A stretch of 64,000 nt of DNA, taken from the NCBI RefSeq assembly GCF_000010305.1, contig NC_012489.1:3851646-3915645 (forward strand), written 5' to 3'. Source of the stretch: Gemmatimonas aurantiaca T-27 (GTDB lineage: Bacteria > Gemmatimonadota > Gemmatimonadetes > Gemmatimonadales > Gemmatimonadaceae). The stretch's first letter is position 1; the number at the start of each line of letters is the position of its first letter. Both the position numbers and the translations under genes were made by a program. Under the pieces are notes generated by a model. The model was given only the letters and a program-made list of their open reading frames with translations. It did not search any database and had not been told where the DNA came from. This document shows, piece after piece, positions 1 to 64,000 of this stretch.

Positions 1-467
1 GTGATGTGGTCGGCCTGAGTGGACACTCCAAGGACCTGACTCACGTCGCGATCGATGGCGGCCAACAGCGAGTCGAACACAGCGGGGTCGGCGAAGGCCC
101 GGTCGTAGGCACCGGAACCGGCACCCAGATTGATCACCGCGGCCACGGTACCATCGCGCAGATCGGCAACGGCTTGTTGTGCCAACCACGCCGCGCCGTG
201 AAAGTGAATCACCAGCGCATAGTGGCCACGTTTCCGGGTGCGATGGCCTATCCACAACTCGACCGTACGTCCGGCGGGCCCCGCGACGGCACGTTGCTGG
301 CCACCGAGCTCTCGCGCCGATAGTCGGGCATGCGCACGCGTGGATTCGTCCATCGGGGACGGATTCTGCGCTGCGGGAGGCACGGTGACGGGCGCCGGAG
401 GAGCGCCCTGGGCACCCGCTTCCAGCGCGGCGACCAGCAACAGGCAGGCAGTGACGAATCGGCGCAT
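1..467 (-). CDS. Secreted alpha/beta-hydrolase-like protein, C-terminus off window
   Basis: Reading leftwards from ATG at 467 the frame stays open to base 1, so about 155 N-terminal codons are visible and the rest is missing. The N-terminus is a classic Sec signal peptide (basic MRRF, a Leu/Ala/Val core, then AGAQG). After a Pro/Ala-rich linker comes a beta-strand followed by HFHGAAW near residue 90, which resembles the oxyanion-hole HG motif of alpha/beta hydrolases. The catalytic Ser region lies outside the window, so the enzyme class is an inference from fold alone. The gene is divergent from the plug-domain gene at 537 with a 69-base spacer. Confidence 0.6.
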   Translation of the reverse strand, partial: MRRFVTACLLLVAALEAGAQGAPPAPVTVPPAAQNPSPMDESTRAHARLSARELGGQQRAVAGPAGRTVELWIGHRTRKRGHYALVIHFHGAAWLAQQAVADLRDGTVAAVINLGAGSGAYDRAFADPAVFDSLLAAIDRDVSQVLGVSTQADHI

Positions 468-536
468 AGGGGATGGATGCTGGCGGTCTGACCGGAAGCG
501 GATACGTTGGAGGGATCATCTCCAGCAGGCAATGCC

Positions 537-2051
537 ATGACCACGCCGTTGAGCAATCGTCTTCGCAGGCTCGTCTGGTGGACGGGCGCACTCGCCATCC
601 CCTCCATCACCAATGCGCAGCCCGCCGTGGCGCAGCCCACTGGCGCGCGGGTCGCGGCGGTGCGTGGAGTGGTTTTCGACAGTCTGGCCGGTGTGCCACT
701 CGGCGATGCCACCGTACAACTGGTATCCGCGGATGGCAGCGGCGCCTTTGGAAAGACCGTCTCGGCGGATCGCACGGGACAGTTCTACATCGACAGCGTG
801 CCCGATGGCCGCTATGCCCTTGGTTTCTTCCACCCGAAACTCGATTCGCTCGGCATGGAAGCGCCGCTGCGGATGGTTCAGGTGTCGAATCAACAGAACG
901 CCGTTGTTGGCACCGGTATTCCCGCGCCCAAGGCCTACCGTGCCATGGTATGTGGCTCGGCCGCAAATCCCTTGGGGAATGCGGCGTTGGTCGGTTTTGT
1001 GCGCGATGCCACCACGCACGCCCCCGTACCGGGAGCGACAGTGCTGGTGAGCTGGCTCGAAATGTCTCTCGGCGGTGCGGGAGGGACGCAGATTCGTACC
1101 GTGCGCCGCACCGCAAAGACGAGCGACAATGGCTGGTATTCCGTGTGCCAGGTCCCGAGCCCAGGCAGCATCCAGGTGAGCGCCCGGAGTGACGCTGGAG
1201 GAACAGACACGCTGCAACTGGAAGTGCCGAGCTCTGGATTGCTCCGCCGTGAGCTGGCCGTCGGCGCCGCGCACGTGACCGTGGTGCAAGACGGCGCGAG
1301 CAAGGCAGATACCAGCGGATTGCCGCCGCGCGTGATGCAAACGGGAGACGGCACACTTCGCGGCACGGTAGTGGGTGCCGCCATCGGCGCTTCAGCAGGT
1401 CGCCCGCTGGTTGGTGCGACCGTTGGTATGGCCAACGGACCGCAGACCAGAACGGATGCCAAGGGCGAATGGACACTCTCGTCACTACCACGAGGCACGC
1501 GTGCATTGGAAGTGCGTGCCGTGGGCTATTACCCGGAGCGCCTCGCCGTGGATGTCGTGGAGGACGCACCGCCACAACACGTATCCCTGGTGACGTTCAA
1601 GTCAGTGCTGGACACCATGAAGGTCATTGCCAGCCCTGCCCCCCTCGTTGCCGGCGGTTTTCTCGAGCGTCGACGCTCCGGCCTGGGCACGTACATCACG
1701 GCCAATGACATCGCGGTGAAGACGGCCATGATGACCAGCGAGATCTTCCGGAATATTCCAGGCATCTATCTGGAGTATCCACAATCCGCGGACATCGACG
1801 GCGAGAGGCCTGCGTCCAGCATGAACTCTCCAGAACCGGTGGTGCTGATGCGCAGCAACGCCGGCACCCGATGCTTTCCCACGATTGTCTACAACGGCAC
1901 GTTGATGCAGCACCTCAGTACTCCGGACCTGAACAGCTTCCTCAATCCCAAAAACATCCTGGCCATCGAGGTGTACCGACCCGGCCAGGCCCCGCCGAAC
2001 TTCCAGATCGGCTTGAGCGGGTGTGGCAGCATCGTCCTGTGGACCCGCTAG
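537..2051 (+). CDS. Carboxypeptidase-regulatory-like protein with TonB-plug-like C-terminus
   Basis: A 504-residue exported protein. The N-terminus has Arg residues and a hydrophobic stretch ending near NAQPA, a probable signal peptide. Three Ig-like carboxypeptidase regulatory modules follow (about residues 35-110, 140-235 and 265-345; the third contains LVGATVGM and ALEVRAVGYYPERL). The C-terminal 150 residues resemble the plug domain of TonB-dependent receptors (SEIFRNIPGIYLEYP, then LNPKNILAIEVYRPG), but no beta-barrel follows. Large families of this architecture are typical of Gemmatimonadota; their role is unproven, with surface or periplasmic binding the usual guess. I chose ATG 537 over the upstream in-frame TTG at 507 because it places the signal peptide at the start. 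Confidence 0.75.
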   Translation: MTTPLSNRLRRLVWWTGALAIPSITNAQPAVAQPTGARVAAVRGVVFDSLAGVPLGDATVQLVSADGSGAFGKTVSADRTGQFYIDSVPDGRYALGFFHPKLDSLGMEAPLRMVQVSNQQNAVVGTGIPAPKAYRAMVCGSAANPLGNAALVGFVRDATTHAPVPGATVLVSWLEMSLGGAGGTQIRTVRRTAKTSDNGWYSVCQVPSPGSIQVSARSDAGGTDTLQLEVPSSGLLRRELAVGAAHVTVVQDGASKADTSGLPPRVMQTGDGTLRGTVVGAAIGASAGRPLVGATVGMANGPQTRTDAKGEWTLSSLPRGTRALEVRAVGYYPERLAVDVVEDAPPQHVSLVTFKSVLDTMKVIASPAPLVAGGFLERRRSGLGTYITANDIAVKTAMMTSEIFRNIPGIYLEYPQSADIDGERPASSMNSPEPVVLMRSNAGTRCFPTIVYNGTLMQHLSTPDLNSFLNPKNILAIEVYRPGQAPPNFQIGLSGCGSIVLWTR

Positions 2052-2058
2052 GGACGCG

Positions 2059-2928
2059 TCAGGTCAGTCCACTGAGCAGATAGGTCGGCACCACGTCGCG
2101 TGCGGTGGCCACATTGGCGCGCGTGGTGACACCGGTGAGCACGATGGCCGAATCGATGCCCACGGTCTGCGCGCCGGCAATGTCGGTGTGCAGGGTGTCG
2201 CCGAGCATCACGACATCGCGTGTGCCGATGGCCTCGAGCGCCGCATTGAAGTGAATCGGAGATGGTTTGCCGAGCACTTCGAACGTTGGCGCTTCCTCGT
2301 GCAACAGGACTTCGAGTGCCTGTTCGAGCATCCGGGCGAACGCGCCAGCCGTGAATCCGAAGCGCCGCAGGCCGGACGGATAGATCAGGTCGGGATTGGC
2401 CAGGATCAGGCGTGGCATGCGCCCATGATGGTGGGCCTCGAGAATCATCGACAGAATGGCATCGAGCGAGTCGACCAGGTCGATACTGCCTTCATCCGCG
2501 ATGACCACGGCGTCGGCCGGATGATCAGGTGAGGGGTCGACCACCGTGGCGCCGACTTCGCGAGCATAGTTGGCCGAGTCCTCAGTGCCCAGGACGACCA
2601 CGCGCCCATTCGCCAACCCATGGGCGTGCAGTGCCGGTCCGATCATCATGCCAGAAGACAGGATGTGGGCCGGTTCGACCGGCACGCCGAGTCTCGCGAG
2701 GCGCTGCGCCGCGCGCTCAGGAGAACGTGACGCGTCGTTGGTGACCACCAGGAACGGCTGATCGTGACGCTGCAACAATCGTACGGCGTCACCGGCGCCC
2801 GGCAGGGCCCCGGACGCATTGACCAACACACCGTAGGCATCAAAGAGCACGGCCGCATGCAGCGTCCGGAGCTCGGCAAAGGACAGTTCGCGCGGCATGA
2901 AGCCAATATAGTCCGCGCGAACCGCCAT
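2059..2928 (-). CDS. HAD-IIA family hydrolase (NagD-like sugar/nucleotide phosphatase)
   Basis: A 289-residue cytoplasmic HAD class IIA phosphatase-like protein. Motif I reads FDAYGVLVNASG, so the nucleophile Asp is present while the usual second Asp of DxD is Tyr. Motif II is TNDASRS, the Lys motif is GKPSPIHF and the acidic motif is MLGDTLHTDI. HAD-IIA relatives dephosphorylate small phosphorylated metabolites; the substrate here cannot be read. The start at 2928 is preceded by AGGGA eight bases away; a second ATG at 2898 is possible. It ends 8 bases from the convergent plug-domain gene and begins 11 bases after the LssY_C gene, so those two are probably cotranscribed. Confidence 0.8.
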   Translation of the reverse strand: MAVRADYIGFMPRELSFAELRTLHAAVLFDAYGVLVNASGALPGAGDAVRLLQRHDQPFLVVTNDASRSPERAAQRLARLGVPVEPAHILSSGMMIGPALHAHGLANGRVVVLGTEDSANYAREVGATVVDPSPDHPADAVVIADEGSIDLVDSLDAILSMILEAHHHGRMPRLILANPDLIYPSGLRRFGFTAGAFARMLEQALEVLLHEEAPTFEVLGKPSPIHFNAALEAIGTRDVVMLGDTLHTDIAGAQTVGIDSAIVLTGVTTRANVATARDVVPTYLLSGLT

Positions 2929-2939
2929 CCACGAAGTCC

Positions 2940-4151
2940 CTATTCCCGAAGTCGCACGATGGCCACGCGCCAATCGGAAAGGAATGTGCCTCGTGTGTCC
3001 TCGGCTGGAGCGATTCGCGCCCAGTCGCCGCGCTGGACCACCTGCTGCATCGCCACCAGATCCCCGACCAGTTTTTCCCGCTCGATGTCGATGTTGTCTT
3101 CCACACGATGTGTGAAGCCACGGTGCTCGCGCGAGATCAACACGCCAATGTCGTGCGTGGCGGCGGCCACCCAGAGGGGCACACCGGCGAGAATGCTGTC
3201 GGTGCGCCAGATGCGCACATGATGGCGTTTGGCAAACGTATCGGTGACGCGCTGAAACACGAGATCGGGATCGCGTCCGAACATCGTCTGGGCCGACACG
3301 GGCTGGTGGGTATACCCTTCCGCCGCTGCGGCGCGCACGAAGGTCTCGAAATCGGAGCGCGTGGACATGCGATCGGGTGTATCCCACCCTGCGGCGGTGA
3401 AAGCGCTGCGCACCTGCGCCTCGGTGCCCAGTAACATGACGTTGATGAAATCGCCCGGACCACGTCCACCGGCCGTGAGGCCACGGGCAGGCAGGGATGT
3501 CAACATCGCGCGCATTGCCGCATCGGGCACGAGCGTGTCGGGAGGCACATAGGTGGGCCACGCCCCCAGCGTCATCGGTTGCCGCATGCGCAACGTGAAG
3601 TCGGTGCCGGGCGGAAACACCACACGTCGGTGCCGCTCTTCCGCTTCGCCGCGCACCGCCGTGAACAACAACGCACCAGCCACCGGGTCCACGGAACCCA
3701 ACAGCAACGTGGACCAGGCAGCGCGCGATTTCACCAGACTGGCCAGGGGCGGCCCCAGAATTCGCCCGTCGTTGTCCACGGTTTCGCGGGCATTGTCGAC
3801 GGTGGTCACGATGGCGTCGATCGGTAGGGTGATACCGTCGGACGTGAGTGACGTGAAACGCACACGCACGGTACGGCGTGCACCGGCGAGTCGCTCCGTA
3901 CCGACCTCGTCCACAACTCCAGCGACCTCAGCGCGCGGTGCAATCGCGATGCGTCCGTTGACCAGAACGGGCGTGAGCACCTGAGCGCGGATGGTTCGTC
4001 CGCGAAACGTGTCACGCGCCTCGAGCGAATCGAGCAAGCGCACCGAGAGTATCGTACCTGTCGGCAGTTGCTGTGCATCGACGCGTGTGGACATGCCGGC
4101 CGCGAGCCACATGGCCACGATCAGCCTGGGGAAAAGACACCGAGAACGCAT
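2940..4151 (-). CDS. Secreted protein with LssY-type C-terminal domain
   Basis: A 403-residue protein with a signal peptide (MRSRCLFPRL, hydrophobic core, then VDAQQ). The middle part, about residues 25-200, is beta-rich with repeated references to a ceiling value and no catalytic motif I recognise. The C-terminal 180 residues match the LssY_C pattern: GDFINVMLLGTEAQVRSAF, then a GW...D segment, FQRVTDTFAKRHHVRIW and THDIGV. LssY_C is usually attached to PAP2 phosphatase or membrane domains; here it stands alone behind a secreted domain. Function unknown. The annotated start at 4151 fits the signal peptide better than the upstream in-frame GTG/ATG at 4199. Confidence 0.65.
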   Translation of the reverse strand: MRSRCLFPRLIVAMWLAAGMSTRVDAQQLPTGTILSVRLLDSLEARDTFRGRTIRAQVLTPVLVNGRIAIAPRAEVAGVVDEVGTERLAGARRTVRVRFTSLTSDGITLPIDAIVTTVDNARETVDNDGRILGPPLASLVKSRAAWSTLLLGSVDPVAGALLFTAVRGEAEERHRRVVFPPGTDFTLRMRQPMTLGAWPTYVPPDTLVPDAAMRAMLTSLPARGLTAGGRGPGDFINVMLLGTEAQVRSAFTAAGWDTPDRMSTRSDFETFVRAAAAEGYTHQPVSAQTMFGRDPDLVFQRVTDTFAKRHHVRIWRTDSILAGVPLWVAAATHDIGVLISREHRGFTHRVEDNIDIEREKLVGDLVAMQQVVQRGDWARIAPAEDTRGTFLSDWRVAIVRLRE

Positions 4152-4263
4152 GACTGTGGCATTCCTGTTGAACGTGACACCGGTAGGATGATGCACCACC
4201 GTACAATGTTGTCAGGGCGTGCATCAGCGTAAGTTGGCTTCCCCGTCCCTTCGGATCTGCTCA

Positions 4264-5502
4264 ATGACCTGGAAACAGAAGACCGCGCTTTTTCTCGGCA
4301 GTCAGGCGCTGTCGCTGTTCGGCACCGCGCTGGTGCAGTACGCGCTGATGTGGCATGTCACGCTGGCCACGAAGTCCGGCTGGCTGATGACCATATACAT
4401 CCTGTGCGGTTTTGTCCCCGCCTTTCTCGTGTCTCCGTTTGCTGGCGTGTGGGCCGACCGCATGGATCGCAAACGGCTCATCATCCTGTCCGACGGCAGC
4501 ATTGCCGTGGTCACGCTGCTCCTGGCGCTGGCGCTGCGCTCGGGGCAGAACGTGTTGTGGCTCATCATGATCACGGCGGGTGTGCGCGCGATTGGCCAGG
4601 CCATCCAGCAGCCGGCCGTGGGTGCGCTGCTGCCTCAGTTCGTCCCGGCGGATCAACTGGCGCGCGTGAACGGCATCCAGAGCACGGTGCAATCGGCGAC
4701 GTTCTTCGGTGCCCCGATGCTGGCCGGTTTCCTGATGTCGGTCTGGCCGCTCGAATACGTGTTTCTGCTCGATGTCGTCACCGCTGCGGTGGCCATTTCG
4801 TTGCTGGCGGCGTTCCTGAAGATCCCGCCGCATGAAAAGGCTGGCGTGCCACAGTCGGTGTCGTACTTCGCCGATATGCGGCTCGGCTTCGACTACATCC
4901 GCGCCCACCGTTTCCTGGTGCCGTACTTCAGCTTCGTGGCAGTGCTGCTGGTACTGGTGGCACCGGCAGCCTTCCTCACGCCGCTCCAGGTGGTGCGCAC
5001 CTTCGGCTCCGATGTCTGGCGCCTGACTGCCATCGAAATGGCGTTTTCGGTGGGCATGATGACGGGTGGTGCGATCATGGCCTGGTGGGGTGGTTTCACC
5101 AATCGCATTCACACCATGGTGCTGTCATCGGCCATCATGGCGGTGTGCACATCGCTTCTGGGGCTGATGCCCAACTTCTGGGCGTACCTCGTTCCGATGG
5201 GCATCTTCGGCGTGGCGCTGCCGCTCTACAACGCCGGGGCAACGGTGTTGTTGCAGGAACATGTCGAGCCCGACTATCTGGGCCGGGTGTTCTCCATCTT
5301 CACGATGCTGCAGACGGCCATGATGCCGCTCGGCATGCTGGTGTTCGGTCCGATGTCGGAGTACGTGCGCATCGAAACGCTGCTGATCGTGACCGGTATT
5401 GCCATGGGCGCGCAGCTCCTCTGGGTGATGAACGACCGCACGCTGATTGCGGCGGGTGTCCCGGTGGTACGGCCGGCTGAGGCGGAGGCGACAACGGAAT
5501 GA
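4264..5502 (+). CDS. MFS transporter (MFS_3 / drug-efflux type)
   Basis: A 412-residue integral membrane protein with 12 predicted hydrophobic helices. The loop between helices 2 and 3 carries GVWADRMDRKR, the MFS signature GxxxDRxxRR/K. The second half repeats the pattern. It resembles macrolide/enterobactin exporters of the MFS_3 group, which expel small hydrophobic compounds by proton antiport; the substrate is not inferable. ATG 4264 starts just before the first helix (TALFLGSQALSLFG). It is divergent from the LssY_C gene; a TACAAT hexamer at 4202-4207 is a possible -10 element. No adjacent regulator is seen. Confidence 0.85.
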   Translation: MTWKQKTALFLGSQALSLFGTALVQYALMWHVTLATKSGWLMTIYILCGFVPAFLVSPFAGVWADRMDRKRLIILSDGSIAVVTLLLALALRSGQNVLWLIMITAGVRAIGQAIQQPAVGALLPQFVPADQLARVNGIQSTVQSATFFGAPMLAGFLMSVWPLEYVFLLDVVTAAVAISLLAAFLKIPPHEKAGVPQSVSYFADMRLGFDYIRAHRFLVPYFSFVAVLLVLVAPAAFLTPLQVVRTFGSDVWRLTAIEMAFSVGMMTGGAIMAWWGGFTNRIHTMVLSSAIMAVCTSLLGLMPNFWAYLVPMGIFGVALPLYNAGATVLLQEHVEPDYLGRVFSIFTMLQTAMMPLGMLVFGPMSEYVRIETLLIVTGIAMGAQLLWVMNDRTLIAAGVPVVRPAEAEATTE

Positions 5503-5593
5503 AAGGGTTCCTGCGGGCGCTGCGCGCGAAAACGGCAGACAGGGAAGGGAAAGAAATGGCGGTCAGGGAGGATCGAAATTTCTTTTGCTGTGA

Positions 5594-5620
5594 TGTCGAT
5601 TTCTGCTTCGCTCGTTCGAC
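5594..5620 (+). promoter_or_regulatory. Candidate ECF42-type sigma promoter
   Basis: TGTCGA at 5594-5599 and CGAC at 5617-5620 are separated by 17 bases. This matches the bipartite consensus I recall for ECF42 sigma factors (TGTCGA in the -35 region, CGA/TC in the -10 region), and lies about 87 bases upstream of the DGPF gene that is coupled to an ECF42-type sigma gene. It would make the pair autoregulated. The motif is seen; the promoter role is inferred. Confidence 0.5.
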
Positions 5621-5706
5621 GCCCGTATGAGGCGAGCGGGATGTCTGGTGGTTCAGTGCCTGCCGAGATCTTTCAGGAAACATCTAAACCCATAGAGGAC
5701 AACAGC

Positions 5707-6144
5707 ATGCGCGTCATGGTCATCGTGAAGGCCAGTCATGAAAGCGAAAACGGCATCATGCCGAGCACCGAACAACTGACGGCGATGGGCAACTTCAATG
5801 AAGAGCTCGTCAATGCGGGCATGATGCTGGCCGGTGACGGGTTGCACCCCAGCGTGCGTGGCAAACGGGTGCGATTCGAGGGGAAGAAGTCCATCACGGT
5901 CATTGATGGCCCCTTTGCGGAAACGAAGGAGCTCATCGCCGGCTTCTGGATCTGGAAGGTCGCCTCCATGGACGACGCCATCGCCTGGGCGCGCCGGATT
6001 CCGGCTGAGGAAGGGGTGATATCGGAAGTGGAACTCCGCCCGTGTTTTGAATCCGAGGACTTTGGTGCGGAGCTGACGCCGGAGCTGGTGGCGCAGGAAG
6101 ATCGTCTGCGGAGCAAGGTCGAGGCGCAGCAGTCGGGCCAGTGA
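5707..6144 (+). CDS. YciI/DGPF-domain protein linked to ECF sigma factor
   Basis: A 145-residue cytoplasmic protein of the YCII-related (PF03795) family. It contains the DGPF motif within VIDGPFAETKELIAGFWIWKV, and an upstream HxS-like start (VKASHESENG). DGPF proteins are the genomic signature partners of ECF42 sigma factors and are often their targets; the biochemical role is unknown, though YciI itself has been proposed to be an enzyme. Start ATG 5707 has a GAGGA Shine-Dalgarno eight bases upstream; the longer frame from 5590 has no support. The stop codon shares one base with the start of the sigma gene, giving TGATG coupling. Confidence 0.9.
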   Translation: MRVMVIVKASHESENGIMPSTEQLTAMGNFNEELVNAGMMLAGDGLHPSVRGKRVRFEGKKSITVIDGPFAETKELIAGFWIWKVASMDDAIAWARRIPAEEGVISEVELRPCFESEDFGAELTPELVAQEDRLRSKVEAQQSGQ

Positions 6145-7451
6145 TGACCGGCGACGCCAGGACCAACGAGGTCCGGCACGCCGTCGCGACGATCTGGCGG
6201 GCAGAATCGGCCCGTCTGATCGCCGCCTTGGTGCGACGCACCGGTGATGTGAGCACGGCGGAAGACCTCGCACAGGACGCGCTGATGGCGGCATTGGCGC
6301 AGTGGCCGCAGAGTGGCATTCCCGAGAACCCGGGTGCGTGGCTCATGCAGAGCGCCCGCCATCGCGCCATCGATGGACTGCGACGAGGGCAACGCCTCGA
6401 ACGCAAACACGCCGAACTGGCGGAGCAGCTCGACGCACAGCAGCGCGTCCATCCCGAAGACCAGTGGGCGCAGGCACTCGACGATCACGTAGGCGACGAC
6501 GTGCTCCGTCTGCTCTTCATGACGTGTCATCCGGTGCTGGCGGTCGATGCGCAGGTCGCACTGACATTGCGGCTACTGGGCGGTCTCACCACGGCGGAGA
6601 TCGGCCGCGCCTATCTGGCGCCCGAGTCGACGATCGCACAGCGCATCGTACGGGCCAAACGCACGCTCAACGAATCGCGAGTGCCGTTCGAGATGCCGCG
6701 AGGTGCCGCACTCGGTGAGAGGGTGGGGTCGGTGCTCCGGGTGCTGTACCTCGTCTTCAATGAGGGGTACGCAGCCAGCGCCGGCGACGACTGGATGCGC
6801 CCCGCGTTGGCAGACGAAGCCCTGCGCCTGGCCCGCTTGCTGACGGCACTGATGCCGGAGGTATCGGAAGCGCACGGATTGCTGGCGCTGATGGAGCTGC
6901 AGTGGTCTCGCGCCGATGCGCGCATCGGACCCAACGGGACGGCCGTCCTGTTGCTGGACCAGGACCGGAGCCGGTGGGATCTACTGGCAATCCGTCGTGG
7001 ACTGGCCGCGCAGTCCCAGGCGGAATCACTCACCGGCACGCTGGGCCCGTATGCCTTGCAGGCCGCGATTGCCGCATGCCATGCCCGGGCCACCACGGCC
7101 AGTGAGACCGACTGGGTACGCATCGTGGCCCTCTACGATGGGCTGGTGGAACTCACCGGATCGCCGGTGGTGGAGCTCAACCGAGCGGTGGCGGTGTCGA
7201 TGGCCTTCGGTCCAGCCGAGGGTTTGATGTTATTGGCTGAACTGTCGGAGGATCCCGCACTGCGGAGATATCACCTGTTGCCGGCCGCCCGTGGCGACAT
7301 GCTCGACCGCGCGGGGCGGGTAGAAGAGGCGATCGTCGCGCTGAGGGAAGCCGTGAATCTTGCCGAGAACACTCAGGATCGCGCGGTACTGGAGCAAAGA
7401 ATCACATCACTGACGCAGAAGTCAGGCATCAGTATCACGCCAGTGTCTTGA
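6144..7451 (+). CDS. ECF42-type RNA polymerase sigma factor with C-terminal TPR-like domain
   Basis: A 435-residue sigma-70-family protein. Region 2 covers about residues 15-85 (DLAQDALMAALAQWP, then GAWLMQSARHRAIDGLRR), region 4 about 120-175 (LTLRLLGGLTTAEIGRAYLAPESTIAQRIVRAKRTL). The long C-terminal extension of about 230 residues (helical, with LYLVFNEGY, AHGLLALMELQ and LPAARGDMLDRAGR) is diagnostic of the ECF42 group, which lacks an anti-sigma partner; none is seen here. It directs polymerase to a small regulon that usually includes the DGPF gene in front of it. Length and architecture match the family. Confidence 0.9.
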   Translation: MTGDARTNEVRHAVATIWRAESARLIAALVRRTGDVSTAEDLAQDALMAALAQWPQSGIPENPGAWLMQSARHRAIDGLRRGQRLERKHAELAEQLDAQQRVHPEDQWAQALDDHVGDDVLRLLFMTCHPVLAVDAQVALTLRLLGGLTTAEIGRAYLAPESTIAQRIVRAKRTLNESRVPFEMPRGAALGERVGSVLRVLYLVFNEGYAASAGDDWMRPALADEALRLARLLTALMPEVSEAHGLLALMELQWSRADARIGPNGTAVLLLDQDRSRWDLLAIRRGLAAQSQAESLTGTLGPYALQAAIAACHARATTASETDWVRIVALYDGLVELTGSPVVELNRAVAVSMAFGPAEGLMLLAELSEDPALRRYHLLPAARGDMLDRAGRVEEAIVALREAVNLAENTQDRAVLEQRITSLTQKSGISITPVS

Positions 7452-7608
7452 AGTAATTTCTCACGGGTGCACGTTCCTGCGTTTGTGGCCCCTCATCCAC
7501 GAACGCTTCATGCGGATTCATCGCAGGATCCGGGTGGTTCACCGAGCGAACACCACCGGTTACCGAATCCGCTTGGAGGCCGGAGCGTAGGGGCTGTAAC
7601 GTCTGCCC

Positions 7609-8823
7609 ATGCTGCTGCCGATCCCCTTCCGCCTCCGCCGCGATACCGGCGAGACGCCGCTGTCGCCCATGCCGCGCGGCGTCGTGCTGCTGCTGCACGC
7701 CGGATACTGGGCCATGTACCTCCTGCTCATGGCGCTGATCTTCGCGCTCGTGCAGGCCCAGACACGTAGCCCGATGGGACTGGTGACGTTGCTGTTTCGG
7801 TCGCGCCTCGCGTTTCAGCTCATCGTGCCCAACGTCGTGGCGTTTTACATCGCCTATGGCATTCTCGCGCCGCGCTTCCTGGCCACCCGGCGATTCGGTG
7901 CGTTCATCCTGGGCGGTCTCGTGGCCCTGCTCTCCGCGTCCGCCGTGAGCCTGGCCGGCGTGCCGTCGCGTATCCTCGATCCGTCGTCCATCTACATCGC
8001 GGCCAATCGCATCACCCCGTTCCTGATGGCCACCGGTGGCATCGCGGCCATCCACGTGACCATCGCCACGATCATGCGGGGCTTTGTGGGCTGGTACGAT
8101 GACTTTGCCGAACGGGATGCCCTGCGCCGCCGCACCACCGAGATGGAAGTGGCGTTGATGCGCGCGACCCTCGATCCGCACTTCCTGTTCAACACGCTGA
8201 ACAACATCGACACGCTGATCACGCGGGCCCCGGAGACCGCCTCGCTGTACCTCACGCGCCTCTCGGAGCTGCTGCGTTTTGTCCTCTATGATTCGCGTGC
8301 CGACCTGGTACCGCTCGACACCGAACTGGCCTTCCTCGACAAGTACATCGCGCTCCAGCGCCTACGCCTGCGCAACCCGGACACCGTCACCTATGCGGTG
8401 CGCGGCAACCGACAGGGCAGCCTGATTGCCCCCATGCTGCTGGTGCCGTTTGTCGAGAATGCGTTCAAGCATGCCTCAGGGCAAAAAGCCACGGGCGCCA
8501 TCGCCGTGGACATCGCCGTCGACAACACCTCGCTGCGCTTCACCTGTGCCAATCGGTATGACCCGGCCCGACGCGATCAGGCGGTAACTGATGGTACAGC
8601 GCTCGCCGGTGGCCTGGGCAACGACCTCATTCGCCGCCGCCTCGAGCTGCTGTACGCCGGCCGCTTCACGTTGCAGATCGACGATCAGGACGCGGTGTAC
8701 TCCGTGCACCTGTCCGTGCAGTTGGCGAGTGCGCCAATCTCGCCGTCCCTTCACGCCCCCGCGGCCACAGTCACGAATCTGGCGTCTCTCTCCGCCGCTG
8801 CGCATGCGCTGTCTCATCATTGA
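7609..8823 (+). CDS. LytS-type membrane sensor histidine kinase
   Basis: A 404-residue kinase. Four or so hydrophobic segments lie between residues 25 and 165, followed by a short coiled linker and the His_kinase (PF06580) box ATLDPHFLFNTLNNIDTLI with the phosphorylatable His at residue 191. The N-box is LLVPFVENAFKHASG and a glycine box is GGLGNDLIRRRLELLY. Kinases of this class phosphorylate LytTR regulators. The 3' end overlaps the regulator gene by 20 bases, so the two are cotranslated. The signal is unknown. The 157 bases upstream contain no feature I can defend. Confidence 0.9.
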   Translation: MLLPIPFRLRRDTGETPLSPMPRGVVLLLHAGYWAMYLLLMALIFALVQAQTRSPMGLVTLLFRSRLAFQLIVPNVVAFYIAYGILAPRFLATRRFGAFILGGLVALLSASAVSLAGVPSRILDPSSIYIAANRITPFLMATGGIAAIHVTIATIMRGFVGWYDDFAERDALRRRTTEMEVALMRATLDPHFLFNTLNNIDTLITRAPETASLYLTRLSELLRFVLYDSRADLVPLDTELAFLDKYIALQRLRLRNPDTVTYAVRGNRQGSLIAPMLLVPFVENAFKHASGQKATGAIAVDIAVDNTSLRFTCANRYDPARRDQAVTDGTALAGGLGNDLIRRRLELLYAGRFTLQIDDQDAVYSVHLSVQLASAPISPSLHAPAATVTNLASLSAAAHALSHH

Positions 8824-9499
8824 AGACGAGCCGCTCGCGGCCGAACGTCTCACCGACTACATCGCGAAGCTGCCCCTGCTGCAGCTCGTGGGCACGTTCG
8901 ACAATGCCACCGATGCGATGTCCTGGTTGTTGGCCAATCCGGTCGACCTGCTGTTTCTCGACATCAGTCTGGGTGGTATGACGGGCATCGAATTGCTGGA
9001 AACGATGACGGTGCATGGTCAGGTGATCCTCACCACGGCGCACCCCGAGTTTGCGCTCAAGGGCTACGACCTCAAGGTGGCCGACTACCTGCTCAAACCC
9101 ATCACGTTCCAGCGCTTCGTGCAGGCCGTGGAGCGTGCGCAGACGTTGCGGCCAGTCGTCGATGCGCCGGCCGAGCGGGGTTTCATCTTCGTGCGCACGG
9201 AATTCCGCCTCGAGAAGGTTCGTCTCGCCGATATCCTCTACATCGAAGGGGACGGCGACTACCGGCAAATTCACACCACACAGAAACGGCTCACCACGGC
9301 CGAAACACTGACCGAACTCGAAGCCCGTCTTCCAGTCGATCGCATCTGCCGAGTGCACAAGTCGTACATGGTGGCACTCGACCGGATCGAGGCGGTGGAA
9401 CGGGACCGCCTCAGTATCCGCGACAAGCTCATTCCTGTTTCGGCGACTTATCGAGATCGGTTTTATGCCCTGATCGGGCACGGAGCTCCGCCGCGATGA
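8804..9499 (+). CDS. LytTR-family response regulator
   Basis: A 231-residue response regulator. The receiver domain (1-120) starts MRCLIIEDEP with the acidic pair, has phospho-acceptor Asp 53 in LLFLDISLGG and Lys in DYLLKPI. The C-terminal LytTR DNA-binding domain (about 135-230) contains DILYIEGDGDYRQIHT and VCRVHKSYMVAL-like sequence (ICRVHKSYMVALDRI). It is presumably phosphorylated by the overlapping LytS-type kinase, and its most likely target is the permease gene that overlaps its stop codon (ATGA). ATG 8804 lies inside the kinase gene. Confidence 0.92.
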   Translation: MRCLIIEDEPLAAERLTDYIAKLPLLQLVGTFDNATDAMSWLLANPVDLLFLDISLGGMTGIELLETMTVHGQVILTTAHPEFALKGYDLKVADYLLKPITFQRFVQAVERAQTLRPVVDAPAERGFIFVRTEFRLEKVRLADILYIEGDGDYRQIHTTQKRLTTAETLTELEARLPVDRICRVHKSYMVALDRIEAVERDRLSIRDKLIPVSATYRDRFYALIGHGAPPR

Positions 9500-10785
9500 C
9501 CACTCCCGCGGCGGTTTCGTCTGGCGCGCGGCATGGCTCGGTCACGAACATCCTCGCAGCGGCGGTGGTGGGCATTGGTTCACTGCGTGAGAACCCGCTG
9601 CGCACCATTCTGTCCACGTTGGGCGTGATCATCGGCGTTGGCGCCCTGGTGTCGGTGCTGTCGCTGGGCGACGCCATGCAGCGTTTCGTGCGTGGAGAGC
9701 TCTCTCGCACCACCGACCTGCAGAACCTGTCCATTCGTTCACTGACACAACTGAACGTGAACGGTGTGAACGTGCCGGTGCGCAACTATCCGGTGTTCAC
9801 GCTGCGGGACCTCGACGACATCCGTCGCGACATCACACCCTTGCGTGGTGCCGCCATGACACTGGGCGGGACGGCGCGCGTAACGTACGCCCGCACCGGC
9901 AATCAACGTCAGGTCAACATCTCGGCCGCTACCGCCGGGGTGGAGCAGATCACGCCGCCCAACCTCATTGGCGGCCGCATGTTCACGGCCAGCGAGGCGT
10001 CGCACAACGCCCCGGTCATTCTGTTGTCGAACCTGCTGGCCTCGGAGCTGGCCGCCGAACGGGGCATTCATTCCATCCTGGGCGCCTTCGTGCGCGTGCA
10101 TGGCATACCCATGGAGGTCATCGGCATTCACGCGGCCTACAAGGGAGAGCGTGGGTATGCCGCCACGGTGCCGTTTGCCGCGGCGAGTGCGCTGTTGGGT
10201 AGCTCTGCCACGCTGCGCACGCCCACCATCTTGCTCAAGGCCGAGTCGGTGGAGGATGTGCAGCGCGTGAAGCAGGAAGTGGAAGACTGGCTGGCCACCC
10301 GGTATCGCGACTGGGAGACATCCGTGCAGATCTCCACCCGCGAAGGCACGCTGGAGCAGGCCATGCAGGGCTTGATGATCATGAAGCTCTTTCTCGGCGC
10401 GCTGGCAGGCATCTCGTTGCTGGTCGGTGGTATCGGCATCATGAACATCATGCTGGCGAACGTCACCGAGCGCACGCGCGAGATCGGCATTCGCAAGGCC
10501 ATCGGTGCCCGGGCACGCGACATTCAGTGGCAATTCCTCACCGAGGCCGTGGCCGTCTCGTGTTTTGGCAGCACGGCGGGTGTGTTGCTCGGCGCGGTCA
10601 TCAGCGCGGGCACGCTGGTGGGTATCAGGAAGTGGGTGGGCGCCGAGCAGATGGCGTTCACGATGTCACCCAGTACGGTGGTGGTCGCGGCCGCGGCGGC
10701 GGTGGCGATCGGTGTGATTTTCGGGACGTACCCCGCGCGCCGCGCCGGGCGACTGAGCCCGATCGACGCCATCCGGCACGAGTAG
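9496..10785 (+). CDS. MacB-type ABC transporter permease (FtsX family)
   Basis: A 429-residue permease. TM1 is near residues 33-55 (TILSTLGVIIGVGALVSVLSLG), then a periplasmic MacB_PCD domain to about 275, then three helices of the FtsX core (LFLGALAGISLLVGGIGIMNIML; ERTREIGIRKAIGAR cytoplasmic loop; final GVIFGTYPARRAGRLSPIDAIRHE). MacB-type systems are mechanotransmission pumps for peptides, lipids or drugs and need an ATPase. No ATPase domain or gene is adjacent, so it either borrows one elsewhere or works with a distant partner. It is the third gene of an overlapping kinase-regulator-permease unit. Confidence 0.88.
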   Translation: MTTPAAVSSGARHGSVTNILAAAVVGIGSLRENPLRTILSTLGVIIGVGALVSVLSLGDAMQRFVRGELSRTTDLQNLSIRSLTQLNVNGVNVPVRNYPVFTLRDLDDIRRDITPLRGAAMTLGGTARVTYARTGNQRQVNISAATAGVEQITPPNLIGGRMFTASEASHNAPVILLSNLLASELAAERGIHSILGAFVRVHGIPMEVIGIHAAYKGERGYAATVPFAAASALLGSSATLRTPTILLKAESVEDVQRVKQEVEDWLATRYRDWETSVQISTREGTLEQAMQGLMIMKLFLGALAGISLLVGGIGIMNIMLANVTERTREIGIRKAIGARARDIQWQFLTEAVAVSCFGSTAGVLLGAVISAGTLVGIRKWVGAEQMAFTMSPSTVVVAAAAAVAIGVIFGTYPARRAGRLSPIDAIRHE

Positions 10786-10796
10786 ACAGCCGTCCC

Positions 10797-10839
10797 ACGG
10801 GATCCGCGACTCGCCCCGGCCTTGCCGGGACGATCCCGT
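10797..10839 (+). terminator. Nested hairpin after permease gene
   Basis: Outer arms ACGGGATC and GATCCCGT (8 bp, perfect) enclose inner arms CCCGGC and GCCGGG (6 bp, perfect). It starts 12 bases after the permease stop and ends 51 bases before proB. There is no U tract, so it may be an intrinsic-terminator relative, an RNA stabiliser, or part of the proB leader. Confidence 0.4.
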
Positions 10840-10889
10840 TGCGGCACCCGACTTGGTTCGCACCCCCGTATTCGTTCAGATTGCGACAT

Positions 10890-11711
10890 ATGAGCAAGTC
10901 GCAGACGGAGACCGGGAACACCCAGGGCATGCGCCGCTGGGTGGTGAAGGCGGGCAGCAACATGGTGCTGAGCGGTGGCCCGCTGCTGCTGCGCGCGTGG
11001 ATGCAGCAAGTCGCACAATTGCGCCGCGAGCACAACATCGAGGTCATCTGGGTCACCTCGGGTGCCATTGCCTCGGCCGCCGACCGCGTGCCGTCGGCGC
11101 GCAAGAAAGGCCGCACCCTGTCGGAGAAGCAGGCTCTGAGTGCCATCGGTCAGCCGATGGTGATGGATCTCTACAACCTCGCGCTGAATGCCACCGGGCT
11201 GCTCGGCGCGCAGATCCTGCTCACCTACGACGACATCGCGGACGACGTACGTCGGCGCAACTTCCAGAACACCGTGGAGCAGTTGCTCACGTGGGATGTC
11301 ACGCCGGTGCTCAACGAAAACGACGCCGTGGCCACCGAAGAGATCAAGTTTGGCGACAACGACAGTCTCTCCGCGCGCGTGGCGTGGGTGACGCGCGCCG
11401 AACGTCTGCTCATTCTCACCGACGTGGCCGGCCTGTACGACAGCGATCCGCGCAAGAATCCCCACGCGACGCGGGTCTCCCATCTCAAGCGCGTGACTCA
11501 GGAGTTGCTCGACAGCACCGACAAGGGCAGTGGCTCGTCCCGCGGCACCGGTGGCATGTACTCCAAGCTGAGCGCCGCGCAACTCGCGGCCGAACACGGC
11601 GTGGAGACATGGCTGGTACAGGGAGACGTCCCATCGGTGCTGCTGCAGGTGGCCAACAATGCCGACGTGGGCACCCGTATCGATGCGATGCGGCGCCGGA
11701 GAGAAAAGTGA
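10890..11711 (+). CDS. proB: Glutamate 5-kinase, PUA-less
   Basis: A 273-residue amino-acid kinase that phosphorylates the gamma-carboxylate of glutamate in the first step of proline synthesis. The fold is shown by VVKAGSNMVL (P-loop-like start), WVTSGAIASAADRV, VTPVLNENDAVATEEIKFGDNDSLSARVA and the C-terminal GTGGMYSKLSAAQLAAEHGVETWL. Typical ProB is about 365 residues because it ends in a PUA RNA-binding-like domain; that domain is absent here, as in some other bacteria. Several longer in-frame readings upstream overlap the permease gene; ATG 10890 is preferred. The stop overlaps the proA start (GTGA). Confidence 0.92.
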   Translation: MSKSQTETGNTQGMRRWVVKAGSNMVLSGGPLLLRAWMQQVAQLRREHNIEVIWVTSGAIASAADRVPSARKKGRTLSEKQALSAIGQPMVMDLYNLALNATGLLGAQILLTYDDIADDVRRRNFQNTVEQLLTWDVTPVLNENDAVATEEIKFGDNDSLSARVAWVTRAERLLILTDVAGLYDSDPRKNPHATRVSHLKRVTQELLDSTDKGSGSSRGTGGMYSKLSAAQLAAEHGVETWLVQGDVPSVLLQVANNADVGTRIDAMRRRREK

Positions 11712-12979
11712 CCACGACGGCTTTCACGCCCGACACGATGCTCCAGCAGCTCTCGGCATTGCGCCATGCGGCGCGTCGACTCCGTGCCACCACCAGCGAA
11801 GCGCGCAACACCACGCTGCAAATGGCCGCCGACTTGCTCGAACAGCGCGTCGACGATATCCTCGCGGCCAACCACGACGATATCGCGGCGTTGCCGGGTT
11901 CCGCCGACAGTGCCTTCCGCGATCGCCTGTTGCTCACGCCTGCGCGGGTGTCACACATGGCCGTGAGCCTGCGACAGGTGGCAGCCCTGCCCGATCCGGT
12001 GGGCGAAGTGGTGGACCGACAGACGCTCGCCAACGGCCTCGCCGTACGACGGGTGCGATCACCGCTGGGCGTGATCCTCATGATCTTCGAATCACGACCG
12101 AACGTGGCGGTGGAGGCCTTCTCGCTGGGCTTCAAGGCCGGGAACACCATGATCCTGCGCGGTGGCAAGGAGTCCGCACGCACGACCGCGGTGCTGTATG
12201 CCGTGCTGGGTGAGGCGCTGACGGCAGCGGGCGTTGGTGCCGATTGTCTGTGGGGCATCGCCAACCCGGACCGCGGCATCGTGGAGTTTCTGCTCGGCCA
12301 GAAACGGTGGATCGACGTCGTGGTGCCGCGAGGCGGCGATGCGTTGATCGACTATGTATCCCGCACCTCGTCCATTCCGGTCATCAAGAACGACCGGGGC
12401 ATGTGTCACGTGTACGTGCACCACGACGCCGACCTGGCGATGGCAGAAGCCATCGTGCTCAATGCCAAGACCCAGCGCCCGGGTGTTTGCAACGCGATGG
12501 AGACACTGCTCGTACACCAGCAGGTTGCCTCGGCGTTGCTGCCGGCACTGCAGGTGCGCATGCCGCAGGTACAGTGGCAGGGTTGTGAGCGCTCGCTGGC
12601 CCTACTCACGCCCGATGCCGCACGGGTGTCGGCGGCGACAACAGCGAGCTGGGACACCGAGCATCTCAGCCTGGTGCTGAACAGTCGGGTGGTGGACTCA
12701 CTCGATGACGCGATAGCGCATATCGAGATGCATGGCTCGCGGCATTCGGAGTCTATCATCACCGCATCCGCGGAAGCCGCCCATCGTTTTCAGCAGGAAA
12801 TCGATGCTGCGGCAGTGTACTGGAACGCCTCCACGCGCTTCACCGATGGGTTCGAGTTGGGATTGGGCGGTGAATTGGGGATCAGCACGCAGAAGTTGCA
12901 TGTGCGTGGCCCTGTGGGACTGCGGGAACTCACCAGCGTGCGCTGGCTGATGGATGGAACAGGACAGACACGGGGTTGA
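11708..12979 (+). CDS. proA: Glutamate-5-semialdehyde dehydrogenase (gamma-glutamyl phosphate reductase)
   Basis: A 423-residue aldehyde-dehydrogenase-fold enzyme. It reduces gamma-glutamyl phosphate with NADPH to glutamate semialdehyde, the second step of proline synthesis. Conserved blocks: RSPLGVILMIFESRPNVAVEAFSL (written here in pieces as the ESRPNV motif), LRGGKESART, the substrate-binding VVPRGGDALIDYV, catalytic Cys in RPGVCNAMETLL, and the C-terminal GFELGLGGELGISTQKLH. Start is GTG 11708, giving a four-base overlap with proB; this fits translational coupling of the enzyme pair, which passes an unstable intermediate. Confidence 0.95.
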   Translation: MTTTAFTPDTMLQQLSALRHAARRLRATTSEARNTTLQMAADLLEQRVDDILAANHDDIAALPGSADSAFRDRLLLTPARVSHMAVSLRQVAALPDPVGEVVDRQTLANGLAVRRVRSPLGVILMIFESRPNVAVEAFSLGFKAGNTMILRGGKESARTTAVLYAVLGEALTAAGVGADCLWGIANPDRGIVEFLLGQKRWIDVVVPRGGDALIDYVSRTSSIPVIKNDRGMCHVYVHHDADLAMAEAIVLNAKTQRPGVCNAMETLLVHQQVASALLPALQVRMPQVQWQGCERSLALLTPDAARVSAATTASWDTEHLSLVLNSRVVDSLDDAIAHIEMHGSRHSESIITASAEAAHRFQQEIDAAAVYWNASTRFTDGFELGLGGELGISTQKLHVRGPVGLRELTSVRWLMDGTGQTRG

Positions 12980-12983
12980 GGCG

Positions 12984-13784
12984 ATGAAGATCGGCATCAT
13001 CGGCATGGGCAAGATGGGCGAGGCCGTGGCGCAGGGACTCGCGAAGTACGGTGTGGAAGCCACATTGCGCGGCTCCACACGTACCGAGGAGAGTGCCGCC
13101 GACGTGCGCGAGCGCCTGGGCATGGCCTGCACCACCAACAACGCTGAAGCGGCGCAGGGCGCGGAAATCGTGCTGCTGTGCGTGAAGCCGCATCAGGCGG
13201 AACGTGTACTGCGCGAGATCGCGCCGGTGATCACGGCCGATCAGTTGCTGCTCTCGATCTGCGCGTCCATCACCACGCGACAACTCGCCGAGTGGTCGGG
13301 CGACAAGGCCACCGTCATCCGTGCCATGCCCAACACGCCGTGCCTGATCGGCGAAGGCATGACGGTGTTCAGCGCCGGCACGGGTGTGCGGCCGCAGCAC
13401 CTCGAAGCGGCGGAGCGCATCTTCGGGCCGTTGGGACGTACGGCCGTGGTGGAAGAGTCGCTGATGGATGGCGTGACCGGTCTCAGTGGCTGCGGACCGG
13501 CGTACGTCTACCTGATCATCGAATCGCTGAGTGAAGCCGGTGTGAAAATCGGCCTGTCACGCGAAACGGCCACGCTGCTCGCGGCCCAGACCCTGGCCGG
13601 TGCATCGCGCATGGTGCTGGAGCGTGGTGTACATCCCGCGGCGCTCAAGGATGAAGTCACGACGCCAGCCGGCTGCACCATCGATGGCCTGATGGCACTG
13701 GAAGAAGGCAAGCTGCGTGTGACGCTCATCAAGGGGGTGTTGGCGGCTACGGAACGCAGCAAGAGCCTGCGCAACAACGCCTAG
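12984..13784 (+). CDS. proC: Pyrroline-5-carboxylate reductase
   Basis: A 266-residue NAD(P)H-dependent reductase that makes proline from pyrroline-5-carboxylate, the last step after ProB/ProA. The Rossmann start is IGIIGMGKMGEAVAQGL; other family blocks are VLLCVKPHQ, VIRAMPNTPCLIGEGMTV, GLSGCGPAYVYLIIESL and the C-terminal DEVTTPAGCTIDGLMALEEG. The ATG at 12984 lies 4 bases after proA, so all three proline genes sit in one operon. Its TAG stop overlaps the stop of the convergent hot-dog gene, leaving no terminator between them. Confidence 0.95.
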   Translation: MKIGIIGMGKMGEAVAQGLAKYGVEATLRGSTRTEESAADVRERLGMACTTNNAEAAQGAEIVLLCVKPHQAERVLREIAPVITADQLLLSICASITTRQLAEWSGDKATVIRAMPNTPCLIGEGMTVFSAGTGVRPQHLEAAERIFGPLGRTAVVEESLMDGVTGLSGCGPAYVYLIIESLSEAGVKIGLSRETATLLAAQTLAGASRMVLERGVHPAALKDEVTTPAGCTIDGLMALEEGKLRVTLIKGVLAATERSKSLRNNA

Positions 13785-14251
13785 GCCTGCGGAGCTGCTG
13801 GCGACGCCGCTTTGGGTGCAGGCCGCAACACGGTGGTGAGATCGGCCTGCACGAGTCGTTGCCCGTCCACCGTGGCCACGCCACGTGTGCGGCAGATGCC
13901 CCGTCGGAACTGCAGCAGATCGACCCGCAGCGAGAGTTCGTCGCCCGGCAACGCTTCACCGCGGAAGCGGGCCTTGTCGATGCCCATGAAATACCCGATC
14001 GCATCACCGCCGCCGTCCACCAATCCCGTGAGCACGGCCGCGGTGAGCTGGGCCAGCGATTCGACGATCAATGTGTGCGGCATCGCGCGCCGTACGGGAT
14101 AGCCCGGCATCCCCACCCGCACGCCCACGGTACTCCACTCTGATCCCGTCACCAATTTGGTGCCAAGGGCGTACTTCCCGGGCTGGACCGCATCGATGCG
14201 ATCGAGCAGGAGGAAGGGATAGCGATGCGGGAGCAGAGTCAGTGGATCCAT
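13781..14251 (-). CDS. FabZ-like hot-dog-fold protein lacking catalytic His
   Basis: A 156-residue protein of the 3-hydroxyacyl-ACP dehydratase (FabA/FabZ) family. It starts with LPHRYPFLLLDRI, the usual FabZ opening. The active-site segment normally reads G-H-F-P; here it is VGMPGYP, so the catalytic His is Met, while the Glu of the helix (LIVESLAQ) remains. The gene is therefore either an inactive paralogue, an acyl-binding protein, or an enzyme with another chemistry. It lies 42 bases downstream of the metallo-hydrolase gene on the same strand and converges on proC with overlapping stops. Confidence 0.7.
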   Translation of the reverse strand: MDPLTLLPHRYPFLLLDRIDAVQPGKYALGTKLVTGSEWSTVGVRVGMPGYPVRRAMPHTLIVESLAQLTAAVLTGLVDGGGDAIGYFMGIDKARFRGEALPGDELSLRVDLLQFRRGICRTRGVATVDGQRLVQADLTTVLRPAPKAASPAAPQA

Positions 14252-14293
14252 GGCGACCCCCCTACCCGCGAACGCGCGTAGCGATCCGGCATC

Positions 14294-15523
14294 CTATCGC
14301 GCACGCGCCAGCTTGTGTGTCAGCCCGGACGAGATCACCGGCGCCTTGTTTGAAGGCACCCACGGCACCTCCGGCCACCAACGCGGCTGCACACCCATCG
14401 CCGTCGGTTCGATCATCGCACCAGGCTGCGGCATGGCGAGTGTCACCTGCGCCGCTTGGGCCGCCACGAACACCCGTTCGATGGGCTCCGTCCATCCGTG
14501 CAGTGCGAGATCGAATAGCCCCCAATGCACCGGCAGCAACACGCGGCCACCCACCAGGCGATGTGCCTCCACGGCCTGTTCCGGTCCGAGATGCACATCG
14601 GCCCAGCGGGCATCGTAGGCTCCGGCTTCGATCATCGTGAGATCAAATGGTCCAAGCCGCGCTCCGATGTCATCGAACTCTTCGTGCATCGCGGTATCAC
14701 CACTGTAGAACACCCGATGTGCGGCCGTGGCGATCACCCAGCCCGACCACAGCGTGCGATCGGCATCTCCCAGACTACGCCCCGAAAAGTGGCGCGCCGG
14801 CGTAGCCGTGAGAGTGACATCACCGACCCGCGCATCTTCCCACCAATCCAGCTCGGTGATCTCTCCCGATGGAATGCCCCACGCCTGCAGATGTGCACCG
14901 ACCCCCAGCGGCACCATCCAGCGCACGTGGTGATCACGCAGTGCCTTCACCGTCGGCATATCGAGGTGATCGTAGTGATCGTGGGAGATCACCACCACAT
15001 CCACATCTGGCAGCTCGCTCATGGCCAGTGGCGGCGCGTGGAACCGCTTGGGGCCCATGAAACTGAACGGCGACACCCGTTCTCCCCACACTGGGTCGAT
15101 CAGCACCCGCGCGCCGTCGATCTCCAGCAGCATCGTGGAATGCCCCAGCCATGTCACTCGCAGACCGGTGGCCGGAGGACTGCTGTAGTCGGCCCGATGC
15201 CGCACCTGCATGGGCAACGGTGCGCCGGGCACGCGATAGGCCGATCCACCGAAGGCAAAGGCCACGAGTGTGTTCAGCATGGCGCTGTCGACGCGCGGCA
15301 GTGGATTGCCGAAGCGCTCATGGCGCCACTGGGGTGACTGCGAGGCCCGTGTCAAACGCTCACCGTCGACAACGCCCCCCAGAGCATCACGCGCCGCCCA
15401 CCACAATCCCACGGCGCCAACGAGCGCCAACAGCAGCAGGGTCGGCAGGACGCGACCCAGCACGATACGACGCAACCTTCCGCGGGTCCCCAGCGCCCCC
15501 CGCGGCAACAGTGTAGCTTGCAC
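14294..15523 (-). CDS. Membrane-anchored metallo-beta-lactamase-fold hydrolase (UlaG / NAPE-PLD-like)
   Basis: A 409-residue protein. A single N-terminal helix (about 15-37, LGRVLPTLLLLALVGAVGLWW) anchors it. The catalytic part is a beta-lactamase-superfamily fold: TWLGHSTMLLEIDGARVLIDPVW, metal-binding ISHDHYDHLDM, ARHFSGR, VFYSGDTAM and LLPVHWGLFDL. Closest recognisable relatives are L-ascorbate lactonase UlaG-like and N-acyl-phosphatidylethanolamine phospholipase D-like enzymes. The substrate is not known; the membrane anchor and the neighbouring FabZ-like gene hint at a lipid. Start GTG 15523 has GGAG five bases upstream. It is divergent from the hybrid kinase with a 30-base spacer. Confidence 0.8.
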   Translation of the reverse strand: MQATLLPRGALGTRGRLRRIVLGRVLPTLLLLALVGAVGLWWAARDALGGVVDGERLTRASQSPQWRHERFGNPLPRVDSAMLNTLVAFAFGGSAYRVPGAPLPMQVRHRADYSSPPATGLRVTWLGHSTMLLEIDGARVLIDPVWGERVSPFSFMGPKRFHAPPLAMSELPDVDVVVISHDHYDHLDMPTVKALRDHHVRWMVPLGVGAHLQAWGIPSGEITELDWWEDARVGDVTLTATPARHFSGRSLGDADRTLWSGWVIATAAHRVFYSGDTAMHEEFDDIGARLGPFDLTMIEAGAYDARWADVHLGPEQAVEAHRLVGGRVLLPVHWGLFDLALHGWTEPIERVFVAAQAAQVTLAMPQPGAMIEPTAMGVQPRWWPEVPWVPSNKAPVISSGLTHKLARAR

Positions 15524-15553
15524 GCTATCTCCGTTCTGACACGCTGATTGCCA

Positions 15554-17779
15554 ATGCGCCGTCGTCCAATCTCGATCGCTCTCAAGTTCCCGCTGCTGAT
15601 CACGGGAATCGTGCTCACCACGAGCGCGTTGTTGGTGTGGGCGACCTATCAGCACTTTTCGGCGGTACTGCACGATAGCGCCGAGGCACGGCTTCGGTCG
15701 AGCGGTGTGCTGCTCGCATCATCGCTCGCTGATAGTTACACCGCGGCGCGCGCTCAGCTTCTGGCGGTGGCCAACCATCCACATGTCCGCGAGCACCTGT
15801 CCACCGGACAGAACGTCCGTGGTGTGGACAGCATCCTGGCCGTCGCACTCGCCACCACGGATTCGGCCCGGCTGCAAATCCGGGTCCTCGATCTGGCCGG
15901 CCGTGAGCACCGTATCGCCAAGGCATCGCATGAAGCGGTGGGCGCACCATGGGCCGTCGACACATCGATGCACGAGGCGTTCTCGTCGGGTGGCATTCGT
16001 GTGAGCCCGCTGCTCGACGTGGGTGGCGTGGTGGAGTACGAAATGATCGCTCCCGTGCACACGCGTGACGATGGTGAGAGTCACGTCGGGTACATCGTGG
16101 AGACGCGCCGTATCCGGGCTCAGGGTGTCGATGCCGTGCGGGGCATCGTGGGCACCAGCGCCATGCTGATGGGCCAACCGGGCTCCAGTGTCTGGACGGA
16201 CTTTCAGCGCGTCGTGCGGGAACCCGCGGTCATGGTGCGTCCCGATTCCATCGCGCGGCTGGTCGGTACCGATGGACGCCCGGCGATCAGCATCGCCGAA
16301 CGCATCGGCGGATCCCCCTGGGTCGTGTGGCTGGAGTACGAGGAAGACCGCATTCTCGCGCCCCTGCGGTCTTTCGTGGAGCGCATGATTCCCATCACCG
16401 TGCTCGTGGCGCTGCTCGGCGCGCTCTTCGCCTGGGCGTTCAGTCGGAAAATTGCCAATCGCCTCGTGGTCATCACGCGGCAGTTCGACGACGTCAACGC
16501 GCACCAGCCCTCGGGGGCGGTTCGTGAGGCCGGCCGCGACGAGATCCATCTGCTCGAAGAGTCCTTTCTCGCCATGTCACAGCGCGCGGAAAGGCAGGCC
16601 CAGCTCGAATCGCAGTTGATGCAGTCGCAGAAGCTCGAGGCCGTGGGGCGGCTGGCTGGTGGTATTGCGCACGACTTCAACAACATGCTCACGGTGGTGC
16701 GCAACTATGCCGAGATGGTGCGTTCCGAGCTGGAACCCGAGAGTCCGATGTCGAAGGACATGGACGAGATCCTGCACGCGACATCGCACGCAGCACAACT
16801 GATACGACAGTTGCTGGCCTTCAGCCGGCAGCAGATTCTGCAGCCCGTGCGACTCGACCTGAATGACGTGATCCGCAACGCCCACCGAATGCTGCAACGG
16901 GTGCTGCCCTCACACGTGGAATTCCGGCTCGACCTTGGACACCCGATCAGTACGGTGCTGGCCGACCCAGGTCAGATCGAACAGGTTCTGATGAACCTCA
17001 CCGTGAACGCATCGGATGCGATGCCGCAGGGCGGACGACTCACATTCCGCACCACGATGAGCGAGCTCGATGACACCACCGAACCCGCTGCGGCCGGCGT
17101 GGTGGGTGCTCGGCGCTATGTGTGTCTCACCGTGGTCGACACCGGCATCGGCATGGATCACGCCACCACGGCGCGCATCTTCGAGCCGTTTTTCACCACC
17201 AAGCCGGTGGGCAAAGGCACGGGCCTCGGGCTCGCTGGCGTGCATGGTATCATCGCGCAGCTCGGCGGCAGTATTTGGGTCTACAGCCAACCGGGTCGCG
17301 GCACGACATTCAAAGTCTATCTGCCTGCGGCAGAAGGCGCCGCCGATCCGGTACCGCGCGCAGGCGGCGGCTCCCCGCTGATACACGACAGCGGCACCAT
17401 TCTGCTGGTGGAAGACGACCCTTCCACCCGGGGCGTGATCCGCCGCCTACTGGAGCGCCATGGCTTCGACGTCGTGGAAGCGGCCAATGGCGTGGAGGCC
17501 ATCGCGCAGCTTGACGATGTTCACGAAAGAGTGCGTCTGGTGCTGTCGGATGTGATGATGCCGGAGCTCAATGGCATGGCGCTCGCCAACATCATTGCCG
17601 AACGTTGGCCGACCATGCCGGTGATGTTGATGTCCGGCTACACCGACGCCGACATTCCGCAGCAGAACAGCGGCGCACTCAAGCGCACCTTCATCGAAAA
17701 GCCTTTCACGTCCGGAGCCCTGCTCCACGCAGTGATGCGCGAGCTGTACACCACCGAAGACGTACTCAAGCCGCGCTGA
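15554..17779 (+). CDS. Hybrid sensor histidine kinase with C-terminal receiver
   Basis: A 741-residue membrane protein. TM1 is about residues 10-32, a periplasmic Cache-like sensor domain runs to about 275, and TM2 (MIPITVLVALLGALFAWAFS) precedes a short HAMP-like linker. The transmitter has RLAGGIAHDFNNMLTVVRNY with His 373, N-box LMNLTVNASDAM, and glycine boxes DTGIGMD and GTGLGLAGVHGI. The receiver (about 612-735) has Asp 666 in LVLSDVMMPELNG. No output gene is adjacent, so the phosphate either stays internal or passes to a distant phosphotransfer protein. The 3' end overlaps the convergent isochorismatase-family gene by 14 bases. Confidence 0.92.
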   Translation: MRRRPISIALKFPLLITGIVLTTSALLVWATYQHFSAVLHDSAEARLRSSGVLLASSLADSYTAARAQLLAVANHPHVREHLSTGQNVRGVDSILAVALATTDSARLQIRVLDLAGREHRIAKASHEAVGAPWAVDTSMHEAFSSGGIRVSPLLDVGGVVEYEMIAPVHTRDDGESHVGYIVETRRIRAQGVDAVRGIVGTSAMLMGQPGSSVWTDFQRVVREPAVMVRPDSIARLVGTDGRPAISIAERIGGSPWVVWLEYEEDRILAPLRSFVERMIPITVLVALLGALFAWAFSRKIANRLVVITRQFDDVNAHQPSGAVREAGRDEIHLLEESFLAMSQRAERQAQLESQLMQSQKLEAVGRLAGGIAHDFNNMLTVVRNYAEMVRSELEPESPMSKDMDEILHATSHAAQLIRQLLAFSRQQILQPVRLDLNDVIRNAHRMLQRVLPSHVEFRLDLGHPISTVLADPGQIEQVLMNLTVNASDAMPQGGRLTFRTTMSELDDTTEPAAAGVVGARRYVCLTVVDTGIGMDHATTARIFEPFFTTKPVGKGTGLGLAGVHGIIAQLGGSIWVYSQPGRGTTFKVYLPAAEGAADPVPRAGGGSPLIHDSGTILLVEDDPSTRGVIRRLLERHGFDVVEAANGVEAIAQLDDVHERVRLVLSDVMMPELNGMALANIIAERWPTMPVMLMSGYTDADIPQQNSGALKRTFIEKPFTSGALLHAVMRELYTTEDVLKPR

Positions 17780-18311
17780 AGACGATCGTATCGGCGCGGC
17801 CGATGCGAACGCGCGGCCCGAAGCTGGTCACGTTGCTCAGCGTGACATTGTGGTGAGCGATGACTTGCGCCGCGCTGAGGTGCTCGTTGCCATTCGACGT
17901 ATGCGCATCGCCGGCCAGCAACACCGGAAAACCGTGCGCAAGCGCGCGACGCACCGTGGTGTCCACACAGAACTCGGTGTGCATGCCACACACCACCAGT
18001 TCCTGCACCTGCAACGTGGCCAACAGGTCGGCCAGTGGCGTGCGATTGAACGCGTCCGGCGTGGTCTTGCCCACGAAGTGATCGTCTCCGGACGTGTGCA
18101 ATGCGGGCGGCAATGCCCAGCCTTCCGTGCCACGCTCGAGGTACCCGTTCGTGCCCTCGTGCTGCACGAAGATCACCGGACACCCGGCAGCCCGTGCGCG
18201 TGCCGCCAGCGCATCGATGCGCGCGATGACCACGTCGGCTTCGAAGGCCGCCTCCGGACCTTCACACAGTGCCCGCTGCACATCGATGACCATCAGCGCC
18301 TGTCGGCTCAT
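17766..18311 (-). CDS. Isochorismatase-family cysteine hydrolase
   Basis: A 181-residue cytoplasmic hydrolase with the catalytic triad of the family: Asp in ALMVIDVQ, Lys in FVGKTTPDAF and Cys in GMHTEFCVDTT. Members cleave C-N or C-O bonds in compounds such as nicotinamide, ureidoglycolate-type amides or isochorismate. The substrate is not readable; nicotinamidase is less likely because the typical metal-binding pattern DxHxxxH is missing. It has no same-strand neighbour downstream. Its last 14 bases overlap the histidine kinase gene. Confidence 0.88.
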   Translation of the reverse strand: MSRQALMVIDVQRALCEGPEAAFEADVVIARIDALAARARAAGCPVIFVQHEGTNGYLERGTEGWALPPALHTSGDDHFVGKTTPDAFNRTPLADLLATLQVQELVVCGMHTEFCVDTTVRRALAHGFPVLLAGDAHTSNGNEHLSAAQVIAHHNVTLSNVTSFGPRVRIGRADTIVFSAA

Positions 18312-18320
18312 GCACGCTCC

Positions 18321-18364
18321 GGAAAAGGACGAAGGCGCCCGATCGGTGATCGGACGCCTTCGTC
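18321..18364 (-). terminator. Rho-independent terminator of lipoprotein gene
   Basis: On the minus strand, GACGAAGGCG pairs perfectly with CGCCTTCGTC, and an inner CCGATC pairs with GATCGG around GGT. The stem is followed by CTTTTCC (18321-18327). It starts 25 bases beyond the lipoprotein stop at 18389 and ends upstream of the isochorismatase start, so it separates the two transcripts. Confidence 0.85.
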
Positions 18365-18388
18365 AATGTAGCGGCAAAACCGGAGTGA

Positions 18389-19666
18389 TCAGAGCACCGC
18401 GGCTTCCGCGCTCACCGTGACGTTGCCGATCGTCACCGTGGCGTTGTTGGTCTTGATGAAGTTCAACTTGTTGGCGATCAGGGCGGCGTTCCAGATGGTG
18501 CCCGTCGTGGTGTCGGTGGAGCTGTCGTACAGCGCCCGATCGGCCCGCAGCGTGGAGCGCGTGGCGCAGTCGGCACCCTTGGCACCGGTGGCCCAGAAGA
18601 TCACCCGGATCGTGCCGGTGCTGGTGCTGCCGATGTCGAAGCAGATGGACGTGGCACCTGCCGTGTACAGCGCGGCACCGGCGTCGGTGGCGTAGTTGAA
18701 CTGCGTGGTGGTGCCGGTGGCGCCGAAGCGGAACCAGGTCCACGAGGCGCCTGACGCCGAGCGACCGCCAGTGATGATCAGCTTGCCCGCGCTGGCGGCC
18801 GGGTTGCCTGTCGGAGCGGCGTCCTGACCAAGCACGGCGTAGAAATAGCTGTTGTTGGCCGTAGCCTGGATGTTGTCGATGCGCACGTGGCGCGCCGCAC
18901 CCCCCGGTGCCGCGCAGAGCGGCTGCCAGTCGGTGTTGTTGGTCCAGGCCGCCGAACAGGCCGTGGCCGCTGTGATGGCCGACGCTTCGAGCACCGGCGT
19001 CGTGGACAGCGTGATCTTGGGCGTCGCACCCGAGCCCGCCGACTGGCGGAAGTAGTTCTTGAGCGTGGTGGCCACCGTACCGGTGGTGCCCTTCCAGTAG
19101 GCGCGCGCACCCATCGCCGTGGCCGCCGTCAGCGTGCTGCGCACACTGCAATTGGCGCCACGCTGGCCGCTCACCCAGATGACAAACTGCGGGGCCGTGG
19201 TGGCCGAACCGTCATGGATGTCGAAGCACACGGTCGCGCCGCTGTTAATGTAGCTGGCAGCCTCGTCGACGCTGGCATCCACGCTGCCCCAGGTCGCCTG
19301 CAGCACGGGCGCCGGTGCGGGTGTTCCACCGCCGTACAACAGCACGCGGAACTGCTGGGCACCAACGGCACCCGACGTGACCGTCGGCGTGCTGGCAAAC
19401 CCGAGCAGGAGCTGGGCCGACGCATGGGTGGCCGCGGCGCGGGCGTTCTCAATGCGGATATGGCGAACCGGCGCCGAGACGGCACAAAGCTCGACAAAGC
19501 TGTCGCCATTGGCGGCCGTGATGTCGGTGGTGCACTCGGTCTTCGGCTGATTGTCGACACCGGACGGCGTGTCATCGCCACAGGCGGTCAGCGCGGTGGC
19601 TGCCAGACAGGCAGCGATCAGGGTGCCGAGTCGGCGCGTGTGAGCGAGCGGGGAAGCGGGGATCAT
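18389..19666 (-). CDS. Lipoprotein with two tandem copies of an unknown domain
   Basis: A 425-residue exported lipoprotein: signal peptide with lipobox LTAC (Cys 29) followed by GDD. The mature part holds two copies of the same unit, about residues 45-215 and 237-408. Matching landmarks are C-x15-C at the start, RHIRIENARA against RHVRIDNIQA, VCFDIHDGSATT against ICFDIGSTSTG, and GQRGANCSVRSTL against GAKGADCATRSTL. Four conserved Cys per unit suggest disulphides. I do not recognise the family; a beta-sandwich carbohydrate- or ligand-binding role would be a guess. It is monocistronic, with its own terminator and an isolated upstream region. Confidence 0.75.
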   Translation of the reverse strand: MIPASPLAHTRRLGTLIAACLAATALTACGDDTPSGVDNQPKTECTTDITAANGDSFVELCAVSAPVRHIRIENARAAATHASAQLLLGFASTPTVTSGAVGAQQFRVLLYGGGTPAPAPVLQATWGSVDASVDEAASYINSGATVCFDIHDGSATTAPQFVIWVSGQRGANCSVRSTLTAATAMGARAYWKGTTGTVATTLKNYFRQSAGSGATPKITLSTTPVLEASAITAATACSAAWTNNTDWQPLCAAPGGAARHVRIDNIQATANNSYFYAVLGQDAAPTGNPAASAGKLIITGGRSASGASWTWFRFGATGTTTQFNYATDAGAALYTAGATSICFDIGSTSTGTIRVIFWATGAKGADCATRSTLRADRALYDSSTDTTTGTIWNAALIANKLNFIKTNNATVTIGNVTVSAEAAVL

Positions 19667-19739
19667 CTTCGCGGCGTTCCAGTTTACGGAAAATCCCCGT
19701 CACATCGGGTGGCGAGGGCCGAGCATCGGGAAGGTAGCA

Positions 19740-19773
19740 ATAATCCCGATTATCTATATCCCGTATAATACGG
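19740..19773. promoter_or_regulatory. Two perfect dyads around a TATAAT box
   Basis: ATAATC-CC-GATTAT (19740-19753) and CCGTAT-A-ATACGG (19761-19773) are perfect inverted repeats whose centres are about 20.5 bases apart, two DNA turns. The second contains TATAAT (19764-19769), a consensus -10 hexamer on the plus strand. The arrangement looks like a promoter with operator sites. It could serve the plus-strand RNA candidate, the lipoprotein on the minus strand, or both. Confidence 0.5.
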
Positions 19774-19775
19774 AG

Positions 19776-19831
19776 TTGCCGAGGGAGGGGGCCGGCTTCT
19801 ATGGCTGGCCCGGGGGAGCACCGGGTTTTTT
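19776..19831 (+). ncRNA. Candidate small RNA ending in an intrinsic terminator
   Basis: About 56 nucleotides downstream of the TATAAT box. A first hairpin pairs GGCCGGC (19790-19796) with GCTGGCC (19804-19810, one G-U). A second pairs CCCGG (19809-19813) with CCGGG (19821-19825) and is followed by six T (19826-19831), a textbook intrinsic terminator on the plus strand. No plus-strand gene lies upstream or downstream: both neighbours are on the minus strand. The two stems share two bases, so they may alternate. No known RNA family is recognised. Confidence 0.45.
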
Positions 19832-19879
19832 GTGGGCGGCGCCCCCCCCTGTGATCCCAATCCGGCTGGCCAGCGCCAA

Positions 19880-21160
19880 CTACTCCAGCCCACCCGCCTG
19901 CTGAATTTGCTGCATGGCCGGCTCGCTCACGAAGATCGGCGCATGAAACCGCCGGCCCCAGGACAGCGGCGTGACATCGCGATAGTCGTGGCGGGTGCTG
20001 TCTCCGTGTCCGGGATGCAGCCGCTTCCACAGGGACGCGCGCGCATTCGGATCGGCGCCATGCTCCAGCAGCAGCTCGGCGAACGGCGCCCGGAATGGAC
20101 CACGCTTCCCGTAGTTCATCCAGAAGTTCGGCTGTGACACCACCGTGTTGAACAGCGGCGTGTGGCCACCAAACCCGCTCGCCCCGAGGGCCGACCGTGC
20201 ATCGACCGGTGCGCCCTGCGCAATCAGCCAGCGCGCGATCTCGAGCTCGTCATAATCCACGCACAGATGCAGCAGGGTGGACCCGCCTAGCGGAGTACCC
20301 ACCGTTGCGTCGAGCGGGTCTCGGCATCCCATCGACAACGGATAGATCTCGCGATGCGTGAACGTGCGCGTGAGCAGCGAGGCATCCTGCGCGAGATGCT
20401 CTTCGAGCAGATCGATACGCCCGCGATGCAGCGCCATCACAGGCGTATCCGGAAAGGAAAGACCGTGCTGCGCATACATCTCGAGAATCGCGTGTTTTGC
20501 CTCGGGATGCCGCCCATCGGTCTCGAGCACGACCGCCACTGGCGCGAGTCGCTCTCCAGCATCATTCACCACACGCGCACCAAGACTCAGCAGCAGAGCC
20601 GTCCCCTCGGCGCTCAGGGTATACGCCGGGCCACCCAACGCGTCATCGTCAATGGGCGGGCGACCAGCCAGGTCATACAACATGCGCGCCGTCTCCACCT
20701 GCCCCTGCAACGCCGCGCGGCCGGCCGCACTGAACACATCGGTCGCACCGTGCGCGTGCAGCCAGCGAATGATGCGATCACGTCCGAGGTTGGCCGCATA
20801 AGTCATTGGCGGCCCCCAGTTGCTGTCTTGCCGGATCAACACCTGCTCATCGAGCAACGCGCGATTGGCTGTGATCAGCACGCGCACCGCATCGAAGTCA
20901 TCGCGCCAGATGGCATCGGCCAGTTCGACACTCTGCACGAGACGTGGCCAACTCGACGCCTGATAGCTTCGCGCGAGGACGAGCTGCGCATCAGCGAGCT
21001 TCACCTCGGATCGTTCATCCGCCGGACGTGCGGACGGATGATGTTGCTGCCATTCCGTGATGGCGTGTGAATCTCCGGCGCGATAGGCACGTAGCAGCTC
21101 CTTGGCCTGACGACGGAGCTGATCGAGATCGGGACGGACGGGCAATCGACGAACGGACAT
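19880..21160 (-). CDS. Ankyrin-repeat protein
   Basis: A 426-residue protein without signal peptide. Ankyrin-type helices recur from about residue 95 on (MTYAANLGRDRIIRWLHAHGA, then AARAALQGQVETARMLYDLAG-like, HLCVDYDELEIARWLIAQGAPVDAR, ELLLEHGADPNARA). The first 80 residues are helical (DLDQLRRQAKELLRAYRAGD). Such proteins mediate protein-protein contacts; the partner is not inferable. It ends only 48 bases from the T tract of the candidate small RNA. Start ATG 21160. The 212 bases upstream hold no gene that I can support. Confidence 0.85.
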   Translation of the reverse strand: MSVRRLPVRPDLDQLRRQAKELLRAYRAGDSHAITEWQQHHPSARPADERSEVKLADAQLVLARSYQASSWPRLVQSVELADAIWRDDFDAVRVLITANRALLDEQVLIRQDSNWGPPMTYAANLGRDRIIRWLHAHGATDVFSAAGRAALQGQVETARMLYDLAGRPPIDDDALGGPAYTLSAEGTALLLSLGARVVNDAGERLAPVAVVLETDGRHPEAKHAILEMYAQHGLSFPDTPVMALHRGRIDLLEEHLAQDASLLTRTFTHREIYPLSMGCRDPLDATVGTPLGGSTLLHLCVDYDELEIARWLIAQGAPVDARSALGASGFGGHTPLFNTVVSQPNFWMNYGKRGPFRAPFAELLLEHGADPNARASLWKRLHPGHGDSTRHDYRDVTPLSWGRRFHAPIFVSEPAMQQIQQAGGLE

Positions 21161-21372
21161 GACGAGCCTCCTGATATGCCCGAGGTCCGCTGGCGTCGGG
21201 CGTGAGGAGGTTCGTGAACGCTCAGCCGATGCGGCGTGTGTTACTCAGGTGGACTCGGTCCTTCCCGCGGACAGGCGGCGCCCTGCGCGCCAGAAGCAAT
21301 CCCGTTGCCCCTGACGGAAAAGTAGAACGCCCTATGCGGGCGCGCCATGCACGCGTCCTCTCAGCAGCATGT

Positions 21373-22686
21373 TCACGCCGTTGCCGGTACCAGCACCGGC
21401 GCGGACTTGCGCCGGATGCTCAGTGCCAGGCCGGCCGCCACGAGACACAACGCACCAGCCAACAGGAATGCCGGTGTGTAGGTCTCCTGCGCGGTACGGA
21501 TCACGCCGGCGCCATACGCGATGGAAGCAGCGCCAAGCTGATGTCCCATGAAGATCCAACCGAATACCACACCGGCCTTCTCGCGACCAAAGGCATCGGT
21601 CGTCAACTTGAGCGTCGGCGGCACCGTGGCGATCCAGTCGAGCCCATAGAACACGGCGAAGGGACTGAGCCCTGCCACCGTGAACTCGGCGTGCGGCAGA
21701 TACAACAGCGACAGCCCTCGCAACGCGTAGTACCAGAACAGCAGCCAACGCGCATCGTAGCGATCGGAGAGCCAGCCTGACCCCACCGTGCCGATGAAAT
21801 CGAAGAGCCCCATCAGGGCCAGCACCGAGGCAGCCGCCACGGCCATCATGCCATAGTCGCCGCACATGGAAACGAAGTGCGTTTGCACGAGACCATTCGT
21901 GCTCGCGCCACAAATGAAAAAGGTGGCGAAGAGCACCCAGAACGTGCGCGACGCACTGACCTCACGCAGTGTGCCCAGTGGGGAAATGCGCGGTGGTGGT
22001 GGAGCCTGTGGGGCGTCGACCGGTTCACCATATGGGCGCTGCAACAGTTCTTCCGGCCGATCGCGCATGAACAACACCACGAGTACCAGCGTGACGCTGA
22101 GCAGTCCAGCGATCAGCAGAATGGCCGTACGCCATCCATGAGATTCGGAAAGCCGAGCCACAACGGGCAGGAATGCTAGCTGCCCGGTGGCCGACGACGC
22201 ACTCAACAGTCCGATCACCACGCCGCGTCGCTTCGTGAACCAACGTGATGCCACGGTGGCACCGAGCACCATGGCCGTCATGCCGGAACCGAGACCGACA
22301 AGCAGTCCCCACGTGAGTGTGAGCTGCCACCGCGCCTGCATCTGCGTGGACAGCGCGAGCCCCACCAGAATGAGCGCCAATGCCGACGCCACGACGCGCT
22401 TGAGCCCCACGCGGATCATGAGTGCCGCCGCGAATGGAGCGATCACGCCGTACAACACCAGACGCAGCGCCAGCGCGCTGGAGATTTCCGCGGTGGTCCA
22501 CCCGAACTCCTTCTCGAGCGGCGGCATGAGCACACCAGGGGCGCCGAGCGCCGACGCAGTGGTGAGCATGACAACAAACGTCACGGCCGCCATGACCCAT
22601 CCGTAGTGGACCTGGCGGCGTGCGAGCAGCGATGCGAATGCGGAAGAGATCACGATTTTCTTTACATGATGGCTGTCATGTTTCAT
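21373..22686 (-). CDS. MFS transporter, OFA / monocarboxylate type
   Basis: A 437-residue 12-helix transporter. VHYGWVMAAVTFVVML opens helix 1, and LGLGSGMTAMVLG-like and RRGVVIGLLSASSATGQLAFLPV are typical of the oxalate/formate antiporter-monocarboxylate group. Substrate is likely an organic acid, not determined. It is divergent from a TetR gene with two inverted operator-like sites, one covering codons 3-7 of this frame. If the repressor site is upstream of the true coding start, a GTG at about codon 11 (before ISSAFASLL) is the alternative start. Confidence 0.85.
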   Translation of the reverse strand: MKHDSHHVKKIVISSAFASLLARRQVHYGWVMAAVTFVVMLTTASALGAPGVLMPPLEKEFGWTTAEISSALALRLVLYGVIAPFAAALMIRVGLKRVVASALALILVGLALSTQMQARWQLTLTWGLLVGLGSGMTAMVLGATVASRWFTKRRGVVIGLLSASSATGQLAFLPVVARLSESHGWRTAILLIAGLLSVTLVLVVLFMRDRPEELLQRPYGEPVDAPQAPPPPRISPLGTLREVSASRTFWVLFATFFICGASTNGLVQTHFVSMCGDYGMMAVAAASVLALMGLFDFIGTVGSGWLSDRYDARWLLFWYYALRGLSLLYLPHAEFTVAGLSPFAVFYGLDWIATVPPTLKLTTDAFGREKAGVVFGWIFMGHQLGAASIAYGAGVIRTAQETYTPAFLLAGALCLVAAGLALSIRRKSAPVLVPATA

Positions 22687-22702
22687 TTATGATAGCCATC
22701 AT
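22666..22702. promoter_or_regulatory. Paired operator-like sites between MFS and TetR genes
   Basis: ATGATGGCTGTCAT (22666-22679) and ATGATAGCCATCAT (22689-22702) are inverted copies of each other at 13 of 14 positions, with centres 23 bases apart. Each is also partly palindromic (ATGA...TCAT). They lie between divergent MFS and TetR genes, the usual place for a TetR-family operator, so the adjacent repressor is the likely ligand. Confidence 0.65.
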
Positions 22703-22758
22703 GTATATTGTCAAGCAGGACCGGTACGTGAACCGGACGCGATCGTCACGGAGAGACC

Positions 22759-23307
22759 ATGCGCACATCGAAGGAACAGGTCGAAAAAAACCGCGAAGTC
22801 TTGCTGGAGGCGGCGAGCCAGGGTTATCGCCGGCTCGGCTTCGAAGGCGTGCGGGTCGCCGACATCATGCAGGAAGCCGGCCTCACACACGGCGGCTTCT
22901 ACGGTTACTTCGCGTCGAAGGAAGACATGGCCGCGCAGGCCTTCTCCCACTACTTCGGTCTGCTCACCGAACGGCTGCGTGGTCGCGTGGAGCGAGGGGA
23001 GACACTGGGCGACTACGCCGATCGCTATCTTTCGCGCCGGAACCGCGATCATCCCGATCAGGCGTGCCTCTTCTCGAGCTTGTCGGGAGAGGTGGTACGA
23101 CAACCCGATCCGGTGCGCCGCGCCTATACCGAAGGGCTCGAGGCGTACCTGGCCGAGTTCACGAACATGACGGGCAATCGCCAGGACGCCATTGCGGCCT
23201 TTGCAACACTGATCGGCGCCATGTCACTGGCCCGTGCGGTGGACGACGAAGCGCTGTCACGCGAAATCCTCGAGGCTGGAAAGCGCGCATTGAACACCAC
23301 GCGTTAG
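22759..23307 (+). CDS. TetR-family transcriptional regulator
   Basis: A 182-residue regulator. The N-terminal HTH spans about 12-58 (VLLEAASQGYRRLGFEGVRVADIMQEAGLTHGGFYGYFASKE in the family pattern), with the recognition helix LTHGGFYGYF. The C-terminal ligand domain contains CLFSSLSGEV, as in AcrR/NemR-type repressors whose Cys sense electrophiles; only Cys in DQACLF is seen. GGAGAG lies about four bases upstream of ATG 22759. It probably represses itself and the divergent MFS gene through the paired sites. Confidence 0.9.
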   Translation: MRTSKEQVEKNREVLLEAASQGYRRLGFEGVRVADIMQEAGLTHGGFYGYFASKEDMAAQAFSHYFGLLTERLRGRVERGETLGDYADRYLSRRNRDHPDQACLFSSLSGEVVRQPDPVRRAYTEGLEAYLAEFTNMTGNRQDAIAAFATLIGAMSLARAVDDEALSREILEAGKRALNTTR

Positions 23308-23330
23308 GCGCTTTCCGTTTCGATCAGGTG

Positions 23331-23756
23331 TCAGGCTGCACTGACGTGACCGGCCACGATGTGCCATACCTGTTGACCATGGCGCGCCCACACGCGGGTA
23401 TAGCGGTAGGTGCCCCGCACGTGCTCTCCACCGACCGACACGACCAGTGCGGTGCGCAGTGACACAGCCGCTACATCGGGCCCGATACGACGGACCTGCA
23501 ACTCGATCGGATCGTGCGCGAGGAAACGCACGACCCCGCCCGCATGAGCCTCGAGATCCTGGGCTTTCGTGACCAGTTGGCCATCCGGCCCGGCAAAGAG
23601 CAAGTCGTCGGCAATGAGTGCTCCGAGCGCCGCAACATCGGCCGTCAGTTGAGCCGCACGGAGTTGCGCTTCCAACATCACGATCTCCGGATCAGGAGCG
23701 CCGACCAGTACGCTCTGCATGATCCCGCCGCCGTTTCCGGTATGCCCATCAGTCAT
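23331..23756 (-). CDS. NTF2-like / SnoaL-fold protein
   Basis: A 141-residue protein of the DUF4440/NTF2-like superfamily: a first helix pair with VMLEAQLRAAQLTADVAALGALIADDLLFAGPDG, then LEAHAGG and the beta-sheet with VSLRTALVVSVGGEHVRGTYRYTRVWARHG ending in WHIVAGHVS. The fold is used by small hydrolases, isomerases and ligand-binding proteins. It is the last gene of the tryptophan/anthranilate operon, 19 bases after the Rid gene, so a role on a CoA or ring intermediate is possible but unproven. ATG 23756 is assumed; an internal ATG (MQSVLVG) is possible. Confidence 0.75.
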   Translation of the reverse strand: MTDGHTGNGGGIMQSVLVGAPDPEIVMLEAQLRAAQLTADVAALGALIADDLLFAGPDGQLVTKAQDLEAHAGGVVRFLAHDPIELQVRRIGPDVAAVSLRTALVVSVGGEHVRGTYRYTRVWARHGQQVWHIVAGHVSAA

Positions 23757-23775
23757 CGTCGTGCCTCATGCAGGG

Positions 23776-24198
23776 CTATGGGTCTTGTCCATCGTCTTGG
23801 CCATCGTCTGGCACAATGGCCGTGACTTCGATCTCCACTTTGGCGCGTTCCTCCATGAGCGCGACCACCTGCACGGCTGTCATCGCGATGTCGTAGTGTC
23901 CGATGACGTCGCGGAAGGCCGCACCGATGGCCGGCAGTGCCGCACGATACTCCTCGCGGCTCACCACATACCACGTCATCCGCACGATGTGTTTGGGTAA
24001 TGCGTCGGCAGCATGCAGCACTGCCGCGATGTTGGCCAGCGCCTGCCTGGCCTGCCCGGCAAAATCATCGGTGCGAAACGTCTCGGTCTCGTCCCAGCCG
24101 ATCATGCCGGCGACATGCACTTCGCGGCCGCGGGCCGACACCCCATTGGCATAACCCCGGGGACGCTTCCAACCTGCGGGCAGTACGGGCGTATTCAT
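23776..24198 (-). CDS. Rid-family (YjgF/YER057c) protein lacking the canonical Arg
   Basis: A 140-residue Rid-fold protein (GWKRPRGYANGVSARGREVHVAGMIGWD start, AAVLHAADALPKHIVRMTWYV, and the end VALMEERAKVEIEVTAIV). RidA hydrolyses enamines and imines using an Arg in a PARS-like motif; here the equivalent segment reads AMTAVQVVAL, so that Arg is replaced. In this operon an enamine hydrolase would fit the aminated cyclohexene intermediate formed by the monooxygenase/reductase, but the missing Arg means a different mechanism or another function. Its start overlaps the thioesterase stop (ATGA). Confidence 0.8.
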   Translation of the reverse strand: MNTPVLPAGWKRPRGYANGVSARGREVHVAGMIGWDETETFRTDDFAGQARQALANIAAVLHAADALPKHIVRMTWYVVSREEYRAALPAIGAAFRDVIGHYDIAMTAVQVVALMEERAKVEIEVTAIVPDDGQDDGQDP

Positions 24199-24635
24199 CG
24201 CTCACTCGTGCGAAAGGATTCAATGGCGTTGCGCAAATCTTCAGGGAACGGCATGGACTTATGCGTGTCGAGGCTGGTGCACACGATGACCTGCTTCGCG
24301 CTCACCCGTATGGACTCACCGCCCCGCACATCGATGGCCAGCACCAACGAGCTCCGGCCAAGGTGCTCAACGGCCAATCCGAGGGTGATGCTCTCTCCCA
24401 TGCTGCTCGGCGCGCGAAAGTCGGTCTCGAATCGCACCGTGGGCAGTCCCACCCGGCGTGCCCCAAGCAGGTCGGCATACGAGATGCCAAGCCGCTCGGT
24501 GACCCAGTCGTCGACGAGATTCTGGAACATGATGTAGTACTGCGCGAAGAACATGATGCCGGCCGGATCGCACACGCTGAATGGCACACGCACGATCTTC
24601 TCGAAGCGCCCGGCTGACGATGGTGATGCGGTCAC
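24195..24635 (-). CDS. Acyl-CoA thioesterase, 4-hydroxybenzoyl-CoA thioesterase type
   Basis: A 146-residue hot-dog-fold thioesterase. The motif FSVCDPAGIMFFAQYYIMFQNLVDDW matches the 4HBT pattern, with the catalytic Asp in CDPAG. It would hydrolyse a benzoyl-type CoA ester, either to release stalled 2-aminobenzoyl-CoA or to end the pathway. Start is GTG 24635, overlapping the ligase stop (GTGA); its stop overlaps the Rid gene start (ATGA). Confidence 0.88.
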   Translation of the reverse strand: MTASPSSAGRFEKIVRVPFSVCDPAGIMFFAQYYIMFQNLVDDWVTERLGISYADLLGARRVGLPTVRFETDFRAPSSMGESITLGLAVEHLGRSSLVLAIDVRGGESIRVSAKQVIVCTSLDTHKSMPFPEDLRNAIESFRTSER

Positions 24636-26257
24636 GAGGTGCTCACGTCATCGAGTTCCCTCAGCCGGAAGCGCTGCAGCTTGCCCGTGCTGGTGCGGGG
24701 CAATGCGCCCACGAACCGCACAGCGCGCGGATACTTGTAGGGCGCCACCGATTGCTTCACGTAGTCCTGCAACACCTTCACCATGGCGGCGTCTGGCTCA
24801 AACCCTGCGCGCAGCACGATGTAGGCCTTCACCAGTTGCCCACGTTCCGTGTCCGGCACGCCGGCCACACCACATTCCGCGACCGCCGGATGCTGCAACA
24901 ACACGTTCTCCACTTCGGGGCCGGCAATGTTGTACCCGGAAGAGATGATGATGTCGTCGGTACGGGCGTGATAGTGGAAGTACCCATCAGCATCCACAGC
25001 GTACGCGTCGCCGGTGTAATTCCATCCGTCCTTCACATAGCTGCGCTGCCGATTGTCACGCAGATACCGGCAGCCCGTCGGCCCTTTCACGCGCAGATTG
25101 CCCACCACACCAACCGGAACCGGCTGGCCCTGATCATCGACGACTTCGGCCCGATAGCCCGACACAGGCGTCCCTGTGGCACCGGGACGTGCACGGGCCT
25201 CGTCCGCCGAGATGAAGATGTGCAGCAGTTCGGTGGCTCCAATACCGTCGATCAGCTCGATTCCCGTGACATCACGCCACAGGGCGCGTGTGGCAGCAGG
25301 CAAGGCTTCGCCAGCAGACACACACTTGCGAAGGGTGGTGCCGGCCAGCGCCTCACGATGGGCGGCCATCGCACGGTATGACGTTGGCGCGGTGAACAAC
25401 ACCGTGGCACCGTACTCCCGAACACCTTCGAGCAGATGTGGCGGAGAAACCTTGTCGAGCAGCACCGTCGATGCGCCAATGGACATGGGGAACAACACCA
25501 GCCCCCCGAGACCGAAGGTGAACGCCAGGGGTGGACTGCCCATGAACACATCGTCTGCCGTGGCGCGCAACACGTAGGGCGGAAAGCACCGGCAGATCGC
25601 CAGCACATCCCGATGGTAGTGCATCGTGGCTTTCGGAATACCCGTTGTGCCCGATGTGAACGCCAGCAGACAGGTGTCGTCGCTCGCGGTGTCCACATTC
25701 ATGAATGGCGCATCGTGCCGTGCCATGGCCGCTTCGAGGCCATCTTGGCTGGGCTCGTGATAGCACCGCACCGTGCGCAACACGGGCGTCGTCTGCTGCG
25801 CCGCGCGCAGTTCGTCGATCAGGGCCACGTCACACAGGGCATGCGTGACCTGGCCGATCGCGATCATGGTGCTGAGCTCCTTGGCGCGCAGCATAGGCAT
25901 GGTGCCTACGGCAATCGCCCCCACCTTCATGACGGCAAACCAGCACGCCACCAGCATGGGATGATTGGCGCCCCGCAACAGGACACGATTACCGGGCACC
26001 ACACCCATGTCGTTCACCAGCACATGCGCAATACGATCGGATTGCTGTTGCAACTCACGATAGGTCCAGCGTATGCCCGGTGCGATGAGACAGGGGCGAT
26101 CGCCGTGGCCCGCTGCGATGTGGGCATCGAGCAACTCGGTGGCGCAGTTCAGTTGCTCAGGAAACTGCAGCTCCGGAAGCTCGAACAGGAATTCCGGTTG
26201 TTCGGCCAGCGGCGGCAGGTGATCGCGCGCAAAGGTATCGACGTGGGCGCTGGGCAT
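24632..26257 (-). CDS. 2-aminobenzoate (anthranilate)-CoA ligase
   Basis: A 541-residue ANL-superfamily ligase that activates an aromatic acid to its CoA ester with ATP. Motifs: FTSGTTGIPKATMH (P-loop), GATELLHIFISA (A5), GWNYTGDAY (A7), catalytic Lys in LPRTSTGKLQRF. The ligand pocket cannot be read reliably, but the operon (kynureninase upstream, 2-aminobenzoyl-CoA monooxygenase/reductase) makes anthranilate the best substrate; benzoate-CoA ligase is the nearest alternative. It begins 5 bases after the acyl-CoA dehydrogenase stop and is the first step committing anthranilate to the CoA route. Confidence 0.85.
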   Translation of the reverse strand: MPSAHVDTFARDHLPPLAEQPEFLFELPELQFPEQLNCATELLDAHIAAGHGDRPCLIAPGIRWTYRELQQQSDRIAHVLVNDMGVVPGNRVLLRGANHPMLVACWFAVMKVGAIAVGTMPMLRAKELSTMIAIGQVTHALCDVALIDELRAAQQTTPVLRTVRCYHEPSQDGLEAAMARHDAPFMNVDTASDDTCLLAFTSGTTGIPKATMHYHRDVLAICRCFPPYVLRATADDVFMGSPPLAFTFGLGGLVLFPMSIGASTVLLDKVSPPHLLEGVREYGATVLFTAPTSYRAMAAHREALAGTTLRKCVSAGEALPAATRALWRDVTGIELIDGIGATELLHIFISADEARARPGATGTPVSGYRAEVVDDQGQPVPVGVVGNLRVKGPTGCRYLRDNRQRSYVKDGWNYTGDAYAVDADGYFHYHARTDDIIISSGYNIAGPEVENVLLQHPAVAECGVAGVPDTERGQLVKAYIVLRAGFEPDAAMVKVLQDYVKQSVAPYKYPRAVRFVGALPRTSTGKLQRFRLRELDDVSTS

Positions 26258-26262
26258 CGTGC

Positions 26263-27441
26263 TCAGGGAGTCGAAGGGCGGACATCACGCAGCAGCTCAC
26301 GCGCGATGATCAATTGCTGCACTTCACTGGCGCCTTCGTAGATGCGCAGCGCGCGAATCTCACGGTACAACCGCTCGACGGGCACGTCGTGCACCACACC
26401 CATCCCACCCCAGAGTTGCAGCGCCGCATCGATGACACGTTGTGCCCCTTCGGTGGCCACATACTTCGCCATGGCCGCCTCGCGTGTCACCGGCTGCCCC
26501 TGGTCACGCTGCCAGGCCGCGCGGTACGTGAGCAACGCAGCACTGTCGATCGTGGTCGCCATCTCCGCCAGACTCGATTGGGTGAGCTGCAAGTCGGCCA
26601 GTACGCCGCCGAACATGCGACGGGTGGTGACGCGGGCCAGCGCTTCGTCGAGCGCGCGGCGCGCGAAACCGAGTGCGGCCGCAGCTACCGATGTGCGAAA
26701 CACATCGAGGGTGCGCATGGCCAGTTTGAATCCTTCGCCGGCCGCACCAATACGCTGCGAGGCTGGCACGCGACAACTCGTGAATTGCAGCCGGGCCAAC
26801 GGGTGTGGCGCGATCACGTCGATACGTTCGGCGATCTCCAGACCGGCAGTATCGGCATCCACGATGAACGCCGAAATCCCGCGTGCGCCCGGTGCTTCTC
26901 CCGTGCGGGCAAACACCACATAGAAGTCGGCGATACCCCCATTCGAAATCCAGGTCTTCTCCCCGTCGAGCACATAGTCTTCACCGTCGCGTCGCGCGGC
27001 ACATTGCAGGGCCGCAGCATCGGAGCCCGAATCCGGCTCTGACAACGCAAACGCCGCAATCGCCTCACCTCGTGCCACACGCGGCAGGTACTGCGCCTTC
27101 TGAGCATCGGTGCCGGCCAATGTGATCGCCCCCGAGCCCAATCCCTGCATCGCGAATGCAAAATCGGCCAGGCCGTCATGTCGGGCCAGCGTCTCCCGGG
27201 CCAGACAGATCGTGCGTGTATCGATCACCTCCACTGCACCGCCCCACGCCGTGCCGCCCACGGCGTGCCTGAGCCACCCGGCTTCGCCAAGCGCACGGAC
27301 CCGCCGGCGGCACGCGTCATCCACATCGTGATCGCTGGCCGTGTGCCCGAGCGATGCCGCAGCCCATTCATCGAGTGCCGCAGCGAAGGTGGCATGCCGA
27401 GGCTCGAAGAACGGCCAGGAGAGATAGTGGGTATCGGCCAT
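26263..27441 (-). CDS. Acyl-CoA dehydrogenase
   Basis: A 392-residue flavoprotein of the acyl-CoA dehydrogenase family. Blocks: [73 protein letters not shown] (FAD-binding middle domain), and the catalytic Glu in [17 protein letters not shown]. It would introduce a double bond in a CoA-bound ring or opened-ring intermediate. ATG 27441 starts MADTHYL; upstream in-frame codons overlap the enoyl-CoA hydratase and are out of register with it. Two bases separate the genes. Confidence 0.9.
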
Positions 27442-27443
27442 GG

Positions 27444-28289
27444 TCAGCGCCCCTGAAACACCGGTGTCTGACGAGCCGCAAATGCGTGATAGGCGGTCTT
27501 GAAGTCTTCGGTGAGCATGCACAGTGCCTGCGCCTGCGCCTCGGCTTCGATGGCCTGCTCGATGCCCATCGTCCACTCTTGATGCAGCATCGTCTTGGTG
27601 ATGCCATTGGCGAAGGCTGGTCCTTCAGCGAGCGATTTGGCCATGGCCTGCGCCTCGTGCAGCAGTGTCTCGCCATCGAGTAGGCGATTGAAGAAGCCCC
27701 AACGCTCGCCTTCTTCACCGCCGAGCACCCGACCAGTGTAGAGCAACTCACTCGCCCGGCCCTGACCGATGATGCGCGGCAGGATGGCGCAGGCTCCCAT
27801 GTCGCAGCCGGCCAGTCCCACCCGATTGAAGAGGAACGCCACTTTGCTACGTGTCGTGCCGTAACGCAGATCGGAGGACATGGCCAGAATCGCACCGGCG
27901 CCAGCGCACACACCGTCCACCGCGGCGATGATGGGCTGAGGACAGGCCCGCATGGCCAATACCAGATCGCCGGTCATGCGCGTGAAACGCAGCAGATCGG
28001 GCGAGGGAAGATCGACGAGCGGACCGATGATCTCGTGCACATCACCACCGGAGCAGAAATTGCCCCCGGCGCCGACGAGCACCACCGCGCGCACATCGGT
28101 CGCATAGCGCAGCGCGCGGAAGCAGTCGCGCAGCTCGGCGTAGCTCTCGAACGTCAGCGGATTCTTCCGCTCCGGTCGATTGAGCGTGATGGTGGCGACA
28201 TGGGCGTCCAGAGACCAGCCAAAATGGGTCGCCGTGAAACCGGCCATCTGGCGCGTCGTGCCGGCATCGAGTGCAGCGTGTGAGGTCAT
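27444..28289 (-). CDS. Enoyl-CoA hydratase/isomerase family protein
   Basis: A 281-residue crotonase-fold enzyme. The oxyanion-hole segments are [13 protein letters not shown] and [20 protein letters not shown], and [25 protein letters not shown] is typical. In the operon it could hydrate, or hydrolytically open, a CoA-bound alicyclic ring. The ATG overlaps the MarR stop (ATGA), which means the regulator and hydratase are cotranslated. The longer upstream frame has no support. Confidence 0.9.
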
Positions 28290-28828
28290 GCCTGACGTTC
28301 CTTGCGCGGAGTGGCAGCGGGGCGCTGGGCGGCAACGTGCACGCGCAGACGTCCGAGGAGGGCGTACAACGTGTCGCGGTGCGGCGCATCGAACCCGTCG
28401 AACAACTCGATGAGCCACTGTTCATGTTCAGCCGCCATGCGCTGGAAACGGCGACGTCCCACCTTGGTGATTCGCACGATGCTCGATCGGCCGTCGGTGG
28501 GATCGGCCAGTCGCTCGATCAATCCGTCGGCAATGAGCTGATTGGTGAGGGCGGTGACATTGCCACCGGTCACCATGAGATAGCGCGACAGGGCATTCAG
28601 CCGCAGGCCATCGGGATGACGATCGAGCTGCGCGAGATAGTCGAATCGCGGCAGCGTGGTGCCGAAGCGTTCCCGCAACTTCGCCCGAATGTCCTGCTCC
28701 ACTTGCACACTGCACGACAACAGCCGCAGCCAGAGACGCACCGCGGAATGGTCTTCAGCGCTGGCACGGGCTTCCTGTCCGATCTCGTCGTCACCGACGA
28801 CATGCACACGGGCAAATCCTCGCGACAT
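28286..28828 (-). CDS. MarR-family transcriptional regulator
   Basis: A 180-residue winged-helix regulator with an N-terminal extension. The HTH is about residues 75-125: [42 protein letters not shown], the classic MarR wing. MarR proteins of aromatic catabolism usually repress and are released by CoA esters. Being inside the operon, between the SDR and the hydratase, it would autoregulate; a palindrome upstream of the dioxygenase gene is a candidate site. ATG 28828 follows the SDR stop by two bases. Confidence 0.9.
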
Positions 28829-28830
28829 GG

Positions 28831-29589
28831 TCAGACCTCCCCACCGCTGACGGGCAGCGCCACACCAGTGATCGCGTCGGCGCCCGGCGCACAGAGCCAG
28901 GCCACCGCATTGGCCACATCACCTGGCGAGATGAACCGACCCTGAGGATTGAGCGCCGCCAAGGTCGCACGCGCGTCACTCTCGCTGCGTCCGGTGCGTG
29001 CCACGATGGTGGCCACACTCTCCTGCAGCATATCGGTATCAGTGAAGCCCGGGCACACCGCGTTCACCGTGATGCCGCGGGTTGCGACCTCCAGTGCGAG
29101 GGCGCGTGTGAGCCCCAGGGCACCATGCTTGGCCGCCACATAGGCGCTGACATAGGGATAGCCGCGTAGCGACGCGGTGCTGGCGACCGTCACGATACGT
29201 CCCCATCCGGTCTTGATCATGCCGGGCAGTACCGCGCGACTCATGTGGAATGGTCCGGTGAGATTCACCGCCAGCATGCGCGCCCACAGCTCATCGCTGG
29301 TGCGCGTGAGCGGCGCACTCTCCGCCTGTCCGGCGTTGTTGACCAACACATCCACCGGGGGAATGGCCGCAACGGCGCTCGCGACCGCGACGCTGTCCGT
29401 CACGTCGCAGATCACGATATCGCCGAGCCGATGCCCCAGCGTGAGCCCCACCGCATCGAGCGATGCACGGGAGCGACCCATCAACGTCACCCGAGCCCCG
29501 TCGGCGGCAAGCCGCTGGGCGATGGCGGCGCCGATACCACGTCCGGCACCCGTCACCAATGCATGTCGTCCTTCGAGCACTGTCATCAT
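28831..29589 (-). CDS. Short-chain dehydrogenase/reductase
   Basis: A 252-residue NAD(P)-dependent [15 protein letters not shown] is the cofactor motif, NNAG the central motif, and [20 protein letters not shown] carries Ser-Tyr-Lys. It resembles 3-hydroxyacyl-CoA dehydrogenases/3-oxoacyl reductases. In this operon it would oxidise or reduce the hydroxyl formed by the hydratase. Two ATGs are adjacent (29589 and 29586); the first overlaps the stop of the monooxygenase gene. Confidence 0.9.
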
Positions 29590-31949
29590 TTGTCCTTTTT
29601 GGCGTCAAAACCATCAATGGACGACGGCGTGACCACCGCCGCTGCCCGTGCGAACCCCGCTTCGAGCTGCGGCTTGCCACGCTCGTACGGTGGGGGCCAT
29701 GCCACGGCCGTGTACCCGATGCGGGCGGCCTCGGTGAGTGTCCAGGCGGGATTGGCGAGGTGCGGACGCGCCACAGCGCAGAGATCCGCGCGCCCCGCCG
29801 CGATGATGGAGTTCACATGGTCCGCCTCGCTGATCGCGCCCACGGCAATCGTATCGATACCCGCCTCTTGCCGGATGCGATCGGCAAATGGCGTCTGGAA
29901 CATGCGTCCATACGTGGGCCGTTCACGCTTGCTGACTTGCCCCGACGAACAGTCGATGAGATCAGCCCCCGCATCCGCAAAGGCGCGTGCAATCTCGACG
30001 GCATCGGCTGGTGTGATACCACCTTCGACCCAGTCGTGTGCGGAGATGCGCACGGACATCGGTAGGTGCTGCGGCCAGATGCTGCGCATCAGCGTGAACA
30101 CTTCCAGCGGATAGCGCAGCCGATTGGCGAGACTGCCGCCGTATTCGTCGGTACGCTGGTTGGTGAGCGGTGAGATGAAGCTCGACAAGAGGTAGCCGTG
30201 CGCGCAGTGCAGTTCGACCCAATCGAAGCCTGCCGCGATGGCCCGATGTGTGGAGGCCGCAAACTCATCCCGCACCCGTGTCATCTCGGCTCGGGTGATC
30301 TCCCGCGCCATCGCACTGACACCCGGTAGATAGGCCTGCGGCGATGCACTGACCAACGGCCAATTGGGTTCGTTTCCGCCCTCAGGCAACGGCAGATCGG
30401 TGCCATCCCAGCCGCGGCGTGTGGAGCCTTTGGCGCCACTGTGTCCGAGCTGCAACGCCATGCGTGCATCGGTGTGATCGTGCACCCAGTTCACAATGCG
30501 ACGCCAGGCCGCTTCCTGCCGGTCGTTCCACAACCCCGGACACCCCGGTGTGATACGGGCATCGGGACTGGGGCATGTCATCTCCGCCATGACCAGCGCG
30601 GCGCCGCCCAACGCCCGTGCACCGAGATGCACCAGGTGAAACTCACCGGCCACCCCATCGACCGCCGAATACTGCGCCATCGGCGACACCATCACGCGGT
30701 TCTTGAGCGTGACAGAGCGCACGGTATACGGTGTGAACATCGGCGGCGTGCGCTCGACGCTCGCGACCTGCGCACGCGCCGCAAACCAGCGTTCGTATCC
30801 CTCCAGCCATTCGCGATCTCGCACACGGAGATTCTCGTGACTGATGCGCTGACTGCGGGTGAGCAGGGAGTACATGAACTGCTCCGGCTCGAGCTGGTCG
30901 CAATAGCGCGCACCACAGACCTCGAACCACTCCATCGCGTTCCATGCGGCATTCTGGATACGCAGGGTCTCGATGCGGCGCGCTTCCTGAAATGCGGAGA
31001 GCACCTCGGGAATGTGCTGCGGCTGATCCCCAAGACGCTGAAACTGCCGCACCAGCTCCACCGCATCTTCGAGCGCGAGCTTCGTGCCAGACCCGATGGC
31101 AAAGTGCGCCGTGTGCACCGCATCGCCCAGCAGCACGACATGACTGCCGTTGGCATTGCGCAGCCACCACTGCTCGCACACGACGCGCTGGAAATTCAGC
31201 CAGGCCGAACCCCGCTGATGCCGCGCGTTGCTGAGCAGTGGAGAGCCGTTGAGCGTTTCTGAAAACAGGCGCTCACAAAATGCGACGGACTCTTCCTGAG
31301 TCGCCGTATCGAGTCCATGCGCACGCCAGACGTCCTCTGGGCACTCGACGATGCACGTGGAGGTCTGCTCGTCGAACTGATAGATGTGTGCCTGAAACCA
31401 GCCGTGCTCGGTGCGCTGAAAATCGAAGGTGAAGGCCTCGAATCGCCTGGGCGTGCCAAGCCAGATGAAACGATTCGGGCGCACCACGATATCCGGCTTG
31501 AACGTCTCGGCGTACACCGTGCGGATCTTCGAATTGATCCCGTCGGAAGCGATGATGAGATCGGCATCGGGGAACTGCAGATCGGAGTCGACCTCCTGCT
31601 CGAAACGCAACTCCACCCCCAGCGCTTCACATCGCGCCTGAAGGATGTTCAGCAGGCGCTTGCGCCCAATGCCGACAAACCCGTGACCACCCGAACGAAT
31701 GTTTCGCCCCTTGAAACGGAGCTCGATGTCGTCCCAGTGACTAAAGGACTGCTCGATGGCATCAGCGGTGTCGGCATCCCATCGCCGCATCGTATCCATG
31801 GTGGCATCCGAGAACACCACGCCCCACCCGAATGTGTCGTACGGACGATTCCGCTCGACCACCGTGATATGGTGCCGTGGGTCGAGGCGCTTCATCAAGA
31901 GGGCGAAGTACAGCCCGGCCGGACCACCACCAATGCATACGATTCTCAT
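29586..31949 (-). CDS. Bifunctional 2-aminobenzoyl-CoA monooxygenase/reductase
   Basis: A 787-residue fusion. The N-terminal half (1-400) is an aromatic FAD monooxygenase: [38 protein letters not shown], and [25 protein letters not shown]. The C-terminal half (about 405-770) is an Old-Yellow-Enzyme-type FMN reductase: [62 protein letters not shown]. This architecture is that of the enzyme which hydroxylates and then reduces 2-aminobenzoyl-CoA, breaking aromaticity. A salicylyl-CoA hydroxylase label applies only to the N-terminal half. The kynureninase upstream makes anthraniloyl-CoA the probable substrate. ATG 31949 follows kynU by 59 bases. Confidence 0.9.
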
Positions 31950-32008
31950 GCCGCATACAGTACGACCCGTTACTTCAAACCTCAAGTAACGGGTGTGAGC
32001 CAGTCCAG

Positions 32009-33250
32009 TCAGGTCACAGCCTGCCGAGTGCGGTACTCCGGAGCCTGCCACGCACGCGTGCGCAGTACGTCTTCCAGGACATCGACCGCGTGCACGATGT
32101 CGGCATAGCGCAGATACAGAGGCGTCAGACCGAAGCGCATGATATCGGGTGCTCGGAAGTCCCCGATGACACCACGGGCAATCAATGCCTGCATGATCGC
32201 ATAGCCCTCGGGATGGCGGAACGACACGTGACTGCCACGAGGCGCGCCCGGGGGCGGACCAACGAGTGTTACATCGTGTTCAGCACAGCGCATGTGCACG
32301 AGGCCCATGAACAACTCGGCCAGCGCACGGGACTTGCGTGCTATCTCCTGCATGTCGGCTTCGAGGTGCAGATCGACTCCACACTCGAGGGCCGCCATCC
32401 CGACGACCGATGGCGTGCCACAGAGGAACCGCGAGATGCCGGAGGCGGGTTCGTAGTGATCCGTGAAGGCAAACGGCTGCGCATGCCCCATCCATCCGCC
32501 CAGTGGCGACACCAGCGAGGCGTGATGCCGCTCCGCCACAAAGAGGAAGGCCGGTGCGCCCGGACCGCCATTCAGGAACTTGTACCCACAGCCCACCGCG
32601 AGGTCGGCATTGCAGGCATTCAGGGCCAACGGCAGGGCCCCCACCGAATGACTGAGATCCCACAGCACCATGGCACCCTTCGCCTGTGCGGCAGCGGTGA
32701 TCGCGGCCATGTCATGCACATCAGCGGTCTTGTAGTGCACATGCGTGAGCAGCACGAGCGCGGTCTCTTCGGTGATGTGCGACACAATCTCGTCACGCGG
32801 CGTCAGTGTCAGCGCATGCGCTCCACCGAGCGTGGCAATCGCCGTCTCCAGCATGTAGAGATCGGTCGGGAAGTTGCCAGGCTCGGAGAGCACGGCATGA
32901 CGACCAGGGCGCGCACGCAGCGCGGCGATGATCAGCTTGTGCAGGTTCACCGACGTGGAATCAGCCACGATCACTTCGTGGGGATTGGCGCCAACCAGTC
33001 GCGCAATCTTGGCCCCAACCCGTCTCGGAGCATTGATCCAATCCGCACTGTTCCAACTGCGGATCAGCCCTTCCCCCCATTCCCCCTCGATGACGTCACG
33101 CACGCGATCGGCAGTGGCACGCGGCAGGGCCCCCAGCGAATTCCCATCGAGATAGGTCACCCCCTCCGGCAGCGAAAATCGGGCGCGGAAGGCGGCCAGC
33201 GGATCAGCGGCATCGAGGGCAGCGATCTGCGCGGAAGAAATGGCGTCCAT
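32009..33250 (-). CDS. kynU: Kynureninase
   Basis: A 413-residue PLP enzyme that cleaves L-kynurenine to anthranilate and alanine. Family blocks: [70 protein letters not shown], the PLP Lys in [20 protein letters not shown], and [18 protein letters not shown]. It stands 18 bases after the dioxygenase gene and feeds the anthranilate-CoA ligase lower in the operon. The start ATG 33250 gives MDAISSAQI. Confidence 0.95.
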
Positions 33251-33268
33251 GATGTCGTGTGGTGGCCG

Positions 33269-34381
33269 TCAGGCGCGTGCAGCGCGGGTGGCTTGATGGG
33301 CCGCGCCGAGGAAAGTGTCGAGTGAGGTGCCACCGGTGCCGGTGAGGTCGCGTGCGGGTCCGGACGGGATCACGATGTAGTCGTGCGCCAGTTTCATGTG
33401 CGCCTGGCGAAAGGCCGCGATCTGTGCCACGACGTCGTTGAAGGCGTCACGCAACGCGGCAGAGCCAGACAGGGCGCGTTCGCGCACACGACTGTCACGT
33501 TCCACCAACTCCACCAGCGCACGATGCGGCTTGGGCATGTAACCACGCACGCTGCGCAGATACGCGCCGGCGGGATGATCGGCATGATGCACACCGAGCA
33601 TGGCATCGAAGAGCTGCAGCAGAGCGCTCTGCCCTGCACTGCCGCCGAGGTAACGACGCGGTTCATCCGATACCCCTTCGTACACGATGCCGGGCGCCGG
33701 CCAGCCGGTCACGAAGGGACGTACTCGCAGATAGTACGTCGACGGGTCGCACCAGGTCCGCACGTGCTCCATGGCCGCATGCACCTGGGGCATGAGATCG
33801 CCAAACGTGATGAGTGCGTCACGAAGGCCCCCATCATCGTCGGCCCGAGCACAGTCCACGGCTCGCATGGCAATGGGAATCAGCGGCGCTCCCGCCAACT
33901 CCACGCCCATCGAGGCCACAAAGAACCAATCTTCGTCGACCCCGCCGAGGAATTGGATCTGCGTCCGTGCATTATCCACCGACACGGGCTGCGTCTCGTC
34001 GACGAGGCGCCAATTGGTCAACGTGGTGGTCGCATAGTGTGCGATGGGCGGCCGCTCCATTTCCGCGGCCAGTGCGCAGAGCGGCACCGCGATGCTGCGA
34101 GGAAGACGGGTCGCCGCCTGCTCGTCACCCCAAACGTACGCATTGGCGAAGTGCGTGAGCAGCAGGAGCGCCCGCTCACGATCACCGTCGGTGGTGAGCA
34201 CCAGCGGGTCGAGCAGCGGCAGCGTCTCCATCAAGGCACGCACACGGCGCGCCCTGATGAGAGCACTGAGTTCCGGAACAACCTGGTCCCACACCGCGAA
34301 CGCAGGCGGCAAGGCATTGGGCAGCGGTACGGGAGACACAAAGCCCGTACGCGGATTCACCTGATAGTCGGAGAGCGCCAT
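33269..34381 (-). CDS. Indoleamine 2,3-dioxygenase (IDO-type tryptophan dioxygenase)
   Basis: A 370-residue haem dioxygenase that opens the tryptophan indole to N-formylkynurenine. It is of the IDO family, not the smaller TDO/KynA family: FLGGVDEDWFFVASMGVELAGAPLI, YLGGSAGQSALLQLFDAMLGV, YMPKPHRALVELVE, proximal haem His in FRQAHMKLAHDYIVIPSG (residue 328) and the C-terminal GTGGTSLDTFL, all aligning with vertebrate IDO by eye. Start ATG 34381 has no Shine-Dalgarno but a good promoter immediately upstream, suggesting a leaderless start; a TTG seven codons upstream is the alternative. It heads the eleven-gene operon. Confidence 0.93.
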   Translation of the reverse strand: MALSDYQVNPRTGFVSPVPLPNALPPAFAVWDQVVPELSALIRARRVRALMETLPLLDPLVLTTDGDRERALLLLTHFANAYVWGDEQAATRLPRSIAVPLCALAAEMERPPIAHYATTTLTNWRLVDETQPVSVDNARTQIQFLGGVDEDWFFVASMGVELAGAPLIPIAMRAVDCARADDDGGLRDALITFGDLMPQVHAAMEHVRTWCDPSTYYLRVRPFVTGWPAPGIVYEGVSDEPRRYLGGSAGQSALLQLFDAMLGVHHADHPAGAYLRSVRGYMPKPHRALVELVERDSRVRERALSGSAALRDAFNDVVAQIAAFRQAHMKLAHDYIVIPSGPARDLTGTGGTSLDTFLGAAHQATRAARA

Positions 34382-34388
34382 CCGAATG

Positions 34389-34418
34389 ATTGTAGGCCGC
34401 AAAGATCGCCGATGTCAT
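34389..34418 (-). promoter_or_regulatory. Promoter of the tryptophan/anthranilate operon
   Basis: On the minus strand, ATGACA (-35, 5 of 6 to consensus) and TACAAT (-10, 5 of 6) are 18 bases apart. Seven bases separate TACAAT from the dioxygenase ATG, so initiation would fall at or next to the start codon, giving a leaderless mRNA. This agrees with the absent Shine-Dalgarno. Confidence 0.6.
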
Positions 34419-34432
34419 TCGGGGTTTGTTCG

Positions 34433-34449
34433 CAATTCGACCCAAATTG
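34433..34449. promoter_or_regulatory. Dyad upstream of the operon promoter
   Basis: CAATT-7 bases-AATTG is a perfect inverted repeat next to the stop of the convergent-side membrane protein gene and about 60 bases upstream of the predicted start of transcription. Position and TTG/CAA content would suit a MarR-family box, but short arms make chance possible. Confidence 0.3.
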
Positions 34450-35169
34450 TCATCTCCGCCAGAGTCTCCACGCGAGCAATCCTTGCCACAGCGCCTGGGC
34501 GGCCACGATCAGCCCGAAGATCCGAACATCGAGATGTCCGACAAACCCAAGACGGGCGACGACCAGGCCGCCGCCGGTGACCACACCAAGCACGGCAATG
34601 GACCGCAGCAGGCCGTCCGACGCGGCCCCCGCTGAGTGGCGCACTGCTGAGTGGCGCACTGCTGAGTGGCGCACTGCTGCACGCCACAACACGACCGACC
34701 AGCCAATCATGGCGGCTCCGGAACCGACGACATAGATGGCCGCGAAGGCCTGGTTGAGCAGCGCGGTGTACCAGAGCAGTGGCTGCAAGACTCCCGTCGA
34801 GTTGGCATCGACACCGGCGCTGGCCATGCGCTCGACGACGGCCGTGGCCACCAGTCCGCTCATCGCTCCCGCAAACAGTACCGCCACCAACGCCGTGAGC
34901 TGCGCAGCCAGTGCGAGCCCGGAAAGCGCCCCGGAGCCCCTCAGCCGGACACCGAGGCGTGCAAAGCCGAACGCCAGGACCGGCACGGCGGCCATGGCCA
35001 GCGCGTGGACTCCGCGGGCCAACGCAACGCCCCGTCCATGCGATGCATGGGCCAACGTCTCGGGTCCCGATGGGTGCATGCTCATCGTGATGACCATGGC
35101 TGCGCTGCCTATGCCGAGGGCCAGTGCTGCGGAACGATCTGCGGGAACGCCTTCGTTCACTGTGTCCAT
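34450..35169 (-). CDS. Unknown multi-pass membrane protein
   Basis: A 239-residue protein with about six hydrophobic segments (for example GIGSAAMVITMSMHPSG, ALSGLALAAQLTALVAVLFAGAMSG, GGGLVVARLGFVG). No family recognised. A three-fold AVRHS repeat sits in the loop near residue 185, caused by a 15-base tandem repeat in the gene. AGGAG lies seven bases upstream of ATG 35169. It is divergent from the TetR gene at 35258 with an 88-base spacer, so it may be its target; it is upstream of, but separated from, the tryptophan operon on the same strand. Confidence 0.7.
   Translation of the reverse strand: MDTVNEGVPADRSAALALGIGSAAMVITMSMHPSGPETLAHASHGRGVALARGVHALAMAAVPVLAFGFARLGVRLRGSGALSGLALAAQLTALVAVLFAGAMSGLVATAVVERMASAGVDANSTGVLQPLLWYTALLNQAFAAIYVVGSGAAMIGWSVVLWRAAVRHSAVRHSAVRHSAGAASDGLLRSIAVLGVVTGGGLVVARLGFVGHLDVRIFGLIVAAQALWQGLLAWRLWRR
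34631..34675. repeat. Three 15-base direct repeats
   Basis: Unit GCTGAGTGGCGCACT occurs three times back to back without a mismatch, followed by GCT. It lies in frame inside the membrane-protein gene and encodes AVRHS three times, so copy-number change would alter the protein by five residues without a frameshift. Confidence 0.95.
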
Positions 35170-35191
35170 TGGGAGACTCCTGCGAGGGCGG

Positions 35192-35214
35192 TGACGTGCC
35201 GTTGCGTCAGGCAC
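35192..35214. promoter_or_regulatory. Overlapping dyads between membrane protein and TetR genes
   Basis: TGACG-8 bases-CGTCA (35192-35209) overlaps GTGCC-9 bases-GGCAC (35196-35214), both perfect. They fall in the 88-base divergent spacer next to a TetR-family gene, a usual operator position. Arms of five bases are weak evidence. Confidence 0.3.
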
Positions 35215-35257
35215 ATGGACCGCCAAGGTTAGGGGCTCACCTTCTCCCGGAACGACG

Positions 35258-35911
35258 ATGTCGGACAAAACCCGCCCCGGTGTTCAGCAGACATCGTCCG
35301 ACGACCGGCACGCCGACGACGATCCCCGCGTGCAGCAGTCGATGCGTGCCATGCGCGAGGCGCTGAACACACTGCTCGGCGAGCGGGCGTTCAACGACAT
35401 CACCGTGCAGCAGATTCTCGATCGAGCCGGCGTTTCGCGCGCCACGTTCTATGCGCACTTTCGCAACAAGGACGATGTGCTGTTTGCCAGCTTCGAGCGC
35501 ATGGTGCACGGGTTGGCGCGAACGTTGAATACTCCGCACGAACGCCAACGACCGCGGCTCGTCCCGATGCGGGAACTGATCGAGCATTTTGCGAGCGCCG
35601 GCGATGTGTTCCACTCGCTCGAATCCTCGGGACGTATGGAAGCCCTGTGGGACTTTGGCACGGACGTGCTGGCCGGCCTCATCGAAGACCGGCTACCCAC
35701 ATTCCGCGCAGTTTTTGCTCGGCGGCGTGCCCCGACCCCTCTCGATGATGGCATGGATGACCGGCTGACGGCCCGCATGCTCGCCGGAGCCTGTCTCGAG
35801 CTGGTGAAATGGTCGCGCGCCTTTCCCGATCGACTCACTCCGGCGGAACTCGATGCCCGGTTCCACGTGATGGCCCAGCGCGCGGTGGCTCCTGCTATTT
35901 TTCAGGCATGA
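35258..35911 (+). CDS. TetR-family transcriptional regulator
   Basis: A 217-residue regulator with an unstructured 28-residue N-terminal tail (TSSDDRHADDD). The HTH is about 38-85: ALNTLLGERAFNDITVQQILDRAGVSRATFYAHFRNKDDVL. The C-terminal domain is generic (TetR_C_33-like, contains LAGACLELVKWSRAF). Its stop codon overlaps the fumarase start (ATGA), an unusual coupling of a repressor with a citric-acid-cycle enzyme. Likely targets are the divergent membrane protein and itself. Confidence 0.88.
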   Translation: MSDKTRPGVQQTSSDDRHADDDPRVQQSMRAMREALNTLLGERAFNDITVQQILDRAGVSRATFYAHFRNKDDVLFASFERMVHGLARTLNTPHERQRPRLVPMRELIEHFASAGDVFHSLESSGRMEALWDFGTDVLAGLIEDRLPTFRAVFARRRAPTPLDDGMDDRLTARMLAGACLELVKWSRAFPDRLTPAELDARFHVMAQRAVAPAIFQA

Positions 35912-37431
35912 CGACCATCACCCAAGCCGACTTCATCCAGTCGATCGCGGACGCGCTCCAGCACATCTCCTATTTCCACCCGCTGGACTACATCCACGCA
36001 CTCGGCGACGCCTACGAAAAGGAACAGTCGCCGGCGGCGAAAGATGCGATCGCACAGATCCTCACGAACTCGCGCATGTGCGCCGAGGGCCATCGCCCCA
36101 TCTGCCAGGACACAGGCAGTGTGGTGGTGTTCCTCAAGATCGGCATGAACGTCCGCTGGGACGCGACCATGTCGATCCAGGAAATGGTGGACGAGGGCGT
36201 GCGGCGCGCCTATCAGCTCCCCGACAACATCCTGCGCGCATCCATCGTTGCCGACCCGGCGTTCTCGCGCAAGAACACGCGTGACAACACCCCGTCGGTG
36301 GTGCATGTGGAACTCGTCCCCGGCAACACGGTTGACGTGAAGCTGGGCGCCAAGGGCGGCGGCTCGGAGAACAAGTCGAAGTTCGCGATGCTCAACCCGA
36401 GCGACAACATCGTCGACTGGGTGCTCAAGACGGTCCCGCTCATGGGCGCTGGCTGGTGTCCGCCCGGCATGCTCGGCATCGGCATCGGTGGTTCTGCCGA
36501 GAAGGCGATGCTCATGGCGAAGGAATCGCTCATGGAGCACATCGACATGGCCCAGCTCAAGGAGCGCGGTCCGCAGAACAAGATCGAAGAGATGCGCATC
36601 GAGCTGTGCGACAAGATCAACGCGCTGGGTATCGGTGCGCAGGGACTGGGTGGTCTGTCCACGGTGCTCGATGTGAAGATCTGGGACTATCCCACGCACG
36701 CGGCATCCAAGCCCATCGCGATGATCCCCAACTGCGCGGCGACGCGTCACGCGCACTTCGTGCTCGACGGCAGCGGTGTGGTGTCGTTGCCGGTGCCGAA
36801 GCTCTCCGATTGGCCGGATGTCACGTGGCGCCCCGACAAGAACGCCAAGCGGGTGGACCTCGATACGCTCACGCCGGAAGTGGTGCGCTCCTGGAAGGCA
36901 GGCGACCGCTTGCTGCTCAACGGCAAGATGCTCACCGGCCGCGACGCGGCGCACAAGCGTATCGCGGATCTCTACGCGAGCGGAGAAGGATTGCCTGAGG
37001 GCGTCGACTTCACCAACCGTGTGATCTACTACGTGGGTCCGGTGGATCCGGTGCGTGATGAAGCCGTGGGTCCGGCAGGCCCGACGACGGCCACTCGCAT
37101 GGACAAGTTCACCGAGATGATGCTCGCCAAGACGGGCCTCATCGCGATGATCGGCAAGGCCGAGCGTGGTGCGGCCGGTCTGGAAGCCATCCGCAAGCAC
37201 AAGGCCGCCTACCTCATGGCGGTGGGTGGCGCGGCGTATCTGGTATCGAAGGCCATTCGTTCGTCGCGTGTGGTCGCCTTTGCGGAACTGGGCATGGAGG
37301 CGATCTACGAGTTCGAGGTGGAGGACATGCCGGTGACGGTCGCGGTTGATGCCGGCGGCGACAACGTGCACGAATCCGGTCCGGCCGAATGGCAGGACAA
37401 GATTCGCAAGGGATTGCCGGTCGTATCCTGA
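35908..37431 (+). CDS. fumA: Class I fumarate hydratase (4Fe-4S)
   Basis: A 507-residue iron-sulphur fumarase that interconverts fumarate and malate. It is the single-chain class I form (FumA/FumB type). Candidate cluster Cys are in HRPICQDTG, GWCPPGMLG and IPNCAATRHAHF. Other blocks: GAKGGGSENKSKFAML, LGIGAQGLGGLSTVLDVKIWDYPTHAASKP, and the C-terminal half with YYVGPVDPVRDEAVGPAGPTTATRMD. It is expected in the cytoplasm and is oxygen-sensitive. ATG 35908 overlaps the TetR stop; the longer frame lies within the TetR gene. Confidence 0.95.
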   Translation: MTTITQADFIQSIADALQHISYFHPLDYIHALGDAYEKEQSPAAKDAIAQILTNSRMCAEGHRPICQDTGSVVVFLKIGMNVRWDATMSIQEMVDEGVRRAYQLPDNILRASIVADPAFSRKNTRDNTPSVVHVELVPGNTVDVKLGAKGGGSENKSKFAMLNPSDNIVDWVLKTVPLMGAGWCPPGMLGIGIGGSAEKAMLMAKESLMEHIDMAQLKERGPQNKIEEMRIELCDKINALGIGAQGLGGLSTVLDVKIWDYPTHAASKPIAMIPNCAATRHAHFVLDGSGVVSLPVPKLSDWPDVTWRPDKNAKRVDLDTLTPEVVRSWKAGDRLLLNGKMLTGRDAAHKRIADLYASGEGLPEGVDFTNRVIYYVGPVDPVRDEAVGPAGPTTATRMDKFTEMMLAKTGLIAMIGKAERGAAGLEAIRKHKAAYLMAVGGAAYLVSKAIRSSRVVAFAELGMEAIYEFEVEDMPVTVAVDAGGDNVHESGPAEWQDKIRKGLPVVS

Positions 37432-37459
37432 GGCGGCCCCGATTGCGAGGTCGGAAACA

Positions 37460-37569
37460 GCCTTGCCGCGGATGACACGGAAACGCGCGGAAACTACACG
37501 GGTTCAAACTTTTCTTGTTTTTGATCCGTGTTGTTTCCGTGTGGTTTCCGCGCGTTTCCGCGGCAAGGC
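37460..37569. repeat. Inverted array of 10-11 base GGAAAC repeats
   Basis: A right arm (37523-37569) and a left arm (37460-37502) are inverted copies; the left carries a 9-base insertion. On the minus strand the right arm reads as four tandem units, CCGCGGAAAC, GCGCGGAAAC, CACACGGAAAC, AACACGGATC. The left arm repeats three such units. A T-rich loop of about 25 bases separates the arms. It lies between the fumarase stop and the GxxExxY stop, starting four bases from the latter. It could fold into a strong cruciform or RNA stem. Confidence 0.85.
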
Positions 37570-37572
37570 AGT

Positions 37573-37989
37573 TCAGCGGTCCCCAGATTCGCGCTCGTCC
37601 ATGGCCACCATCCGCTGACGAGCAGACCAGACGAAGCGCCGCATTTCGGGTCGGGGGCCGAAGTTGAGCAACAGACCAACTTCCAACCCAGATGCGCGCA
37701 GGTAGTTCAGCAGTTGTGCCTCATGTGCCGCAACAAGCTGCTTGCATGCCTTGAACTCTACGAGCACCACACCGGCGACGACCAGATCGGCGCGGAATTC
37801 GCCATGGCATTCGCCGCGGTGCGTGACCCGAAGTCGTTTCTCCCGCTCATGCGGGATGCCACGGCTCGTGAGTGTGCTGGCCATGACGCTCGAATAGACG
37901 GATTCGATGAACCCCCAGCCGACTTCATTGTAGATCTGGTAAAACGCACGGATGATCTCGCTGGTGATCTCACTGTGTTTGATTGCCAT
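37573..37989 (-). CDS. GxxExxY protein
   Basis: A 138-residue protein of the GxxExxY family, named for GWGFIESVY near residue 25. Later blocks are RADLVVAGVVLVEFKACKQLVAAHEAQLLNYLRASGLEVGLLLNFG, which carry a D-x(n)-ExK-like pattern and suggest a PD-(D/E)XK nuclease-type fold. Function unknown; many genomes carry several copies. The 110 bases immediately downstream of the stop hold inverted tandem repeats. A small ORF of this kind between unrelated genes looks inserted. Confidence 0.85.
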   Translation of the reverse strand: MAIKHSEITSEIIRAFYQIYNEVGWGFIESVYSSVMASTLTSRGIPHEREKRLRVTHRGECHGEFRADLVVAGVVLVEFKACKQLVAAHEAQLLNYLRASGLEVGLLLNFGPRPEMRRFVWSARQRMVAMDERESGDR

Positions 37990-38097
37990 GGAGCGGCGAG
38001 TGAAGGCGACGGGTTGTGCGGTCGACAGGTCTCACGTTAGGACCCACTGGTTCGCCGTGTGTCATCCGATTCGTGCCGCCTCGGCCTTTTTCACGCA

Positions 38098-39531
38098 CTA
38101 GTGCCGCGCAGTGCCCATCGGCATAGCCAGCAGCATGCGGGTGAGCTGCTCTCGGCGCCCGTCTCCTGCCGGTAGGAGCAAGTCAGGCACCAGCACGTCC
38201 GCGCCGGCCTTTCCGCTCGGCCTCACCAACGCACGAGTTGGCGCAAAGGCGCGCAGCCGTGTGTGCGGCAATTCGCGAAAGTGGATCTGCCCGGTCTGAT
38301 TGGCGAAGCCCCCTGTGGGTTCGCCTGCCAGGAGACCGATACCACAATCACGCAGCGCGGTGGCGAAGACGATGGCCGCTGAGTAGGTCGGCGCTCCGAT
38401 CAGGGCGACGACACGACCATCGAACCGCGCGCCTGGCTCGGCAGGACGCACGATCACGTCGTCGTTCATGCGACGCATCGTGCCATCGCGACCGCGCCAG
38501 CTCAGCAATCCATGATTGTGCGCATTCAGGCGCTCCTCCACCTTCGACACCAGCGCGCATGGACGCGGCGTGAGTCTCGCCAGCAGGTATTCCACCTGAT
38601 CGGTCGAGCCGCCCGGATTGCGGCTCACATCCACGACCAGCACAGCGCTCTCGTGCGCACGCGCTGACGCAATGGCTTCATCCACGGTGCGTTCGAAGGC
38701 CCCTTCGTCTCCCGCGAAGTAGGGAATCTCGAGCCAGGTGACTCCCGGCGTCGTGCTGTCGATGCGCATGACACCAGTGGCACCACCCGATTCGCCGTCG
38801 GCGCTGCGCTTGCGATGAGCCATCAACGAATCCCGAGACACGGCGCGGATGCGTGCGTCACGTTCGATCCCGTCGGCGACGAATCGAACTTGGTATGCAT
38901 CTGGCGTCGATTTCCCCGTCTCCAGATGCCAGTGCCATGACGCCAGGTCTTCCAACACGATGGCCTCGCGGAGCACCGGAGACTCGCCACGCGCGTAGGT
39001 TGACCAATGCCCCAACAGAGAGTCGATCGGTTTTCCTTCAATGGATCGCAGCACCGCACCTCGTGGAACGGTTTGCTCAGCAGAGGCGTCCACCAGCACC
39101 TCGATCGCACCATTGCGACGCGCGAGCTGCAACGGAAACACCCGGCCTCCGGATTCGACATGGCGGTTGTATTCTGGAAATGGCGCCAACACACCCGCAT
39201 GCCCGTCGCGAAACACCGATGTGGCGGACCCGATCAGTCGGTAGAATTCTCGTCGTGTCGTGGGCTGGTCGATGCGTGCGCGCAGATCGGCATGCACACG
39301 GGCGCGCGCAGAATCCGGTGATCGGGCATCGAGTGATGGATGGGTCTGATCGACCCAGCCAAAGAGGGTGTCGAGGTCGGCCTGCAGTTCGGCCACGGAG
39401 AACGTGCGCTCGAGCACTCCAGGATCGGACGGTGGCACGTACGGTTGCAGGTGGTCCTTGCCACAGGCCAGCAATGGTGCCACCAGACACGTCGCCAGCA
39501 GCCGTGTGACGAGAGAAGTACGCAGCCACAT
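38098..39531 (-). CDS. S41-family peptidase lipoprotein
   Basis: A 477-residue exported protein with a lipobox (LLAC, Cys 23). The N-terminal helical domain (FSVAELQADLDTLFGWVDQTHPSLD) is followed by a small PDZ-like part (AVLRSIEGKPIDSLLG) and the S41 core: VTWLEIPYFAGDEGAFERTV, VVDVSRNPGGSTDQVEYLLARL, and the Ser of GAPTYSAAIVFA. Typical S41 lipoproteins of this shape process or sense periplasmic proteins. It begins 3 bases after the stop of the histidine kinase on the same strand, so it may share its transcript. Confidence 0.85.
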   Translation of the reverse strand: MWLRTSLVTRLLATCLVAPLLACGKDHLQPYVPPSDPGVLERTFSVAELQADLDTLFGWVDQTHPSLDARSPDSARARVHADLRARIDQPTTRREFYRLIGSATSVFRDGHAGVLAPFPEYNRHVESGGRVFPLQLARRNGAIEVLVDASAEQTVPRGAVLRSIEGKPIDSLLGHWSTYARGESPVLREAIVLEDLASWHWHLETGKSTPDAYQVRFVADGIERDARIRAVSRDSLMAHRKRSADGESGGATGVMRIDSTTPGVTWLEIPYFAGDEGAFERTVDEAIASARAHESAVLVVDVSRNPGGSTDQVEYLLARLTPRPCALVSKVEERLNAHNHGLLSWRGRDGTMRRMNDDVIVRPAEPGARFDGRVVALIGAPTYSAAIVFATALRDCGIGLLAGEPTGGFANQTGQIHFRELPHTRLRAFAPTRALVRPSGKAGADVLVPDLLLPAGDGRREQLTRMLLAMPMGTARH

Positions 39532-39534
39532 TGT

Positions 39535-40824
39535 TCAACCCAGGTGAAAGAGACGCACGCGTGCCTCGAACCAGTCCGGCCCGCGTGTGATGATCAGCGG
39601 ATGTTCGTGTCGCGCGCACAGTCTGTGCACGAGCGTGAGCCCGAAGTGCACCCCTTCCTGGTCGGCGCGCACCACGTATGGCGTGACCCCTTCGTCAGGC
39701 CATGTTGCGACAACCCCATGGTTTCGCACCACCAACCAGTCCGCATCGCGACGCACCACCACATAGCCCGACATCGTGTGTCGCATGGCGTTCCCCAGCA
39801 GATTGCGGCCGATGATCTGCAGGACCGCCGGCCGCACGGTCACCATACAGTCGTCGGAGATTTCGATGGTGACATCGAGACGCGAGGACTCGTCTCCGCG
39901 GGCCATCGATTCGCGCACCACGATCTGCTCGAGCAACGGCACGATCCGCATGGCATGAGCCTCGCCACCGGCTTCCTCTTCCCGTGCGAGGGCCAGCAGC
40001 GCTGCGGTGGTTTCCTCGAGCTGAAGCGACGCGGTGTGCACACGTTGCACATGAACCACCGCAGAATCGGGCAATGCCGGGTCGCGCATCAACAGATCGC
40101 TGGCGGAGCGCACCACGCTGATCGGCGTACGCAATTCATGACTGGCCCCGCTCACAAACTCACGCTCCCGGGCCAGCAGATCGCGAATGTGCTGCATGCT
40201 GAGATCGAGACGCATGGCCAGGGCACGCACCTCATCATGCTGCCACGGACCGACAAGTGCCGGCACATGCTGCGTCGGTGACCAGTCGGCGACCTGCCGT
40301 GTGAGTTGCCCAAGCGGTTCACTGATCCCACGCGACAGTCGACGTGCCACCAGCAACGACACTCCCAAGGTGAGGATCAATCCTGCGGCGATCATCCACC
40401 ACAACCGCCGCCGCATGGGCCGGAGCGCCAACCGATCACCGACCTCCGCAATCAGCCACGCGCTGTCCGAGCGCGCGCCATGGGTGCCAATCAATTGTCG
40501 GGTGTGATAGTACCGGCCCTCGCGACCGGGAAACTCCCGGCGCTCCGGCTCTTCACGCGCGAGCCGCGCGATGTCACTCGGCCATGCCGCTCCCGTGCCC
40601 ACGATGCGCAGATGCTCTGGCAGGGTGGGCCACTGCCCTGTCTGGTGATACGCCAGAATGGCGGCGTCGGCATCCGCGTGCAGGGAGGCCTCGATCACAT
40701 CATCTTCGACCTGATAGGCGAGCGCCAGCGCCAACAGCGCCGCCAACAACGAGATACCGATTGTGACCGCCGCGAAGGCCTGCAGCAGATGACGTTGCAG
40801 CGGTCGAGTGACTGGAGCGGCCAT
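39535..40824 (-). CDS. Sensor histidine kinase (two-component)
   Basis: A 429-residue kinase. TM1 (about 15-40, AVTIGISLLAALLALALAYQVEDDV), a periplasmic domain to about 140, TM2 (WWMIAAGLILTLGVSLLVA), a HAMP-like linker, then HisKA with SGASHELRTPISVVRSASDLL and N-box IGRNLLGNAMRHTMSG. The ATP lid is degenerate: no DxGxG is obvious, only VATWPDEGVTPYV then GVHFGLTLVHRLCARH. The start codon shares one base with the regulator stop, so the pair is cotranslated. Confidence 0.88.
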   Translation of the reverse strand: MAAPVTRPLQRHLLQAFAAVTIGISLLAALLALALAYQVEDDVIEASLHADADAAILAYHQTGQWPTLPEHLRIVGTGAAWPSDIARLAREEPERREFPGREGRYYHTRQLIGTHGARSDSAWLIAEVGDRLALRPMRRRLWWMIAAGLILTLGVSLLVARRLSRGISEPLGQLTRQVADWSPTQHVPALVGPWQHDEVRALAMRLDLSMQHIRDLLAREREFVSGASHELRTPISVVRSASDLLMRDPALPDSAVVHVQRVHTASLQLEETTAALLALAREEEAGGEAHAMRIVPLLEQIVVRESMARGDESSRLDVTIEISDDCMVTVRPAVLQIIGRNLLGNAMRHTMSGYVVVRRDADWLVVRNHGVVATWPDEGVTPYVVRADQEGVHFGLTLVHRLCARHEHPLIITRGPDWFEARVRLFHLG

Positions 40825-41519
40825 CAGGCGCCCTCGTCCAGCCGGAAACCCACGCCGTGCACCGTGACGAGCATCGGCTTGTCGAAGCCATGATCGAGTG
40901 CACTGCGCAACACATGCAGATGCGATCGCAGCGCATCCGAGAGGGGCGGCCCGTCCGGCCACACCGCATCCAGCAGCTCGGTTCTCGTCACCGTCCGCGG
41001 CCACGCATCGGCCAATGTGAGGAGAATGCGCCAGGGGATGTTGGGGATGGTGAGCGCTGTGCTACCACGCGTGGCGATGCGACGCGACCGATCGATGGTG
41101 AGCGATCCGATGTGCTGAAGGTGCGATACGTCCACTACAGACTGCCCGTGACGCCGCGCCAGCGCCTGACAACGCGCCACCAGTTCCTCGCCAGCGAATG
41201 GCTTCACGAGATAGTCGTCGGCGCCCACCGCGAAGCCACGCAGCTTGTCGGCCAGCGTATCCCGTGCGGTGAGCATCAGCACCGGAATGCGATCCGCATG
41301 ACGTGCCCGCAGCAGTTCACACACGCGGAGGCCATCGGGGCCGGGCAGCGTCAGATCGAGCACCACCACGTCGGGGAACATCCGCTCTAGCTGTTCCAGG
41401 CCGAGACGGCCATTGGATGCGCCTTCCGCGCGATGCCCGTGCGCCTCGAAGGTGGCCACGATACAGGCACGGAGATCGGCGTTGTCCTCGATGACGAGGA
41501 TACGAAGTGATGCGGACAT
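40824..41519 (-). CDS. OmpR-type response regulator
   Basis: A 231-residue regulator. Receiver: ILVIEDNADLRA, phospho-Asp in VVVLDLTLPGPDG, Thr/Lys in LMLTARDT and DDYLVKPFAGEEL. The C-terminal winged helix is about 140-228: TRGSTALTIPNIPWRILLTLADAWPRTVTRTELLDAVWPDG, then VTVHGVGFRLDEGA, which is slightly atypical in lacking the usual YRF motif. It is presumably phosphorylated by the kinase downstream. ATG 41519 is the start; the region to 41692 holds the divergent promoter(s) with the M20 peptidase. Confidence 0.9.
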   Translation of the reverse strand: MSASLRILVIEDNADLRACIVATFEAHGHRAEGASNGRLGLEQLERMFPDVVVLDLTLPGPDGLRVCELLRARHADRIPVLMLTARDTLADKLRGFAVGADDYLVKPFAGEELVARCQALARRHGQSVVDVSHLQHIGSLTIDRSRRIATRGSTALTIPNIPWRILLTLADAWPRTVTRTELLDAVWPDGPPLSDALRSHLHVLRSALDHGFDKPMLVTVHGVGFRLDEGA

Positions 41520-41691
41520 GAACGGAGGGTACGGGACACCCACCTCACCGATGTGAAGCCCATGTGAAGTGGACCGGGGTACGCCTCCGATACGGCTCCA
41601 CCGTGTCCCGGTTTCCGCGGCCATCCGCCTGCGCCGCGCGGTCAGGACGCTAGATTTCTTCTATATCCTGCCACTTCGACCCACCGATTCC

Positions 41692-42987
41692 ATGCGCCTG
41701 CGTCCATTTGTCGCCGCGAGCCTCCTGCTTGCGGCCCCCCTCGCTGCCCAGCAGCCCGCCCAGTATCCCAGCAGTTGGGATGCCAAGATCACCGAACGCG
41801 CCGATATCAAGGCGGCCATGGCGTTGATCGAGAAGAACTTCCCGCAGCAGGTCCAGGAATGGATCACGATGACGGAAATGCCGTCCAAGTCGGGACAGGA
41901 GAAAATCCGCGCGGCGCACGTGCGTGCCGAATTCACGAAGGCAGGCCTCAAGGTCTCCACCGATTCCATCGGCAACGTGATCGGCGTGCGGAAGGGCACT
42001 GGCGGCGGTCCGACCATCGTCATCATGGCCCACATGGACGTGGTGTTCGAGAACAGCACCCCCAAGAAGGTGCGCCGCAGTGGGGATACGCTGTTCGCAC
42101 CGGGCGTGGGTGACAACACCGCGTCGGTGGCCAACATGCTGTCGACGATCCGCGCCATGAATGCCACGAAGTTCACCCACAAGGGTGACATCATCTTCAT
42201 CGGCACGGTGCAGGAAGAAGTGGGCCTCAAGGGCGCCGAGTACTGGCTGGCGCACAACCCCAAGCCCGACCTGCTCATTGCGCCCGACGGCGCGTTTGGC
42301 AGTGTGGCCTACGGTGCGCTCGGCATCTACTGGACCAAGTACGTCTTCACGAGCCCGGGTGGACACACGCTCGCCTCGCGCGGCCGTCCGACACCGGTGC
42401 GCGCGCTGGCCGAAGCCATCGACCGCCTGTACGGACTGCAGTTCTCCGCACTGCCCAATGGCGCGGTCATGAACATCGGCCAGATCAAGGGCGGCGAGAT
42501 CTTCAACTCGATCCCGCAGGAGCTGTACTTCACGATCGATCTGCGCAGCCCCGATCCCATCCTGCTGGACTCGCTGGATCGCACCATCACCCGCGTGACG
42601 CAGGAAGTGGCCGACAAGCACAAGATCGGCCTGCGCGTGGAAGTGGACCAGAAGAACAAGGCTGGCGGCACGGAAGCCCAGTTGGCTGGCGCGCGTGCCC
42701 ATCCGCTCGTGCAGACGGCCGTCGATATCAATCGTTTCCTCGGCATCAGCGCCGGTATGCCGGGCGCGCAGGAAGCGGTGCCCACCGGTGCCACCGACGC
42801 GAACCCGGGCGTTGTGCGCAAGATCCCGAGCATCGCCATCGGCGGTTCACGGGCCAGCGGTGCGCACCAGCTCACCGAGTACGCGCTGGCGTCTACCGCC
42901 CTGCCGTCGACCAAGCTGCTGTATCTGCTCACGGCCACGTTCGCCGATGGCGTGAAGATCGTGACGCCGGGCAACGTGGTGCCCTGA
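41692..42987 (+). CDS. M20-family secreted zinc peptidase
   Basis: A 431-residue protein with a signal peptide (VAASLLLAAPLAAQQ). The dinuclear-zinc site is seen in IMAHMDVVFE (His and Asp), GVGDNTASVANML (bridging Asp), GTVQEEVGLKGAEYW (Glu-Glu) and later residues in TSPGGHTLASRGR. It is of the dipeptidase/aminoacylase type and hydrolyses dipeptides or N-acyl amino acids in the periplasm. Start ATG 41692 is after an AT-rich stretch around 41651-41668, the likely promoter. A strong terminator follows the stop. Confidence 0.9.
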   Translation: MRLRPFVAASLLLAAPLAAQQPAQYPSSWDAKITERADIKAAMALIEKNFPQQVQEWITMTEMPSKSGQEKIRAAHVRAEFTKAGLKVSTDSIGNVIGVRKGTGGGPTIVIMAHMDVVFENSTPKKVRRSGDTLFAPGVGDNTASVANMLSTIRAMNATKFTHKGDIIFIGTVQEEVGLKGAEYWLAHNPKPDLLIAPDGAFGSVAYGALGIYWTKYVFTSPGGHTLASRGRPTPVRALAEAIDRLYGLQFSALPNGAVMNIGQIKGGEIFNSIPQELYFTIDLRSPDPILLDSLDRTITRVTQEVADKHKIGLRVEVDQKNKAGGTEAQLAGARAHPLVQTAVDINRFLGISAGMPGAQEAVPTGATDANPGVVRKIPSIAIGGSRASGAHQLTEYALASTALPSTKLLYLLTATFADGVKIVTPGNVVP

Positions 42988-43038
42988 GGCACTTGCGGGC
43001 GTAACATCGGCGTGCTGTTGCACGCTCCGTACAATCTC

Positions 43039-43074
43039 CATATCGCCGGCGCATTCCGCCGGCGATATGCTTTT
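43039..43074 (+). terminator. Rho-independent terminator of M20 peptidase
   Basis: CATATCGCCGGCG pairs perfectly with CGCCGGCGATATG across the five-base loop CATTC and is followed by CTTTT. A 13-bp stem with U tract 52 bases after the peptidase stop and 43 bases before the next start. Confidence 0.92.
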
Positions 43075-43116
43075 GCGGCTGTTCCCGCCTCCCTTCCCCA
43101 TTGCCGGAGCCGAACA

Positions 43117-43965
43117 ATGACCGCGGTACAGACGCAGGAATGGACCATCGCACGGAGCGACACCCTCTCGCTGCATGCGCGAGCCTGGACCGGCCCCGAG
43201 GCACCGCGGGCCGTGGTGGTGATCAATCACGGGTTCCTGGCCCACAGCGGTCAATACGACGGCACGGCCCGTGAACTGGTGGCGCGCGGCTTCAACGTGT
43301 ACGCCTACGACATGCGTGGACACGGCAAGTCGGGCGGTGACCGTTATTGGGTCGACACCTACGGCGACTGCGTGAACGATCTTGCGGCCTTCGTGGAACA
43401 GGTCCGTGCACGGGAACCCGGGCAGCAACTGTTTCTCTATGGACACAGCGCGGGCGGCGTCATTTCCACGGTGTTTGTCCAGCAACACGCGGAACTGATC
43501 AACGGCTTCATTTGCGCCAGTTTTGCCTTCGAAGTGCCGCCGCCGGAGTTCCTTCTCCAGGCCCTGCGCGTCGTGGGGGATCTGATCCCGCGCGCCCCGC
43601 TGCTCTCACTCAATCCGGCCGATTTTTCGCGTGACCCCGCGGTGGTCGAAGCCATCCGCAACGATCCGCTGGTCATCCACGAGCCGGGACCTGGCCACAC
43701 GCTGGCCGAGCTCATTCGGGCGCACGATCACCTGGGCAAGACCTTTGGTGAGGTGCGCCTGCCGGTGTTCATCATTCACGGCACCGCGGACAAGGCCACG
43801 CGCCCACACGGCTCGCAGCGCTTCTACGATGAAGCGGGCTCTCACGACAAGATGCTGCGCCTGTACGAAGACCACGTACACGACCTGCTCGTGGACTATG
43901 GCAAGGAGCAGGTGCTCAACGACATTGTGGCCTGGATCAACGCACGCATCACCACAGCACACTGA
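43117..43965 (+). CDS. Lysophospholipase / monoacylglycerol lipase-like hydrolase
   Basis: A 282-residue alpha/beta hydrolase of the Hydrolase_4 group. Landmarks: VVVINHGFLAHSGQYDGTARELVARGFNVYAYDMRGHGKSGG, the Ser in YGHSAGGVIS, Asp in FIIHGTADKATRPHGS and His in YEDHVHDLLVDYG. It hydrolyses lipid or ester substrates; cytosolic, no signal peptide. GGAG precedes ATG 43117 by nine bases. Terminators bracket it, so it is transcribed alone. Confidence 0.88.
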   Translation: MTAVQTQEWTIARSDTLSLHARAWTGPEAPRAVVVINHGFLAHSGQYDGTARELVARGFNVYAYDMRGHGKSGGDRYWVDTYGDCVNDLAAFVEQVRAREPGQQLFLYGHSAGGVISTVFVQQHAELINGFICASFAFEVPPPEFLLQALRVVGDLIPRAPLLSLNPADFSRDPAVVEAIRNDPLVIHEPGPGHTLAELIRAHDHLGKTFGEVRLPVFIIHGTADKATRPHGSQRFYDEAGSHDKMLRLYEDHVHDLLVDYGKEQVLNDIVAWINARITTAH

Positions 43966-43986
43966 CGCGTGGACCACGCAGACACG

Positions 43987-44024
43987 ACAACGCCCCCAGT
44001 GCACCGACGCACCGGGGGCGTTGT
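43987..44024. terminator. Bidirectional hairpin between convergent genes
   Basis: ACAACGCCCCC pairs perfectly with GGGGGCGTTGT around a 16-base loop. It lies between the hydrolase stop (43965) and the stop of the PEP-CTERM gene (44039), so it can end both transcripts. No long U tract is present. Confidence 0.75.
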
Positions 44025-44038
44025 ATCACGCGGACCGC

Positions 44039-44701
44039 TTACGTCGTGCGACGACGCTGCACGACGAACGCCAGGCCGGCTGCACCAACCAACATCAGCA
44101 CGAACGACGAGGGCTCCGGAACCACGGTAGCCGCATTGCCGATCACCACATCGTTGGCCGTGGGCCACATGAACGGGCCGTTCGCATTCAACTGCTCTTG
44201 TGCGGCCACGGTGAACGACAGGATCTCTTCGTCGGCCACCACACCGAAGAACGACATCGATCCGTCCACGATGGTCTGGTAGCTGGCGCCCGACTTGCCC
44301 GTGGCCGTGAGCACCAGCCCGGTCAATTGATACGGGGCTCCGTCGACATCGGTGCCGAAGAAGTATCCGCCGATCCCGCGCACGGATGACCCGAACCCAC
44401 TGAAGGTGATCGCGTGGGCGAAGTCATTGGTCGACAGCCAGCGATCGCCGGCATTGTCCGGGATGTAGAATCCGGGCAGGTTCGTGCTGACCGTGTAGTT
44501 GTGCGTGCCAGCCTGACGGGTGAGCGGACCCGCGTAGCTGCCGTAGGCGTCGAGATCATCGAACGAATCGGTGCCAACATTCGATGTCGCCGACAGAAAG
44601 TCAGCGAAGGTGGTGTAGACCGTGAACTGCGCTTCGGCGACGGCCGGAGCGGCCACCAGAGCGGCAGCGGTGAACAGGGTCGTGATCGTAGAAAAACGCA
44701 T
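44039..44701 (-). CDS. PEP-CTERM sorting domain protein
   Basis: A 220-residue exported protein: N-terminal signal peptide (MRFSTITTLFTAAALVAAPAVAEAQ), a beta-rich domain of unknown family, and a C-terminal PEP-CTERM tail VVPEPSSFVLMLVGAAGLAF, followed by VVQRRR. The tail is recognised by exosortase and replaced with a surface anchor, so the mature protein should be outside the outer membrane. The domain starts with FADFLSAT and has a GFYIPDNAGDRWLS segment. ATG 44701 chosen over the in-frame 44764. It follows the lamin-tail lipoprotein gene by 47 bases. Confidence 0.85.
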   Translation of the reverse strand: MRFSTITTLFTAAALVAAPAVAEAQFTVYTTFADFLSATSNVGTDSFDDLDAYGSYAGPLTRQAGTHNYTVSTNLPGFYIPDNAGDRWLSTNDFAHAITFSGFGSSVRGIGGYFFGTDVDGAPYQLTGLVLTATGKSGASYQTIVDGSMSFFGVVADEEILSFTVAAQEQLNANGPFMWPTANDVVIGNAATVVPEPSSFVLMLVGAAGLAFVVQRRRTT

Positions 44702-44748
44702 GGTTGAGTGCTCTGTGAAGTGTGAATCGGGATGCGCGCGAAGGCGCA

Positions 44749-47388
44749 TCAGAACGGCGTGCAAGTGACGGTGCCAAGGCGCAGCGAGAAGCCACCCGTC
44801 TCACCATCATCCGCCCACAGCGCGGGACGCTTGCCACCGACGCACTCGGCCAACGGGGCGAAGGTGAAGCCTTCGTTGTTGAGATTGGGCATGCCGGTCG
44901 GGCGCTCGAAGCGCTGCGACACCACGAAACGTCCCTGCGTCGGCGAACCGGCCTGCGTATCGATGCGCAGGTTCGTCATGCGACCCTGGCACGTGTCGTC
45001 GCAGACGGCCCAGAACTGACCGAGTTCCGCGTCGAACGTGACGTCCATGATCGACGCAAACCCGCTCGTGAAGGACGCGAGGCGCGTGAAGCCGCCGCTC
45101 ACGTGATCCAGGGCAAAGGCATGAATCTGGCCGGTGCCTTCGACACCGACGAAGAACACGCCGCCGTTGCTGTTCGGATAGTCGGCCGGGTTGTAGGCGC
45201 GGCCCTTGCTTTCATCGTAGAAGCCACGCGCCACGAGGAACGCGTCGGGAATGCGGGTGATGCCTTCGAGGCCAAGGTTCGCGCCGTTGGCCGCAATGCT
45301 GGACGTGATGTTCCACTCCCGCTTGGCCACGAGCGTCGCGCCCGTCTCCACGGACACGTCGAACAGCAGGATGCTGTTGCGGCTCACGCTGCTGCTGGCA
45401 TTGTTGCGCTCAGCCGAGACGTAGATGTTGCTGCCTACGGCCGTCACACCTTCCGCGTCCACATCGCCCGCGCCGTCGGGATAACGCAGCAGCTTGCCGT
45501 TGGTCCACGTGCGCGCGGCTTTCGGCGTCCACAGACCGCCGACGTTCGTCAGACGGAACAGCGCACCCGGGCCATTGCGGACGGCCCACACTACGCCGGT
45601 GGCCATGCCCGACTGCGGCTGGTAGAACAAGCCACTCATGTTGCCACCAAACACGGTGCCAGCCGGCGTGGCGTTGCTGATCGTCTGATCACCCGGCCAG
45701 GCCGAGTACACGATTTCACCCGGGCAGGCATTCGCGGCACCCTTGGTCGGCGCAGTCGTCGTGGTGAACGCTCCACTGCCGTTGACACAGCGGCCATACG
45801 TCGTGGACGCATGCGCCGTCCACACGTAGCTGTCGATCAGCGTGGTGCCGTCCGGCGCGAACAACCGCGCCGCGTCCCCACCGCCCAGGCCAAAGCCGAA
45901 CTGCGCTTCTTCGAGCACCAGATAGCCATTCGCCGCGATCGTCGTGCCACTCGGCAGTACATAGCCGGCGGCGTTGTTGTTGTCACGGAAGACGTAGCCC
46001 GAAAGGTCCACCGTCGTTGCGCCGGCGTTGAACAACTCCACCCAGTCACCCGGTGTGCCGCCGTTCGATTCCACTTCGTTGATGCGCACACTCACCGCAC
46101 AATCGTTGGCTGCGCCGCGGGTCGACGTGGTGCTGGTGCGGAATTCACCCGTGCCATCCGGGCACCGTGCATACGTCGTGGCGGCGTGCGGTCCCCACGA
46201 ATACGAAGCGACCAGTGTCGCGCCACCCGGGGCGAACAGACGCGCCGAGTCGTCGGTACCAAGGCCGTAGCCGAACTGCGATTCGAGAAGCACCAGGAAT
46301 CCACCCGGCGCGATCGTCGTGCCCGTCGGGATCACGTAGCTGTGATCGCTGCCATCCTGATTGTCGCGGAAGACGTAGCCTGAAAGATCGACCGTGGCGG
46401 CGCTGGTGTTGTAGAACTCCACCCAGTCACCAGCCGGATCGCCGTTGGACTCGACTTCGTTGATCACCACCGCCGTCGTGGCCGCCGCGCAGTTGTTCGC
46501 GGTGCCCTTCGTCGATGCGGCGGTGTTCACCAGCGATCCAGTGCCATCCGGGCAACGACCGTAGGTGGTGGCCGCATGCGCCGTCCAGTTGTAGCTGTCC
46601 ACGAGCGTGGTGCCGTTCGCACGGAACAGGCGCACGGCATCCTCTCCGCCAAGCCCGAAGCCCAGGCTCGACTCGTCGATGACGAGATAGCCCTGCGCGG
46701 CAATGGTCGTGCCGGTGGGGATCACGTAGACATGGGTGTCGTCGCTGTCCTTGACGACATAGCCACTCACGTTCACGACACTGTTCGTCGGGTTGTACAG
46801 TTCGATCCAATCGCCCGGCGTGCCGCCGCTCGACTCGATCTCGTTGATCTTGATGGCGGCACCGCAGTCATTGGCTGCGCCCTTCGTCACCGTGCTGGCC
46901 GTGCCAAACGCGCCCGTGCCATCGGGGCAGCGTGCGTAGGTGGTCGACGCATGCGCGGTCCAGGCATAGCTGTCGATGATCGTGACATTGTCGGGGGCAA
47001 ACAGGCGCACCATGTCGTTCGCGCCGAGACCGTAGTCGAACTGCGCCTCCTCGACCACGAGGAAGCCGTTCGCCGGCACGATGGTGCCGCTCGGGAACGC
47101 AAAGGGACGCGAGTTGTCGTTGTCCTTGAGGCGGTAGCCGGAGATGTCGAGCGGCTCGTTGCTCAGGTTCACCAGCTCCACCCAATCGCCGGGCGTGCCC
47201 TGGTTCGACTCGACTTCGTTGATGCGGATGGCTTCGGCCACCGTCAGCGCGGCCGGCGCCAGTTCAACCTGCTCGGCCCCGGTGTTACGAACCGCACCAG
47301 GCGCTGTGGACGCCGTGTCCTGCGCACAACTGGCCAACGCCAGCATCCCAAGCGCGGCAGAGGCCGTGCGGAGTGTCCTGCGAGTCAC
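44749..47388 (-). CDS. Lipoprotein with four lamin-tail domains and a propeller-like C-terminus
   Basis: An 879-residue exported protein. Signal peptide with lipobox LASC (Cys 21). Four lamin-tail (LTD) domains of about 122 residues start near 55, each opening with INEVESN.G-PGDWVEL-N and carrying SGY..D, FL-EE..-FGLG..D..RLF and CPDG.G. From about 560 a different domain follows (SGLFYQPQSGMATGVVWAV, DVDAEGVTAVGSNIYVSAER, NLGLEGITRIPDAFLVARG, TGMPNLNNEGFTFAPLAEC), resembling an esterase-like/SdiA-regulated beta propeller. LTDs bind surfaces or nucleic acid in other bacteria; function here unknown. GTG 47388 is chosen because it places the signal peptide at the N-terminus; AAGG lies eight bases upstream. 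Confidence 0.82.
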   Translation of the reverse strand: MTRRTLRTASAALGMLALASCAQDTASTAPGAVRNTGAEQVELAPAALTVAEAIRINEVESNQGTPGDWVELVNLSNEPLDISGYRLKDNDNSRPFAFPSGTIVPANGFLVVEEAQFDYGLGANDMVRLFAPDNVTIIDSYAWTAHASTTYARCPDGTGAFGTASTVTKGAANDCGAAIKINEIESSGGTPGDWIELYNPTNSVVNVSGYVVKDSDDTHVYVIPTGTTIAAQGYLVIDESSLGFGLGGEDAVRLFRANGTTLVDSYNWTAHAATTYGRCPDGTGSLVNTAASTKGTANNCAAATTAVVINEVESNGDPAGDWVEFYNTSAATVDLSGYVFRDNQDGSDHSYVIPTGTTIAPGGFLVLLESQFGYGLGTDDSARLFAPGGATLVASYSWGPHAATTYARCPDGTGEFRTSTTSTRGAANDCAVSVRINEVESNGGTPGDWVELFNAGATTVDLSGYVFRDNNNAAGYVLPSGTTIAANGYLVLEEAQFGFGLGGGDAARLFAPDGTTLIDSYVWTAHASTTYGRCVNGSGAFTTTTAPTKGAANACPGEIVYSAWPGDQTISNATPAGTVFGGNMSGLFYQPQSGMATGVVWAVRNGPGALFRLTNVGGLWTPKAARTWTNGKLLRYPDGAGDVDAEGVTAVGSNIYVSAERNNASSSVSRNSILLFDVSVETGATLVAKREWNITSSIAANGANLGLEGITRIPDAFLVARGFYDESKGRAYNPADYPNSNGGVFFVGVEGTGQIHAFALDHVSGGFTRLASFTSGFASIMDVTFDAELGQFWAVCDDTCQGRMTNLRIDTQAGSPTQGRFVVSQRFERPTGMPNLNNEGFTFAPLAECVGGKRPALWADDGETGGFSLRLGTVTCTPF

Positions 47389-47559
47389 GATGGCACCTTC
47401 GACGAAGAGGAGGTCGGCGATCGACGCCTGCACAGCGACTTGCTGCGACGCGCCGACCGATCGGACCTGCAACAACCGTCACCATCGTCACGGCCAGAGT
47501 TCGTGACTGTCTCCATCCCGTCACGAACAAAGCGAACTCAACCATTCAGACACAAACAC

Positions 47560-47603
47560 GCGGGGCCGTCCGTGGTCGTTGGTCGACGAACGGACGGCCC
47601 CGC
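47560..47603 (-). terminator. Long perfect hairpin after the GH18 fusion gene
   Basis: GCGGGGCCGTCCGT pairs perfectly with ACGGACGGCCCCGC (14 bp) around a 16-base loop. It lies 51 bases downstream of the minus-strand fusion gene and is followed on that strand by a T-rich sequence (GTGTTTGTGT), so it should terminate the transcript before the lamin-tail gene. Confidence 0.8.
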
Positions 47604-47610
47604 GAAACTG

Positions 47611-47640
47611 TGACAGTCGGTGACAGTCGACGACAGTCGC
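47611..47640. repeat. Three 10-base direct repeats (GACAGTCG)
   Basis: TGACAGTCGG, TGACAGTCGA and CGACAGTCGC follow one another with a period of ten bases, one turn of DNA. They sit between the terminator hairpin and the stop of the fusion gene. Three in-phase copies could bind a protein on one face of the helix, or may simply be a small satellite. Confidence 0.6.
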
Positions 47641-47653
47641 CGACGAGGTCTGG

Positions 47654-50600
47654 CTAGGCCTTTTGCGGCAGCGCCTGCACCCGTCCGGTGCGTTCGAGCT
47701 TGCCCCACCCCGGCGCCCATCCCTTCACCGCCGCACGCATGGCCTTGAGCAACGCGACATACAGCACCTGCCGGTAGGCCACACGCTGCAGTGGCACGAG
47801 CAGGGCCTGCGATAGCGGTTCACCTTTCTCGAACGCCACGCCCAACACGGCCGTGAACGTGTCGATCAGCAGGAACAGCGCATAGAGCAGAAAGACCGGC
47901 TCCGCATGGGCCCACGCGGCGTGCACACCAAGCGCCGGTGCTTCCAGCAGCAATCGTGCGAGACTGGCCAGCAGCGCCACGTCGGCCGCCGGCGCAAGTA
48001 GCGGGAAGAGCAACTGGAACAACCAGATGTTGGGCAAACCCACCATGCCCAGTGCACCGGCATCACGGCGCATCAACGCACCACGATGTTTCCATGCACA
48101 CTGCAGCGTGCCAAAGCTCCAGCGGAAGCGCTGCTTGAGCAGCGCACCGAATGTCTCCGGCGCTTCCGTCAGTGCCACCGCCTGCTCGGCCAGTGCCACC
48201 TTGTGCCCACCACGCAGCAGCGTGAGCGTCAGGTCCTGATCTTCGGCCAATGTGTCGGTACGGAACCCACCAGCGTCCAGCACCGCACTGCGTCGCCACG
48301 CGCCAATGGCACCAGGGACCACCGTGATGCAGTTCAGCATCACGAACGCGCGGCGATCGAGATTCTGGCTGGTGACGTACTCCACCGCCTGCCAGCGCGT
48401 CAGCAGGTTGATACGATTGCCAACCTTCGCATTGCCCGCCACGGCGCCCACGCGCGCGTCGGCCAAGGGGCGCACCAGATGACGAATGGCGTCCGGTGCA
48501 AGAATGGTATCGGCATCGATCACCACGATGACTTCGCCCGTGGCCATGGCAATACCGGTGTTGAGCGCCGCCGCCTTGCCAGCGTTGGTCTGCCGCACCA
48601 CGTGCAGCCGTGCATCATCGGTGGCGTGGCTCGCCGCGTCGTGTGTATCGTCGGACGACCCGTCATCCACGACCACCACTTCCAGGTCCGGATAAGCCTG
48701 CGAGAGCACCGACTGCACCGTGCGCCCAATGACACGTCCTTCGTTGTACGCCGGCACCAGCACCGACACACGCGGCAGCCACTCGGCATCGGCGGCCCGT
48801 CGCGCATAGCGCTTGCTGAAGCGCTGCACCGTGGCCAGTGTGCCGATGAGCAGCAGACGGATCACCCCAAGCACCAGCGCCGCAAAAAACGCGGCCGCCA
48901 CAGCGCGCTCGAAGAACGTGGCCATGAACATCGCCGCCACATTCATCGCGCGCTGCGGGGCTTCATTGGTGGGCGCAGCCTGCAGTCCCGCTTGCGGTGC
49001 GGCATCGAGCAAGCCGGCCACCGTGGTCAGCTCAAACCCGCTGGCCCGCAACGAGTCGATCAGTGGTCCGATGGCCGCCAGCGTGGACGAACGATCTCCA
49101 CCGGCATCATGCAGCAGGATCACACGACCATTGTTGCGGCGCACGTCACGCAACGCGTTCGCCACCACTCTGCCGGGATCGGTTTCGAACCAATCCTTGG
49201 TATCCACTTCGAGTCCGACGACGCGATAGCCCAGCTCATTGGCCACCGCCATGGGACGCAGACGCTGTTCCGATGAAGGACGGGCGTCTCCGATGTACGG
49301 CGGACGAAACAACAGCGGACGCTTGCCGGTGACGGCTTCGATCACACGCCCTGTGGCGGCCAGCTCCATGCGAATGGCCGAATTGCCCAGACCCGCCATG
49401 TCGGCGTGGCTCCACGAGTGATTGCCGATCTCGTGGCCCTCTTCGGCGATGCGCCGGGTCAACTCTGGCAAACGTTGCACCTGTCGCCCGACCACGAAGA
49501 AACTGGCGAGTGCCTTGCGTGATGCCAACGTATCGAGAATCGGCCCGGTCCAATCGGGATCCGGACCGTCATCGAACGTGAGGGCAATACGGCGCGCGTG
49601 ATGCCCACCACGCGACACCAGATAGCCGCCGGGTGCGGTGCGGATGGTTTCCTGCTCGATGTATCCCGCACGGTCCACCGCGAGGGTGCGTTCTCCCGTG
49701 CCAGTGTGGCCTTCTACTGCCAGGACTTCGCCATCACCCACCAGCACCGACACGCCATCGTTCGGCAACAGCAGCAGCGAGTCCGGCGTACCCACCACAC
49801 CGCGGCGATCGAGCATGCGCCAGATCGTCGCGTCCTCACTGCCCAGACGCCAGAACGCGGCACCGGCCGCGCCGCTGCGCAACGACACATTCACCTGATT
49901 CCAGGCCGTGGCCGCATCGAGATACCACACCGAATGCGCAATGCCATTGGCATCGCGCCACTGGGCCATGGGGTTGCGGGTGGCCGCATCAAACAACGGA
50001 CCGGTGGTCGCCGCACGTGAGAGCGCCATGGCTTCGGATACACTGATGCTGGCCGCCACATCGGGACGGTCGCTGCGCCAGTGATAGCCGTACTGTCCGA
50101 GTCCGGCGATGATCTTGGATGCCGGCACTGCATCGAGCACCGCATCGAGACGCTGCGCGAACCAGGCCGAGCCGGCCACCGGCCCCGCCACATCGACGCT
50201 GCCATGCTCGTCGTAGAGCATCGGAATGAGATAGTCCACGGTCTCGCCATAAGCGCGCAGGGGATAACCATCCCCTTCACCCACCGGCACAGCGGCCGAC
50301 ACGACCGCCCCCAATGGCGCCAGAGCCGCACGCAGTTCACGAATGAACGTCAGTACCTGCGGATGCGCGGCGATGGGGACCAACTCGAAGTCCACCGTGA
50401 CACCGCCGAGCTGCTTCTGCTCCACGAGCCGGGCCAGCGTCGCGATGGCGGCCGCTCGACGGTCGTCATAGGCCACCACCGACGAGACCAGCGAGGAATC
50501 GAATCCCGAGGCGCCGAAGTTGGTGAGCATGAGGTGCACGCGGGCGCCGGACTTGTTGGCACTGGCCAGCAGGTCATCGTCCAGCGTGACCGTGATCTCG

Positions 50601-51001
50601 CCCGGCTTGCCGCGTCCGAGGAATGCCGCTTCCACGATAACCCAGTCGAGACGATCCCCCACACGCTCGAGGGCCGCGCGGCTGCCGGCGTCCCACTGCA
50701 CCGCAAAGGCGGCGACGATGGGATCGGCGATGATCGCTGCCCCCGCCGCATGCCGCGGCAACGGCAGCGGACGCGCCTTGCGGGTGGTGAGTGGTGCCGG
50801 CCCGCGTGATGCGTCGGGGGCATGCATATCGGCTTCTGCGGCGGTGTTGATGGGCAACGGCCTCACCACCGGTGGGCGAAGCACCCGCACGGCAAAAGTG
50901 CCACCAAGAACCACCACTGCTATCGCCGCGCTGCCAAGGAGCGCGCGGACAATCCGGCCGCGGCGGCCGGAGGGATCGTGAAAGACGGGACGTATGGCCA
51001 T
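47654..51001 (-). CDS. GH18 / polysaccharide deacetylase / glycosyltransferase 2 fusion protein
   Basis: An 1115-residue membrane protein. TM1 is near residues 20-40. A GH18-type domain runs about 85-400 (GGVTVDFELV, VDYLIPMLYDEHG). A polysaccharide deacetylase (CE4) domain covers about 460-660 with TFDDGPDPDW, GNHSWSH and FRPPYIG. After a further TM segment, a GT2 domain starts near 730 (VSVLVPAYNEGRVIG, VVVDDGSSDDT, VIDADTIL, EDQDLTLTLLRGG, QRFRW), with C-terminal helices for a channel. Together it resembles machines that polymerise a beta-linked glycan and trim or deacetylate it, such as poly-N-acetylglucosamine systems. Start ATG 51001; GTG 51025 is in frame. Confidence 0.88.
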   Translation of the reverse strand: MAIRPVFHDPSGRRGRIVRALLGSAAIAVVVLGGTFAVRVLRPPVVRPLPINTAAEADMHAPDASRGPAPLTTRKARPLPLPRHAAGAAIIADPIVAAFAVQWDAGSRAALERVGDRLDWVIVEAAFLGRGKPGEITVTLDDDLLASANKSGARVHLMLTNFGASGFDSSLVSSVVAYDDRRAAAIATLARLVEQKQLGGVTVDFELVPIAAHPQVLTFIRELRAALAPLGAVVSAAVPVGEGDGYPLRAYGETVDYLIPMLYDEHGSVDVAGPVAGSAWFAQRLDAVLDAVPASKIIAGLGQYGYHWRSDRPDVAASISVSEAMALSRAATTGPLFDAATRNPMAQWRDANGIAHSVWYLDAATAWNQVNVSLRSGAAGAAFWRLGSEDATIWRMLDRRGVVGTPDSLLLLPNDGVSVLVGDGEVLAVEGHTGTGERTLAVDRAGYIEQETIRTAPGGYLVSRGGHHARRIALTFDDGPDPDWTGPILDTLASRKALASFFVVGRQVQRLPELTRRIAEEGHEIGNHSWSHADMAGLGNSAIRMELAATGRVIEAVTGKRPLLFRPPYIGDARPSSEQRLRPMAVANELGYRVVGLEVDTKDWFETDPGRVVANALRDVRRNNGRVILLHDAGGDRSSTLAAIGPLIDSLRASGFELTTVAGLLDAAPQAGLQAAPTNEAPQRAMNVAAMFMATFFERAVAAAFFAALVLGVIRLLLIGTLATVQRFSKRYARRAADAEWLPRVSVLVPAYNEGRVIGRTVQSVLSQAYPDLEVVVVDDGSSDDTHDAASHATDDARLHVVRQTNAGKAAALNTGIAMATGEVIVVIDADTILAPDAIRHLVRPLADARVGAVAGNAKVGNRINLLTRWQAVEYVTSQNLDRRAFVMLNCITVVPGAIGAWRRSAVLDAGGFRTDTLAEDQDLTLTLLRGGHKVALAEQAVALTEAPETFGALLKQRFRWSFGTLQCAWKHRGALMRRDAGALGMVGLPNIWLFQLLFPLLAPAADVALLASLARLLLEAPALGVHAAWAHAEPVFLLYALFLLIDTFTAVLGVAFEKGEPLSQALLVPLQRVAYRQVLYVALLKAMRAAVKGWAPGWGKLERTGRVQALPQKA

Positions 51002-51114
51002 TGTCCCGAGGATCGGCACCCGCACAGTGACACTGAATGCCTCCGGGGAGCGACTTTGGTCCCGGAATGGTCACATGCGGCTTCCATTTTCGTAGGAAAG
51101 CCGTGGCGCCTACC

Positions 51115-51678
51115 CTACCACACCTCTCCTGGCCGCCAGTCCACGGCCAAGGGTGCGTGCACATCGAGCTCGCTCGGCGTCCTGGGCAGACGGAGAATCA
51201 TGATCTCCTCATCGGGCGTCGGCTCCCAGGCCTCCCGGTCAGATCCTTCGGCCTGCCCGCGTACAAACAGCGGGCCGTGCCACCGCTCCCACCCCAGGCG
51301 AGCGTAAAACGCCTCATCGCTCGGTGACAGTGCGCCAACATCGAAGTCACCCAGTGCCGCTGCCGCCGCGCGCATCAGCGTGGAGGCATGTCCGCGCCCC
51401 TGCTGCGAGGGAGCGGTGGCCACCAGTTCGATGTAGGCCGAACGGAGCGCGGGACGCTGTGCGACACTGCTGCGATCCCGATAAAGGAGACGTTCCACCC
51501 ACATCAGGTGGCTCACCAGCTCCCCATCCTGCCAGCCCAGCAGGTGTTCCCCTTCGCCGATGTCGTCCAGGTACGGCGAAAGATCTTCTTCGTACGCGTC
51601 GGCGCACAAAGCCAGAACGCACGCCCGCAATTCGGTATCGAGTACCGCTGTGCGACAACGTGTGACCACCAATGTCAC
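51115..51678 (-). CDS. AAC(2')-like aminoglycoside N-acetyltransferase homologue
   Basis: A 187-residue GNAT protein. The order of blocks matches AAC(2')-I enzymes: YIELVATAPSQQGRGHASTLM (acetyl-CoA loop with QxxGxG), GALSPSDEAFYARLGWERWHGP, and the C-terminal end DWRPGEVW, which in AAC(2')-Ic reads DWRAGDVW. These enzymes acetylate the 2'-amine of gentamicin-type aminoglycosides, though in some hosts the physiological substrate is another amine. Resistance is not shown by the sequence. Start GTG 51678 overlaps the DinB stop. Confidence 0.78.
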   Translation of the reverse strand: MTLVVTRCRTAVLDTELRACVLALCADAYEEDLSPYLDDIGEGEHLLGWQDGELVSHLMWVERLLYRDRSSVAQRPALRSAYIELVATAPSQQGRGHASTLMRAAAAALGDFDVGALSPSDEAFYARLGWERWHGPLFVRGQAEGSDREAWEPTPDEEIMILRLPRTPSELDVHAPLAVDWRPGEVW

Positions 51679-52190
51679 GCGCCGGTTTCCGTCGCCACAC
51701 GAGCAGTCACGATCAACTGCCCTAGGTGCCGCATACTGTGCTCCGCACCATGCACGATGCATCCCAGCACCGTACTCGGCAGCTTGGCCCGCCCAATGAG
51801 ACGCACATCGGCCAAGGTAGACGCATCGATGCGGCGGAGTTCGGCCAGACACACATCCACGCGCGCCGAAAGCCGGTCAAGCAGTATCGCCGGCTCACCT
51901 TCAACCACTGCATCACCCTCGCGGCGTAGTGCCGCAAACTGCTCGTCGTTCAGCGATTCACCACGCGAATAGGTGAACAACCGATCGAGTACGCCGGCGA
52001 TGTGCCGCACATGATAGCCCACGCTGGCGACGTTGGCCGGTCGCGCATTCCACGCCTGTAGCGGCAAGGCGCTCACCACAGCGGGCACTTCATCCCGCAT
52101 CTGCAACAACATGTGCGCCACCGGTTGCAGCATATCGGGGATGCCATCGATCGGACCGCGCTGCCACCACTCGAGCGTGGGTGTCGTCAT
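51675..52190 (-). CDS. DinB-family protein
   Basis: A 171-residue four-helix-bundle protein of the DinB/YfiT metal-binding group. His residues at VGYHVRHIAGVLDR and VHGAEHSMRHLGQL are in the usual places for metal binding. Members act as thiol transferases or hydrolases, but the role here is unknown. It is coupled to the acetyltransferase (GTGA) and follows the DUF1569 gene by three bases, so three genes form one operon. Confidence 0.85.
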   Translation of the reverse strand: MTTPTLEWWQRGPIDGIPDMLQPVAHMLLQMRDEVPAVVSALPLQAWNARPANVASVGYHVRHIAGVLDRLFTYSRGESLNDEQFAALRREGDAVVEGEPAILLDRLSARVDVCLAELRRIDASTLADVRLIGRAKLPSTVLGCIVHGAEHSMRHLGQLIVTARVATETGA

Positions 52191-52193
52191 TGC

Positions 52194-52640
52194 TCAGACT
52201 CCGAACTGACCAAGGTGATGATCGAGGTGTTTCCAGCCGAGCTGGCCCCACTGCGCGCCGGTGAGCGTACCGAACAAGGGGTGCTGAGGCCACGACGCGC
52301 GCTTCGACTCATCGCCAAAACGCTGCACCAGCGCAGCCAACTGCGCACGCTCCTCGTCCCACGGCGCTGGCGACCGTGACAATAGTTCGGGTGCCGTGGG
52401 TGCACTCTTGGGAAACGGCAACACGTTGAGCACCAGCCACTTCACAATCCCGAGCTGTACGATCGGGACTCGTTTTGGCTCACACACGACCTCGCCGTAG
52501 GCCATGCGCATGGCATCACTGCAATGCGCGAGCATCTGTGGCGCATTCATGCGTCCCCAACGCGGCGTGCGATCGGGCGTGAGCCGCGCGATGCGTGTCA
52601 CCAGCGACGCGCGTGTGGCTGGATCGGCAAGTGTAGGCAT
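52194..52640 (-). CDS. DUF1569 (DinB-like) protein
   Basis: A 148-residue protein of the DUF1569 family, itself a DinB superfamily branch: WGRMNAPQMLAHCSDAMRMAYGE, then PFPKSAPTAPELL and the C-terminal GWKHLDHHLGQFGV with His residues for metal. Function unknown. It heads the three-gene cluster with the DinB protein and the AAC(2')-like enzyme. Confidence 0.85.
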   Translation of the reverse strand: MPTLADPATRASLVTRIARLTPDRTPRWGRMNAPQMLAHCSDAMRMAYGEVVCEPKRVPIVQLGIVKWLVLNVLPFPKSAPTAPELLSRSPAPWDEERAQLAALVQRFGDESKRASWPQHPLFGTLTGAQWGQLGWKHLDHHLGQFGV

Positions 52641-52727
52641 GCCGGAAGATATCCACCGACAACAACACCGTCACGACAGACTGCGTAGAACGCATGGACG
52701 GGTCCCTACACTCTCCTTCCCACTCCC

Positions 52728-53825
52728 ATGCCCATCGTCTCCACAGCGGCTCTTGCGAGCGTGCTCGCCGCCTTCAGCGTCCCAACCGTGGTCGCTCCTG
52801 CCGTCACGCCCCCTGCCCCGGCAGTGGCCGCGGCCCCCTGCACGCTGGTCGCACACCACTGCGAACGATGGATCACGTTTGGCAAGGGCCCGGCGCGTTC
52901 GATGGTGTACGCGACCTACGCACTCGACGTCGCCAATCCGAATCTCACGCGCGCGCTCATCATGGTGCACGGCGCGGGGCGCAATGCCGACCACTATTTC
53001 GAGACGTCCACCGCGGCGGGCTTCCTCGCAGGTGCGCTCGACAACACCATGATCATTTCGCCCCGCTTCATTGCCGGTCAGGACAAACCGTCGGCCAATG
53101 AAGTCATGTGGCCGGAAGGTGGCACGTCGTGGCGTGCCGGTGGCTTCTCACCGAACAATCCTACGATCTCGTCATTCGATTTTGTCGACGAACTGGTGAA
53201 GAAGCTTTCGGACAAGAAGATCTTTCCCAAGCTCACGAAGATCGTGATCGCGGGACACTCGGCCGGTGGGCAGCTCGCGACACGCTATGGCATGGTGAAC
53301 AAGGTGCACAATACACCGGGCGTGGAGTTGTCGTACGTGGTGGCCAACCCGTCGAGCTATGCGTGGCCGTCTGCCATCCGTCCGCTGCCAACCGGTCATG
53401 CCAATCCGGTCGATGCCGACAAGGCCGCACTGGGCAATGACGGCGAAGAGGTACACAGCAACTTCACCTTTGGTGCGGCCGATGCGGCCAAGGCTCCCAA
53501 TTTCAATCGGTGGCCCGCCGGTCTCGAGAATCTCGCCGGCTATTCTGCGGGCATGGACACCGCGCAGCTCGTGAAGCAGTTGGTGGCGCGTCCGGTCACC
53601 TACCTGCTTGGTCAGGTCGACGTGCTGCCGCTCGGCGGTTTCGATTCCTCACCCAACGCCATGGCCCAGGGCCCCACACGGCGCGCGCGGGGGGAAGCGT
53701 TCTTCAAGTATGTGAACGAGAAGCTCGGCGCCAAACACCAGGCGATCATCGTCTCGGAGTGCGGTCACAACGCGCGCTGCGTATTCACCACCGATGTGGT
53801 GCTGCCGGTGATCTTTCCGAAGTGA
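52728..53825 (+). CDS. Secreted alpha/beta hydrolase
   Basis: A 365-residue exported protein. The N-terminus is a signal peptide followed by a Pro/Ala-rich linker, with Cys pairs near CTLVAHHCERW. The hydrolase core shows ALIMVHGAGRNADHYFETS (oxyanion hole), IVIAGHSAGGQLATRYG (nucleophile Ser) and SECGHNARCVF (His). It resembles extracellular esterases or peptidase-like hydrolases; the substrate is not known. It is convergent with DoxX, with a terminator between. Confidence 0.85.
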   Translation: MPIVSTAALASVLAAFSVPTVVAPAVTPPAPAVAAAPCTLVAHHCERWITFGKGPARSMVYATYALDVANPNLTRALIMVHGAGRNADHYFETSTAAGFLAGALDNTMIISPRFIAGQDKPSANEVMWPEGGTSWRAGGFSPNNPTISSFDFVDELVKKLSDKKIFPKLTKIVIAGHSAGGQLATRYGMVNKVHNTPGVELSYVVANPSSYAWPSAIRPLPTGHANPVDADKAALGNDGEEVHSNFTFGAADAAKAPNFNRWPAGLENLAGYSAGMDTAQLVKQLVARPVTYLLGQVDVLPLGGFDSSPNAMAQGPTRRARGEAFFKYVNEKLGAKHQAIIVSECGHNARCVFTTDVVLPVIFPK

Positions 53826-53842
53826 CGATCCCGTAGGTGGGT

Positions 53843-53877
53843 GATCGAGGATCCGGCAGACATCCGGATCCTCGATC
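53843..53877. terminator. Bidirectional hairpin after secreted hydrolase
   Basis: GATCGAGGATCCGG pairs perfectly with CCGGATCCTCGATC (14 bp) across the seven-base loop CAGACAT. It sits between the hydrolase stop at 53825 and the DoxX stop at 53885, and suits both directions. A short TCTCC follows on the plus strand. Confidence 0.8.
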
Positions 53878-53884
53878 TCTCCAC

Positions 53885-54412
53885 TCAGTTCGTGGCCGTC
53901 GGTGGACGGCGGATGAGCAGATTGGCAATGCCGCCCAATGCCCCGACGCCCAGCGCAGCGAGTGCGATGGTGGGAGTGAAGTAGAGATCCACGCCGAGCA
54001 GCGCATCCAATGCGAAGCGACCGTATCCCACGAGGCCGAGCAACACCGCACTGGCCGCGAACAGCACGTTGATTTCGATGCCGTTGTTCGCCGAGAACAG
54101 TCCGCCTTTCCAGTGCACCGTCACCGCGGCCACGATCATGACGGCAATCATGAGGGCAGGACCCACTGGCCCAAGCAGTCCCACAGCCACCAGCAAACCG
54201 CTCACCACCTCGGTGAACGCCGCCAGAAACGCGAAGAGCTTGCCCTGTCGGTAGCCGAGCTGGGTGAAGAACTGACCCGTTGGGCCCAGTCCGTAGCCGC
54301 CGAACCACCCGAACAATTTCTGGGCGCCGTGGGCTGCCATGTAGAGGCCCAGCACGAGACGGAGGACGAGAAGGCCGAGGGCTACCGTGGCCGGTTGATC
54401 GTAGGTCGACAT
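53885..54412 (-). CDS. DoxX-family membrane protein
   Basis: A 175-residue protein with four helices: LLVLRLVLGLYMAAHGAQKLFGWFGGYG, GKLFAFLAAFTEVVSGLLVAVGLL, ALMIAVMIVAAVTVHWKGG, and INVLFAASAVLLGLVG. This is the DoxX/SURF4-like fold, linked to redox or thiol stress in other bacteria. It is divergent from an AraC-type regulator that may control it, with an 86-base spacer. ATG 54412 gives MSTYDQPAT; the longer start at 54472 would overlap the regulator's promoter. Confidence 0.88.
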   Translation of the reverse strand: MSTYDQPATVALGLLVLRLVLGLYMAAHGAQKLFGWFGGYGLGPTGQFFTQLGYRQGKLFAFLAAFTEVVSGLLVAVGLLGPVGPALMIAVMIVAAVTVHWKGGLFSANNGIEINVLFAASAVLLGLVGYGRFALDALLGVDLYFTPTIALAALGVGALGGIANLLIRRPPTATN

Positions 54413-54492
54413 GGGTGTTCGCAATGCGGAGGGTACGGACCAAGCGCCCTGTGCGCTCTGCCCTTGCTCCAACAGTACATTTCCATGTAGGA

Positions 54493-54505
54493 TGATCTAT
54501 GATCA
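54493..54505. promoter_or_regulatory. Dyad at the AraC-type gene start
   Basis: TGATC-TAT-GATCA is a perfect inverted repeat overlapping the ATG at 54499. It could be a regulator site in the divergent DoxX/AraC spacer, or chance. If it is an operator, the start might be at a downstream ATG. Confidence 0.25.
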
Positions 54506-55548
54506 ATGAACCGCATTATACGTCCAATCGTCCAACAAACATGGACGATTCTGACGTGGTATCGGACATCCTGCGCGCCGTACGGCTGTCGGCCAGGGTG
54601 TTCGGACGGTTCGAGGCATCCGCGCCATGGGCGATGCGTGTGCCCGGCGACGACTACTTCGCCTTCTACCTGCTCGCCCGGGGCAGTGCTTGGCTGGAAC
54701 TGACGGGCGGAGACACCGCCATCGCTCCGGTGGCCCTGTCGGCCGGAGACGTGGTGCTGCTGCCACACGGCGGAAGCCATGTACTGCGCGATGCCGAACA
54801 CTCCATGGCGGTCGCCCATGAGGTGGGTGCCAATAGTTGTCCGCGCCCCACCACCATGGAGACCATCCGCATGGGCGGTGGTGGCACGGCCACCACTTTC
54901 GTGGCCGGTGCGTTCCGGTTCGGCGCGGAAGGCCGCGGTATTCTGCTGGAGACGCTGCCACCGGTGCTGCACGTGGCCGCCGGCGACGCCGATATGGGCG
55001 CTGCGCTGGCCGCGACCATTCAGCTCATCCTCGCCGAGAGTGCCAATCCCGCGCCCGGCGGTGCGCTGTTGTCCACACGACTGGCCGAGATCCTGCTGGT
55101 GCAGGCGTTGCGGGTGCACACACGTCGCACCTATGAGGCCAATGCGGCCGCGTCCGATCACACTGCGCATGCGCAGGGATTGTGTGCATTGGCCGATCCC
55201 CACATCGGCGCGGCACTGCGCCTCATGCATGCCCGTCCCGCCGATACATGGACCGTGGCCTCATTGGCGCACGAGGTGGGTCAATCACGCTCGGCGTTCG
55301 CGGCACGGTTTGCGGAGCTCGTGGGCGAATCGCCGCTACAGTATCTCACACGCTGGCGCATGACACAGGCAGCGGAGTGGCTGCGTGATCGTAGCGACAG
55401 CGTACCGGCCATCGCACAACGCGTGGGCTACGGCAACGCGGCCGCGTTCATGAAGGCCTTCACGCGCGTGCAGGGACAGGGGCCTGGCGCATATCGTCGC
55501 GCGCACCGCCAACGACTGCTCGCGGACTCTGCCCCGTCCAGCGTTTGA
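54499..55548 (+). CDS. AraC-family regulator with cupin-type sensor
   Basis: A 349-residue regulator. The N-terminal cupin_6 domain (about 25-200) has FAFYLLARGSAWLELTGGD, LSAGDVVLLPHGGSHVLRD, and GGTATTFVAGAFRF. The AraC HTH pair is about 245-335: DTWTVASLAHEVGQSRSAFAARFAELVGESPLQYLTRWRM, then AIAQRVGYGNAAAFMKAFTRVQGQGPGAYR. AGGA seven bases upstream supports ATG 54499 over 54541. It is divergent from DoxX, and its last 89 bases overlap the second AraC gene tail to tail. Confidence 0.9.
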   Translation: MINEPHYTSNRPTNMDDSDVVSDILRAVRLSARVFGRFEASAPWAMRVPGDDYFAFYLLARGSAWLELTGGDTAIAPVALSAGDVVLLPHGGSHVLRDAEHSMAVAHEVGANSCPRPTTMETIRMGGGGTATTFVAGAFRFGAEGRGILLETLPPVLHVAAGDADMGAALAATIQLILAESANPAPGGALLSTRLAEILLVQALRVHTRRTYEANAAASDHTAHAQGLCALADPHIGAALRLMHARPADTWTVASLAHEVGQSRSAFAARFAELVGESPLQYLTRWRMTQAAEWLRDRSDSVPAIAQRVGYGNAAAFMKAFTRVQGQGPGAYRRAHRQRLLADSAPSSV

Positions 55549-56563
55549 ACGCTCGGGAAAAGGCCGCCGGTTCAGAAAATCCCAGCAGCGCCGCCGTTTG
55601 TTGTACCGTTGCGCCACGTTCGGTGAGATAGTGCATCGCGAGTGATTCGCGCAATTCGGCGACCACCTGGGCAAACGTGGTGCCTTCTGCCTGCAAATTG
55701 CGCAGCAGCGTCTGACGGCTCATGGCCAGCGCAGACGCCACCGCCGGCATGCTCACCTGCCCCTCAGGCAATCGGGCGCGCAACACGGCTTCGACGCGAC
55801 CACGACAGCCCTGCGTGCGCTGCAACACCTCGAGTTGTTCATCGGCGTGCGTGGTGAGGATGCGATACGTCGTGCGTGGCGTGGGAGCGAGCGTGTGCTC
55901 CCACCAACTCGGGTCCAGCAGCAGCGCATTGCGATCAGCCCCGAACTGCACCGGCACACCGAACACCTCGGTGTAGATCGCTTCGTGCGCTGGCGGCGCA
56001 TAGGTCAAGGACACCGCACGCAGCACCTGATGGCCCGCACGCGCCCGCATCCCGCCGGCAAACCGGGCAAACGTCGCTTCCGTGAGCTCGATCGTGCTCG
56101 CGACATGCGGGCGCGTATCGAACATCCAGATGCCTTCGCGGCGGCGCTCGAACCCATACCGATCGACGCCTGGTGCCTCCCCAAAGTCGAACGAGAGGCG
56201 CGCGTATCGATTGAGCTGCTGAAAGGCATCGGCCACGGTGCCGGACGCACTACCGACGGCGCCCACCACCGAGATCTGCGCGCAGGCCACCGCCTCGCCC
56301 CAGTGTAGTGCCACTGCAGGGTCGTTGAGCAACAACGCGGCCTGTCGCACCAACGCGAGATGACCGGCCAGCGGCACCCGACGATCGGCATGACTGGCAC
56401 CGGTGAACCACGCCGCGTCGAGCCCTGCCACGCGCAGCAGTGAGGGGCGCGAGCAGCCACGCTCCACAGCGTAGTCGAGAAAACCCTCTGTATACCCCAC
56501 GGACATCGTGGCAGCCGCGAGAGCGGAGGGTAAAACGGGCGATCGTGCAGGCGACAGAATCAT
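55460..56563 (-). CDS. AraC-family regulator with Arabinose_bd-type domain
   Basis: A 367-residue regulator of the OruR/ArgR-like branch. The N-terminal part (about 35-230) is Arabinose_bd-like: LAGHLALVRQAALLLNDPAVALHWGE, FGEAPGVDRYGFERRREGIW. The C-terminal HTH is about 275-350: GQVSMPAVASALAMSRQTLLRNLQAEGTTFAQVVAELRESLA, then TAALLGFSEPAAFSRAFKRWTGQSPRAV. Effector unknown. ATG 56563 starts MILSPARS. Divergent from the DUF2306 membrane gene, so that gene is a possible target. Confidence 0.88.
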   Translation of the reverse strand: MILSPARSPVLPSALAAATMSVGYTEGFLDYAVERGCSRPSLLRVAGLDAAWFTGASHADRRVPLAGHLALVRQAALLLNDPAVALHWGEAVACAQISVVGAVGSASGTVADAFQQLNRYARLSFDFGEAPGVDRYGFERRREGIWMFDTRPHVASTIELTEATFARFAGGMRARAGHQVLRAVSLTYAPPAHEAIYTEVFGVPVQFGADRNALLLDPSWWEHTLAPTPRTTYRILTTHADEQLEVLQRTQGCRGRVEAVLRARLPEGQVSMPAVASALAMSRQTLLRNLQAEGTTFAQVVAELRESLAMHYLTERGATVQQTAALLGFSEPAAFSRAFKRWTGQSPRAVVGGARDDMRQAPVPARA

Positions 56564-56646
56564 GGGGAGGCGGGAGAGATGCTCACCCAACGGCTCGAGA
56601 GGGCCCGGGGATTCACATGGCGGGATTCATCCAGAGGCAGCGGATC

Positions 56647-57504
56647 ATGTCGCTGGGTCCGTGGATCATCGCGGCGACGGTGAACCGATCGCACTCTGCG
56701 CTCATGATCTCTTCCACCTCTACCCGTTGGCTGACCCGATCGGCGGTGGCCTGGACCACCGTGGCCGTCACCGGACAGCTCTTCTTCGCGCTGTACATCA
56801 CCATGCTGTACGGCAGCGGCCTCGTGGCGGGTCGCTTTGCCGAAGCGCTCGACACCGTCATGCCTCGTGGACATGTGCCGGGCGACACAGTGGGCAATGC
56901 CGTCATCGCCTCACACCTGTTCATGGCGGTGCTCATGATTGTGCTGAGTGGCGTGCAGCTCCTACCCGTCATCCGCCGCCGGGCGCCGCACCTGCACCGC
57001 TGGAGTGGCCGCGCCTTCGCCACACTCGCCTCACTGCTCGCGGTGGGTGGGTTGTATCTCGTCTGGGTGCGTGGTGGGGCCGCGGGTGATGGGGGCAATC
57101 ACCTGGGCGTGAGCAGCAACGCGCTGGTGATCCTGTTCTGTGCCTTCATGGCGGTGCGTGCTGGGCGTGCACGCAACATCAGCACCCATCGACGCTGGGC
57201 GCTGCGTCTGTACCTCGCCGCCAATGGGGTGTGGTTCTTTCGCATTGGCCTGACATTGTGGCTGGTCATCAACGGCGGCCCGGTGGGCTTTGATCCGAAC
57301 ACGTTCACCGGCCCCTTTCTCACCGGTCTCGCCTTCGCCCAATTCCTGCTGCCCCTGCTGGTACTCGAAGGCTATCTCCGGGCCCGCGAGCAGCAACGTG
57401 CGGTGGTGCACATGACAATGGCCACCGTGCTGATCCTCTGCACGGTGGCCACTGCGGCGGGTATTGCCAGCGCCACCATGATTCTGTGGTGGCCCCGGAT
57501 GTGA
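56647..57504 (+). CDS. DUF2306 membrane protein
   Basis: A membrane protein of about 250-285 residues with seven or so helices of the DUF2306 family: ALYITMLYGSGLVAGRF, NAVIASHLFMAVLMIVLSGVQLLPVIRRRAPHLHRWSGRAFATLASLLAVGGLYLVW, STHRRWALRLYLAANGVWFFRIGL and a last helix TVLILCTVATAAGIASATMIL. The His in HLHRWSGRAF and STHRRW are typical and might bind haem. Function unknown. ATG 56647 has AGAGG nine bases upstream; 56617 and 56704 are in-frame alternatives, the latter beginning right before the first helix. Confidence 0.8.
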   Translation: MSLGPWIIAATVNRSHSALMISSTSTRWLTRSAVAWTTVAVTGQLFFALYITMLYGSGLVAGRFAEALDTVMPRGHVPGDTVGNAVIASHLFMAVLMIVLSGVQLLPVIRRRAPHLHRWSGRAFATLASLLAVGGLYLVWVRGGAAGDGGNHLGVSSNALVILFCAFMAVRAGRARNISTHRRWALRLYLAANGVWFFRIGLTLWLVINGGPVGFDPNTFTGPFLTGLAFAQFLLPLLVLEGYLRAREQQRAVVHMTMATVLILCTVATAAGIASATMILWWPRM

Positions 57505-57512
57505 TCAGCGGT

Positions 57513-58202
57513 TCAGGCGGATTCTTCGCCGATCGCCTTGTATACCACGGCGCCAATCGCGCCACCGATGATCGGCGCCACCCAGAAGAGCCAGAGCTGC
57601 GAAATCGCCCACCCACCCACAAACACCGCCACGCCGGTGCTGCGCGCGGGATTTACCGAGGTGTTGGTGACCGGGATGCTCACCAGGTGGATGAGCGTCA
57701 GGCCAAGACCGATGGCAATCGGCGCAAAGCCGGCCGGCGCACGCTTGTCCGTGGCGCCGAGGATGATGAGCAGGAAGAACATGGTCATCACCACTTCGGT
57801 CACCAGGGCGGCGACCATGGAGTAGCCGCCGGGCGAATGCTCCGCAAAGCCGTTCGACGCGAATCCCGCGCTGACATCGAAGGCCGGGTTGCCACTGGCG
57901 ATCACATACAGCACGCCGCCGGCTGCGATAGCGCCCAGGACCTGCGCCACGATGTAGGGGCCCAGCTTGGCTGCGGGAAAACGTCCGGCCACACACAAGC
58001 CCACGGACACCGCGGGATTGAGGTGGCAACCGGAGATGTGTCCGATAGCAAAGGCCATCGTGAGCACCGTCAGACCAAACGCAAATGACACGCCCAGCAA
58101 ACCGATACCGACATTCGGGAAGGCTGCGGCGAGCACTGCACTGCCACAACCACCAAGCACCAGCCAGAACGTTCCGAGAAATTCTGCGCCGTACTGCTTC
58201 AT
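57513..58202 (-). CDS. aqpZ: Aquaporin Z-type water channel
   Basis: A 229-residue six-helix channel with both NPA signatures: [16 protein letters not shown] and [15 protein letters not shown], the second with the Arg of the ar/R filter. The NPA-x Cys in SGCHLNPA and the His suggest a water channel of the AqpZ type, not a glycerol facilitator. It has a strong Shine-Dalgarno (AAGGAG eight bases upstream of ATG 58202). It converges on the DUF2306 gene, with eight bases between stops. Confidence 0.92.
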
Positions 58203-58243
58203 GCCGGATTCTCCTTGGAGGGGTTACCTGAGAAGATGCGCAT

Positions 58244-58912
58244 TCACAGGCGCCAGGCAAGACCGAGGCTGTAACGGCGGAATTCCACTCCGCCGGCATA
58301 GAACGTATCGGTGGCCTCCATGCCAGGATATGGTGGCACATGGCCCGCTGCCATCTCTGCCTCGAGCGCGACGGGCCACGCCAATACCGGCTTCCACGAC
58401 GCCGCCAACCCGCCTGAAACGCCCAACAGCGGTTGTGTGGATCTCAGGGTGCGGTCCGTGCGCTGACCATGCATGCGCACCGCCAGCTCCGCCAAGTGCA
58501 GATCGCCAACGACGGAGAGCGCACCACGGGGTCGATCGACGATGGCCACCGAGAGCCCCGCACTTCCCGACCAGAAGCGGCTCCGTGAGACCGTCGGCTC
58601 CGGAACACAATCATCGCCCGGTGACACCAGCCCCTGACAGGTACTCTGAGTCAGCTCCCGCTCGCCCCGCGCATGATCAACCCCCAGCCGCCAGGCAATC
58701 GGTGAATCGCCGATCGCACCACGCAACAACACGCCGACTCCGGGAAGATCCTTCTTGACGAAGCGGTTGTGGTTGTTCAGAAGCACTGCGCGTGCCACAG
58801 CGGTCTGCGCGGACAGATCGGCAGCGACGAGCAGGAGCGTGGCGAACAGCACGCATGACAGGCAGCGAGCGCGAAATGACATCACACCCAATGGGCAGGG
58901 AAACCGCAACAT
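58244..58912 (-). CDS. Secreted outer-membrane-like protein of unknown family
   Basis: A 222-residue exported protein: signal peptide (CLSCVLFATLLLVAADLSAQ), then alternating short strands (GVGVLLRGAIGDSPIAWRLGVDHARGE, SAGLSVAIVDRPRGALSVVGDLHLAELAVRMHG, PVALEAEMAAGHVPPYPG) ending in RRYSLGLAWRL, a terminal aromatic strand typical of small outer-membrane beta-barrels. No known family. ATG 58912 has AGAGG close upstream; 58882 is possible. It lies 41 bases upstream of the aquaporin gene on the same strand. Confidence 0.6.
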   Translation of the reverse strand: MLRFPCPLGVMSFRARCLSCVLFATLLLVAADLSAQTAVARAVLLNNHNRFVKKDLPGVGVLLRGAIGDSPIAWRLGVDHARGERELTQSTCQGLVSPGDDCVPEPTVSRSRFWSGSAGLSVAIVDRPRGALSVVGDLHLAELAVRMHGQRTDRTLRSTQPLLGVSGGLAASWKPVLAWPVALEAEMAAGHVPPYPGMEATDTFYAGGVEFRRYSLGLAWRL

Positions 58913-58973
58913 GTTCCTCTCGCGACAATGTGTCTTCAGATGCTCTTCCGTAGCACGGGACAACCACAGACGG

Positions 58974-59354
58974 CTACGAATCCGTTACCGGAAACATCCG
59001 TGCCTGAAAGCGCTTGAGAACCGGCCGACCACAACTGCCCTGGGATCGAACTTGCACGGTGGTATCGAACGATCGATATCCTGATCGGTCTATCTGAATG
59101 TCCCAACGGCCTGCGCTACAACACCCCCAATAGACCGATGAAGTCACTGATGCCTGGTGGGTATATGGGGGTCGCTGGTTGCCGTTGATCGTTGTGTGAA
59201 CGACGGCATTGGCCAGCGTCAACGGCTGCGTGGAGAAACCATCCATCAACTGGATTTCGACCGCCGGATACCCCACGGCATCACATCCACACGCCGTGGC
59301 AAAAGCCGCAGCCATCACCACGGCAGCATACTTGGTCCTGACTACACTGATCAT
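58974..59354 (-). CDS. Small secreted protein with carboxypeptidase-regulatory-like fold
   Basis: A 126-residue exported protein, probably a lipoprotein (TACGCD lipobox near residue 22, followed by Cys and Asp). The rest, VEIQLMDGFSTQPLTLANAVVHTTINGNQ and SGYRSFDTTVQV, resembles a CarboxypepD_reg-like beta sandwich; Cys at YWGCC, and GSCG are likely disulphides. No function known. It is 61 bases upstream of the beta-barrel-like gene. The 115 bases further upstream are AT-richer and may hold its promoter. Confidence 0.65.
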   Translation of the reverse strand: MISVVRTKYAAVVMAAAFATACGCDAVGYPAVEIQLMDGFSTQPLTLANAVVHTTINGNQRPPYTHQASVTSSVYWGCCSAGRWDIQIDRSGYRSFDTTVQVRSQGSCGRPVLKRFQARMFPVTDS

Positions 59355-59469
59355 CGAACACGCTCCGGCATTGGGTTCGGCACCTCATCACCAATATGTC
59401 CTGTGTATTCAGCGACAATATCGCCATTGTGATTTGTCACACAAACGATGCACGATGCCGCCGCGCGTG

Positions 59470-59952
59470 CTAACGCCGCAGCGTACGCCCGTAAAACCGC
59501 GTGCCCGGCAAGGCTCCGTCATGATAAGGCGCGATCTCGGCGAATCCGCACCGTTCATACAGCCGATGCGCCACTGCCATCGATGGCAGCGTGTCGAGGA
59601 CCAACTGTGTATAGCCCAATCGCTCACCCTCCCGCACCAGCGCTTCCACCAGCAGCACACCGGCGCCGCTGCCACGCGCATCTGGGCGTACATACAACCG
59701 CTTCATTTCTGCGCGTGTTTCATCGAGCGCCCGCAGGGCACCACATCCGACCGGTACCCCATCGCGCGCGGCCAGCAGCAACGCCCCACGCGGAGCACCA
59801 TACGCACCCGGTAGTGACGCCAACTCCTGATCGAATGCCTGAAACTGGAGATCAATACCCAACTGCTGTTGGTATTCCCGAAAGAGCCCGCGCGCCATCG
59901 CCATATCGATCGCGCTATTGGCCTGCCAAATAGCGATGCCGCTATCGGGCAC
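59470..59952 (-). CDS. GNAT-family N-acetyltransferase
   Basis: A 160-residue GNAT enzyme. The motif A core is RAEMKRLYVRPDARGSGAGVLLVEALVREGERLGYTQLVLDT (acetyl-CoA binding R/Q-x-x-G-x-G/A), with VGCGALRALDE before it and HRLYERCGFAEIAPYHDGALPGTRFYGRTL at the end. Substrate unknown; the sequence resembles amino-acid or small-molecule acetyltransferases. Start GTG 59952 overlaps the peroxidase stop by 11 bases, so it may be cotranslated with the peroxidase operon. Confidence 0.88.
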   Translation of the reverse strand: MPDSGIAIWQANSAIDMAMARGLFREYQQQLGIDLQFQAFDQELASLPGAYGAPRGALLLAARDGVPVGCGALRALDETRAEMKRLYVRPDARGSGAGVLLVEALVREGERLGYTQLVLDTLPSMAVAHRLYERCGFAEIAPYHDGALPGTRFYGRTLRR

Positions 59953-61141
59953 GACGCCACGGGCTGCTGAAAGCCGGGCTGGTCAGGAACGTCGTATCGG
60001 TGAGCGACTCGAGAAACGCCACCAGATCCTGCCGGTCGGTGCCACTGAGTGTGAACCCGTGCACCGACGGGGCCTTGTTCGGATTGTTGCGCCCCACGCC
60101 GGCGTTCGGACCCTGCGTGAGTGTGCGCCCACCCGCCGCATAGTGGTCGATCACCTCTTCGAGCGTCTCGATACTACCGTCGTGCATGTACGGCGCGGTC
60201 ATCGCGATATTGCGTAAGGTCGGTGCACGGAAGCGGCCCACATCCTCGGCACGTTTCGTGATCGCATGCAGACCCGTGTTCAGCGCCGGATACGACGACG
60301 GGCCAGTCAGGTTGTACAACCCGGTATTGAAGAATGCGGCCTGTGTCGTGGTGTCCCGTTCATGGCGAATGCCGCCGCTGAAGTTCCAGCCGCCATGACA
60401 CTGAAAACACCCACCACGCTGTCCGGAAAAGAAAATCACCTCACCACGCTTGGCCGCGTCGGAGATGGCATTGCGATCACCACCATAGCGATACCGATCG
60501 TACGGTGACCGCACCGAAATGAGTGTCCGCTGAAACGAGGCCAGCGCACGCGCCACATTGGCCACGCTGATCGCCGCCGTATCCTGCGGAAATGCGCTGG
60601 CAAACAGCGCCCGATAGCGGGCATCCGCGCCGAGCCGGGCCAGCAATTCCGCACCATCCGGGGCATGCCCCAACTCCACGGGCGCCGTGCCGAAGAGTGG
60701 CACCAGCACCTGCGCCTCGAGCGAGGTGGTGTTGGGATCCGCCCAGTTGTAGGCCGGATTGTACGCCACATTGGCCAGACTCATGCTGCCGCGCGGATGC
60801 ACATCACCCAGAGACCCGATCGCACGACCGCGTCCGTCGGCAAAACCCAGCGACTGCGTATGGCAGGCCGCACAGGACAAGCGCCGGTTGGCCGAGAGGC
60901 GCGCGTCGTGGAAGAGATGCGCCCCGAGATCCACCTTGGCCGCCGACATGGGATTGTCAGCCGGCACCGGCGGGCGTGGGAAGGGCGCCGGAATATCCCA
61001 TGCGTACGGTTCCGGCTCCACCACTGAGACGGCACTGGCAACGGTTGCCACAGGCCGATCGAACCATCGCAACACCGACGCCACACAGACCGCGCCCAGC
61101 GTGAACGCCAGCGCGGACACCGTCGTCAGGCCGCGGCGCAT
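59942..61141 (-). CDS. Di-haem cytochrome c peroxidase / MauG-family protein
   Basis: A 399-residue exported protein with an N-terminal hydrophobic anchor or signal. The two c-type haem sites are SCAACH (Cys 90-His 94) and GGCFQCHGG. Surrounding blocks DLGAHLFHDARLSANRRLSC, VPLFGTAPVELGH, RFRAPTLRNIAMTAPYMHDGSIETLEEVI and GFTLSGTDRQDLVAFLESLTD are typical of BCCP/MauG-type di-haem peroxidases. It reduces peroxide or oxidises a protein partner in the periplasm. It overlaps the GNAT gene by 11 bases and follows the Mo-fold protein by four. Confidence 0.9.
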   Translation of the reverse strand: MRRGLTTVSALAFTLGAVCVASVLRWFDRPVATVASAVSVVEPEPYAWDIPAPFPRPPVPADNPMSAAKVDLGAHLFHDARLSANRRLSCAACHTQSLGFADGRGRAIGSLGDVHPRGSMSLANVAYNPAYNWADPNTTSLEAQVLVPLFGTAPVELGHAPDGAELLARLGADARYRALFASAFPQDTAAISVANVARALASFQRTLISVRSPYDRYRYGGDRNAISDAAKRGEVIFFSGQRGGCFQCHGGWNFSGGIRHERDTTTQAAFFNTGLYNLTGPSSYPALNTGLHAITKRAEDVGRFRAPTLRNIAMTAPYMHDGSIETLEEVIDHYAAGGRTLTQGPNAGVGRNNPNKAPSVHGFTLSGTDRQDLVAFLESLTDTTFLTSPAFSSPWRRAR

Positions 61142-61145
61142 GACG

Positions 61146-61682
61146 CTACTTCCGCACCGTGACTACCTGGAGACTCGACAACATGCGCACCGAACGCGCG
61201 CCACGCTTGTCGGTCGGCACCACCAGGCGGAATGCCCCCGTCTCACCAAACAGCGCCTGACCATTGGCATGGTCGGCCAGCAGGAACTGACCTCCCGACA
61301 TGTCGGGGTCGAGTTCGCCCAGCGAAAACACCACCTGGTAGCCGTCGGAAGCCACGGCAATCACATAGGTCGACAGTGCCGCACCGCGCAACGCATTGCC
61401 CAGCGGGGCGCCGGCTTTCTTCAGCACCTCGGCCACCCACACGCCCTCGTAGGTGGTGACGATGCCATTGCTTTCCGTACGCACCGAGGCGCGTGGCATC
61501 GCCGCCAGATCCGACGCCTTCAGCGTCAGCGATTGTGACACCGCACCGGTGACCTGCACCGTGGGCTCCGCACGAACGCTCTGTTGCGCCGAAACGGTGG
61601 TCACCAGGGCCGAAGCCGTGCCCACAAAAGCCAGCGGCATCGAGGCCGCAAGCGTGAAACGAGACGCCTTGAGACGGACCAT
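61146..61682 (-). CDS. Molybdopterin-oxidoreductase-fold protein, no Cys ligand
   Basis: A 178-residue exported protein (signal peptide, AQQSVRAE). The body follows the sulfite-oxidase-type fold: VTGAVSQSLTLKASDLAAMP, TTYEGVWVAEVLKKAGAPLGNALRG, YVIAVASDGYQVVFSLGELDPDM, LLADHANGQALFGETGAFRLVVPTDKRGARSVRML. The whole protein has no Cys, so the residue that normally holds molybdenum is missing; it is a cofactor-free relative. The peroxidase lies four bases downstream, so the pair probably acts in one periplasmic redox process. ATG 61682 starts MVRLKA. Confidence 0.8.
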   Translation of the reverse strand: MVRLKASRFTLAASMPLAFVGTASALVTTVSAQQSVRAEPTVQVTGAVSQSLTLKASDLAAMPRASVRTESNGIVTTYEGVWVAEVLKKAGAPLGNALRGAALSTYVIAVASDGYQVVFSLGELDPDMSGGQFLLADHANGQALFGETGAFRLVVPTDKRGARSVRMLSSLQVVTVRK

Positions 61683-61806
61683 GATCTCGGGAAAGGGGGT
61701 GATTCCTGAATATCGCGTACGGACGCCCCGGTTGTGCACCACGACACCGCAGATATCATGTAACTCCAGGTGCACATCGATCTCCCACCCTCTCAGGCGA
61801 GGCCCC

Positions 61807-62334
61807 ATGGCAGGCCCGGATCGCATCAAGAAGCGAGTGCTGATCGCCGCGCCGGTACGTCGCGTCTGGCGTGCGATCACGGATCATCAGGAGTTCGGCG
61901 CCTGGTTCGGCGTGCAGCTCGATGGCCCCTTTGTCGTGGGACAGCCAGTCACGGGTCGGTTTGACGAGCGCTTGAACGCGGATGGCGTGATGGAATTCCA
62001 GGAGAGCATGGGACTCACCCCCTCACCCGTCACGATCCCCGACGGCCCCACGGTGTTTTGTACCGTCGACGCAATCACCCCCGAGCAGCGCTTCGCCTTC
62101 CGCTGGATTCCCTTCGGCATCGATGCCAGCGTGGACCCTGCCACCGAGCCCACCACACTGGTGGAGTTCCTTCTCGAAGCCGAGGGTGACGGAACACAGC
62201 TCACCATCATTGAATCGGGCTTCGATGACGTACCGGCGCATCGTCGCGAGCGTGCGTTCATGATGAATCACGCCGGCTGGACGGGACAGGCCGAGAATCT
62301 CGCCCAGCATGTGGCGGGCGCAACGGGCGGCTAA
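61807..62334 (+). CDS. SRPBCC / AHSA1-like protein
   Basis: A 175-residue cytoplasmic protein of the START/Bet v1-like superfamily, AHSA1 type: KKRVLIAAPVRRVWRAITDHQEFGAWFG, then VVGQPVTGRF, ITPEQRFAFRWIPFGID, and TLVEFLLEAEGDGTQLTIIESGFDDVPAHRRERAFMMNHAGWTGQAENLAQHV. Such proteins bind hydrophobic ligands or act as stress-related chaperone partners; role unknown. GAGG precedes ATG 61807. Divergent from the Mo-fold gene. Confidence 0.88.
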   Translation: MAGPDRIKKRVLIAAPVRRVWRAITDHQEFGAWFGVQLDGPFVVGQPVTGRFDERLNADGVMEFQESMGLTPSPVTIPDGPTVFCTVDAITPEQRFAFRWIPFGIDASVDPATEPTTLVEFLLEAEGDGTQLTIIESGFDDVPAHRRERAFMMNHAGWTGQAENLAQHVAGATGG

Positions 62335-62377
62335 ACGCGCTGATGCACCTGGGTGCGACGCACCGGCGCCGGCTGCA

Positions 62378-62995
62378 TCATGTGGAGTGCGCCGGCGGAG
62401 TCGACAGCTCGGGGAACAACGCCTGCTCCACCAGCTCGAGCAGAATGTGAATGACCTTGATGTGCAATTCCTGCACACGATCGGCATAGCGCCCGGCAGG
62501 CGTGCACAGTTCGATATCGGCCAGCGCGCCAAGCGGCGTGTCGCGCCGGCCGGTGAAGGCCACCACATGCATACCGCGTGCGCGTGCTACTTCGGCGGCG
62601 CGCAACACATTGGGACTCGTGCCGCTCGTACTGATGGCCACCAGGACATCACCGGCTTGTCCATGCGCCTCCACATAGCGCGCAAACACCTGTTCGTATC
62701 CGAAGTCGTTGGCGACGCAGCTCAGATGCCCCACATCGCTGATCGCCTGCGCGGCCAGCGCGCGACGGTTCTGTCGGTAGCGCCCTGACAACTCTTCGGC
62801 GAAGTGCATGGCATCGCTCATGGAGCCGCCATTGCCGCACGAATACACGCGGCCGCGGCCACTCAGCGTTTCGGCCAGCAGTGCGCCGGCAGCCATGATG
62901 GCGTCGAGCGTCGCTGCGTTGTTGCGCAGTGCGTTCAGAGCATCGGCGCTTTCGGCGAGCGCGCCAGTCACGATGTCGCGACGGATATCAGTCAT
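62378..62995 (-). CDS. gmhA: Phosphoheptose isomerase-type SIS domain protein
   Basis: A 205-residue SIS-domain isomerase. CGNGGSMSDAMHFAEELSGRY near residue 52, FARYVEAHGQAGDVLVAISTSGTSPNVLRAAEVARARGMHVVAFTG, and LHIKVIHILLELVEQALF are typical of GmhA, which makes D-glycero-D-manno-heptose 7-phosphate for lipopolysaccharide. Relatives with other sugars exist (DiaA-like). It converges on the SRPBCC gene with a 43-base gap and is 16 bases after the DUF1801 gene on the same strand. Confidence 0.88.
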   Translation of the reverse strand: MTDIRRDIVTGALAESADALNALRNNAATLDAIMAAGALLAETLSGRGRVYSCGNGGSMSDAMHFAEELSGRYRQNRRALAAQAISDVGHLSCVANDFGYEQVFARYVEAHGQAGDVLVAISTSGTSPNVLRAAEVARARGMHVVAFTGRRDTPLGALADIELCTPAGRYADRVQELHIKVIHILLELVEQALFPELSTPPAHST

Positions 62996-63011
62996 GGATA
63001 CACCGCAGAGG

Positions 63012-63395
63012 TCAGGCCACCACGTGGGGCAGCCATTGTTTCAGGATGGCGAGCACCGCCTTTTTGTCACGCCGCACCTGCGCCACATCGGCGAAGTGCA
63101 GCACCGCACGATCGGCACCCTTCCACGTGAGCAACTTTTCGGGGTCGGACACGTTCGACGGCATATCCACCCCCGGTCGAGCTTTGGCACCAAGATGCAG
63201 CACCACCTGCACCCCGGACTTCCCGCGCAAGTGAAAGGTCGCGAAATGTTCGGATGTGAAATAGCTCGGCGCGTTCCACTTCACACCCTCCTGCACCGCC
63301 TTGTCCGACGACAGGATGACGTCCCGTACCGCACGAATGACGTCGTCGTGCGGATGGGCAAGGTCCTGCAACAGCGCTTCGGCGGTCTGGCTCAT
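63012..63395 (-). CDS. DUF1801 protein
   Basis: A 127-residue cytoplasmic protein of the DUF1801/YdhG-like family: VRDVILSSDKAVQEGVKWNAPSYFTSEHFATFHLRGKSGVQVVLHLGA, then LTWKGADRAVLHFADVAQVRRDKKAVLAILKQWL. Family function is not established. Its start codon overlaps the stop of the CocE-type hydrolase (ATGA), so they are cotranslated. Confidence 0.85.
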   Translation of the reverse strand: MSQTAEALLQDLAHPHDDVIRAVRDVILSSDKAVQEGVKWNAPSYFTSEHFATFHLRGKSGVQVVLHLGAKARPGVDMPSNVSDPEKLLTWKGADRAVLHFADVAQVRRDKKAVLAILKQWLPHVVA

Positions 63396-64000
63396 CGCAG
63401 CGTACGCACTTCGATGCGCGACGCTTTTGCCGGCACGTGATACACACGCATCGTGGCGGCCTTGTAGTCGGACGGCTTGGCTTCGAAGATATCGCGCACG
63501 AACGTCTGCGGATTGCGATCGACGAACGGGAACCAGGTGCTCTGCACCTGCACCATGATGCGGTGTCCCTTGAGGAACGTGTGGTTCACATCGGGCATCT
63601 CGAATGCCAGCGAGTCCGGCACATTGGGCGTGAACGGAATCGGCTTCTCCCAACTGCGCCGATAGCGCGCGCGGAACGGTTCTCCGCGAATGAGGAACTG
63701 AGCACCGGCGCGCACAAAGCCCTGTTCATCGTCCTTGAGATTCGGGGCGTTGTCCGGCTGCACGTCGATGAGCTTCACCATGAAGTCGGCATCGGTACCG
63801 CTGGTGGCCACATGCAGCTTCGGCACGATGGGACCGGCGATGGTGATGTCTTCCGTGAGCACATCGCTCACGTAGGTGAGCACATCGGGACGACGCGACG
63901 CATAGCGCTGATCGGCCACGATGTAGTCGCGCGGCATGCCCTGCCCTTCAATGCGATCCATCGTGGGAACCGGCTTCATCGGATCGCTCACGTAGCTGTC
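63392..64000 (-). CDS. CocE/NonD-family hydrolase, C-terminal part only
   Basis: The C-terminal 202 codons of a larger gene; the N-terminal catalytic part is off the window. The visible part is a jelly-roll X-Pro dipeptidyl-peptidase C-terminal domain (PepX_C): SDVLTEDITIAGPIVPKLHVATSGTDADFMVKLIDVQPDN, GAQFLIRGEPFRARYRRSWEKPIPFTPN, VNHTFLKGHRIMVQVQSTWFPFVDRNPQTFV. Enzymes of this family hydrolyse acyl or peptide-type bonds (glutaryl-7-ACA acylase, cocaine esterase and X-Pro peptidases). Frame is open to 64000. Confidence 0.88.
   Translation of the reverse strand, partial: DSYVSDPMKPVPTMDRIEGQGMPRDYIVADQRYASRRPDVLTYVSDVLTEDITIAGPIVPKLHVATSGTDADFMVKLIDVQPDNAPNLKDDEQGFVRAGAQFLIRGEPFRARYRRSWEKPIPFTPNVPDSLAFEMPDVNHTFLKGHRIMVQVQSTWFPFVDRNPQTFVRDIFEAKPSDYKAATMRVYHVPAKASRIEVRTLR

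Follow-up and report, generated by a model that had tools for sequence, protein, structure and literature searches.

A conserved block upstream of a lipoprotein gene of Gemmatimonas aurantiaca T-27: a probable promoter/operator region and a candidate small RNA on the other strand

The ankyrin-repeat/lipoprotein locus

The genome of Gemmatimonas aurantiaca T-27 is a single contig of 4,636,964 bases, of which positions 3851646-3915645 (64,000 nucleotides, hereafter the window) were analyzed. A 213-bp gap in the window separates an ankyrin-repeat protein gene from a lipoprotein gene (Table 1). For this gap, a first-pass annotation had proposed a complete 56-base small RNA unit on the plus strand, with a promoter embedded in an operator. 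The elements that it described were all found at 19740-19831, and both flanking genes do lie on the minus strand.

Table 1. Features of the intergenic region and its flanking genes (positions within the window)
Feature	Positions	Strand	Description
Lipoprotein gene	18389-19666	-	425 aa; two similar halves; no Pfam family; conserved block in upstream region
Intergenic region	19667-19879		213-bp gap between the ankyrin-repeat and lipoprotein genes, both on the minus strand
Conserved block	19726-19782	-	57 bp; matched in G008 upstream of its lipoprotein ortholog; putative promoter/operator
TACCTT	19731-19736	-	Putative alternative -10 of the lipoprotein gene; aligned with TAAGTT in G008
Dyad ATAAT-CCCG-ATTAT	19740-19753		5-bp arms; first of two (A/T)4-CCCG-(A/T)4 boxes, 15 bp apart
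Perfect dyad CCGTATAATACGG	19761-19773		6+1+6; contains TATAAT
TATAAT	19764-19769	+	-10-like; inside dyad CCGTATAATACGG
TATTAT	19765-19770	-	-10-like; -11A/-7T base pairs common to the plus-strand TATAAT
Proposed small RNA hairpin	19789-19811	+	9 pairs, loop of 5
Weak terminator-like stem	19809-19831	+	CCCGG/CCGGG followed by T6; -10.9 kcal/mol
Larger hairpin	19812-19848	-	12 pairs; 31 nt downstream of the ankyrin stop codon; A6/T6 in the loop
Ankyrin-repeat protein gene	19880-21160	-	3' end toward the proposed small RNA; upstream of the lipoprotein gene

The two halves of the lipoprotein contain conserved cysteines. Its structure was predicted with low confidence (pLDDT 61), and only weak matches, to beta-sandwich folds, were obtained. 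The distribution of the protein is very patchy, as it was found in 2 of the 288 genomes of the order. A distant homolog in Myxococcales is divergent from a TonB-dependent-receptor-like open reading frame, and a Fur-box-like sequence, TTGACAATCATTTTCATTAAG, lies between the two (L053:2820-2850); judging from this neighbourhood, a link between the family and iron uptake is possible. The DNA upstream of the Myxococcales gene, read by eye, is unlike that of the present locus. A Fur box was considered for the dyads of G. aurantiaca and rejected: counted by hand, no more than 11 of the 19 positions match, and the spacing is wrong.

The second dyad that had been noted upstream of the TATAAT dyad is indeed present, with the two centres 20.5 bp apart. 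Background rates were obtained from 864 kb of the genome, in which genes were called with a simple gene caller of our own. TATAAT occurs twice in this sample, both strands taken together. This hexamer and most other hexamers composed only of A and T are strongly depleted, which suggests selection against chance promoters. Four (A/T)4-CGGG-(A/T)4 sites were counted in the 864 kb, and two of them are the pair described here, 15 bp apart. AT-rich 32-mers of this kind number 18 in the same sample, 15 of them outside called genes; in tandem gene arrangements, five of eight such stretches lie nearer to the start of the downstream gene, so not all are near starts. At zero or one mismatch, neither dyad has a further copy in the genome, and a regulon search with the paired boxes and with each dyad returned no further convincing copies.

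Conservation of the intergenic region

A single close ortholog of the lipoprotein (67% identity) was found in the 288 genomes of the order; it is encoded in the genome G008. No further ortholog that could serve for covariation was found in the 30 genomes of the genus, the 148 of the family or the 288 of the order, and conservation is therefore judged from a single comparison, that of one ortholog pair. A 57-bp block upstream of the gene aligns with the region upstream of the ortholog with a local alignment score of 40.0, which none of 2000 shuffles reached. This score was also the highest among 312 upstream regions, of which the next reached 30.5. The block is thus retained in sequence, orientation and gene association, and the rest of the intergenic region is not: no match to G008 was obtained for the leader part (p 0.39) or for the hairpin/terminator part (p 0.30), and the plus strand of the G008 region contains no run of at least four T. 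A G008 hairpin with the arms GGGCCGAC and GTCGGCCC, located near the same place, was considered as a conserved stem and rejected, its alignment not being above chance (p 0.30).

In G008, the gene upstream of the lipoprotein gene is a membrane-protein-like open reading frame rather than an ankyrin-repeat gene, and the block is still there. Because it is kept while the upstream neighbour changes, it may be concluded that the block belongs to the lipoprotein gene. Within it, the window has its two CCCG-centred boxes at a distance of 15 bp, and G008 has CCCC and CCCG with equal spacing. Of the dyads themselves, only part is retained. The -11A/-7T base pairs are retained on both strands (AATAAT/AATTAT in G008).

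The first-pass annotation had named conserved copies and stem pairing in relatives as a check on the small RNA. Neither was detected: DNA searches of the 30 genus genomes gave chance-level matches only and the hairpin alignment was that described above. The operator-embedded promoter fared better than the RNA attached to it: the block carrying both dyads is kept in G008, and the small RNA itself is unsupported.

Plus-strand promoter and hairpins

Upstream of the proposed plus-strand promoter, the -10 element of which is exact, no -35 hexamer is present. Promoters of this genome that are recognisable by TTGAC have the form TTGAC, a gap of 17-20 bases and TAnnnT, a form imposed by the search pattern itself, and all 11 of them point at a gene. 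The proposed plus-strand promoter lacks TTGAC and points toward no gene; it may depend on an activator. Its start site is an assumption, and no start-site map for the species or for the phylum Gemmatimonadota was found in the literature.

The two stems of the proposed RNA had been reported to share two bases; in the computed folds, they share three (19809-19811). At -10.9 kcal/mol, the terminator-like stem is weak in comparison with most gene-end terminators here (about -18 to -40 kcal/mol). Counting this one, seven intergenic T6 sites have a stem of at least this strength. Five of them follow a gene end and have energies of -18 to -33; neither of the two weakest, of which the present site is one, comes after a gene. 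Sites of equal strength inside genes number five, and the density of such T6 hairpins is approximately 15 times higher outside genes than within them. The folding of the 56-nt RNA is no better than expected from composition (z -0.34; folding as good in 71 of 200 shuffles). The bigger stem has the T6/A6 tract in its loop, both on the minus strand and in a longer transcript.

Of about 309 real intergenic regions, 3 contain a -10 element that matches at five or more of six positions and is followed by a hairpin/T-run unit, versus 0.35 in shuffles; this figure is descriptive only, because the site was chosen before the test. With an exact TATAAT, there was one such unit in the real set and none in 20 shuffled intergenic sets. 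Other orphan hairpin and T-run sites between genes are located at G000:C1:3738112 and 3608506, both on the plus strand, and TACAAT lies upstream of the latter.

Interpretation of the locus

The conserved block is probably the cis-regulatory promoter/operator region of the lipoprotein gene, in which case any 56-nt plus-strand RNA would be a by-product. RNA polymerase would use TATTAT as the -10 element, with a start near 19758, or TACCTT, with a start near 19724. Transcription of the lipoprotein gene would then proceed without a good -35 element, and a regulator that binds the pair of CCCG-centred boxes could either help or block it. Because the -10 element is nearly symmetric, some polymerase might also fire on the plus strand, where the hairpins and the weak T6 terminator that lie at the ankyrin 3' end would keep the RNA short. 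Such an RNA would not be a conserved regulator. Points against this reading are that the block lacks the TTGAC -35 element seen at other promoters of the genome, that its dyads are retained only in part in G008 and that not every AT-rich stretch of this kind is near a gene start; in addition, the exact TATAAT with a terminator exceeds chance and could mean a true plus-strand unit.

The symmetry of TATAAT and TATTAT fits known bidirectional promoters, and a short plus-strand RNA is therefore plausible as a by-product. In bidirectional bacterial promoters with a symmetric -10 element, described by Warman, Grainger and colleagues, the divergent starts are 7-25 bp apart, typically 18, and reciprocal -11A/-7T base pairs are present on both strands (PMC10268837, PMC12825309). 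These pairs are shared by the two elements here and by AATAAT/AATTAT in G008, so that the predicted start sites are 18 bp apart. Unlike in those promoters, the thymine at -18 (PMC10268837, PMC12825309) is not at the exact position here, the arrangement is predicted from sequence geometry, and the usual -35 element of the organism is missing.

If the hairpins instead formed the 3' end of the minus-strand ankyrin mRNA, as an end-of-transcript or RNA-stabilising structure, T6 would be a mere hairpin loop. GC-rich stems lie 31 nt and 68 nt downstream of the stop codon, the 12-pair stem with A6/T6 in its loop reaches -25.3 kcal/mol in a 40-nt window, and hairpins in this genome are stronger at gene 3' ends (median -27.7 in convergent versus -17.1 in divergent regions). 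However, the minus strand has no T-run, the ankyrin orthologs show no conservation in their 3' flanks, and composition alone gives similar folds in 39 of 200 shuffles; this explanation is considered unlikely. It is quite improbable that a functional, species-specific, trans-acting small RNA is encoded on the plus strand at about 19776-19831 under a regulator bound at the dyads. The rarity of the exact TATAAT, its combination with a terminator once in the real set and never in shuffled sets, and the excess of such T6 hairpins outside genes speak for it, whereas the missing -35 element, a fold equal to that of shuffles, the lack of a homolog in the genus, the absence of the terminator from G008 and an Rfam search of the region that matched no known RNA family speak against it.

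Small RNAs encoded between genes, each with a promoter and an intrinsic terminator of its own, have been predicted in Sinorhizobium meliloti (PMC2573895). The present site resembles them in having an orphan -10 element and an orphan hairpin/T-run between genes of the other strand; unlike them, it is a candidate with an unconserved body, a weak terminator and no -35 element. A symmetric operator-promoter firing both ways, from which the lipoprotein mRNA and a regulator-controlled 56-nt RNA would arise, with the overlapping stems switching between release and termination, is very improbable. A chance assembly, in which a functionless AT-rich stretch lies beside GC-rich sequence that folds anyway, would account for folding scores equal to those of shuffles and for dyads that are not repeated elsewhere, but the conservation of the 57-bp block with the lipoprotein gene makes it highly improbable.

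With the block read as the promoter/operator of the lipoprotein gene, the locus illustrates that what looks like a convincing small RNA in a GC-rich genome can be the promoter of a gene viewed from the opposite strand. Should the promoter be used both ways, the locus would be an example, from the phylum Gemmatimonadota, of bidirectional promoter symmetry.

Follow-up and report, generated by a model that had tools for sequence, protein, structure and literature searches.

The locus examined here raises the question of where the message of an indoleamine 2,3-dioxygenase (IDO) family gene begins, and whether the MarR-family regulator encoded in the same gene cluster acts at that point. The earlier note had proposed that this message starts at or beside the IDO ATG, and that a CAATT/AATTG dyad just upstream could be the MarR site. 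We addressed both proposals in the window, that is the whole stretch of 64,000 nucleotides of Gemmatimonas aurantiaca T-27 that was analysed, and in related genomes. Coordinates are those of the window, and all genes of the cluster are on the minus strand.

The IDO gene (33269-34381; PF01231, E 8.5e-91) is followed by genes for a kynureninase (KynU, 32009-33250; TIGR01814, 311.2 bits, cutoff 246.4) and for a fusion of an FAD monooxygenase with a flavin oxidoreductase (29586-31949; PF01494 and PF00724; PRK08255 equivalog, 1351.8 bits, cutoff 1078), the start of which was shifted from that of the longest frame (32051) to 31949 according to the conserved start in orthologs. The NCBIfam name for the fusion protein is salicylyl-CoA 5-hydroxylase/oxidoreductase; we infer a protein of either this type or the 2-aminobenzoyl-CoA monooxygenase/reductase type, the latter from the neighbouring genes. 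Further along are a short-chain dehydrogenase (28831-29589), the MarR-family regulator (28286-28828; PF12802, E 1.3e-12), an enoyl-CoA hydratase family protein (27444-28292), an acyl-CoA dehydrogenase (26263-27447), an AMP-forming CoA ligase resembling benzoate-CoA ligase (24632-26257; TIGR02262, 356.7 bits, below the cutoff of 375.25), and a thioesterase-like (24195-24635) and a Rid-family-like protein (23776-24198), both with matches below cutoffs. This predicted gene content fits a route from tryptophan to anthranilate and then through CoA-thioesters. The name 'tryptophan operon' used in the earlier note therefore holds for tryptophan catabolism (IDO, KynU) and not for tryptophan biosynthesis, and a single operon is doubtful given a second conserved promoter between KynU and the monooxygenase.

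Gene order around this core varies. In one relative (L057) an arginase-family gene (PF00491; 12517-13317, minus strand) lies between KynU and the monooxygenase; a similar-looking stretch of 942 bases occupies this position in L059, and by eye only a short remnant is found in L067. The window has no room for such a gene there, and its best homolog, 38% identical, is elsewhere in the genome. Because IDO makes N-formylkynurenine, one might speculate that the L057 gene encodes a non-classical kynurenine formamidase. On the other side of IDO, two genes (34450-35911) separate it from a fumarase gene in the window, one of membrane type that has no Pfam match and the other a divergent TetR gene; homologs of the two (37% and 51% identity) are found past the other end of the cluster in L058.

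Upstream of the IDO ATG (34381-34379), the -10 hexamer TACAAT (34389-34394, minus strand) is separated from the start codon by the seven bases CATTCGG (34388-34382) and from the -35 hexamer ATGACA (34413-34418, minus strand; WTGWCN in relatives) by an 18-base spacer, confirming every element of the promoter as originally described. The pair is the sole promoter-like match in 33500-35500, which, with a mean of 0.4 (sd 0.7) in shuffled sequence, is near chance for a single sequence; its significance comes from the orthologs. The reported lack of a Shine-Dalgarno sequence is likewise borne out: none was detected by anti-SD pairing over the last 20 bases, for which the energy with an anti-SD 10-mer is -1.7 kcal/mol, whereas control stretches pair more strongly on average (-3.65 kcal/mol). 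The ATG at 34381, which orthologs back, is likely the true start since two relatives (L007 and L008) have an in-frame stop ending 9 bases upstream of it. An alternative TTG start at 34402 was rejected, as nine other sequences have no start codon there. We also rejected an inverted repeat, CCGAATGA...TCATTCGG, flanking the promoter, which is perfect in the window and L003 only.

IDO is present in 13 of 179 genomes of the family and in one genome of another family among 298 genomes of the phylum. The upstream DNA of all 14 genes was compared, genome G355 being represented by record L120, taken as the same locus, and a distant IDO relative (L121, 31% identity) being left out. In 12 of the 14 orthologs, a CCGWATGWC block, a spacer of 18 or 19 bases and a TANNNT precede the ATG, and the gap from the -10 to the ATG is 7 bases in nine of these and 6 in three. 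The L120 and L008 upstreams are identical over 150 bases, leaving 11 distinct sequences among the 12. The two genomes concerned (G355 and G290) are placed in different genera despite this identity, possibly through an error in MAG binning.

Across the 11 sequences, with L007 (spacer 19, gap 6) displaced by a single base around the -35, pairwise identity is 0.79 in the -10 and 0.68 in the -35. It is 0.54 between the -10 and the ATG, 0.38 in the part of the spacer nearer the -35, and 0.32 far upstream. The last five spacer bases beside the -10 are also conserved (0.69), which the hexamers alone do not explain, and identity is 0.70 in the stretch from -50 to -38 above the -35. The latter belongs to a conserved block, CGAAC-N6-CGAATG (34413-34432, minus strand), that overlaps the -35 and extends just above it, and in 8 of the 11 sequences the second CGAA is preceded by another one at a distance of 11 bp (the first copy of L009, cut by the edge of its stretch, was ignored). 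The block is a candidate site for a regulator other than MarR. Searched without mismatch in 30 genomes of the genus, the pattern CMCCGWATGWC-N19-TANNAT has a single match, at IDO, in every one of the 9 genomes with the gene and none in the 21 without it; the pattern was written from these 9 genomes and their matches are thus partly circular. Allowing one mismatch adds 8 further places across these 30 genomes, where the reversed control gives 4.

These comparisons bear on the main alternative, namely that the IDO message is longer and leadered, starting at a promoter further up or reading through from the gene that ends at 34450, and that the hexamers are incidental. In the window a same-strand gene does end 68 bases above IDO, so readthrough transcripts are possible, and the promoter scan of the window sequence alone is, as noted, near chance. 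In the loci of 7 relatives, however, the gene directly upstream is not this one but the fumarase gene, divergent from IDO at about 80-120 bp, so that the ido promoter should lie within this short gap. Furthermore, it is mainly the hexamers and the adjoining block that are conserved, at a fixed distance from the ATG, and the Shine-Dalgarno sequence expected of a leadered message is missing. One exception speaks for the alternative: ortholog L009 has a similar block, but its ATG is 53 bases past the -10 and its Shine-Dalgarno pairing is not clear (-3.2 kcal/mol). If its promoter is the same, this ortholog is leadered, and on this reading leaderlessness is not universal among IDO orthologs. The other exception, L010, which belongs to a different family within the order, has no such block. 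In L007 and L008, the -10 itself reads TAGGAT and contains AGGA, with pairing at -4.0 and -4.4 kcal/mol, and may double as a weak Shine-Dalgarno sequence. On balance we consider a longer transcript unlikely.

To place IDO within its genome, we used a sample of 40 stretches plus the window (864 kb), in which a simple gene finder based on codon usage predicted 660 genes. Starts were picked blind to the upstream sequence; 460 of the genes begin with ATG, 459 of them with enough upstream sequence. A TANNNT starting at -14 to -11 precedes 41 of these 459 starts, 25 of them at -12, while the background of 1.8 per offset predicts about 7. The decoy TNNNAT is found at the same offsets before 24 of the 459 starts, raised broadly and without a sharp peak, and AT-rich -10 boxes can satisfy both patterns. 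Almost no TANNNT peak is seen at GTG and TTG starts (2 of 200 at -12). Shine-Dalgarno four-mers precede 116 of the 459 ATG starts compared to 29 at a control position. Admitting near-equal starts gives TANNNT counts of 59/544, 66/585 and 69/612, with controls of 7 to 22. Taken as a rough fraction, the starts being predicted, about a tenth of the genes look leaderless, IDO among them with a TANNNT that begins at -13, one base from the peak. Leaderless genes thus seem common in this bacterium, and a leaderless IDO would be ordinary for the organism. The divergent fumarase gene also looks leaderless: at 35896-35910, a TATTTT starts 12 bases before its ATG.

The conserved spacing in orthologs, the peak of TANNNT among the sampled genes and the missing Shine-Dalgarno sequence together support the leaderless start put forward in the earlier note, to which we assign a probability of roughly 85%. 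In the mechanism that we propose, 34382-34418 would serve as a sigma-70-type promoter of ido-kynU, transcription would begin either with the A of the IDO start codon or with the G immediately before it, and translation of the message would start at its 5'-terminal AUG and involve no Shine-Dalgarno pairing.

The regulatory part of the original proposal fared differently. The CAATT-N7-AATTG dyad (34433-34449) is found a short way upstream of the -35, in a cluster that does contain a MarR gene, and both facts would suit an operator for the whole cluster. Yet such a dyad is what chance provides: 44% of 68-bp stretches of the window contain a dyad with 5-bp arms and a loop of 3-10 bases, and CAATT-N7-AATTG with at most one mismatch has 1 match in the window where 0.49 are expected, 36 of 100 shuffles holding one. 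It is missing from the relatives' upstream sequences, including the aligned upstreams of the six that have a close MarR ortholog. Scored with a matrix of the likely MarR operator described below, the region upstream of IDO reaches -8.5 at best, compared to 35 to 40 for the operator sites and to -6.7 for the 95th percentile of 150-bp window stretches. In addition, no MarR or monooxygenase gene is found in the stretch covered around ido-kynU in five genomes (L062-L066, of which L065 is cut by the contig end just after kynU); four of them (upstreams L004, L005, L007 and L008) keep the IDO promoter and its spacing, and the fifth (L009) keeps the block only. Since the promoter is kept where no MarR cluster was seen beside ido-kynU, MarR is unlikely to regulate it. 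Given also that a far stronger, MarR-associated dyad exists elsewhere in the cluster, we judge the CAATT dyad a chance occurrence and its role as operator very improbable; the MarR of the cluster most likely does not act at the IDO promoter.

This stronger dyad, ACCCGTTACTT-GAGGTTTG-AAGTAACGGGT (31965-31994), is perfect, with 11-bp arms and an 8-base loop, and is located between KynU and the monooxygenase. No match with up to three mismatches was found in any of 100 shuffles. Close MarR orthologs (66-77% identity) are present in 6 of the 12 other genomes searched; with the window's own, the dyad core occurs once per genome in 7 of 7 genomes with such a MarR and in 0 of the 6 genomes without it, and reversed-pattern controls gave none. 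The pattern was derived from five sites plus the window, making their own matches partly circular, which does not apply to the match in G328 or to the single occurrence per genome. In all 7 orthologous loci the dyad spans a TTGARG that is followed by 17 bases, a TANNNT and, 5-7 bases on, the monooxygenase ATG. In the window these elements are the -35 TTGAGG (31980-31985, minus strand), within the dyad, and the -10 TACTGT (31957-31962, minus strand), with a 17-base spacer and 7 bases before the ATG at 31949. Two of the 6 other genomes (G268 and G296) carry the monooxygenase cluster on a different contig from ido-kynU, together with a MarR of 43% identity and a half-degenerate site, CTTGATATTTGAAGTAA, which the dyad pattern does not match and which stands before a leadered-looking GTG start.

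The same inverted repeat could instead form an RNA hairpin, acting as attenuator or terminator. Its perfect arms and 8-base loop would allow this, and the folding energy of the 76-base segment is -24.2 kcal/mol (z -1.77), a value matched by 10 of 200 shuffles. Several relatives have nevertheless lost the outer arms and retain the core TTRCTTGARGTTTSAAGTA, the dyad spans a conserved -35, and there is no terminator-like match in 31700-33400, nor one between the unit of the IDO promoter and the second unit. We regard a hairpin as improbable; the dyad is likely a MarR operator, predicted to lie within a second leaderless-type promoter ahead of the CoA-thioester half of the cluster. The cluster as a whole probably has two promoters. 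MarR would most likely repress this second promoter (31957-31985) through the dyad, and would, by analogy, probably be released by an aromatic CoA-thioester or anthranilate.

We tentatively propose, at somewhat less than even odds, that the cluster is a head-to-tail junction of two regulons, ido-kynU and the CoA-thioester module, and that each of them has a leaderless promoter of its own. MarR would repress one via TTACTTGAGGTTTSAAGTAA, and the other would be controlled via CGAAC-N6-CGAATGWC by a MarR-independent regulator that predates the joining.

None of these results amounts to a new kind of system. They provide evidence from sequence comparison that a bacterium of a little-studied phylum commonly has leaderless genes, and IDO serves as an example, backed by its orthologs, of a catabolic gene with a leaderless promoter; they offer a better place than the CAATT dyad to seek the MarR operator, and they correct the likely start of the monooxygenase gene. 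In proteobacteria, kynurenine genes are controlled by KynR, a regulator of the Lrp/AsnC family. The present locus resembles that system in the control of genes leading from tryptophan to anthranilate and differs from it in the genes that neighbour ido in the window, namely the membrane-type gene, TetR and fumarase.

A MarR gene inside a catabolic cluster is also a feature of IacR and IadR, described as MarR-family repressors of aromatic catabolism that act on auxin catabolism (PMC9613470). Our cluster, in which the dyad overlaps the promoter of the enzyme genes, differs in pathway and is likened to theirs by gene context. The closest parallel for the IDO start itself is the class of TA-led, that is leaderless, bacterial genes (Zheng et al., 2011; PMC3160421). 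A literature search combining leaderless genes with Gemmatimonas found no paper, and Gemmatimonadetes is not among the groups with leaderless genes named in the main text of that paper, where 'Other Bacteria', given as 8 of 20 genomes, are not itemised. The features shared with the TA-led genes described there are a TANNNT about 12 bp before the start (at -13 in IDO, within the range of roughly 10-13 bp that marks the class) with weak middle positions, a missing Shine-Dalgarno sequence and a high-GC genome; in IDO the position of the TANNNT is also kept in orthologs. Unlike that work, as presented in its main text, the present analysis traces the promoter of one gene through its orthologs.
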